Shown: piece after piece, positions 1 through 31,128 of the stretch
How the letters are laid out: each line of letters opens with the position of its first letter
How positions within the stretch are numbered: the stretch's first letter is position 1
From: a virus
IMG/VR virus record: IMGVR_UViG_3300001419_000027
Span: 1 to 31,128 of that record
Length of the DNA: 31,128 bases
Reading direction: 5' to 3' (one strand)
The notes under the pieces: generated by a model
What the model was told of the DNA's origin: nothing
Databases searched by the model: none
The model's input: only the letters and a program-made list of their open reading frames with translations
Position numbers and translations under genes: made by a program

Positions 1-143
1 CTGATCGCAGCCCGGAAGCGATCGGGGTTGTCGAAGGTCCCGATCTGGCTGAGCCACTCGGCGAGCTCCGCATCGGTCGGTTCCCACCGCGGCCAGAGTT
101 CGGCGATCTTCGTCAGCAGTTGCTCGGCGTCAACCTTGAGCAT
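1..143 (-). CDS. Partial gene (N-terminal 47 residues), possible helicase-loader-like protein
   Basis: Only the first 47 codons lie in the window; the frame stays open to the left edge. It begins MLKVDAEQLLTKIAEL and continues with a Trp-rich helical stretch (LWPRWEPTDAELAEWL). A strong ribosome site (GGAGG, 6 nt before ATG) fixes the start, and the gene overlaps the end of the upstream replisome-organiser-like gene by 14 bases. The spacing of aromatic residues and the W-x2-L helix loosely recall phage helicase loader/inhibitor N-termini of the G39P type, and the position right after a replisome organiser fits that. This functional idea is inference only; the real gene is well supported by its start and codon use. 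Confidence 0.6.
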   Translation of the reverse strand, partial: MLKVDAEQLLTKIAELWPRWEPTDAELAEWLSQIGTFDNPDRFRAAI

Positions 144-636
144 CGTTGCCTCCGATCCGCTGGAGCCTCTCGGCGACGGACTCGGCAGCCGGGGCGCGCT
201 GGAGGTCCGCAAGGTCACAGTCCCATCGGTCCTGAGTCAGCCATGTTGAAGGCATGGGCACGAACTTCCCCGACTGCCAGTCGTCGAGCTTCTTGAACGC
301 CTCCAGGGCGGCAAGCACTGTGTCGGCCACGCTGTCGAGGCTCTTGCGATTCCATATCCTCTGGCAATAGGGCTTGGCGCCCTTCCGCTTGTGGCTAGGC
401 CATGCCCGCCAGAACCGCTCGAAGGGGGTGTCGGCGTCGGGGGGTTCGCCGCCGGGCAGGTCGAACAGCGTGGGCAGGGGCCGGTTACGGACCCGTGCAA
501 ACAGTTGCTCGGGCGTGAGCCCGAAGGCGTGACAGACCTTGGCCACGTCGATGTACTCCGAGCTCCAGATCCGCAGCCGGCAGACGCCATGCGTATCGAC
601 CTCTCGGCACTGGACCTTTATCGCCGGCAGGGTCAT
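130..636 (-). CDS. Replisome-organiser-like replication protein
   Basis: A 168-residue protein starting at MTLPAIKVQC. The start is set by an ATGA overlap with the stop of the RusA-like gene and by GGGAG 7-8 nt upstream. The second half carries the pattern of phage replication-initiator C-termini: FERFWRAWPSHKRKGAKP, then a helix, then a closing segment with FVPMPSTWLTQDRWD. In phage replisome organisers this region (F-x2-FW-x-AYP ... P-x-TWL-x2-RW) lies near the part that loads helicase. The N-terminal half has an odd basic/acidic mix and I see no clear DNA-binding domain. It probably helps start phage DNA replication together with the next gene. The domain match is confident in outline; the molecular role is inferred from the family. 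Confidence 0.65.
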   Translation of the reverse strand: MTLPAIKVQCREVDTHGVCRLRIWSSEYIDVAKVCHAFGLTPEQLFARVRNRPLPTLFDLPGGEPPDADTPFERFWRAWPSHKRKGAKPYCQRIWNRKSLDSVADTVLAALEAFKKLDDWQSGKFVPMPSTWLTQDRWDCDLADLQRAPAAESVAERLQRIGGNDAQG

Positions 637-1109
637 GGTTGTATCTCCCGACCATCCGCCGACTCGCACTCGTCTTGCCACTCGCAGACCACATCGACGC
701 CGGGCCGTCCGCCGTACCGCTTGCAGGCGAGCTTGGTGACTACCTGCGAGTCGTCATTCCAGAGTACCCCAGTCAGGGCGTCCATCACCGCACGAGAGAG
801 CTTGTCCACGTCGGGCCGCTTGTCCGGGAACGAGGGGGCGTCGGGCTTCAGCTCGTCGCTGTGCTTGCCGCTGCGGTAGTGGCTCTTAGGGCGAGGCATG
901 TAGAACGTCAGCCGCAGGTACAACGGCCCTTCCAGCGGCTCGCCTTGGAACGCCTGGAAGGCGAAGTGCTTGACGTCAGCCTTCCACGGCTTCGACTTCT
1001 TGCAGGCGTCCGTGAGGATGGGCTTGCCGGTCTTGGGGTTCACGAATGCCCGCTTGCTGCCGGCCGTCTTGGGCTCACCGGGCACGAAGAATTGGATGCT
1101 ATCCATCAT
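633..1109 (-). CDS. rusA: RusA-family Holliday junction resolvase
   Basis: About 158 residues. RusA is a small dimeric endonuclease that cuts four-way junctions symmetrically. The N-terminus has the typical FFVPGEPKTAGSKRAF segment, and the active-site region reads RPDVDKLSRAVMDALTG followed by VLWNDDSQV. Asp100, Asp102 and Asp119/120 correspond to the three catalytic aspartates of RusA, and an arginine sits where Escherichia coli RusA has its conserved lysine. Two adjacent ATGs (1109 and 1106) follow AAGGA by 5 and 8 nt, so the start is uncertain by one codon. It overlaps the end of recT by 11 bases and joins the replication protein by ATGA. Here it would resolve branched replicating DNA before packaging, a job done by gp3 endonuclease in T7. 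Confidence 0.88.
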   Translation of the reverse strand: MMDSIQFFVPGEPKTAGSKRAFVNPKTGKPILTDACKKSKPWKADVKHFAFQAFQGEPLEGPLYLRLTFYMPRPKSHYRSGKHSDELKPDAPSFPDKRPDVDKLSRAVMDALTGVLWNDDSQVVTKLACKRYGGRPGVDVVCEWQDECESADGREIQP

Positions 1110-2067
1110 CGCCGTCCTTGGGCTTCCCGACATCATCGGGGATCAGGTGTCCATCCTCTGTGTACTCAGGCTTCTTCTCGGGGGCAGGCTCGGGGGCCTC
1201 GGCCTTCGCCGGCTCGCCCGTGACCCGGCTCTGCCAATCATCCGAGAGCTTCGCCTGCTGCTTGTCCTTGTACGCCTGAGCCGCCTTGCCGTAGGTGGAA
1301 TCGGGGCTGAGGTCGTACTGCTGGTTATCGTGCTCACAGGCCCGGACGAGCAGGTCGTAGGCGAGGTTGTCGGCCGTCTTGGGGATGTACTTCTGGAGGC
1401 GACGCACGGGGGCCTTCCGCATCATCTCCGTCGGCCAGTCCCGGTAGGCCGGTCCACCCGCCCCTTTGGACGCCTTCTGCACTGCGGCCAACTGCTCGGC
1501 GTTCATCACTTCGATCATTGGTGCGCCGTCACGGGTGTACCCCATGGCGTAGGCGGCGGTCACGAGCTCGACCTTGCCCTGGCTGGCGGCATCGGGCTCA
1601 TGCATCAGGTGCGGCCCCGTCTCGTCCCGCCACCACTTGAAGGGCTCGCCCTCGTAGACCAGGACGCTCTCCACCCGAGTCACGAAGCCTGCGTTGACCA
1701 TGAGCTTGATGAAGCCCCTGTACCCCACCATGAGGGTGCAGATGTTCCCGTAGGGGACGAGGTACGCCTCACCCATCGCCTTGTTGATCGACAGGTCCAT
1801 GCTCGCGCAGGCCACAAGGCTGTCGATCACGCTCAGGGTCACGCACTGCTGGAGCTTCTGCATGGCGCTGCCGCTGGTCGCTATGGTGATCGCTGCCTGC
1901 TCGAGCAGTTGCTTGGTCTTGTGGACCCGTCGATCTTTGTCCAGGTCGCCCGGCCATGCCCGGACAAGCGACGTGCCCGCCTCAATATCAGCCATGAAAT
2001 GCACGCAGTTCCGGGGGTGCCTGAGTGGTGCGTTCACGTCGACTTTTTGTATTGCGCTCTCAGCCAT
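1099..2067 (-). CDS. recT: RecT-family single-strand annealing protein
   Basis: 322 residues (E. coli RecT is 269). RecT proteins coat single-stranded DNA exposed by a partner exonuclease and anneal complementary strands. The diagnostic core is present: CASMDLSINKAMGEAYLVPY followed by a GYRGFIKLMVNAGF segment, then further on MMRKAPVRRLQKYIPKT. The last 50 residues are a charged Glu/Lys/Pro tail, probably disordered, with no counterpart in the short RecT proteins. ATG is preceded by AGGAGA. The gene starts 7 bases after the RecE-like gene, a nuclease-annealase pair in the usual order, and its end overlaps rusA. Confidence 0.93.
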   Translation of the reverse strand: MAESAIQKVDVNAPLRHPRNCVHFMADIEAGTSLVRAWPGDLDKDRRVHKTKQLLEQAAITIATSGSAMQKLQQCVTLSVIDSLVACASMDLSINKAMGEAYLVPYGNICTLMVGYRGFIKLMVNAGFVTRVESVLVYEGEPFKWWRDETGPHLMHEPDAASQGKVELVTAAYAMGYTRDGAPMIEVMNAEQLAAVQKASKGAGGPAYRDWPTEMMRKAPVRRLQKYIPKTADNLAYDLLVRACEHDNQQYDLSPDSTYGKAAQAYKDKQQAKLSDDWQSRVTGEPAKAEAPEPAPEKKPEYTEDGHLIPDDVGKPKDGDDG

Positions 2068-2074
2068 GATTCTC

Positions 2075-3007
2075 CTATCGCATCTCGAAGGCTTCGGCGT
2101 CCTTGACCCACGGCGGCAGCATCATGTCGGCGTGCTCGGTCGGGTAGCCCGGCCACTTGTTGTGCTTGCGGCAGAAGGCGTACTCGGCGAGCTTCGTCTT
2201 GTAGACCTTGCGCCCGAGGTCGAGGAAGGCGAAGGACAGGGCCTCGGGGTCGTCGTGGACATCGAAGGCCCGGGCCAGGTAGGGGGGGAACTTCTCCACC
2301 ACGGCAAAGACGTACCACGTCGGCACGTCCTCCGGCGTCAACCCCAGGGCGATCGCCGCATCGACGTACATGGCCGTGGCAATGTGATAGCCCAGCCGGT
2401 AGGCGACGTTGAAGAAGTCGTCCGCCTTGGCCGACCGGGCGCTCTTGAGTTCCCCGATCACGCCGGCGGCTGTCTTGGCCACGTCGAGCCGGGCCTTGCA
2501 GGTGACGCCCGTGGTCGTGTCCACCCAGACCAGCGAGAGTTCCACGTCGGCGCCGTCCATCAGCGGCCCGAGCTTCTCGTGCGTCCGCACGCTGTCGGCC
2601 ATCGCAAGGGCCTGGTTCATGTCGTCAGCGCTCACGGGCGTCAGCCCCTCGCTCAGCCACAGGGCCATCTGGGCCTTGCACGCCTTCGCCCCGCCGTGCC
2701 AAGGCTTTTCCTCGCCCTTGTCGTTTACGTAGGTCGCCGGCTTCTCGACGAACTCCCCGTCGGCCAACTCAGGCTGAGTCGCGAGCAGATGGAACAGCCG
2801 GCCGAGGGCGTAGTGCGGCTTGTCGTCCTCGATGTGCGTGAGTCGGTGCAGGGCCAGGGCCGGGGTGTGGTCCAGAGCCTTGAGCAGTGAGGCGTTGGCG
2901 GCGTCCCACGAGGCGTAGGTCTCGAACGGTACTCCGGGGTAGACCCCCGGCTCCGGGGCGGGCACTTTGGCGATCACAACCTCGGCTGGCGTGTCATTCT
3001 GTGGCAT
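2075..3007 (-). CDS. RecE-like PD-(D/E)XK exonuclease
   Basis: 310 residues. It resembles the C-terminal nuclease domain of RecE (exodeoxyribonuclease VIII), which resects double-stranded DNA 5' to 3' to feed RecT. Visible motifs in order: GRLFHLLA with His73; ADVELSLVW with Glu156; CKARLDVAK with Asp175; and IGELKSAR with Glu186 and Lys188, the PD-(D/E)XK core. They are followed by YRLGYHIATAMYVDAA, the QxxxY-like helix. The pairing with recT immediately downstream strongly supports the role. The gene starts inside the end of the SMC-like ATPase gene (14-base overlap), so translation is probably coupled. T7 instead uses the unrelated gp6 flap-type exonuclease. Confidence 0.85.
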   Translation of the reverse strand: MPQNDTPAEVVIAKVPAPEPGVYPGVPFETYASWDAANASLLKALDHTPALALHRLTHIEDDKPHYALGRLFHLLATQPELADGEFVEKPATYVNDKGEEKPWHGGAKACKAQMALWLSEGLTPVSADDMNQALAMADSVRTHEKLGPLMDGADVELSLVWVDTTTGVTCKARLDVAKTAAGVIGELKSARSAKADDFFNVAYRLGYHIATAMYVDAAIALGLTPEDVPTWYVFAVVEKFPPYLARAFDVHDDPEALSFAFLDLGRKVYKTKLAEYAFCRKHNKWPGYPTEHADMMLPPWVKDAEAFEMR

Positions 3008-4277
3008 CGGCCTCGTGTCCTTTCACCTGCCCGTCCTCGATGATGACGGTGCAGTCCTTGTCCTCGCCGACTCGCTCGATCCAGACCTGCGCGCCGGCCT
3101 CCGTCGCCATATCCCGCAGCAGGGCCAGATTGGCCTCGTCCAACAGGCTGCCGTCACGGATCAACAGCACCTTGAGGTCCGGGTTGAGAGCCAGGCCCAT
3201 CGCCACGGACACCCGCAATTGCTCTGCCTGTGACGCCTGGCCCAAGGGCAGGCCACCGAACGTGACGCCCTCGTCGTCGAACTCGAGGCCCTCGACCGGG
3301 AACTCCGCTTTCGCCAGGGCCTTCGCCTTGCCCCCGTCGATCTTGGCAATCGCGTTACTGAGCTCGGCTTGCTCCTTCTCTGCCTCCACCAGTCGCTTCT
3401 TCGTGTTGGCGACAGCGGCGTTCTCGCGGACCTTCTGGTTGATGCCCTCGGCTGCGGTGATGCGTTCATGGAGCGGGTCACACTCCACGGTCGGGGCCTT
3501 GTCCGCCGCCTCTCGCAGCCTCTTGGCTTCCGCGTCGATCTCGTCGCGGGCGGCAATCGCCGACTCCAGCCGGGTCTGCGCATCGACCACGGCCTGCTGT
3601 GCTGTCGCTACTGCCCTCGAGGATGCCGCCACATCCTGTTCGGCACGAGTCGCCGCCCCCTGCGCCTCGAATGCCGCCTTGTTGATTCCCTGGGCCTCTC
3701 GGAGATCGCGGGACAGGTCCGCAACGCTGACTTCCTCGGCCGGGGCGTCGGCATGGAACGGCATGGCCTTGACCTGGCCCTTGAGATCCCGCACTCCGCG
3801 GCCGACCGCTGTGCGCTTCTGGTAGAGCGTCGCTCGCTTGCCGTTCTGCTCATCGAAGTTCAGGCCGATGAGTTCCTGGAGCGTCGCCCGCTGGTTTGCC
3901 GGGGGCATGCGCAGGAACGAGAGGGGATCGAAGCTCAGTGGACCCACAAGCTTGTCGAGCATGGCCTGCGGGCTGGGGAATGCTGCCCCTTCCTTGTTGG
4001 CCACGACCAACGAGGTCCGGCCGGCGCTGCCGATGGTCTTGGTCACGACCAAATCATCGAGTTCCACCAAAACACGGGCGGCATCCTCGCCTTGCCTCAC
4101 CGGCACGTCGGGCAGCGACCTCCCGCCGGCCAAGGCGTACTCAATGGCGTCCAGAACGGATGACTTACCCGCCCCATTCTGCCCGCCGATGACGACCATC
4201 GCTCCGCTCGGCTCGATGTTGACGGCGACAAGCCGCTTGACGTTCTCCGCTTCCAGTTTGACGATCTTCGTGCCCAT
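2994..4277 (-). CDS. SMC/Rad50-like AAA ATPase (short SbcC-type)
   Basis: 427 residues. The N-terminus has an ABC-type Walker A, VIGGQNGAGKSSVLDAIEYA (residues 29-48). Residues from about 165 to 305 are Ala/Glu/Arg-rich and should form an antiparallel coiled coil. The C-terminus holds a degenerate signature (ASQAEQLRVSVAMGLALNP, in place of LSGGQ) and a Walker B-like strand reading LKVLLIRDGSLLDEANLAL. There is no Cys-x2-Cys zinc hook. At this size it belongs with the small phage ATPases found beside RecT/RecE genes; most likely it organises or tethers DNA ends for the nuclease, by analogy with SbcC/Rad50. The canonical Walker B glutamate is displaced (RDG rather than DE), which may be normal for this family. 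AAGGA lies 8 nt before ATG. Confidence 0.82.
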   Translation of the reverse strand: MGTKIVKLEAENVKRLVAVNIEPSGAMVVIGGQNGAGKSSVLDAIEYALAGGRSLPDVPVRQGEDAARVLVELDDLVVTKTIGSAGRTSLVVANKEGAAFPSPQAMLDKLVGPLSFDPLSFLRMPPANQRATLQELIGLNFDEQNGKRATLYQKRTAVGRGVRDLKGQVKAMPFHADAPAEEVSVADLSRDLREAQGINKAAFEAQGAATRAEQDVAASSRAVATAQQAVVDAQTRLESAIAARDEIDAEAKRLREAADKAPTVECDPLHERITAAEGINQKVRENAAVANTKKRLVEAEKEQAELSNAIAKIDGGKAKALAKAEFPVEGLEFDDEGVTFGGLPLGQASQAEQLRVSVAMGLALNPDLKVLLIRDGSLLDEANLALLRDMATEAGAQVWIERVGEDKDCTVIIEDGQVKGHEADATE

Positions 4278-4313
4278 TGTTCTGTCCTTTGGTGCTGGGT
4301 TTCCGGTTCACAA

Positions 4314-4393
4314 TAGCGGGGGCGGGCTTTGGACCCGCAGTTTTCAGGAGGGGATAGGGCTCCCGAACGTGTTGCCAGTTACACTACCCCGCA
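4314..4393 (-). tRNA. tRNA-like element with enlarged anticodon arm (possible pseudo-tRNA, Gln-like body)
   Basis: On the minus strand this folds as a tRNA body. The acceptor stem is TGCGGGG with CCCCGCT (six pairs, T-T at 1:72), followed by A as discriminator. The D arm is GTGT/ACAC with loop AACTGGCA containing the invariant GG. The variable loop is AACT. The T arm is GCGGG-TCCAAAG-CCCGC, one base away from the TTCRA consensus. The anticodon arm is abnormal: an 8-bp stem (TTCGGGAG/CTCCTGAA) closes a 9-nt loop, CCCTATCCC, so no standard 7-nt loop or clear anticodon can be assigned. The D arm and first bases resemble glutamine tRNAs. No CCA is encoded. It lies between the conserved unknown gene and the SMC-like ATPase gene. 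The rest of this gap (4394-4541) shows no gene I can support. Confidence 0.5.
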
Positions 4394-4541
4394 GCGTGGC
4401 GAGCAGCCCCGTCAGGCCCATCCGGGGCCGGGCGTCCTTTCCAGTCCCATTCACACCGTTTGCGGGTTCTGGATTATGAAGTTGTCGGGCCACCCTTGGC
4501 AAACCACCGTGGCCTGCCTGCCGCTCGCCGTCGTAGGCTTG

Positions 4542-4919
4542 TCAATCCGCCTCGGGCTCAGCATCGACCGCATCGCCGATGCGCTCCACCGTCAGTTGCC
4601 CCTTGGTCGCTGCGAAGGCGCTGAGTTCGGTCAGGTTGACCTCCCCCTTCGCGAACGTCAGCGACGTTGAGATTTCGCCGGGGCTCAGGCTCAGCCGCTT
4701 GGCGTCCACGATGCTCGTGAGCTTCGGCAGGGCATCGGGCACGAGAGGCTGCTCGCCGCCCGTGACGGCCAGCGTCGCTCGGAGGCGGGCGCCGCAGAAC
4801 AGGTGCTCGGCGTCCTCCAGGTCGAAACCTTCCCGGCTCATTCGCACGCTCAGCCTGGCCGTGCCCTTGCCGACGCCCACATTGCCGAAGTCAACATTGA
4901 TCGTTCGCTGCTTTGCCAT
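4542..4919 (-). CDS. Conserved phage protein of unknown function, recombination operon
   Basis: 125 residues starting MAKQRTINVDFGNVGVGKG. The longer open frame reaches 5048, but the internal ATG at 4919 is chosen because AAGGAACCGAACG stands directly before it, a copy of the leader found before several other genes in this phage, and because the protein upstream of it looks random. The composition is beta-strand-rich with a short acidic tail (DAVDAEPEAD) and one cysteine in the phrase LFCGARLRATLAV. I do not recognise a named family. Proteins with this look occur beside phage RecT and small SMC-like ATPases, and an acidic tail is also seen in single-strand binding proteins, but there is no OB-fold motif I can point to. 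Confidence 0.75.
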   Translation of the reverse strand: MAKQRTINVDFGNVGVGKGTARLSVRMSREGFDLEDAEHLFCGARLRATLAVTGGEQPLVPDALPKLTSIVDAKRLSLSPGEISTSLTFAKGEVNLTELSAFAATKGQLTVERIGDAVDAEPEAD

Positions 4920-5052
4920 CGTTCGGTTCCTTCCTCGGGATGGTGGCGGCTCGGGGCCGGCCAGTGCAGGGGGGAGTACACTGCCGACCCGTCGCCGCCT
5001 TGACTGCGAGCCCCGGAGGGATGAACCGAAACCCACAGGCATTCGCAAAGGG

Positions 5053-5111
5053 GCGAGCGGCTAAGTCCCGAGCAAGCCAACCGCTCGCCGTGCCCCGGAC
5101 ACGCGCCGGGG
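5053..5111. repeat. Two GC-rich inverted repeats downstream of the membrane peptide gene
   Basis: GCGAGCGG (5053-5060) pairs perfectly with CCGCTCGC (5081-5088) across 20 bases. CCCCGG (5093-5098) pairs with CCGGGG (5106-5111) across 7. In the leftward transcript they form two successive hairpins in the 206-base gap between the membrane peptide gene and the conserved unknown at 4919. No U-tract follows either, so they look more like RNA-processing or stability structures than intrinsic terminators. The rest of 4920-5125 shows no supportable gene. Confidence 0.45.
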
Positions 5112-5125
5112 ACTTGGACACATGC

Positions 5126-5263
5126 TCAAGCAAGGCGGCCCAGATGGACGCCTGCGTCCATCGCCTCGTCCTTGTAGTCGTCCACCCAGATCAGGACCGC
5201 CAGGAACGCGGCGACGAAGGCCACCGCGACGATGAGAGCCACTGTTGCGCCTGCTGATTCCAT
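5126..5263 (-). CDS. Small single-helix membrane protein
   Basis: 45 residues: a short polar start (MESAGATVA), a hydrophobic helix of about 20 residues (ALIVAVAFVAAFLAVLIW), and a charged tail (VDDYKDEAMDAGVHLGRLA). ATG is preceded by TAGGA 9 nt upstream, and the gene begins 10 bases after the stop of the ribbon-helix-helix-like gene, so the two are probably co-transcribed. The topology suggests an inner-membrane peptide with an extramembrane acidic tail. Possible roles are host membrane modulation or superinfection control; nothing in the sequence decides. The compact arrangement and ordinary codon use make it likely to be real despite its size. Confidence 0.6.
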   Translation of the reverse strand: MESAGATVALIVAVAFVAAFLAVLIWVDDYKDEAMDAGVHLGRLA

Positions 5264-5273
5264 GAGAGATGTC

Positions 5274-5426
5274 CTATTCGCGGACGGCCGTGGGTTCGAG
5301 GTCGAGTTGAGCGAGTCGCTGTTCGAGGAGCTTCTTCGCCGTGGCCGCGGCCGTCCCGTCGCCCCGACGTTGCTGCTCCACCTTGATTCGCTTCACCAGA
5401 TCAGTGTCGTTTATCACGATACGCAT
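5274..5426 (-). CDS. Small ribbon-helix-helix-like protein, possible regulator
   Basis: 50 residues starting MRIVINDTDL. The predicted order is one short beta strand (RIVIND), a basic helix (DLVKRIKVEQQRRG) and a second helix (TAAATAKKLLEQRLAQLD). That is the layout of Arc/MetJ-type ribbon-helix-helix DNA-binding proteins, which dimerise through the strand. There is no good Shine-Dalgarno: a TATACT box sits only 7 bases before ATG, so if that promoter is used the mRNA starts at or next to the ATG (leaderless). As a small DNA binder at the head of the leftward block it could be an early regulator acting on the palindromes near 6.25 kb. The fold call comes from pattern only. Confidence 0.55.
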   Translation of the reverse strand: MRIVINDTDLVKRIKVEQQRRGDGTAAATAKKLLEQRLAQLDLEPTAVRE

Positions 5427-5433
5427 GATTGGA

Positions 5434-5461
5434 AGTATAGCACGGTTTCGGCACGGGACAA
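5434..5461 (-). promoter_or_regulatory. Sigma70-like promoter, leftward
   Basis: Read on the minus strand: TTGTCC (5461-5456), a 16-base spacer, then TATACT (5439-5434). The -10 matches the bacterial consensus at five of six bases and the -35 at about four. The start point would fall about 7 bases on, at the ATG of the ribbon-helix-helix-like gene. The -35 box abuts the stop of the RNase H-like gene. It would let host RNA polymerase transcribe the leftward replication block early. Confidence 0.5.
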
Positions 5462-5464
5462 GAA

Positions 5465-5908
5465 CTATCTTGAGCTTTTCGCATATTTATTTTCTAGCTC
5501 CCGCTCCAGGCTGTCCATCGCATCGTTGACCAACCCGTCAGCCTCGCCGTTGTTGTCCCTGGGGATATGCTTGAACGTCGCCCGTCGGAAGGAGGCCGCG
5601 AGCCGGCGGGCGATCCGGTACAGGGGCCGAAGGTTGTCTGCCTTGAGCTTCCAGCGCCCCGCGACCTGATTGATAACCAGTTTGGAGTCTCCGTAGACCC
5701 GCAAGGTGGTCACACCGGCCGACAACGCAGCCGCCAGCCCGGCGATACACCCCATGTACTCAGCCTCGTTGCACGTCCTGTTGAGGACGGCGTTGCCCTC
5801 CAGAAGGCCGAGTTGGTCGTCGTCGTTCACTCGCAGCACGAACCCGAACCCGGCCAGCCCTGACTGCGGACGGGCTCCGCCATCGAAGTGCATGGTCGCT
5901 TTTGTCAT
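5465..5908 (-). CDS. RNase H-like nuclease
   Basis: 147 residues with the RNase H fold (RNase HI / RVT_3 type), which degrades the RNA strand of RNA-DNA hybrids such as replication primers. The acidic catalytic set is visible: Asp9 in MHFDGGARP, Glu48 in TCNEAEYMG, Asp74 in VYGDSKLVINQV, and Asp124 in NNGEADGLVNDAM. The KLVINQVAGRWK stretch matches the usual helix after the third acid. The start at 5908 is chosen over the much longer open frame because a leader GAAAGGGACCGAGCG precedes this ATG and the fold begins within a few residues. It is the first gene of the leftward block, next to the divergent control region. A primer-removal role in phage replication is likely. Confidence 0.88.
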   Translation of the reverse strand: MTKATMHFDGGARPQSGLAGFGFVLRVNDDDQLGLLEGNAVLNRTCNEAEYMGCIAGLAAALSAGVTTLRVYGDSKLVINQVAGRWKLKADNLRPLYRIARRLAASFRRATFKHIPRDNNGEADGLVNDAMDSLERELENKYAKSSR

Positions 5909-6196
5909 CGCTCGGTCCCTTTCGTAAGAGCCACTGGGCACAACCCCCCTATCTCCCTCGGGGTATCGCCCTGAGCTTCGATCCTGCTGCTTCCTGAACA
6001 GCGAGCGACGCCCTTGAAAGCTCAGCCAGTCCCGAGGTCGACCGTTGTCGGGGGTGGGACAGCGCGGTCTTTGGTGTTGGTGGCTTGAAACCGGGGGCGC
6101 GTGCCGGTGGGGTGAGTTCCGGCGGTTCCGTGTCGTTCTTTGGATGCGGGCCGGTGAACGACACCCGAAGCGGCCCTCGCTACGATAGGCGCAAAG

Positions 6197-6231
6197 AAAG
6201 CCCGCGTCCCTCCGAAGGGGGCACGGGCTTT
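6197..6231 (-). terminator. Hairpin terminator, best oriented leftward
   Basis: AAAGCCCG (6197-6204) pairs with CGGGCTTT (6224-6231), continuing after one C-A mismatch with GTCCC against GGGGC, around a loop CCGAAG. On the minus strand the stem ends in TTTCTTTG, a modest U-tract; on the plus strand the tail is CTTTGGTG. It would therefore stop leftward transcription better than rightward, and may insulate the two divergent blocks. Confidence 0.55.
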
Positions 6232-6240
6232 GGTGATTGA

Positions 6241-6289
6241 GGCGGCCGGCTGTGGACTGCAGTACACATGGTAGGCAGAACCGGCCGCC
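6241..6289. repeat. Perfect 9-bp GC inverted repeat with 31-base loop
   Basis: GGCGGCCGG (6241-6249) and CCGGCCGCC (6281-6289) are perfect inverted copies. They enclose an 18-base palindrome that is not concentric with them. This could be a cruciform or RNA hairpin at the head of the rightward transcript, or paired protein-binding sites. Confidence 0.6.
6251..6268. promoter_or_regulatory. Operator-like palindrome
   Basis: TGTGGACTGCAGTACACA is symmetric around 6259/6260, with eight of nine positions paired and only bases 5 and 14 breaking symmetry. Its size and dyad form fit a dimeric repressor site. It lies about 42 bases upstream of a TATACT box. The obvious local candidate binder is the ribbon-helix-helix-like protein, which is inference. 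Confidence 0.45.
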
Positions 6290-6309
6290 GTGAAGGCATC
6301 GAATTGTCG

Positions 6310-6315
6310 TATACT
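6310..6315 (+). promoter_or_regulatory. Possible rightward -10 box
   Basis: TATACT identical to the -10 of the leftward promoter stands 128 bases before the holin-like gene. No good -35 lies at the normal distance (the region there is GC-rich and belongs to the inverted repeat), so it would need an activator or is a chance match. Confidence 0.3.
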
Positions 6316-6442
6316 GAAATCCACAGGTCAAGGGAATATCGCCCCCATGCCCCGACCGTCAAGGAAAAAACCAAGAGTTTTCTGGCATCACCATCGCTCC
6401 CGGTGGTAGGCTTCCCTGTCGTCCCGAGTCTGGAGCCAACCC

Positions 6443-6658
6443 ATGACCGAACCCTCAGAGATCACCCCGACCCCCAAGGCAGGCGTCAAGACCACCGAGT
6501 TCTGGCTGAGCACGGTCGCCACCATCTTCGGCATCCTCATGGCCAGCGGCATCTTCACCGGCGATAGCATGGTCGGCAAGATCGTCGGCGGCGCAATGGC
6601 GGTGCTGGCCACGATGGGCTACTCCGCATCCAGGGCCGGCGTCAAGAAGCTGCTGTGA
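6443..6658 (+). CDS. Holin-like small membrane protein
   Basis: 71 residues. A polar N-terminus (MTEPSEITPTPKAG) is followed by two hydrophobic segments, about residues 20-38 (FWLSTVATIFGILMASGIF) and 44-60 (VGKIVGGAMAVLATMGYSA), and a basic end (SRAGVKKLL). Two helices with a short turn and a positive tail is the class II holin layout; holins form the membrane lesion that times lysis. TGGAG precedes ATG. It overlaps the next gene by one base (TGATG) and heads a three-gene membrane/lipoprotein cluster, a context that supports a lysis role. Placing the holin just before the RNA polymerase gene differs from T7, where lysis genes lie late. Confidence 0.7.
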   Translation: MTEPSEITPTPKAGVKTTEFWLSTVATIFGILMASGIFTGDSMVGKIVGGAMAVLATMGYSASRAGVKKLL

Positions 6659-6837
6659 TGCTGGCGATCCTGCTGCCAATCCTCAAGTCGATCCTCGCTG
6701 CCGTTCTTCCCTTCATCTGGGAGAAACTCCATGCGCCCGTCAATGCTGAGAGTGCTCGTCGGACTGATCGTGGTCGGCGCTTTGCTGAGTGGGTGCGCGA
6801 GAGAGAATCCGCGCGTCGTGCTGGTGCCGCACACTGA
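6658..6837 (+). CDS. Short membrane protein, possible inner-membrane spanin-like partner
   Basis: 59 residues: an N-terminal hydrophobic helix (MLAILLPILKSILAAVLPFI) and a charged, Arg-rich remainder (SARRTDRGRRFAEWVRER). It starts at the ATG that overlaps the holin stop. Its last 107 bases are shared, in another frame, with the lipoprotein gene starting at 6731. An N-terminal anchor with a charged body, plus a nested lipoprotein, is the classic Rz/Rz1 arrangement. At 59 residues it is much shorter than known inner spanins, with little room for a coiled coil across the periplasm, so the spanin idea is tentative. Confidence 0.5.
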   Translation: MLAILLPILKSILAAVLPFIWEKLHAPVNAESARRTDRGRRFAEWVRERESARRAGAAH

Positions 6838-6967
6838 GCCGGTGCAACTGGCCGAGGATGTCCGCGCCTATGTCTACGTCGAGACGGCGGACGGCAAGAA
6901 GGTCAAGAGCGATCGGCGCGTGACGCTCGCCGAGGGCCTCTGGGTCGGCAGCGCGAACCTCGACTAA
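6731..6967 (+). CDS. Small lipoprotein nested in the upstream gene (Rz1-like candidate)
   Basis: 78 residues. MRPSMLRVLVGLIVVGALLSGC is a lipoprotein signal peptide with lipobox LLSGC, cysteine at residue 22. The mature part is about 57 residues with beta-strand character (RVVLVPHTEPVQLAEDVRAY). GGGAG lies 8-9 nt before ATG, inside the preceding gene. The body is not Pro-rich as in lambda Rz1, but small lipoproteins containing a VxLVPxxEPVQLAExVRAYVY-type phrase are familiar in phage lysis cassettes. The signal peptide is clear; the spanin role is inferred from position and nesting. Confidence 0.7.
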   Translation: MRPSMLRVLVGLIVVGALLSGCARENPRVVLVPHTEPVQLAEDVRAYVYVETADGKKVKSDRRVTLAEGLWVGSANLD

Positions 6968-7086
6968 GCCTTTCTCCGGGTCGGCGGATGCGGGGCGGGA
7001 AAACCACACTCCGCTCGATCATTCCCCGAATCGGCCCTGACGGGTACGAGTCCGCCGGCCCCACACCTATCTCAAGGACGAGAACA

Positions 7087-9471
7087 ATGGTGGAGCATCT
7101 GCTCGACGGGTCCGCGTACTCCGATGAGCTCGACTGCGAGCGTGAAGCACACAGCCGGGGGGTTGCCCGGTACCGCCGTCTGGTCGCCGAGGCGGTGGAC
7201 CGCGGGGACGGCGCCGCCCTCAAGCCCGTCGAACGCCTGCTCGTCCATTGGTTCCGCGTGTATTCGTCCGTCATCGCGGCCGAGAAGGCGGCAATCACCG
7301 CACGCCGGCCGAGCAAGGGGCGCAGGGTCTACGGCCCCCTCCTCCAGCAGCTTGATTCGGCGACCCTGGCCGTCGCCGCTATGCACGAGGCCCTCGGCAA
7401 GTGCCTCTCCGAGCCGACCGGGGTGAAGGTGGCGACGCTCTCCCTGGCCATCGGCCGTTCGGTCAACGCCGAGATCAACTACGACAAGCTCCGCAAGGAG
7501 AACGACGAGGCGTGGAGCGCCCTGCTGCATACCGACCGAAAGAAGATCAAGGCAACGCACGTCAACCGCATCGCCAACAAGTTCCGGATCGGCGAGAAGT
7601 GGAGCCTGCGGAATCAATGCCACGTCGGGGCCAAGCTGCTCGAGCTACTCATCAAGGTCGCCACGATAGCGGACTTCGACCAGCCGCGGGATCCGGCCTT
7701 TGAGATATTCACTCGGCGCCGAGGGGTCCGGATCGTCAACGTCACCCGCCTGACTCGCCGGGCCGTGCAACTGATCGAGGATGGCCACTCCGTCCGGGAA
7801 CACCTACGACCTCGGTACCAGCCGATGCTCGTGCCGCCGATGTCCTGGACGGATCAGGAGCGGGGCGGGTATCTCGAGCTCCCGACCGAGTTGGTCAAGA
7901 AGGCCGACCGCTCCAAGGTCAAGGCCGACACCGAGACCATCCGGGAAGCCGTCAACGCACTCAGTGCTACTCCGTGGCGGATCAACCGGGCAGTGCTGCC
8001 AATCGTGCAGGCGCTGTGGGCGTCCGGCGGCGCGTGTGCGGGCCTGCCCCGTGCCGGCAACCTGCCGATGCCCCCCCTCCCTGCCGACTGGAACGAGAAC
8101 GAGGCGGCGAAGAAGCTGTGGAAGCGGGAGGCCGCGGGGATCCGCCGCCGCAACGCCCAGGAACAGGCTGAGCGGATCGTGTTCAAGCTCAAGCTCGACG
8201 TCGCCGAGCGATTTGCTGACCGACCGGCGATCTACTTTCCGCATCAACTGGATTTCCGCACGCGGGCGTACCCGATCCCCCTGTTCCTGCACCACCAAGG
8301 GGATGACATCTGCCGGGGCCTGCTGGAGTTCGCCGAGGCCCGGCCCATGGCAGCCGAGGGCCGGCAATGGCTCCTTGTGCACATGGCCAACTGCTGCGGC
8401 GTTGACAAGGCCAGCTTCGATGACCGCATAGCCTGGGCAACGTCGAGCTTGCCGGCGATCAAGGGCTGGGCCACTGCCCCCCTCGACAACACCGGCTGGA
8501 TGGAACTCGACAAGCCGTGGCAGGCGCTCGCCGCCGCGATCGCCCTGAACAACCCGGAGGCCGCTACGCACCTGCCCGTTCAACTGGACGGGAGCAACAA
8601 CGCCCTCCAGCACTACGGGGCGATGCTCCGCTGCGAGCAGACGGGGCGAATGGTGAACCTCCTGCCTGCCGATGCCCCGCAGGATGTGTACGCCAAGGTC
8701 GCCGCCCAAGTCGCTGCCATCGTCGAGCAGGAAGCGGCGGACGGCATCCCTGAGGCGAAGCTGCTGACCGGCTGGATTGACCGGAAGATCGTCAAGCAAA
8801 CCGTGATGACCTCCGTGTACGGAGTAACGAAGGTTGGGGCTCGCCGCCAGGTGTACGCCCACCTGAAAGACGCCGGCTTCGACCAAGATGATCTCTACGC
8901 CGCCAGCCGGTACCTCGCCAACAAGTGCCTCGCGGCCAACAAGATCGTCTGCGTTGCTGCTCATGCGGCGATGGATTGGCTGGCGTGCTGCGGGAAGCTG
9001 ATCGCTCGCACGGGGCAGCCGATCCGGTGGACGACGCCCTTGGGCGTTGTGGTCGAACAACCCTACCGCCGGGCTCGCGTCAAGGCGGTCGTCACCATGC
9101 TGCAATCCATTCACTTCAACGAGCGAGACGAGAAGTGCCCCATCAGCCCGCAACGCCAGGTCAACGGCTTCGCTCCGAACTGGGTACACGCCATGGACGC
9201 CTCGCACATGATGTGCACCGCCATCGCCTGCCGTGACGAGGGGCTCCGCTTCGCCGGCGTGCATGATTCCTACTGGACGCACGCCGCCGACGTGGGCCGC
9301 ATGAACGAGATCCTACGCGAGCAATTCGTGCTCCTGCACGAGGAGCCGGCCCACCTTCGGTTATTCGACGAACTTATAGCTGAATACCCCGACATAAGTT
9401 TCCCTGAACCGCCCCAGGTTGGGAATCTGGACCTAAGAGCCGTCATGGCCAGCCGTTACTTCTTCTCGTGA
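7087..9471 (+). CDS. Single-subunit phage RNA polymerase (T7 gp1-like)
   Basis: 794 residues (T7 enzyme 883). It transcribes phage genes from phage-specific promoters. Motif A: PVQLDGSNNALQHYGAM with catalytic Asp501. Motif B: KQTVMTSVYG with Lys570 and Tyr578, same spacing as T7 Lys631/Tyr639. Motif C: GVHDSYWTHAADV with His726 and Asp727, equal to T7 His811/Asp812. The protein ends in YFFS, an aromatic C-terminus like the T7 FAFA foot that lies near the active site. An upstream in-frame ATG exists at 6988, but AAGGACGAGAACA before the ATG at 7087 and the acidic MVEHLLDGS start favour 7087. The 119-base gap upstream (6968-7086) shows no clear promoter. Its stop overlaps the next start (GTGA). 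Confidence 0.95.
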   Translation: MVEHLLDGSAYSDELDCEREAHSRGVARYRRLVAEAVDRGDGAALKPVERLLVHWFRVYSSVIAAEKAAITARRPSKGRRVYGPLLQQLDSATLAVAAMHEALGKCLSEPTGVKVATLSLAIGRSVNAEINYDKLRKENDEAWSALLHTDRKKIKATHVNRIANKFRIGEKWSLRNQCHVGAKLLELLIKVATIADFDQPRDPAFEIFTRRRGVRIVNVTRLTRRAVQLIEDGHSVREHLRPRYQPMLVPPMSWTDQERGGYLELPTELVKKADRSKVKADTETIREAVNALSATPWRINRAVLPIVQALWASGGACAGLPRAGNLPMPPLPADWNENEAAKKLWKREAAGIRRRNAQEQAERIVFKLKLDVAERFADRPAIYFPHQLDFRTRAYPIPLFLHHQGDDICRGLLEFAEARPMAAEGRQWLLVHMANCCGVDKASFDDRIAWATSSLPAIKGWATAPLDNTGWMELDKPWQALAAAIALNNPEAATHLPVQLDGSNNALQHYGAMLRCEQTGRMVNLLPADAPQDVYAKVAAQVAAIVEQEAADGIPEAKLLTGWIDRKIVKQTVMTSVYGVTKVGARRQVYAHLKDAGFDQDDLYAASRYLANKCLAANKIVCVAAHAAMDWLACCGKLIARTGQPIRWTTPLGVVVEQPYRRARVKAVVTMLQSIHFNERDEKCPISPQRQVNGFAPNWVHAMDASHMMCTAIACRDEGLRFAGVHDSYWTHAADVGRMNEILREQFVLLHEEPAHLRLFDELIAEYPDISFPEPPQVGNLDLRAVMASRYFFS

Positions 9472-10085
9472 CCCATGATGCTATGCGTAGACAGACGAGT
9501 AACCCGCGCCGCAGCACTCACTTACGCGAAAGGGCCGACCTATGGACTGATTACGCTGGCGCTGTGTTCTTTGCGACCGCTCGCGTCGAAGCCGGCCGGT
9601 GGTACTACAGGTTCCTTTCCCGCCTGATCCGGGTACTGACTCACTCGGATATTGCTCACTGCACGGTTGGATTCGGCGGCGCGAGCGTGTTAGACCCTAC
9701 CTTCGAGGGCAACGTCTACTGGCCCTTGGAGATGTTTCTCGACAGATACCCCACGCTGCATTCGGCCTTCCTCGTGCCCTTCACTCATGCCATTGATCTC
9801 GAGTTCTTCGGCTACGGCGTCGGCCAGCCGAAGCGGCATTGGCCCACGTTCTACCGCTGGCTTCGCCGCGGTGTTGCGCCGTGGACTGAGGATTGCCTCT
9901 GCATCACGCTGGCCTGCCTGATGGCCGGCGGCGTGGACGTCCCCGAGCGCATCTACACCCCCGTCCAACTGCACGACTGGCTGACGGATCAAGGATACCC
10001 CCATGTCAGAGCCTCAGACGCCGCAGATGCCCGACGGTTCCGAGATTCCGCAAGACGCCTTGTCGCTGGTGAAGTGGCTGGATGA
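9468..10085 (+). CDS. Putative permuted NlpC/P60 (papain-fold) protein, possible lysin
   Basis: About 205 residues from the GTG that overlaps the RNA polymerase stop; an in-frame ATG at 9483 is an alternative, and neither has a strong ribosome site. Residues 59-68 read HSDIAHCTVGFGG-like, and later comes a Cys segment EDCLCITLACLMAG. A His-containing strand before a Cys helix, together with L-D-P/V-P strands between, is the order seen in circularly permuted NlpC/P60 proteins (YiiX/YaeF type), which cleave peptidoglycan peptides or amide/ester bonds. No other endolysin is visible in the window, so this is the best local candidate, but catalytic residues cannot be proven by eye. The 3' end overlaps the next gene by 83 bases. 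Confidence 0.55.
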   Translation: MTHDAMRRQTSNPRRSTHLRERADLWTDYAGAVFFATARVEAGRWYYRFLSRLIRVLTHSDIAHCTVGFGGASVLDPTFEGNVYWPLEMFLDRYPTLHSAFLVPFTHAIDLEFFGYGVGQPKRHWPTFYRWLRRGVAPWTEDCLCITLACLMAGGVDVPERIYTPVQLHDWLTDQGYPHVRASDAADARRFRDSARRLVAGEVAG

Positions 10086-10209
10086 GCACGTCACCGCCGA
10101 CGTCACGGTGGCGGACATGGCCGAGGAGTTCACCCGCCTGCACCGGGCCTCGGACATCGGCAAGCGCGAGCTCGTCGACGTGCTCGTGGGCATCTACCGC
10201 GTCAAGTAA
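10003..10209 (+). CDS. Small acidic protein of unknown function
   Basis: 68 residues starting MSEPQTPQMPDGSEIPQDAL. It is rich in Asp/Glu and predicted helical from about residue 18 onward (ALSLVKWLDEHV, VADMAEEFTRLHRA, GKRELVDVLVGIYRVK). AAGGA lies about 9 nt before the ATG, within the end of the preceding gene. The helical second half could be a small winged-helix or dimerisation domain, but I do not recognise it. It is followed 12 bases later by a lipoprotein gene with its own AAGGAG site. Confidence 0.65.
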   Translation: MSEPQTPQMPDGSEIPQDALSLVKWLDEHVTADVTVADMAEEFTRLHRASDIGKRELVDVLVGIYRVK

Positions 10210-10221
10210 GGAGAACACCCT

Positions 10222-10368
10222 ATGAAGTCGCTACTGCTTGCTGCTGCGCTGTTGCTGGCGATGTTCACCGCCGGCTGCGTCGTGGCGATCGAGAAGGACG
10301 GGGCCAACCGCTCCGTCAAGGCCGACATCGCGCAGCCGATCTTCCACCTGACCATCACGGAGAAGTAA
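10222..10368 (+). CDS. Small lipoprotein
   Basis: 48 residues. MKSLLLAAALLLAMFTAGC is a lipoprotein signal peptide with lipobox FTAGC (Cys19), leaving a mature peptide of only 30 residues (starting CVVAIEKDGANRSVKAD). AAGGAGAACACCC precedes ATG, a leader repeated before the gene at 16801. It could sit on the inner face of the outer membrane as a superinfection-exclusion or lysis factor. It is the second lipoprotein gene within 4 kb. Confidence 0.65.
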   Translation: MKSLLLAAALLLAMFTAGCVVAIEKDGANRSVKADIAQPIFHLTITEK

Positions 10369-10372
10369 GCCC

Positions 10373-10591
10373 ATGGGATTCAGCGGCGGAAGTCCAAGCG
10401 TCCCAAAGCCACCCCCTCCTCCGCCCGAAGTTGACCCGATCGACGAGGAGGCCGAAGAGGAACTCGCCCGGCAACGCAAGAGCCTCGAGGCTCAGCGGGC
10501 AGGGCGGCAATCGCTCGTCATCAAGCCTATGTCCAATCCGGGCGTCGCAGCGGCGCCGACCGGCGGACTGCGGATCGGCGGGCCGGCGTGA
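10373..10591 (+). CDS. Proline-rich small protein upstream of portal
   Basis: 72 residues. MGFSGGSPSVPKPPPPPPE is followed by a highly charged helix (EEAEEELARQRKSLEAQRAG) and a Gly/Ala-rich end with RQSLVIKP and GGLRIGGPA. This is the layout of a widespread small phage protein: a Gly/Ser start, a poly-proline run, an RRRGR-x-S-type basic helix and a GL-x-G end, usually encoded beside portal or structural genes. Its function is unsettled. It ends in a GTGA overlap with the portal gene, so the two are translated together. Confidence 0.75.
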   Translation: MGFSGGSPSVPKPPPPPPEVDPIDEEAEEELARQRKSLEAQRAGRQSLVIKPMSNPGVAAAPTGGLRIGGPA

Positions 10592-12114
10592 CCCTCAAGG
10601 CCGAATTCGAGGCCCAGGACGCCAAGCGGGCCAACGTCACCGAGAGGGTCCGCGAGTGCGCCGCCTTCACGATTCCGTGGGTCTTGCCGGAGGAGAACAC
10701 CAAGGGCACGGACACGATCTTGCAGCCCTACCAATCGCTCGGGTCGAGCGGGATCGAGAACCTTGTCGGCAAGCTGGTCGGCTCACTGTTCCCGACCGGG
10801 ACGCCCTGGTGGTCGACGGTTCCCTCGGCTCAGGCCCGCACGAGCGACCTCAGCCCGGAGGACATGGAGGCGTTCAAGGCCACGCTCCTCGCCCGCGACC
10901 TGCTGATCGAGTCTAAGCTTGACGACACGAACTACCGCATCGCCCAGCGAGCAGTCCTCGAGAACGTCATGGTGGCCGGCAACTCCCTGGCCTTCCTGAC
11001 CCGCGACTACATGCTCAAGACCTTCCGCTTCGATCAGTACGTCCAGCGGCGTGCCGGGGGGCGGCTGTCCTGGGTGATCGCCTCCGAGCAGGTTGACGTC
11101 ACGAGCCTGCCGGATGAGACCATCGCAGCGGCAGCCCTCGACCGGGAGAAGCTCATGGCCGGCGAGCCGGCCGATCGCATTCAGAGCCTCTACACGAAGG
11201 CCGAGTGGCAGCGGGGGGGTAGCTGGGTCATCACGCAGGAGATCAACGAGCACCAGGTCAAGACGTCCGAGGAGCCGGTGAGCCCCTTCTTCTCCGTGGG
11301 CTATCGGGAGCTGGCCGGGGAGGACTACTCCCGCGGCTTTGTAGAGGCCCGCCTCGGCGACCTGCGGAGCTTCAATGGTCTGGCCGGTGCGATTCTGGAC
11401 CTCACCATCGCCGCGGCCCGGCTCGTCCCCGTCTATGACCCCGCAAAGGGCTGGACGACGGCGGACTTGACCTCTCCGAACGGCCAGCCTCGCGCCGGGC
11501 GGGTTGACGGCAGCACCCCCAACGGCATCGGCTTCCTCCAGTCCAACAAGCACAACGACATTTCCGTCGCCATGACCTACTCGCAGATGATCGAGAAGCG
11601 ACTGGCCAAGGCGATGCTGCTTGAATCCTCGGCCCAGCCAACGGGCGAGCGAGTCACCGCCGCCCAGATCATGCGGATCGCACGGGAACTCGAGGGCGCC
11701 TTGGGGGGTGTCTACACGCACATCGCCGAGGAGATACAAAAGCCCTTCCTCAATCGAGTTATCTGGCAGATGGAGCGCGACAAGCTGCTCGTGCCGCTGC
11801 CCGCCAACGCCAAGGCCCACGAACTGTCCATCCTCACCGGCATCGAGGCCCTTCGTCGGCAAGCGGAACTGGACCGGCTGCTGCTTGCTATGCAGGTTCT
11901 CGGCCCGATCCCCGGAGCGATGCAGCGTATCAAGTTCGAGCTTCTCGCCGACCGCATCCTGCGCCTCTTGGGGATCAATACGCCGGAACTCATCAAGACG
12001 CCGGAAGAACTCGAAGCCGAGTTGGAGAAGCAGCGGCAGGCCGGTCTCGACACGGCTGCCAGTGAGCAGGCGATCAAGAGCATCGGAGCGATCGCCGAGA
12101 ACAGCGCGGCGTAG
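10588..12114 (+). CDS. Portal (head-tail connector) protein, T7 gp8-like
   Basis: 508 residues (T7 gp8 is 536). Twelve copies form the ring through which DNA enters and leaves the head. Recognisable features are the N-terminal QPYQSLGSSGIENLVGKL, then LFPTGTPWW, the central AVLENVMVAGNSLAF, the clip/stem region GRVDGSTPNGIGFL, and the C-terminal ERVTAAQIMRIARELEGALG that precedes the helical barrel. The GTG start overlaps the previous stop; no better in-frame start is near. The last 40 residues are a charged helix (TPEELEAELEKQRQAGL). The place in the gene order (portal, scaffold, capsid) is as in T7. Confidence 0.93.
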   Translation: MTLKAEFEAQDAKRANVTERVRECAAFTIPWVLPEENTKGTDTILQPYQSLGSSGIENLVGKLVGSLFPTGTPWWSTVPSAQARTSDLSPEDMEAFKATLLARDLLIESKLDDTNYRIAQRAVLENVMVAGNSLAFLTRDYMLKTFRFDQYVQRRAGGRLSWVIASEQVDVTSLPDETIAAAALDREKLMAGEPADRIQSLYTKAEWQRGGSWVITQEINEHQVKTSEEPVSPFFSVGYRELAGEDYSRGFVEARLGDLRSFNGLAGAILDLTIAAARLVPVYDPAKGWTTADLTSPNGQPRAGRVDGSTPNGIGFLQSNKHNDISVAMTYSQMIEKRLAKAMLLESSAQPTGERVTAAQIMRIARELEGALGGVYTHIAEEIQKPFLNRVIWQMERDKLLVPLPANAKAHELSILTGIEALRRQAELDRLLLAMQVLGPIPGAMQRIKFELLADRILRLLGINTPELIKTPEELEAELEKQRQAGLDTAASEQAIKSIGAIAENSAA

Positions 12115-12120
12115 GCCGCA

Positions 12121-12136
12121 CGAAAGGAACCGAACC
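12121..12136 (+). promoter_or_regulatory. Leader cassette before scaffold gene
   Basis: CGAAAGGAACCGAACC directly precedes ATG and is identical over 16 bases to 12977-12992. Close variants stand at 16045-16059 and 30635-30649 on the plus strand and, on the minus strand, at 4920-4936 and 5909-5925. AAAGGA supplies the ribosome site; why the following ACCGAACC is also kept is unknown. Confidence 0.8.
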
Positions 12137-12955
12137 ATGGCAGAAGATCCCGTAACCCCGCCCGCAGTGGACCCACCTGTGACGGACCCGCCTGTGGACC
12201 CGCCCGCGACACCGCCCGCCCGCCCTGATTGGTGCGAGGAGAAGTTCTGGGACGCCGAGAAGGGCGCCGTCAACGCCGAGGCGCTGGCGCAGAGCCACAA
12301 GGACGCGCGGCGTCGGATCACCGAACTCACGACCCCGCCCCCAAAGCCCGCGGCTGGCGAATTGGCGGTGACGCCTGCGCCGCCTACGACCCTGTCGGCG
12401 GATGCCGGCGTCGATCAGGTGATCGTCGCTGCGGGTCTGGACCCCGCCGCTCTTGGCCAGCAGTGGGCCGAGAAGGGCACCCTCGATCAGGAAGCGTACC
12501 AAAAGCTCGAAGCCGTGGGCTACCCTCCCGGCGTCGTCAATCAATTCCTCGAGTTGACCGCTCGCGATCAGAAGCATCGCTCTGCCCAGGTCAACTCCAC
12601 GGCCGAAGCTGCGGCCGGCGGCAAGGACAAGCTCGCCAATCTGCTCGCGTGGGCCGGAGCCGCAGTATCCCCGGAGGAGGCCGCCCTGTTCACGGCGGAC
12701 ATCAACAACCCCCTCAAGACCAAGGATACCGTGAACGCCCTGCTCGCCCGCCATGCTGAGGCCGTCAAGGCCGGCAAGGCGAACGTGCTGATCGAGGGCG
12801 AAGGCGTAGCCGCCGGCGTCGAGCCGTACACCACGCAGGCCCAGATCATCGCGGCCGAGAACAGCAACGAGGTCCGCACCGACCCCAAGGCTCGTGCCGC
12901 GCACAATCAGCGACTCATGGCCAGCCCCGACCCCGCCACGTTGCCTCGTCGGTAG
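12137..12955 (+). CDS. Capsid assembly (scaffolding) protein, T7 gp9-like
   Basis: 272 residues. Scaffold proteins template procapsid assembly and then leave. The N-terminus is extremely Pro/Asp-rich (PPVTDPPVDPPATPPARP), then comes the typical start of gp9-like proteins, WCEEKFWDAEKGAVNAEALAQ. A charged, helical, low-complexity body follows, with a short Pro-rich break around residues 70-90 and a basic end (NQRLMASPDPATLPRR). It sits between portal and capsid genes, as scaffold does in T7. The ATG at 12137 is chosen because the shared leader stands directly before it; an upstream in-frame extension lies inside the portal gene. Confidence 0.82.
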   Translation: MAEDPVTPPAVDPPVTDPPVDPPATPPARPDWCEEKFWDAEKGAVNAEALAQSHKDARRRITELTTPPPKPAAGELAVTPAPPTTLSADAGVDQVIVAAGLDPAALGQQWAEKGTLDQEAYQKLEAVGYPPGVVNQFLELTARDQKHRSAQVNSTAEAAAGGKDKLANLLAWAGAAVSPEEAALFTADINNPLKTKDTVNALLARHAEAVKAGKANVLIEGEGVAAGVEPYTTQAQIIAAENSNEVRTDPKARAAHNQRLMASPDPATLPRR

Positions 12956-12976
12956 AGGCCCACGATAGACCGCCCT

Positions 12977-12992
12977 CGAAAGGAACCGAACC
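12977..12992 (+). promoter_or_regulatory. Leader cassette, exact copy
   Basis: CGAAAGGAACCGAACC before the ATG at 12993, identical to the copy before the scaffold gene. The bases further upstream differ, so only the leader itself is conserved. Confidence 0.8.
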
Positions 12993-13772
12993 ATGGCACC
13001 CGCACAAGACCCAGCATCCGCACCGCTGTACAACTTCACCGCCGTCCGCGGGCCTAACGGCATCTGGAACGGCAGCTTGGTCAGCCGCAAGACGCACATG
13101 CTGGAGGCAGTATTCTACGGCCACAGCGAGGAAGCCGTCCGTAAGAAGGCTGACGAGTACACCGGCTCAGTTGTCGCCTCACTGGCTCTCAATCCCCGCG
13201 AGGCCATCATCGGCTTCCTGGGGTACCTCAATCAGGTGGGCGCCACGACTCAGGAGCAACTCAACGCTGCGGTTACGGCGTGGGCCGACGCGAACGGCCT
13301 GGCTGCGACGACCCCGCACTGGCGCAGCCGGGTCAAGACTCCCTTGGCCGCGGCAATCCCTTCGGCCGGCATCGCGACCGCGCCAAAGCCGGCCCTCGAA
13401 GAGCCTGCAAGCCTCGTAGAGACCCCGGACGAGTCGGACACCCCGACAGACCTCCTCGAGCCTCCGATGCCCGTACCGGCCAGCGAGCCGTCGCCTGTCG
13501 CCCCTCACGACGGCCGCGACCTGCTGCACATCGGCCCGCCCCCGGCTGAGGCCCCCAGCCCTGCGGATGATACCGTCACCCCGCCGCCTGGGGCCGAGCC
13601 GGAACCGGCCGAGCCCAGCCCGGAGCCGACACAGCCGTCAGCGACCAAGAAGGCGGTATTCCTGGCCGAGCGGAGCGGGGTAGACCTGACCGAAGTCCAG
13701 CACGCGGAACCCACCATCACCGAATCCGATGTGGCCATCCACATCGCACAGCGGCCCAAGCCGCGCAAGTAG
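12993..13772 (+). CDS. Linker-rich protein with PSBD-like C-terminal domain, unknown function
   Basis: 259 residues in three parts. Residues 1-105 look globular (YNFTAVRGPNGIWNGSLV, then helices with EEAVRKKADEYTG). Residues 106-215 are a Pro/Glu/Ala linker. Residues 217-255 read ATKKAVFLAERSGVDLTEVQ, then a short turn, then ITESDVAIHIAQR, ending in basic KPRK. The last part resembles the peripheral subunit-binding (E3-binding) domain of 2-oxo acid dehydrogenase E2 proteins, a 35-residue two-helix fold that commonly reads A-x2-LA-x-E-x-G-VDL ... I-x3-DV. The gene lies between scaffold and capsid, so it may be a virion or assembly protein with a flexible arm. Domain similarity is judged by eye. 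Confidence 0.7.
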   Translation: MAPAQDPASAPLYNFTAVRGPNGIWNGSLVSRKTHMLEAVFYGHSEEAVRKKADEYTGSVVASLALNPREAIIGFLGYLNQVGATTQEQLNAAVTAWADANGLAATTPHWRSRVKTPLAAAIPSAGIATAPKPALEEPASLVETPDESDTPTDLLEPPMPVPASEPSPVAPHDGRDLLHIGPPPAEAPSPADDTVTPPPGAEPEPAEPSPEPTQPSATKKAVFLAERSGVDLTEVQHAEPTITESDVAIHIAQRPKPRK

Positions 13773-13814
13773 CACCCCCTCACGAGTATCCGGCACCAGT
13801 CGGTTCCAGGGGGT

Positions 13815-13850
13815 AGGTGAGAAACGACCTTCCGAGGCTACGCCTCACCT
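13815..13850. repeat. Competing inverted repeats upstream of the capsid gene
   Basis: AGGTGAG (13815-13821) pairs with CTCACCT (13844-13850). Inside, GAGGC (13834-13838) pairs with GCCTC (13842-13846) across TAC. The two right arms overlap, so only one hairpin can form at a time. They lie in the 235-base gap 13773-14007 before the major capsid gene, where T7 has a strong late promoter. No recognised promoter sequence or further gene is visible in the gap, which is otherwise C-rich. Confidence 0.4.
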
Positions 13851-14007
13851 GCTCCCGGTCCTTCCCCCGCATCAGCAGCCCGGACGCCTCACCGGACAAT
13901 CCGCGCACCGCGGCCCCCGGCCGGCCCCCCGATAACTCCTGGGCGTGAGCAGACCGAACCCCTCGATTCCCCAAGGTCTTTGCTACTCACACCCAAGGAG
14001 CATTCCC

Positions 14008-14997
14008 ATGCCAAACATGGTTGTCCACCGAACGCTGCAAGAGTACGGCACGGGCGATACCGTCGCCCTGGCCCTCACTCAGTATTCCGGCATGGTGCTG
14101 GCGGCTTACGAGAAGTTCCTCGTGTTCGCCCGTCACGTCATGTCGATGCCGATCACCAACGGGCGCAGCAAGCAGTTCCCGGCGATCGCTCGGGCCGAGG
14201 CCGAGAACCTCGTCCCCGGCGTCGATCGCGTCGGCAGCAACCAGCCCCAGAACGAGGAAAGGCTCATCACGCTGGACGACTACCAGCTTATCAGTGACGA
14301 GTTCCTCGATGAGGCTGACGATTTCGTCAACCACATCAGTTCCCGCCAGACCTACGCCAATCAGCACGGCTTGGCGTGTGCCGATCAGGTTGACCAGCGA
14401 CTCTCCCGGATGATCTCCATCGGCGCTCGCGTGGCCGATGCCGGCTCCGGGGCAGACCTGTTCATCGGTGGCCACGTCATCACGGCTGCCGATGCCGGGG
14501 CCATCACCGCGGCCTACCCGGCGACCCTCACCGGCTCGATCAAGCTCCAGACGGTGTTCGCCGAGATGGCTCAGGAGTTCGATGAGCGTCACATCTCTGA
14601 CGCCAACCGGGTTGCGTTCCTGAGCCCGTACCTCACCCGCGTCCTGCTCTGTGATAAGACGCTGCTGAGCCGGGACTACCAGGGCGTCAACGACCTGATC
14701 TCTCGCAGGATGGTCGAGTGCGAGGGCTTCGTCATCGAGAAGACGAACAACCTGCCCAGCGCCGACGACTCGGCCAACACGGCGCTGCCCAGCCAGTACC
14801 GGGCCGATTTCAGCAAGGTGGCCGCGCAGTTCATCGGCGACGCCGAAGCTGTCGGCCAACTCACCGCCATGGGCGGCGTTCGCGCCATTGCTCCCGCGTG
14901 GCAGGACACGAAGCACGGGTGGTACACGGGTGCGAAGGTCTGGCAGGGCTCCAAGTGGCTCCGCAAGGAAGCCTGCGGCGAGCTTGTGCTCCAGTAA
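14008..14997 (+). CDS. Major capsid protein (T7 gp10-like)
   Basis: 329 residues (T7 gp10A is 345). It builds the icosahedral shell with an HK97 fold. Typical features are the N-arm with GDTVALALTQYSGMVLAAYE, the GRSKQFPAIARA segment in the E-loop region, LITLDDYQLISDEFLDEADD, the central ISDANRVAFLSPYLTRVLL, and the C-terminal MGGVRAIAPAWQDTKHGWY. AAGGAG stands 8 nt before ATG 14008; the longer frame from 13945 begins in non-coding sequence. No slippery site for a gp10B-type frameshift is visible at the end. A strong hairpin follows the gene. Confidence 0.92.
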   Translation: MPNMVVHRTLQEYGTGDTVALALTQYSGMVLAAYEKFLVFARHVMSMPITNGRSKQFPAIARAEAENLVPGVDRVGSNQPQNEERLITLDDYQLISDEFLDEADDFVNHISSRQTYANQHGLACADQVDQRLSRMISIGARVADAGSGADLFIGGHVITAADAGAITAAYPATLTGSIKLQTVFAEMAQEFDERHISDANRVAFLSPYLTRVLLCDKTLLSRDYQGVNDLISRRMVECEGFVIEKTNNLPSADDSANTALPSQYRADFSKVAAQFIGDAEAVGQLTAMGGVRAIAPAWQDTKHGWYTGAKVWQGSKWLRKEACGELVLQ

Positions 14998-15036
14998 GCC
15001 GCAACCATACCAGCCTCCAATCCGGGACTCTCGGTA

Positions 15037-15058
15037 GGGCGGGGCTTCGGCCCCGTCC
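15037..15058 (+). terminator. GC hairpin with UUCG loop after the capsid gene
   Basis: GGGCGGGGC (15037-15045), loop TTCG, GCCCCGTCC (15050-15058): nine pairs including one G-U, capped by the very stable UUCG tetraloop. No U-tract follows, so it may pause or partly terminate the polymerase or protect mRNA. T7 has its only strong phage terminator (T-phi) at exactly this place, right after gene 10. Another weak stem (GCGGC-TTCC-GCCGC) follows at 15281-15294. Confidence 0.6.
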
Positions 15059-15085
15059 AGCCGTGAGTTCAGACAGGAGATCCCC

Positions 15086-15280
15086 ATGGCTCACAACGAT
15101 GAAGCGGGCTACCCCTACTTTGAGGCGTCCGGATCGACCGGCAAGGCCGATCTGCTCGCCGAACTCAAGAGGGTGGCCGGCCAGGCACCGGGGTACTACA
15201 ACCTCGCACGCCGGATCGTCAACACTGATCTGGCACTACTGACCGACGCCTCAACAACCACGTTTGACGACGTGCCCTAG
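15086..15280 (+). CDS. Small structural-region protein, unknown
   Basis: 64 residues: an N-terminal polar part (MAHNDEAGYPYFEASGS), one central helix (KADLLAELKRVAGQ), an aromatic turn (APGYYNLARRIVNTD) and a Thr/Asp-rich end. AGGAG lies 8 nt before ATG. It is located between the post-capsid hairpin and a beta-rich protein. I do not recognise a family; head decoration, head-completion or spacer roles are all possible. Confidence 0.6.
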   Translation: MAHNDEAGYPYFEASGSTGKADLLAELKRVAGQAPGYYNLARRIVNTDLALLTDASTTTFDDVP

Positions 15281-15326
15281 GCGGCTTCCGCCGCAGCAGG
15301 CATCCGCCAAATGAAGGAGATGCACA

Positions 15327-16031
15327 ATGGCACTCAACGAGTATCACTACTTCGGCAAGAGCAACGAGGTCCGCGTCCAGACGGCATCCGATGGCAATCC
15401 CGAGGTCATTCTCGGCATCGGCACGTCCGCATCCTACGTCAGCGGCGGCACCAACACCGGCTTCAAGGGCGCTGAACTGCGGCTGGCTTCTTCGGCTACC
15501 AGCGGCGACGTGCGCGGGATGTACCTGCGGTTCCAGCTCGCAGCCGATGGCACGACTTCGGGCGAGGCACTGCGTGTCTACACGAACGTCAACGCCAACG
15601 TCGCCACGGCGCATGGTGCGCACGTCAGCCTCAACTTCGTGGCGACCGCCGGCGGCTCGGAATGCTCAGGGCTGGCCGCGGCAGTCCGTGGCACGCTCCA
15701 GATCCCCGACATCGCCTCGTGGGCGCCCACCGGGACGTACTGCGCCGGCATGTTCGAGATCTACTCTGACGGCGATGCGTCCGACCCGGACGGCATGACC
15801 GAACTCGCGGTCCTGCGCCTGTGCAACAGCGGCGACGCCACCGGCGCGGCCAACATCGACGACGACGCCTACATCCTCTCGGTGCAGGGCTTCACGGCCG
15901 CTGCGGATGCCACGAGCGCCGTCTCGTCCACCAGCCTCAACGAGCTTCCGGGCAGCAGCGTTGGCCTGGCGTGCAAGATCGGGGCGACGCGGTACTACAT
16001 TCCGGCCGTCGTCTCAACCGAGTGGAACTAG
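15327..16031 (+). CDS. Beta-rich structural protein, possible head decoration or fibre
   Basis: 234 residues starting MALNEYHYFGKSNEVRVQTA. It is Gly/Ala/Ser/Thr-rich with alternating strands, almost no long helices and very few lysines. It ends GATRYYIPAVVSTEWN, a Tyr-Ile-Pro strand of the sort seen at the C-termini of phage head-surface and fibre proteins. AAGGAG precedes ATG. High expression is suggested by the good ribosome site and the position directly after the capsid genes. A trimeric or surface-exposed decoration protein is the most economical reading; nothing catalytic is visible. Confidence 0.65.
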   Translation: MALNEYHYFGKSNEVRVQTASDGNPEVILGIGTSASYVSGGTNTGFKGAELRLASSATSGDVRGMYLRFQLAADGTTSGEALRVYTNVNANVATAHGAHVSLNFVATAGGSECSGLAAAVRGTLQIPDIASWAPTGTYCAGMFEIYSDGDASDPDGMTELAVLRLCNSGDATGAANIDDDAYILSVQGFTAAADATSAVSSTSLNELPGSSVGLACKIGATRYYIPAVVSTEWN

Positions 16032-16059
16032 CCCCACTCACATCTGAAAGGAACCGAGT

Positions 16060-16377
16060 ATGCAGGCACGAAAGGTTGATCTCCGCGACTACGACGTCAC
16101 TCTGCCGGACGAACGGGTGGTGCCGTACCATGTCAGGAACTCGCTCTGTGAGATCCTGATGAATCCGGGCTTGAAGTTGAACGGCCCGGACCTGCTCAAG
16201 CGCAATGCGGTTGGGCAGAAGATCCTCGATGCCACGGATTCCGTCCTCCTCGAAGGAGGCGAGTGGAACCTGCTGGTCTCGGGGGTCGAAGCCTGTCAGG
16301 GCCTTGGCCGCAACGACGTGGAACTCGTCAAGCGGATCATGGAGGCCGAGGTCGTCGAGGTCGACGAAGCTGTCTAG
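16060..16377 (+). CDS. Conserved small phage protein of the head-tail region
   Basis: 105 residues starting MQARKVDLRDYDVTLPDERV. Typical phrases are VRNSLCEILMNPGLKLNG, PDLLKRNAVGQKILDATD and LGRNDVELVKRIMEAEVVEV. Small helical proteins with an LKLNGPELLKRNxxAxKI-type core occur in many tailed phages next to capsid genes; their role is not established, though they look like assembly chaperones or connector accessories. It is preceded by a variant of the shared leader (TGAAAGGAACCGAGT) and followed by the strongest terminator in the window. Confidence 0.7.
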   Translation: MQARKVDLRDYDVTLPDERVVPYHVRNSLCEILMNPGLKLNGPDLLKRNAVGQKILDATDSVLLEGGEWNLLVSGVEACQGLGRNDVELVKRIMEAEVVEVDEAV

Positions 16378-16400
16378 GCTGACGCCTCCAAGTAACCCCG

Positions 16401-16441
16401 ATGGGGCGCTGGGTACACCAACCCGGCGCCCCATGTTTTTT
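16401..16441 (+). terminator. Strong Rho-independent terminator
   Basis: ATGGGGCGCTGGGT (16401-16414) pairs over all 14 positions (one T-G) with ACCCGGCGCCCCAT (16421-16434), loop ACACCA, followed by GTTTTTT. This is a textbook intrinsic terminator, in the middle of the virion gene cluster. It should end or reduce transcription of the capsid module relative to the tail genes downstream. It includes an ATG in frame with the next gene, which I reject as a start. Confidence 0.9.
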
Positions 16442-16460
16442 GCGATTTGGGAGATGCTCC

Positions 16461-16787
16461 ATGGCAACGATCCAATGCGTCTGCCTCGCTGTATTCGCTC
16501 TTGGCACACTCGCATCCGCCGGCAGCGGCGGGATGCTGGAAGAAATGGTGATGCGATTCGGGGCCCTCGCACTTGTGGGCTTCATGGTCATTCAGAACTA
16601 CCGCCAACAGCGGGCGACCAACAAGGTGCTTGAACGCAAGGACCAAGAAGGCACCCACGCACAGGAACGCCTCGCGAGGTTGACGGCTGAGCAGACCGAG
16701 GCAACGAACCGCTTGGCCAAGGCCCTTGAGGACCGCCCCTGTCTCGTCGGAGAAGGCAAGCTCCGGCCAGGCCATACGAGCACGTAG
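16461..16787 (+). CDS. Two-helix membrane protein with coiled-coil tail, holin/spanin candidate
   Basis: 108 residues. Hydrophobic segments at about 4-22 (IQCVCLAVFALGTLASAGS) and 28-46 (EMVMRFGALALVGFMVIQN) are followed by a highly charged helical tail (QQRATNKVLERKDQEGTHAQ and onward). The start at 16461 follows GGGAG by 7-8 nt and lies after the terminator; the longer frame starts inside the terminator stem. A membrane hairpin with a coiled-coil tail would suit a second holin, an antiholin or an inner-membrane spanin. It is an odd presence among virion genes. Confidence 0.6.
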   Translation: MATIQCVCLAVFALGTLASAGSGGMLEEMVMRFGALALVGFMVIQNYRQQRATNKVLERKDQEGTHAQERLARLTAEQTEATNRLAKALEDRPCLVGEGKLRPGHTST

Positions 16788-16800
16788 CAAGGAGAACACG

Positions 16801-17175
16801 ATGAAGGGTACCCCTGTAGACATCGGCGTCGGCCTCGACTACCACACGGACGAGATTGATGTCCCAGCCGAAGCCGCGACCGCGATCATTGCCGCGCCCT
16901 CCGACGCTACCAAGGCCATCTGGATCTACGATTGCCTGTTGCTGGTCGGCGCGGACTGCACCGGGCAGTTCAAGGACAGCGACGGTACCGCGCTCACTGG
17001 GAACATGCCGATTCTCGCTAGCTCCGGGTTCTCCAAGAACTCGAGCGGCAATCCCCGGATGCCGTGGCTCAAGGTTCCAGCCGGCAAGGGCGTCACGCTG
17101 ACGATGGCGACGGCAAGCGGCACGGGTGACGGGAGCGTCGGCTACGCCATCGTGGACCCGGCGACCTGGGCATGA
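16801..17175 (+). CDS. Small beta-rich virion-region protein, unknown
   Basis: 124 residues starting MKGTPVDIGVGLDYHTDEID. The pattern of strands with Gly/Asp turns (FKDSDGTALTGNMPILAS, LKVPAGKGVTLTMATASG, GYAIVDPATWA) suggests a small beta-barrel or jelly roll, such as a head-fibre or tail-accessory domain. The leader AGCAAGGAGAACACG resembles the one at 10210-10221. It overlaps the next gene by ATGA, so it is translationally coupled to the adhesin-like protein and may form a complex with it. Confidence 0.65.
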   Translation: MKGTPVDIGVGLDYHTDEIDVPAEAATAIIAAPSDATKAIWIYDCLLLVGADCTGQFKDSDGTALTGNMPILASSGFSKNSSGNPRMPWLKVPAGKGVTLTMATASGTGDGSVGYAIVDPATWA

Positions 17176-18308
17176 TCCCCACCAACAGTTGCTTCCTCGG
17201 GCGAACCGCCAAGGGGTTCCGGCTGCATTCCGCCCCGCGATTCTTCGGGACGGTCTCGGAGCCCTTCCGGCCCATAGAGGAAGTTGTCCGCGTCCAGTAC
17301 GCAGAGGACGATCTAGGCTTCACCGTCGCCGCCTATGGGCAGTGGATCCGCATCTGGCCGGAGTGGACCAGGGGCTTCCGCGACACGCTGATGGCCCTGA
17401 TCTCGCGTACTCCCCGCGAGCAGTACGCGCGGGCAATCCTCAAGACGGTCTACAACTCGTGGATGGTCGGGCACGTCCTGGAGGCAGCCAAGGCCCCCCG
17501 CGGCCTGCGATACCGCATCGAGACATCCCGTGGTGTCCGTCGCGCTGCCGACGGGTTCGTGCTCGCGACCTCGCCCGAGGGGGCCCGCATCGGCCTGTTC
17601 TTCGACAAGTGGCGGGCGATACCGGACTCGCGGCTGGACTTCGACGATGAGGTAGTCGAGCTCGACCTGTCGGCTAGCCCGTCGGCCAAGGCCATGCCTG
17701 TTATCGACCTGGACCCTGAGACGGTCTCGGCCGACGGGGCCACGTATGGGTACACCCGAAACGATCGCACGTGGGCGGGCACGCGCGGAGCCGCCAACGC
17801 CGACGCCAACTGGGCCACCGGCATAGCCACCGCCGAGGATTTGGGTATCAGCATGGCCCCGATCACGATCATTCGCACCGGCTGCCGCTTCGACACGAGC
17901 GGGATTGCGGGCACGCCTGATTCAGCCACGCTCAACGTCGTCAAGACCTATGCCAACGGGACGATCTACGGAACCCGCTGCGATTTCACGGCCGGCAACG
18001 ACTTCCACGACAACGACGACTACGGCGACATCCTCACCGGCCACGGGACCGGCTCCAACCAGATCGGCCAACTCACCCAGGTTGGGGCCACGAGCGTCTA
18101 CAACGTCGCCCTGAACATCGGCAACCACTGGGCGCAGACCACCGACTTCGACGTCGGCTTCATGGAGGGCCACGACTGGGACGATAACAAGCCCGCCATC
18201 GTCGAGCTTTTTGGCTTCCTGTTCGCGTCATCCGGGGTCAACGCGCCCTACCTTGAGATAGAGCTACCAGCCGGCCGCGGCAGCACATTGCCTCTATTGG
18301 GAGCCTGA
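17172..18308 (+). CDS. Two-part structural protein with beta-sandwich adhesin-like C-terminal half
   Basis: 378 residues. Residues 1-165 form one domain (helical GFRDTLMALISRTPREQYAR, then EGARIGLFFDKWRAIPDSR). Residues 185-370 look like a DNRLRE/carbohydrate-binding-type jelly roll: GYTRNDRTWAGTRGAANADA at its start, then TIIRTGCRFDTSGIAG and TPDSATLNVVKTYANG, ending NAPYLEIELP. In such domains the phrase R-x-FDTSxI-x(n)-SATLxV marks core strands. No T7 gp17-like fibre gene is found in its usual place, so this protein and its upstream partner are the best candidates for host attachment in the window, though position before the tail tube gene is unusual. The family call is by pattern only. 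Confidence 0.6.
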   Translation: MIPTNSCFLGRTAKGFRLHSAPRFFGTVSEPFRPIEEVVRVQYAEDDLGFTVAAYGQWIRIWPEWTRGFRDTLMALISRTPREQYARAILKTVYNSWMVGHVLEAAKAPRGLRYRIETSRGVRRAADGFVLATSPEGARIGLFFDKWRAIPDSRLDFDDEVVELDLSASPSAKAMPVIDLDPETVSADGATYGYTRNDRTWAGTRGAANADANWATGIATAEDLGISMAPITIIRTGCRFDTSGIAGTPDSATLNVVKTYANGTIYGTRCDFTAGNDFHDNDDYGDILTGHGTGSNQIGQLTQVGATSVYNVALNIGNHWAQTTDFDVGFMEGHDWDDNKPAIVELFGFLFASSGVNAPYLEIELPAGRGSTLPLLGA

Positions 18309-18311
18309 CAC

Positions 18312-19157
18312 ATGGCACGCAATCACACCAAGCTCGAAGCCGTCAATGAGATGCTGGAGGAAGTTGGCGTGTATCCTGTGGCCGCTCTCGACACGGGCGG
18401 CAGCAGCGACGCCGCCGATGCCGAGCGATGCCTCGACCGATGGAACAAGCGCATCCAGGCGCGAGGCTGGCACGAGAACACCGAGACGGACGTGGAGTAC
18501 GGCGTCGCCGACGTGACGAAGGTGGCCGTGGCCATCAGTGGTGACGGCGACTGGACCGCCGCGACGAAGATTCTCAACAAGACCGCAGCCTTCGCGTCCT
18601 ACACCTGGGCCAGCGGCGATCAGATATACGTCTCGGCAGGCACGGGCGTTACGGTTGGGTGGTATGAAATCGCGTCCCGAACCGACGACGACAACATCGT
18701 CCTCAAGGACTCCATTGCCAGCAGCGATCAGACGGACGTGTCGACCACGCTGATCGGCTGGGACGATGCGATCACCGTGGCTGCCGACATCCTGCGGATC
18801 GACTCGGACCAGGGCTCCACTCACAAGGACGTCACGCTCCGCGACGACAAGCTCTACAGCCGCGACGACAACACCTTCACGTTCGACGGCAGCGTTGACG
18901 TGACCCTCTCCCGCCTCCTTCTCTTTGCCGACCTCACAGTGGAGCTCCAAGACTACATCCTGTCCGAGGCCCTCATCGAGTTCCAGAACCGCAAGGTCGG
19001 CAGTGCGACCGCCGACGCCCGCCTGCGCGATGCCCGCGACCGGGCTATGCTCCAGGCCGAGAGGAAGGACGCCGAGAACAGCGACGCGAACGTCCTTGAC
19101 ACTGACACCGCCCTGCGTATCCGAGGCGGCAGCGACGTCCAGCACTACGGGAGGTAG
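18312..19157 (+). CDS. Tail tubular protein A (T7 gp11-like) with inserted module
   Basis: 281 residues against 196 in T7 gp11. gp11 forms the 12-fold gatekeeper ring between portal and tail nozzle. The N-terminus LEAVNEMLEEVGVYPVAAL, then RCLDRWNKRIQARGWHENTE, is diagnostic. The C-terminal LQDYILSEALIEFQNRKVG and DARDRAMLQAERKD match the second helical part. Between them, about residues 72-147, lies an extra beta-rich stretch with ASYTWASGDQIYVSAG and VGWYEIASRTDDD; a similar module occurs in the next protein. The insertion accounts for the extra length. GGGAG precedes ATG, three bases after the previous stop. Confidence 0.9.
   Translation: MARNHTKLEAVNEMLEEVGVYPVAALDTGGSSDAADAERCLDRWNKRIQARGWHENTETDVEYGVADVTKVAVAISGDGDWTAATKILNKTAAFASYTWASGDQIYVSAGTGVTVGWYEIASRTDDDNIVLKDSIASSDQTDVSTTLIGWDDAITVAADILRIDSDQGSTHKDVTLRDDKLYSRDDNTFTFDGSVDVTLSRLLLFADLTVELQDYILSEALIEFQNRKVGSATADARLRDARDRAMLQAERKDAENSDANVLDTDTALRIRGGSDVQHYGR
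18543..18740 (+). other. Shared beta module, copy in tail tubular protein A
   Basis: Encodes residues 78-143 of the gp11-like protein. It aligns with residues 237-305 of the gp12-like protein: F-A-x-YTW-x2-GD-x2-Y near its middle, then G-x-x-GWY-[ED]-[IV]-x-S and D-x-x-I-x-L. The two copies look about 40 percent identical by eye over the best part. Confidence 0.65.
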
Positions 19158-19159
19158 CA

Positions 19160-21952
19160 ATGCCACAAGTCCGGTTGCCGATCCCCGCTCTGTTCGGCGG
19201 GGCCTCTCGCCAAGCCGACACGGTGCGCCACGCCAATCAGGTCCAGGAGGCCACCAACGTCCTGCTGACCGTTCGCGACGGCGCCAGCAAGCGGCCGGGT
19301 TCCACCATGAGCTTCGCGGTCGGCGGCACCATCGAGGCGGACGAGAGTTACCGTATACACGCCATCGACCGGGACGACACTGAGCAGTATCTTCTCGTGC
19401 TTGGCGCCATGGATGACGGCGCCTCCGGAACCGAGATGTCCATCCGCATCTTCATGCTCGACGGCACCGAGGCGACGGTGAACATCTCGGCCGATGCTCA
19501 GACGTACCTCGACGCCGAGAGCGCAACGGTCAGCGACTTCCGGCTCGTGACCGTTGCCGACCACACGGTCATTCTGAATCGCAAGGTGGCCGTCGCCGCT
19601 GAGACGTCCGACGTGTACGCGGTGGAGAGCACGTCCCGGACCTACGAGATCATGCGGGGCTACCAGCCCACCAACGACACCTACCACATGACGCATGAGG
19701 ACGACGGCTTCTACCCCGCCGGATACTTCAAGTATATAGGCGGGGCTGACGGCACCTTCGCGTCCTGTGCCCGCTCGGCCGTGTCGTACACTGTGGCCTA
19801 CTTCACCGATGCTGCCAAGCAGCCCCAAGGATTCCTGCTCAACCTCGTCCGCTTCGCCTGCGATATCAATGGCGGAGGGGAGTACACGATCGCGGATGAC
19901 GTTCTCGACTTCTCGCCAGCCACTCCCTTCGCCGACTACACTTGGGAGGACGGCGATAAGGTCTACATCAACAATAACTTCGGGGCGATCGGTTGGTACG
20001 ACGTGGTCTCGAAAGACAGCGACTCGGCGATCACGCTTCAAGCCGGGGCGTCGGGCGCCGACCGGCACAATGTTTACATCGACGGCATCGGCCCCGAGTA
20101 CAACGTCTCGGTGGACTTCACCGGGGACAGCCCTGCCGATCAGTACGACATCGCCACTGCCTACACGCGGGCACTCCACGAGGCAGGCTGCGTTGACGGG
20201 CTCATCAACTGGACCATGACCGCCACGGACACCGGGTATATGACCATTGTGGGGCCTTACCGAGGGGCTGGCACGGAGGTCCGCGATCCGGACAACCCCA
20301 CCGGGGGCGAGTACGACATGACGCTCAGTGGCCGGCCATTTGTCTCTCCCGGGAACACGGATGGCACGGGCACGCCGGCCACGGAAACCCTCGCGATTGC
20401 CGAGCGATGGGAGCGTGCGCCTGCCCCACGCCAGATCGAGGCCCAACTGGACGCCTCCACCATGCCGATCAAGGCTGTCCGCACGAGCTACACGCCGGGC
20501 TCGCCTCCGACCATCGTGTTCGACGTGGGCCTGATCGACTGGACGCCGCGGTACACCGGGGACAACTACACGAACCCCATCCTGAGCCTGTGGGAGAACG
20601 GCGCGACCCTGGCGGACGTGGCCTTCCACCGCAACCGCATGGTCCTGGCCGGCGACGAGAACCTTGTGCTGAGCCAGGCCGGCGACTACTTCAACTTCTA
20701 CGCTGCCGAGGCCGACAACATCGCGGACTCTGACCCGATCGACACGACGCTCTCGGCGAGCCAGGTCACATTCGTTGACTACATCCTGCCGTTCCGCAAG
20801 GCACTGCTGATCTTCACCCAAGCCGGCCGGCAGTTCGAGCTCAACGCCCCCGAGACGCTCACGCCCGAGACTGCGGCCATCACGCCCTCCACGGCCTACG
20901 ACAGCCTTACCGGGGTCCGGCCCGTGGTGGTCGGCAGCCAATGCTACTTCGTCTCGGCCCAGCAGGGCACGACGCAACTCATGGAGTATTTCTACTCCGA
21001 CCAGAACGTGTCCAACACGGCTGCGGACGTCTCGGCTCACGCCGGGGGGTATCTGCCCAGCGACGTGCAGACCATCCAGGCTTCGCTCAACAATGATACC
21101 GTCCTGCTGCTGCCTCCGGATGGCAGCACGGTCTACGTTTACCGCAACTTCTGGAACGGCGAAGATCGCGTCCAGTCCGCGTGGGCCAAGTGGACCTATG
21201 ACGCCACCGAGACGATCTGCGACATCGCCATCATCGAGGACACCTGCTGGATGCTCGTCGAGAACGCTGACGGCTTCTTTGTCTCGAGCATCCCTGTCAT
21301 CGAGGACGCGATCGACACGGACGCATCGGGGGACGACTACACCTACAAGGTCCGGCTGGACAACCGGGTTGCCGTCACCGGGGCGAACGCTGCCGGGTAC
21401 ACGACATGGACGCTCTCCGTTGAGGACTCCACGCTTGGTACCGTGGTGCTCGGCCCGGACTTCACGGCTCACGACCCAACCGCCACGCAGGCCGAGTACG
21501 CCGGCCAGGTACTCGCCGTCACCAAGGTAGACTCGACGCACTACCGAATTGCCGACGCCGATGGCGACTACGCCGACAAGGAAGCCATGATCGGGCGGAC
21601 GTTCACGTCGGAACTCCAGCTTTCCAGGCCCTATGCTCGCCAGCGCGACGGCAGCACGGTCCTGGGGGGCCGACTCCAACTCCGCAAGCTCAGCGTCCAG
21701 CACTCCAACACCGGCCGGTATGACATCCGCATCACCGAGCCGAACCGGGGCACGCTGCACGGTACGGGCCTTCCGCGCGACAAGACCTTCACGCCCCGCA
21801 GCGGCGACCTGATTGAGGACGAAGGCGTGTTCGCCTGCATCATCGGGGCGTGGGCCGAGCACGCGACCATCACGATCCGCAGCGACCAGCCCCTTCCGTT
21901 TGTGATCTCCACGGCCGAGTTCATCGGCACGGTCGAATCAAGGAGCTTCTGA
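19160..21952 (+). CDS. Tail tubular protein B (T7 gp12-like)
   Basis: 930 residues (T7 gp12 is 794). Six copies make the tail nozzle. The N-terminus is characteristic: LPIPALFGGASRQADTVRHA, then EATNVLLTVRDGASKRPGS. Further family marks are FRLVTVADHTVILNR, PTIVFDVGLIDWTPRYTGD-like and VAFHRNRMVLAGDENLVLSQ, followed by YFNFYAAEAD and ILPFRKALLIFTQAGRQFEL. Residues 237-305 hold the module shared with the gp11-like protein. It is encoded two bases after the gp11-like stop (GGGAGGTAGCAATG), so the A-B pair is co-expressed. Its order after gp11 is as in T7. Confidence 0.93.
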   Translation: MPQVRLPIPALFGGASRQADTVRHANQVQEATNVLLTVRDGASKRPGSTMSFAVGGTIEADESYRIHAIDRDDTEQYLLVLGAMDDGASGTEMSIRIFMLDGTEATVNISADAQTYLDAESATVSDFRLVTVADHTVILNRKVAVAAETSDVYAVESTSRTYEIMRGYQPTNDTYHMTHEDDGFYPAGYFKYIGGADGTFASCARSAVSYTVAYFTDAAKQPQGFLLNLVRFACDINGGGEYTIADDVLDFSPATPFADYTWEDGDKVYINNNFGAIGWYDVVSKDSDSAITLQAGASGADRHNVYIDGIGPEYNVSVDFTGDSPADQYDIATAYTRALHEAGCVDGLINWTMTATDTGYMTIVGPYRGAGTEVRDPDNPTGGEYDMTLSGRPFVSPGNTDGTGTPATETLAIAERWERAPAPRQIEAQLDASTMPIKAVRTSYTPGSPPTIVFDVGLIDWTPRYTGDNYTNPILSLWENGATLADVAFHRNRMVLAGDENLVLSQAGDYFNFYAAEADNIADSDPIDTTLSASQVTFVDYILPFRKALLIFTQAGRQFELNAPETLTPETAAITPSTAYDSLTGVRPVVVGSQCYFVSAQQGTTQLMEYFYSDQNVSNTAADVSAHAGGYLPSDVQTIQASLNNDTVLLLPPDGSTVYVYRNFWNGEDRVQSAWAKWTYDATETICDIAIIEDTCWMLVENADGFFVSSIPVIEDAIDTDASGDDYTYKVRLDNRVAVTGANAAGYTTWTLSVEDSTLGTVVLGPDFTAHDPTATQAEYAGQVLAVTKVDSTHYRIADADGDYADKEAMIGRTFTSELQLSRPYARQRDGSTVLGGRLQLRKLSVQHSNTGRYDIRITEPNRGTLHGTGLPRDKTFTPRSGDLIEDEGVFACIIGAWAEHATITIRSDQPLPFVISTAEFIGTVESRSF
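19868..20074 (+). other. Shared beta module, copy in tail tubular protein B
   Basis: Encodes residues 237-305: GGGEYTIADDVLDF, then PFADYTWEDGDKVYINN, GAIGWYDVVSKDSDSAITLQ. It lies between blocks otherwise typical of gp12 proteins, and matches the insertion in the gp11-like protein 5' of it. Confidence 0.65.
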
Positions 21953-21953
21953 C

Positions 21954-22466
21954 ATGGCAATCCCCGCCGCGATCATCGCAGCCAGCACCGCCGCGGTCGG
22001 TACCGCGACCAGCATTGCCTCGACCCGAGCGCAGCAGAAGTCGCAAGCGGACTACGCGGAAGCATCGGCGCGATCTCAGCGGAAGGCGGCAATCGCCAGC
22101 CAGCAGCAGGTGCGGCAGAAGCAGGCCATCGAGAAGCTCAGGGCCACCAACCGAGCCCACCTGATCCGCAGCCAGATCCGCGTTGCCGCGGGAGAGAGCG
22201 GCATCGGCCTGGGCGGCACCTACGAGTCTCTGATGCGGCAGGCAGACTACGACGACAGCATGAACACGCGGATCATCGACAGCAATGCGGACGTGGACAT
22301 GGCCAGGATCGCCGCCGGGCTCCAGCCGATCGCACGGGCGCCGAGCAGTATGGCCGTCTCTGGGCTGCAAGGCGGCATGGCCGGGCTCCAGACCGGATTG
22401 AGCATCGCGGGGTCCATGACACGGCTCAAGGCTCTCAATGTGAAGCCGGACGGAGGGGGTGGCTGA
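21954..22466 (+). CDS. Internal virion protein B (T7 gp14-like)
   Basis: 170 residues (T7 gp14 is 196). Small core protein ejected into the host envelope at infection. It starts with a hydrophobic Ala-rich helix (IPAAIIAASTAAVGTATSIA), followed by a long charged helix (QQKSQADYAEASARSQRKAA) and the family-like phrase GESGIGLGGTYESLMRQADY, ending in a Gly-rich tail. Identification rests on size, this helix order and gene position directly between gp12-like and the large core proteins. It is linked to the next gene by a TGATG overlap. Confidence 0.8.
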   Translation: MAIPAAIIAASTAAVGTATSIASTRAQQKSQADYAEASARSQRKAAIASQQQVRQKQAIEKLRATNRAHLIRSQIRVAAGESGIGLGGTYESLMRQADYDDSMNTRIIDSNADVDMARIAAGLQPIARAPSSMAVSGLQGGMAGLQTGLSIAGSMTRLKALNVKPDGGGG

Positions 22467-25024
22467 TGGCAGACCGCGCACAAGGTATCGGGACGCATCG
22501 CGTTGGCATCACCGTGAGCCCCACGGGCGGCGGGATGCCCGCTCAGCAGATCGCTCCCCGCCAAGCCGCCCCGGTCGGCGATGCTGTCCGACAGTTGCTC
22601 TACGGGGCGGCAGGGGTCGCTCAGGGCTACGCCGGGCTGCGAGAGGCTGAGCATGGCCTGGACGTCAAGACCGAGACGAACATGGCCGTGAAGGCGTTCA
22701 CTCAGCGACTTGCCGCCCCCGAGTTCACCACGCAGGAGGCGCACGACTACTTCTATCGCCTCGAGGCGTTCCGTGCCGGCCAAGAGTTCGACCCAGAGGC
22801 CCTGACGTTCAACCCCACCGACACCCCCGGCGACGTTCTGGACGGCTGGGTAGACGCTCGCAGTACCGAGATGCCCGACATCTTCAAGGCCGAACTGTTC
22901 CGCCACGTAGCCCCGAAGTTCGCTGCATGGCACGGCAAGAAGATCCGCGAGCAGCGAATCCTGCTCGTGGATGAGGGCAACGAGACGCTGGCGGGGCAGT
23001 GGGGCTCGGAGCGGGACTTCGACGCACTTGAGAAGGCGACAGCTACCGCGATCAAGCTGAACGCCACCCTCGGGCGCAGCAAGGCCGACGTGCTCCGTGA
23101 TACCGCGGTGCGCGGCCTGGACGCGGCGGCGGCGGCAGGCAACGTCGAGCGGGCCAAGAAGATCGGCGCCTACATCGACGACACCTTGCCCGGCATCGCC
23201 GAGCGCGGCGTACAGACGGCGATAAGGACGCGACGCATCCGGGACGACCGGGCGAAGGCCGACGCGGCCGAGGCCATGACGGAGGAGATCCTCGAGAACG
23301 ACCGGAAGGGCGCGAAGCTCTCGGATTCGCTGGCAGCCATCGACAAGGCCGCAGACGAGAACACGATCTTGGAAACCGCGGCCATCACGATGAAGTCGCG
23401 GCTGGTCGAAGCACACAACGCCGGGGTAGTCCAGCAGCAGCGGCAAGCCACCTACGATGCCGGCGCCGCGGCCATGGACCGAGGACTCGGGGGCCTCCTG
23501 ACCGACCAGCACATCCTCAAGGCTGACGGCACCACCACCACGGTATCCGCCAAGGAGAACATTCGGCGGGCCACGGCGGCGAAGTTCGCTGCTCTCGACC
23601 GACAGGACGCCAGCGCCAACGCCGCACTCGCCGCCGGCGGAAGCGAGCCCGTTGCGGATTCCCTTGCCCGCAAGGTCCGGTACATCGAGGAGAACGGGCT
23701 CGTCCACAAGCCATGGTCCATGATGTTCGATGCGGCCTTCCGGTCGGCCGGCGTATTGGACGCCAAGGACGCCAACCCCGAGACGGTAGCCCGCGTGGTC
23801 CAGAGCTACGAGTTCTGGCGTCGGCTCAAGACGATCAATCCCGCGCTCGCCAACCAGCATCTTGACGGCGACACGGCCAAGTTCTTTGCCCTCGCCGACT
23901 TGGCGTACCGGCATGTGACACCGGGCGAGGCGGTCGGGGCTCTCCGGGCCGCGCACGCCGCGATTCAGAATCCGGCTGGCGTTCGCGTGGACCCGCGAGA
24001 ACTCGATGAGGCTGTCCGGGACATCACCCAGAAGGCATGGAGCGACGACATCTCCAACGCCGGCGACATGCAGGGCGTCGTCCGCAACCTCGCGAACTTC
24101 TACATCTCGTCGCTGGGGGTCGGAGCATCCGCCGCGGTCGAGGAGGCCGTCGATAACGTCGAGGAAAACTACACCGAGATTCTTGGCCGGCTGGTCTACA
24201 CCCGCAACGTGCAACTACCCCTGACTCCAGAGGCCATCTTCGCGAACTTGCGGCAGCAATACTACGACTCGCATCCCGGCGAAGTCGAGGACGTCGACAA
24301 CCTGAGCTTCATCTTCACGAACAACGGCGCAGTGCTCCAGCTTGTGAACACCGAACTCAACCGGATGGTTGAGGACCGCGACGCCGGCGTGTGCTCCGTT
24401 GCCAGCCTCCGAAGCATGGCCATGCACGTCACGGCCGAGGAGGTATCCGGCGCCATCGCCAGCGTGAAGAAGGGGATGCTGCGGATCGGCCCAAGCCCCT
24501 ACCACACCAAGAAGGTGGTAAATCGCCGGCACGCCTTCAACTTCTGGTCGGAGGGCGTCGAGGACACCCCGCTTGAGGATGTAGTCACCTACGTTCCCGA
24601 CGTTGCTCGCATCAAGGCCGACCTGGCCAAGACTCCGGCCGGCACCGGCATCGTGTACGCCGACAAGACGGGGCGAGTCAGGCCGTTGGTGCATCTCGGC
24701 CGAGGCAAGTTCGACGAGCAAGGCATCCCCGACCAGGCCAACTGGATGCCTCTGGCCGATCTGCCCGCACGCGCCAAGGCAACCGCGGGTGATGCAGAAC
24801 GCGAGGCCAAGCTGTTCAAGCAACTGCTCGCCGGCGAAGAGGGCCAGTTGCTCATCATGCTGCACACGACGGTCGACGACATCGGCTTCGGCCCGCAAGC
24901 TCACGCCTACATGAAGATCGGCGACGGGTACCAAGAGGTCGAGTTCCCCAAGAGCTTCGGGCACGGGGCAATTGTGGACGAGGAATACTGGCGAGCCTTC
25001 GACAAGCTGAGGAGCAACGAATGA
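22466..25024 (+). CDS. Internal virion protein C (T7 gp15-like)
   Basis: 852 residues (T7 gp15 is 747). gp15 and gp16 proteins form the tube that carries phage DNA across the periplasm. It is overwhelmingly helical, Ala/Glu/Asp/Lys-rich, with family-like early segments (PRQAAPVGDAVRQLLYGA, MAVKAFTQRLAAPEFTTQEA) and repeated long helices. No catalytic motif is seen. The assignment rests on size, composition and exact gene order. ATG overlaps the previous stop, and its own end overlaps the start of the next gene (ATGA). Confidence 0.82.
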   Translation: MADRAQGIGTHRVGITVSPTGGGMPAQQIAPRQAAPVGDAVRQLLYGAAGVAQGYAGLREAEHGLDVKTETNMAVKAFTQRLAAPEFTTQEAHDYFYRLEAFRAGQEFDPEALTFNPTDTPGDVLDGWVDARSTEMPDIFKAELFRHVAPKFAAWHGKKIREQRILLVDEGNETLAGQWGSERDFDALEKATATAIKLNATLGRSKADVLRDTAVRGLDAAAAAGNVERAKKIGAYIDDTLPGIAERGVQTAIRTRRIRDDRAKADAAEAMTEEILENDRKGAKLSDSLAAIDKAADENTILETAAITMKSRLVEAHNAGVVQQQRQATYDAGAAAMDRGLGGLLTDQHILKADGTTTTVSAKENIRRATAAKFAALDRQDASANAALAAGGSEPVADSLARKVRYIEENGLVHKPWSMMFDAAFRSAGVLDAKDANPETVARVVQSYEFWRRLKTINPALANQHLDGDTAKFFALADLAYRHVTPGEAVGALRAAHAAIQNPAGVRVDPRELDEAVRDITQKAWSDDISNAGDMQGVVRNLANFYISSLGVGASAAVEEAVDNVEENYTEILGRLVYTRNVQLPLTPEAIFANLRQQYYDSHPGEVEDVDNLSFIFTNNGAVLQLVNTELNRMVEDRDAGVCSVASLRSMAMHVTAEEVSGAIASVKKGMLRIGPSPYHTKKVVNRRHAFNFWSEGVEDTPLEDVVTYVPDVARIKADLAKTPAGTGIVYADKTGRVRPLVHLGRGKFDEQGIPDQANWMPLADLPARAKATAGDAEREAKLFKQLLAGEEGQLLIMLHTTVDDIGFGPQAHAYMKIGDGYQEVEFPKSFGHGAIVDEEYWRAFDKLRSNE

Positions 25025-28000
25025 CACGGCTTGGCAATCTCAACCCGCCGGTCATCCGCACCCATAAAGAGGACCGGGCCCTGGCCGAAGCCCGCGGGGA
25101 ACCCGCGGGGCTGCTGCGCGCCATCGGCGGCGCGATCGAGAACGAATGGATCGCGGCGATGGCCGGCCAGCAGGTCGCTCGCTGGACCTCCGATACTGGC
25201 GAACCCGATGAACTGTTCCCTGTGACCATGACGGAGAACACGCCTTACTTCGAGGCGCTGACCGAAGGTATCCCGCCTCAGTATTGGTCGAAGTTTGCGA
25301 GCGCCCGCAATGATAATGAGGCGTCGCTCATCCGCCACCAACTTCTGCGCCGGGTGAAGAACGACCGCATTCTCAGCGAGCGGGGCTGGACCGGGGCCGG
25401 CCTGCGGCTACTCGCCAATGTCTTCGACCCGGTGGAGATCGCCGCCGACGCGGCGACGGCCGGGGCCATCACCGGCATCACCAAGGCGACGAAGATGAGC
25501 AGGCTTGCCCGTGCCGTCAGCGCGGGGGCGATCATCGGGGCGACCGAAGGCACCATGGAAGCCTATCGAACGACGCAAGACCCCACCAGGGACGCCTACG
25601 ACGTTGCCTACGCCGCCCTGGGCGGCTTTGTGGCCGGAACCGCCCTGACTGGCCTCATGCTGCGAGGAGAGGCCGGACAGGCCCGCAGGCTGGCGACCTC
25701 GGCCCAGGACGACATCGACCTGACTGCCCTCAGAGAGGCCGGCTTCGAGCTTTCCGACAAGGGCCGGCGGCGGTTCTTCATGGGCTACGCCGGCGAGCAG
25801 GACAAGGTGCGTCGCGAGATGGCCGAGTTCCTCGAGCTCGACGACGCTTCCCGCATCGACGATGTTCTGGCCGCAGCACAGCAACCGGGGACCACGGCCA
25901 TCGGTCGGCGAGACGGGGGGGATCTCACCGATCTGATCTTCGACTCGATCGCCGATGCGTCCGACGAGCCGGGCGTCGGAGGCGTCACGGGCGCCCTCCG
26001 GTTCGGCATGGTCGGCACCGGCGTTCGCAGCCCCCTCGCCCGCGTCCGCAAGCTGTTCCGTATGCTCAGCGAGGACGTTCTGCCCGACGCTTCCGGGAAC
26101 CCCAACATCCTGTCGGCGACGGAAGCTATCGCGATGCAGACCGGGCGGCACATCGACGAGGTCGGGGCGACCCAACTGTCCACGATCCGCAATTGGGCCA
26201 AGCGGGAAGGGCTCAGGGTCAACGGACGCACAGCCCAACGGTTCAACGAGACGGTCGGACGGGCCACGCGCGACGGCGTAGACGACATCCTCGACCCGGA
26301 CGTCAAGAAGGCAGCGCAGGAGCTCATGGAGATCCGCAACCGCACACTGCGGCGAGCGCAGCGCCATGGCGTGCCGGGCACGGCGGACATCGTCGAGAAC
26401 CCGAACTACATCACGACAGTCTGGGGCGCCCGGCAAATCGAGGAGATGATAGCCAAGGTCGGAGAAGAGCACACCTTGGCCTTGGTGAGCGAGGCTGTTC
26501 TGCGAAACTCCCCGACGCTCACCCCTGAGCAGGCCGGGCAGCTTGGCAAGGCGATCATCCACGGGACCATCCGGCGGCACTACCTTCCCGACGTCAAGGT
26601 GGCCAAGCTCCTCGACGAGCGACACGCTGACGAGCTCAAGAACATCCTCCGGCACGAGGTCGGACTGGATGCGGCCGAGGTCGAGACCATCCTGTACGAC
26701 GTGCTCAAGGATGCCAAAGACCCGAAGAAGATCACGCGGGCCTACAAGCGGATCACCGTGGACTACAAGCACTCGCTGGCCGTGACGGATCTCGATGGCA
26801 ACCCGCTGACAATATCCGTCGAAGATCTGATGGAAAACGATGCCTTCTCCCTGACGCTCTCGTACTGCCGGCAGATGGAGGGCGCCATCGCCGAACGGAA
26901 GCTCCTCGAGGGCCTGACCGAAGCGGGCAAGGATACGCCGGTGAGCTTCGCGGGCGTCCTCGAGAACATCCGACAGAGGGATCTCCCGCGCATCGACGCA
27001 AAGCACCGGCCCAAGCTCCGTCGCGACATCAAGCGTGCCGAGCTCCTGCATCGCGTCGTCATGGGCCAGCCCCTCGGCACGATGGACCCTACAGCCGCCA
27101 AGTGGCTGCGAATGGTCCGCAAGTTCAACATGGCCCGCGTCGGCGGCAAGTTCGGGCTCGCCCAGATCCCCGAGATCGGCACCCTCATGGGCGCGGGCAC
27201 AATCCGTGGGTTTATGAACTCCATGCCCGGCTTCAAGGCCCTCGTCAAGCGGGCGGCTGACGGGCACCTGTCCGACGAGTTCCTCCGGGAACTCCAGGCC
27301 ATGACGGGCCTTGGCACCGATGGCCTCAGCCTGCGGCTCGGCCGCAACGTCCACAGGTACGAATCCATCGGGGGCATCGAGCAACTTGACCCCAGCGCCA
27401 AGCTCGAGCGCGGCGTCGACAGGCTCGTCAAGGCCGTCAGCTACGGGTCGGGCATGACGCCGATCAACACGTTCTCCCAGCTTGCCGCGGCCAGTGCCGC
27501 CGTCCAAAAGTTCGTCCGCATTGTCGAGTCGGGAGCCGTGCCGAGCGTCCGCCGGCTGGCGATGATCGGGCTGACCGAAGCGGACGCCCACAGGATCGCG
27601 GCCCAGATCAAGAAGTTCTCCGCCCTCGAGGAGGGCGCATTCGGCCTGCGAATGCGGAAGATGAACATCGACAAGTGGGCCGACCAGGGGGCCGCGGCCA
27701 AGCTCGTCATCGGCGTCAACAAGTGGGCAAACCGGGTCATCCAGAAGAACGACCCTGGGCAGATGATGGCGTGGATGACTACGGATTGGGCACGCATCCT
27801 CTTGCAGTTCCGCACCTTCAACATCTCCTCGTGGGACAAGCAGGTGGTCACCAGCCTCTACGCTCGCGACGCCCAAGTCTTTCGCGAGTGGTCCGGCGCC
27901 ATGTACTTCGGCGCCCTGACGTGGATCGGCCTACAGTACGCCAACTCCATCGGCCGCAAGGACCGCAACGCCTACCTGGCCGAGCGGATGACCATCCCGC

Positions 28001-28353
28001 AGATTGCACGCGGCGCCTTCCAGCGGGCCGGTTGGGCCGCGATGATGCCCGGTCCGGTCGATACCGCCGCGAGCCTGTTCTCCCGCGGGCCGTTCTTCTC
28101 CTACGGCCGGACGAGCGGGCTGGACGCCAACGCGCTCTTCGGCAACCCGACCGTCGACACGGCGATCAAGGGCTGGCGGACCGGCACGGGCATCCTGAGC
28201 ACGTTGACCAACCCCGACTACCGATACTCCGAGACCAATTGGCGCAACGACATGCGCCTCATCCCGCTCGGCAACATGCTCGGCATCCAGAACGGGTTGC
28301 AGATGTTCGGCGACTCCATGAACTTGCCGAGGCACTCCAGTCGGAGGCGATGA
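25021..28353 (+). CDS. Internal virion protein D (T7 gp16-like) without a transglycosylase domain
   Basis: 1110 residues (T7 gp16 is 1318). Family-like features include the early QYWSKFASARNDNEASLIRH, the segment GLRLLANVFDPVEIAADAAT (residues 128-147), an Ala/Gly-rich hydrophobic stretch around 197-214 (YAALGGFVAGTALTGLML), and a C-terminal part with GQMMAWMTTDWARILLQFRT and YGRTSGLDANALFGNP. In T7 the first 150 residues are a lytic transglycosylase with Glu37. Here the N-terminus begins in the post-transglycosylase region and no such Glu-Ser motif is visible, so this protein should help DNA translocation but not cut peptidoglycan. It begins in an ATGA overlap. Confidence 0.85.
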   Translation: MTRLGNLNPPVIRTHKEDRALAEARGEPAGLLRAIGGAIENEWIAAMAGQQVARWTSDTGEPDELFPVTMTENTPYFEALTEGIPPQYWSKFASARNDNEASLIRHQLLRRVKNDRILSERGWTGAGLRLLANVFDPVEIAADAATAGAITGITKATKMSRLARAVSAGAIIGATEGTMEAYRTTQDPTRDAYDVAYAALGGFVAGTALTGLMLRGEAGQARRLATSAQDDIDLTALREAGFELSDKGRRRFFMGYAGEQDKVRREMAEFLELDDASRIDDVLAAAQQPGTTAIGRRDGGDLTDLIFDSIADASDEPGVGGVTGALRFGMVGTGVRSPLARVRKLFRMLSEDVLPDASGNPNILSATEAIAMQTGRHIDEVGATQLSTIRNWAKREGLRVNGRTAQRFNETVGRATRDGVDDILDPDVKKAAQELMEIRNRTLRRAQRHGVPGTADIVENPNYITTVWGARQIEEMIAKVGEEHTLALVSEAVLRNSPTLTPEQAGQLGKAIIHGTIRRHYLPDVKVAKLLDERHADELKNILRHEVGLDAAEVETILYDVLKDAKDPKKITRAYKRITVDYKHSLAVTDLDGNPLTISVEDLMENDAFSLTLSYCRQMEGAIAERKLLEGLTEAGKDTPVSFAGVLENIRQRDLPRIDAKHRPKLRRDIKRAELLHRVVMGQPLGTMDPTAAKWLRMVRKFNMARVGGKFGLAQIPEIGTLMGAGTIRGFMNSMPGFKALVKRAADGHLSDEFLRELQAMTGLGTDGLSLRLGRNVHRYESIGGIEQLDPSAKLERGVDRLVKAVSYGSGMTPINTFSQLAAASAAVQKFVRIVESGAVPSVRRLAMIGLTEADAHRIAAQIKKFSALEEGAFGLRMRKMNIDKWADQGAAAKLVIGVNKWANRVIQKNDPGQMMAWMTTDWARILLQFRTFNISSWDKQVVTSLYARDAQVFREWSGAMYFGALTWIGLQYANSIGRKDRNAYLAERMTIPQIARGAFQRAGWAAMMPGPVDTAASLFSRGPFFSYGRTSGLDANALFGNPTVDTAIKGWRTGTGILSTLTNPDYRYSETNWRNDMRLIPLGNMLGIQNGLQMFGDSMNLPRHSSRRR

Positions 28354-28355
28354 CC

Positions 28356-28610
28356 ATGGACGTAGACCTGAGCCTCGTGCCTCTGGGCGACCTGCTCACC
28401 GAGGCGATCGGCCGCATGGAGCACGCCGTCTTTGTCGGGATGCAGACGCAGATCCATGCCAGCGACAAGAACTGCGTGTACCGCCGGTGGCACGGGAACA
28501 CGCACACCTGCGTCGGCCTGTGTTCCGATCTCCAGGCCGTCATGCTCGGGGAGATGTTTCACCGAGAGACTCTCGTGCGCCCCGAACCCAACGAGGACGA
28601 CGATGAATAA
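28356..28610 (+). CDS. Small Cys/His-containing protein, unknown
   Basis: 84 residues starting MDVDLSLVPLGDLLTEAIGR. GGAGG stands 8 nt before this ATG; another in-frame ATG two codons earlier (28350) overlaps the gp16-like stop but leaves only 2 nt spacing. The middle holds NCVYRRWHGNTHTCVGLC, a Cys/His cluster that could bind zinc, and the end is acidic (PNEDDDE). It overlaps the terminase small subunit gene by 8 bases. In T7 the tail fibre and a holin gene lie at this point; this protein resembles neither. Confidence 0.65.
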   Translation: MDVDLSLVPLGDLLTEAIGRMEHAVFVGMQTQIHASDKNCVYRRWHGNTHTCVGLCSDLQAVMLGEMFHRETLVRPEPNEDDDE

Positions 28611-28890
28611 TATCACCACCAAGGCCCAGGAAGATCTCTGCGACCTGCTCGACAAGACGCTGCTTGAGAAGCTCAAGGACGAGCCCACCGCAGCGATGCT
28701 GAACGTCGCCAGGCAGAGGGTTCGCGACCTCGGCATCAACCGGTCGCCGGCGAAGCTGGCCGATGACCCTGCCGATGAGAAGCAGGCGCTCAGTAAGGCA
28801 CTCGCCGCCGAACTTGGCATCACAGAGCCGGGCTGCTCGGTCTTGAAGATGCCCCCGGTCGGTGAAGGCAAGGACGCGGCTACCGCATGA
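28603..28890 (+). CDS. terS: Terminase small subunit (T7 gp18-like)
   Basis: 95 residues (T7 gp18 is 89). The small subunit helps the motor choose and hold concatemer DNA. The helix KAQEDLCDLLDKTLLEKLKD, then EPTAAMLNVARQRVRDLGIN, has the family pattern of a charged helical pair followed by a less ordered, acid/basic tail. The start at 28603 overlaps the preceding gene, and its end makes an ATGA junction with the large subunit. Assignment rests on size, helix pattern and the gene directly next to terL; no unique motif exists in this family. Confidence 0.8.
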   Translation: MNNITTKAQEDLCDLLDKTLLEKLKDEPTAAMLNVARQRVRDLGINRSPAKLADDPADEKQALSKALAAELGITEPGCSVLKMPPVGEGKDAATA

Positions 28891-30575
28891 GCGATTCTAC
28901 CGCCCTGGTCAAGCAGTACACCGACCAGCTTGAACAGTCCTTCTCCTTCTTCCTCAAGGAGATATGGCGGCTCCAGCGACTCCCTGAGCCCTCGCGCGTC
29001 CAGTACGACGTCGCCCGCTGGCTCGAGGCCGGCCCGCAGCGGCGTGGCATCCGCGGCTTCCGAGGGCTCTCAAAGACGTGGATAACCTGCGCCTACATCC
29101 TCTGGCGGCTGTATCGCGACGCCAACGAGCGCGTCCTGCTCGTGTCCAAGTCCGTAGGCCACAGCCGTAAGTCCATGCACCTGATTCGCTTGTGGCTCGC
29201 CAACATCCCCTTCCTGCGGCACCTGGCCCCGCGGCCTGGTACCCGAGACCGCGACTCCATCGACAACCTCGACGTGGGTACGGCGGATTGGGACCGCACG
29301 CCCTCGATCACCGCCATGGGCATCCTCGGCCAACTCCCCGGCGTCAGGGCCACACTCATCGTCCCCGATGACGTCGAGACCATGGAGAACACGCAGTCCC
29401 GAGACCAGCGGCTCGTCCTCCGCGAGCGCATCGAGGAGTTCGAGTTCATCCTCGTCCCCGGCGGCGACATCATCTTCCTCGGCACCCCTCACCACGAGGA
29501 CAGCCTGTACGACCACCTGGCCGCGAACAAGTACGCCTTCCGCACCTGGCCGGTCCAGTATCCCGAGCACGACCAACGGGTTCCATCACTCGCCCCGATG
29601 CTCCAGCGAGACCTACGCGACGGCGCCGCCAAGCCGACCGACCCGGTCTGGCCGGAGCGGTTCTCCCGCGACCACATCATGTCGCTCGCCGTCAGCCGGT
29701 CCACGTTCCTGATGCAGTACATGCTCGTGTCGGACCTGGCCACAACGCACCGCTACCCCCTGCGGCTGGCGGACTTTATCGTCTACCCCGCCCACCGGGA
29801 CAAAGCCCCCATGACGATCGCCTGGGGCAAGCATACGTCCCGCGGGTCAACCGCCATCGAGGAGATCCCCTCGGTCGGCTTCGGCTCCGACCGCTTCTAC
29901 GGCCCCGTCATGGTCGACGACACATGGGTCAAGTACCAAGGCGTCAAGGGCTTCATCGACCCCGCCGGCCGCGGACCCGACGAGATGAGCCTCGCCATCA
30001 TGGGCCAACTCCACGGCTACCTGTACCTCAAGCACGTCGACGGCGTGCACGGCGGCGCCACCACGGAGAACCTCCACAAGTTCGTCGCCGCCCTCAGAAA
30101 CCACCGATGCACCGAGGTTTACATCGAAACCAACTTTGGCGGCGACATGCTCATCAAGCTCATCGAGCCCATCCTCGCCGAGTACGCCTGCGCACCAGGC
30201 CAAGAGGACGACTGCCCCGAGGGTTGGGGCTGCTACGCCATAGGCTGCCACGCTACCGGGCAGAAGGAACTCCGCATCATCGGCATCCTCGAGCCCGTCC
30301 TCAATCAGCACCGAATGGTAATCAGCCCCGAAGTCGCCGCAGACACGACCTTTACCTACCAACTCACCAGACTCACCCGAGACCGCAACTCCCTCGACCA
30401 CGATGACCGCATCGAGGCCGTCGCCGGCGTCACCCTACAGTTCCAGGACTGCCTCGACCAAGACCCCGCCAAGGCCGCAGACCGGCGCCGAGAACGAGAC
30501 GCCGACGAAGAACTCCAGCGTGAGCTCGCCGAGTTCGCCGGGAACACCGCCGGGCCGACATGGATAAGGCACTGA
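28887..30575 (+). CDS. terL: Terminase large subunit (T7 gp19-like)
   Basis: 562 residues (T7 gp19 is 586). ATP-driven packaging motor and nuclease. Walker A-like GFRGLSKTW at residues 57-65 (T7-type, with Lys63); Walker B ATLIVPDDVETME with Asp161/162 and Glu164; coupling motif IIFLGTPHHEDSLYD near 195-209. The C-terminal nuclease shows GFIDPAGRGPDEMSLAIMG for the first acidic strand, YIETNFGGDM and LDHDDRIEAVAG for the later ones. It begins in an ATGA overlap with terS. Codon use is smoothly like the neighbours, with even stronger C preference at third positions in the second half. Confidence 0.95.
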   Translation: MSDSTALVKQYTDQLEQSFSFFLKEIWRLQRLPEPSRVQYDVARWLEAGPQRRGIRGFRGLSKTWITCAYILWRLYRDANERVLLVSKSVGHSRKSMHLIRLWLANIPFLRHLAPRPGTRDRDSIDNLDVGTADWDRTPSITAMGILGQLPGVRATLIVPDDVETMENTQSRDQRLVLRERIEEFEFILVPGGDIIFLGTPHHEDSLYDHLAANKYAFRTWPVQYPEHDQRVPSLAPMLQRDLRDGAAKPTDPVWPERFSRDHIMSLAVSRSTFLMQYMLVSDLATTHRYPLRLADFIVYPAHRDKAPMTIAWGKHTSRGSTAIEEIPSVGFGSDRFYGPVMVDDTWVKYQGVKGFIDPAGRGPDEMSLAIMGQLHGYLYLKHVDGVHGGATTENLHKFVAALRNHRCTEVYIETNFGGDMLIKLIEPILAEYACAPGQEDDCPEGWGCYAIGCHATGQKELRIIGILEPVLNQHRMVISPEVAADTTFTYQLTRLTRDRNSLDHDDRIEAVAGVTLQFQDCLDQDPAKAADRRRERDADEELQRELAEFAGNTAGPTWIRH

Positions 30576-30595
30576 CCCGCTTCCTATGTCGTGCA

Positions 30596-30632
30596 TCCCC
30601 TCCCTCTACTTGGGGAGAACGCAGCTTCTCCC
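30596..30632 (+). repeat. Two mutually exclusive hairpins before the zinc protein gene
   Basis: TCCCC (30596-30600) can pair with GGGGA (30612-30616), or GGGAGAA (30613-30619) with TTCTCCC (30626-30632) across CGCAGC. The shared central strand means only one forms. It lies just upstream of the ribosome site of the 30650 gene and could adjust its expression. Confidence 0.4.
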
Positions 30633-30649
30633 TCACAAGGAACCGAACC

Positions 30650-30877
30650 ATGACCGGCAGACGCAAACCCTACACCGAGATCGGCATCCGGCGTGTCCCC
30701 TGCTCGCGATGCGGCAAGCCTTCGACCGCACAATGGAAGATCTGTGCCAACGGAAACCGCTACGCCGGAGTCTGCACCGACTGCGACATCGAGATGAACA
30801 GGCTAATCCTCCAGTTCATGCGGGTGCCGCACCGCGGGAAGCTCTTGGCCAAATACCGACGCGAAGCCGCCGGCTAA
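30650..30877 (+). CDS. Small zinc-ribbon-like protein
   Basis: 75 residues starting MTGRRKPYTEIGIRRVPC. Two knuckles, VPCSRCGKP and GVCTDCDIEM (each Cys-x2-Cys), about 20 residues apart, with another cysteine in QWKICANG, form a likely zinc ribbon. The C-terminal helix (NRLILQFMRVP) and basic end follow. Proteins with CSRCGKPxxxQWxIC ... CxxCDIExN are common in phages near terminase and may be DNA-binding accessories. The shared leader ACAAGGAACCGAACC stands directly before the ATG, which decides the start over an upstream in-frame ATG at 30560 inside terL. Confidence 0.75.
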   Translation: MTGRRKPYTEIGIRRVPCSRCGKPSTAQWKICANGNRYAGVCTDCDIEMNRLILQFMRVPHRGKLLAKYRREAAG

Positions 30878-31128
30878 GAACCCCACAGGACGAAACGCCC
30901 CAAATCGCCCTGTAAGCCACGATCGCGACTCCTGTGCTCAATCCCCCGCCCAGACACCCGATCGCCCAGCACAGCCAAGCCTCGCAAGCTCACGACCCGC
31001 CAGAACCGCGAGAGACATCCGAAAGAACCACGAAAGATCAAAACGGCAGAAAAATCAACGAGGGGGGCTCTGAGAAACAAGGAATGCCGGCTCCCCCCGT
31101 CCCCCCCCCCTCGATCGGGCGTATCCAG
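30878..31128. other. Gene-free right end with composition bias and G/C tracts
   Basis: 251 bases without a supportable gene. The plus strand is rich in A and C and poor in T until about 31058, unlike the coding sequence. Then CGAGGGGGG (31059-31067) and CCCCCCTCG (31105-31113, the end of a run of 10 C) form a perfect 9-bp inverted repeat; a second C6 tract lies between. In T7-like genomes the region after terminase leads to the terminal repeat and packaging end, so this may be end-proximal. No direct repeat with the left edge of the window is visible. Confidence 0.6.

Follow-up and report, generated by a model that had tools for sequence, protein, structure and literature searches.

What is a phage doing with an RNA that has the body of a tRNA and an anticodon arm three base pairs too long? 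The question is raised by a short element on the minus strand of the window (the whole 31,128-nt stretch of an IMG/VR viral record analysed here), which lies in a gap within a leftward set of genes. We asked whether the structure is real, from what it derives, and which roles would fit its sequence, its surroundings and its counterparts in related phages.

Fold and detection of the element

Read from 4393 to 4314 on the minus strand, the RNA is UGCGGGG UA GUGU AACUGGCA ACAC G UUCGGGAG CCCUAUCCC CUCCUGAA AACU GCGGG UCCAAAG CCCGC CCCCGCU A (Table 1). The cloverleaf is its unconstrained minimum free energy fold (-34.5 kcal/mol, z -3.2), a stability equalled in 1 of 200 shuffles. Pairing is complete in the D stem (4/4), the anticodon stem (8/8, including one G.U) and the T stem (5/5), and six of the seven acceptor pairs form, the open one being U1.U72. 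The body thus has the dimensions of a tRNA cloverleaf (7-bp acceptor, 4-bp D stem, 5-bp T stem and 7-nt T loop), with 1-72 open as in initiators, while the anticodon arm departs from the canonical 5-bp stem, 7-nt loop and U33 in having 8 bp and the 9-nt loop CCCUAUCCC. Among the nucleotides of the tRNA elbow, C56 and G18G19 are present and C replaces U55; C55 and G60 of the T loop weaken the elbow. The initial annotation had described a tRNA-like element with an 8-bp/9-nt anticodon arm, which the fold, the pairing counts and the simulations described below confirm, and had put the excess in the arm at about 8 bases, in agreement with the 25 nt found here against the usual 17. Its description of the acceptor, D and T arms as intact holds for the stems and the GG of the D loop, but the T loop (UCCAAAG, with C at 55 and G at 60) is not fully canonical. 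Given these features of the anticodon arm and T loop, the element is not classed as a functional tRNA.

Table 1. Positions of the tRNA-like element, its parts and adjacent features in the window, and members of a separate tRNA-like family in other phages
Feature	Position	Strand	Remarks
Whole tRNA-like element	4314..4393	-	N1 = 4393, discriminator A73 = 4314; CCA not encoded
Acceptor 5' strand UGCGGGG	4387..4393	-	Same sequence in Planctomycetota initiator tRNA
D arm GUGU-AACUGGCA-ACAC, with A14, G18G19 and A21	4369..4384	-	
Expanded anticodon arm, 8-bp stem UUCGGGAG/CUCCUGAA, 9-nt loop CCCUAUCCC	4343..4367	-	Includes the initiator UCGGG strand; CAU absent
T arm GCGGG-UCCAAAG-CCCGC	4322..4338	-	
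Acceptor 3' strand CCCCGCU, U72 opposite U1, then A73	4315..4321	-	Same in 6/6 Planctomycetota initiator tRNAs
AAA/SbcC-like ATPase gene, first after the element	2994..4277	-	Pfam AAA_23, phrog_1499; start codon 36 nt from A73
orf4919, upstream gene of the element	4542..4919	-	Homologue in L324 also precedes a tRNA-like element
Sigma-70-like promoter match TTGCCA-18-CATAAT (10/12)	4473..4502	-	Between orf4919 and the element; consensus match only
Hairpin-insert family (other phages)	L145:2473-2558; L155, L163, L164, L176, L178, L186, L187, L188, L192, L201, L216		Related: L183, L153, L196

At default settings ARAGORN called no tRNA in the window; with introns allowed, its sole match in the window was a tRNA-Gly(ccc) with a 6-nt 'intron' at exactly 4314-4393. 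The Rfam tRNA model (RF00005) gave no match to the element even at E<=10. Since standard tRNA finders miss the element, similar RNAs may be overlooked. The window's IMG/VR record contains no second copy. A pattern search for expanded-arm tRNAs returned chiefly tRNAs whose variable arm is long, together with a single unrelated family, and a literature search for expanded anticodon arms in phages, with subscription papers mostly outside its coverage, found none.

Could such a cloverleaf have arisen by chance in GC-rich sequence? GC-rich stems form easily, and a perfect body appears about once per ten simulated windows (113 matches in 1,200 order-2 Markov windows, or 0.094 per window). When an anticodon stem of 8 bp or more in the correct place was also required, however, none of the 1,200 gave a match, a result to be read with caution as the descriptor was written after the element had been seen. 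The homology evidence is independent of that descriptor: a 19-nt match to the D arm is found elsewhere only in tRNA genes, and the acceptor is the same as that of initiator tRNAs. We reject chance as having practically no likelihood.

Relationship to Planctomycetota initiator tRNAs

Sequence comparisons indicate that the element descends from a Planctomycetota initiator tRNA (fMet type). The reference set comprised initiator tRNAs from six Planctomycetota genomes, a typical one reading UGCGGGG UA GAGC AGUUGGUA GCUC G UCGGG CUCAUAA CCCGG AGGUC GCAGG UUCGAGU CCUGC CCCCGCU A. Their 5' acceptor strand is UGCGGGG in five and CGCGGGG in one, and the element equals five of the six at both acceptor strands, U1.U72, A73 and positions 8-9 (U8A9). 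It has the acceptor features of initiators (1-72 mismatch, G2-C71, C3-G70, A73) and also shares G26, the UCGGG strand of the anticodon stem and the lack of an encoded CCA. The initiators, in contrast, have CAU in the 7-nt loop of a 5-bp/7-nt arm and A11-U24, in keeping with the purine11-pyrimidine24 pair of initiators, whereas the element has its 8-bp/9-nt arm, U11-A24, and C55 with G60.

In the D and T stems the element differs from the Planctomycetota initiator at three pairs, and all three are double compensating changes. The same pattern is seen against the tRNA-Met of the related phage L323, where four pairs have changed at both positions and no pair at just one. The claim that the body had been selectively preserved, made in the initial annotation, draws support from both comparisons, and the compensated changes may predate the change in the anticodon.

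Among 606 tRNAs, the best matches to the 3' half of the element were the tRNA-Met(CAU) genes of L323 and L335, two phages fetched for their RNA polymerase and not for their tRNA. These and the tRNA-Met(CAU) of L265 resemble the element in N1.U72, A73, the T arm and the 3' half, and those of L323 and L265 also in being placed in a gap before a phage gene, which they directly precede, but in all three the anticodon arm is of the normal 5-bp/7-nt form with CAU. In the related T7-like phages, tRNA-Met(CAU) genes of initiator type, whose 1-72 pair is a weak G.U or a mismatch, lie at L323:10244-10319, L387:503-575 and L265:11739-11810. The D arm is nearly the same as in an initiator-type phage tRNA-Met of L161, and its 19-mer TAGTGTAACTGGCAACACG is found exactly in six other viral contigs of IMG/VR, always within tRNA genes (five Gln, one Gly). 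A first reading as a tRNA-Gln derivative, taken from this 19-mer, was replaced after comparison with the tRNA-Met of the relatives and the Planctomycetota initiators. A tRNA-Gly(CCC) reading, prompted by the ARAGORN intron call and the attachment site described below, was dropped, as the whole acceptor fits the initiator better than Gly.

Genomic setting and elements in related phages

Genes of the phage include a single-subunit RNA polymerase and a T7-type terminase. Contig IMGVR_UViG_3300005512_000106 (38,908 bp) is of the same species, at least 99.98% identical over the stretches compared, and carries an identical element; it is the only close relative found, and a DNA search of GenBank phages gave no relative. 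Beyond this same-species copy no orthologue of the 8-bp arm was found, so that selection on the arm cannot be shown. On the longer contig there is also a tyrosine integrase and, after it, an attP made up of 40 nt from the 5' part of tRNA-Gly(CCC). Exact copies of this 40-mer occur in at least 117 genome stretches, mainly from Planctomycetota/Phycisphaerae with other phyla also represented; several of these loci (L065, L090, L104, L050, L143, L144) carry integrases of 36-43% identity near the same tRNA-Gly, and relatives of the RNA polymerase are present in Phycisphaerae MAGs. The virus is temperate and T7-like, with a host that is probably in the Planctomycetota and, from these matches, probably one of the Phycisphaerae.

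The T7-like RNA polymerase and terminase are joined in this genome with a lambda-like RecE/RecT/RusA/replication-initiator set (window 130-4277 on the minus strand and 6988-9471 on the plus strand), with the integrase in the longer contig. In the phage group (L026:631-686, minus strand; L401, the record of L331) the attP comprises about 40 nt from the 5' part of tRNA-Gly(CCC) and adjoins the integrase gene, lying immediately after it in L026. Phages usually contribute the 3' half of the tRNA rebuilt at an attachment site; with the 5' part in the attP, it is instead the 5' half of the rebuilt host tRNA, together with any promoter, that comes from the phage.

The leftward set comprises, in order, RNase H, orf4919, the element, the AAA/SbcC-like ATPase, a RecE-like protein, RecT, RusA and a replication-initiation-like protein. 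The element begins 148 nt past orf4919, and the promoter-like match at 4502-4473 would put a transcription start just upstream of it. No Pfam or PHROG match was found for orf4919, and homologues of it were found only in the phage L324 (IMGVR_UViG_3300035698_010335) and one Planctomycetota genome (G017:C5), the latter copy without a tRNA-like neighbour.

L324 is 45% identical to the window phage in the RNA polymerase, 48% in the AAA protein, 41% in RNase H and about 30% in orf4919. A tRNA-like element follows its orf4919 homologue by 23 nt and precedes the next start codon by 41 nt; its anticodon arm is of 6-bp/10-nt form, and its score of 34.8 bits in RF00005 exceeds the family cut-off. An expanded-arm element after a homologue of the same upstream gene is further support for preservation of the body. 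The two need not be orthologues, as the D arm and acceptor in L324 are of another tRNA type, and coincidence alone would produce the shared position in perhaps about 1 in 10 cases, given that L324 has two elements in 21 kb.

The second element of L324 has an 8-nt anticodon loop, as does that of L257; the L259 element has a 6-nt loop and a D loop without GG, and the L260 element is without a D stem. Five noncanonical elements (that of the window and four from three relatives) have retained 99 of 106 stem pairs (93%), with anticodon loops of 6, 8, 8, 9 and 10 nt; the noncanonical elements of the group are all intergenic, mostly before a start codon. The 6-, 8- and 10-nt loops in the relatives suggest a recurrent path. 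When eight tRNAs and tRNA-like elements were aligned, double changes were found at 13 of 16 body pairs and 92% of cells were paired, which speaks for a shared fold and not for selection on the window copy, as the alignment mixes in true tRNAs of several types. Odd anticodon loops occur in 9 of 443 background phage tRNAs called by ARAGORN (about 2%) against about half of the eight or nine in this group, a small and non-independent sample. No tRNA-like element lies beside the AAA gene in the AAA-based relatives (L003-L012), and most RNA polymerase relatives have none in the sequence examined.

Possible roles of the element

We tentatively favour, at somewhat less than an even chance, a non-decoding derivative of an initiator tRNA, carried by a temperate T7-like phage in its leftward early operon, kept for its fold and probably serving as an RNase P/RNase Z processing element. 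Host RNase P and RNase Z would recognise the transcript as a pre-tRNA and cut before 4393 and after 4314. By the predicted cuts the message of orf4919 would be parted from that of AAA-RecE-RecT, in which the first start codon lies 36 nt beyond, and a small stable RNA unable to decode would be released. As the element stands between two genes that presumably share a transcription unit, a processing site, possibly with a stable product, is the simplest model to work with. RNase P and RNase Z chiefly read the acceptor-T helix, which would leave the anticodon arm free to change, and the acceptor-T stack of the element has 11 pairs plus U.U against the 12 positions of a substrate of these enzymes. 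Its place in the presumed leftward unit, ahead of the AAA gene, is where such a signal would be expected. The P4 CI RNA and phi80 M3 RNA are tRNA-like RNase P substrates in phage RNAs and, like the element, have a tRNA-like fold within a phage transcript, but their sequences are unrelated and the element is a putative substrate. As a processing signal it would be a tRNA-based counterpart, in a T7-like group, to the RNase III sites of T7.

Decoding in the P site and charging with methionine are not expected of an arm three pairs too long and without CAU and the U33 context, given what is established of MetRS and initiator tRNA, and the lack of CAU and the overlong arm make the 'odd decoder' proposed in the initial annotation very unlikely. 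Explanations of phage tRNAs usually take them for decoders or nuclease-resistant replacements; an initiator acceptor kept without AUG reading fits neither.

Decay of a captured host initiator tRNA gene, in which a single insertion or recombination event remodelled the anticodon arm and the remainder is not yet broken down, is a strong competing account, though a less likely one, that fits the data nearly as well, provided that the compensated changes arose while the tRNA still worked. The acceptor is still the same as in Planctomycetota tRNAs, U55 is lost, CAU and any Rfam score are absent, the L259 and L260 elements have loop or D-arm damage, and most relatives have no tRNA at all. Set against this, the six stem substitutions make up three complementary pairs, when six changes placed randomly on 32 paired positions would by our own arithmetic fall on three whole pairs with a chance of about 6e-4, before complementarity is considered; the new arm is itself paired throughout its 8 bp, and L324 also has an expanded-arm element after orf4919.

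Readings in which the RNA acts in trans or still works as a tRNA fare less well. We consider it unlikely that a lineage of temperate T7-like Planctomycetota phages has converted tRNA genes, the host initiator among them, to RNAs that no longer decode, carry rebuilt anticodon arms and affect initiation or tRNA-targeting defences in trans. About as unlikely is that the processed RNA of the element is a decoy, uncuttable at the anticodon, for tRNA-binding host factors such as initiation or formylation factors or tRNA-cutting toxins, e.g. VapC, which cleaves initiator tRNA. The initiator acceptor features are indeed kept and the anticodon, the target of anticodon nucleases, is removed, but formyltransferase and IF2 act on charged tRNA, and without CAU no methionine charging is expected; nor is any defence gene linked to the element. 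Phage tRNAs with altered anticodon loops have been proposed to evade anticodon nucleases (PMC10264068), which would favour a decoy. These are likewise changed in the anticodon arm, but they carry point changes in the loop, are treated as decoding and still decode, while the arm of the element is remodelled.

A working tRNA, be it an initiator or tRNA-Gly(CCC) after splicing of a short insert, or a phage tRNA replacing the host tRNA-Gly of the attachment site, we regard as very improbable. ARAGORN does give tRNA-Gly(ccc) once 6 nt are ignored, and the attP falls in a tRNA-Gly(CCC) gene, but the whole acceptor is closer to the initiator than to Gly, and we know of no intron type in which 6 nt are removed from a bacterial anticodon loop. 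Replacement would correspond to tRNA-dependent lysogeny, in which the attP core is about 10 bp (PMC10865867). Both cases involve a temperate phage that carries a gene derived from a tRNA and has its attachment site in a tRNA; in place of a short, non-rebuilding core and a phage tRNA of the same isotype, however, the 40 nt of the tRNA-Gly 5' part found here rebuild the host tRNA-Gly(CCC) gene on integration, and the element is initiator-type and cannot decode.

A separate phage tRNA-like family, in which the anticodon loop carries a small inserted hairpin on its 3' side, was also observed (Table 1). One of its sequences, tried against GenBank phages, found no match. Changes on both sides occur at 11 of its 24 pairs, and the scanned members above the cut-off score 41-50 bits as tRNA.
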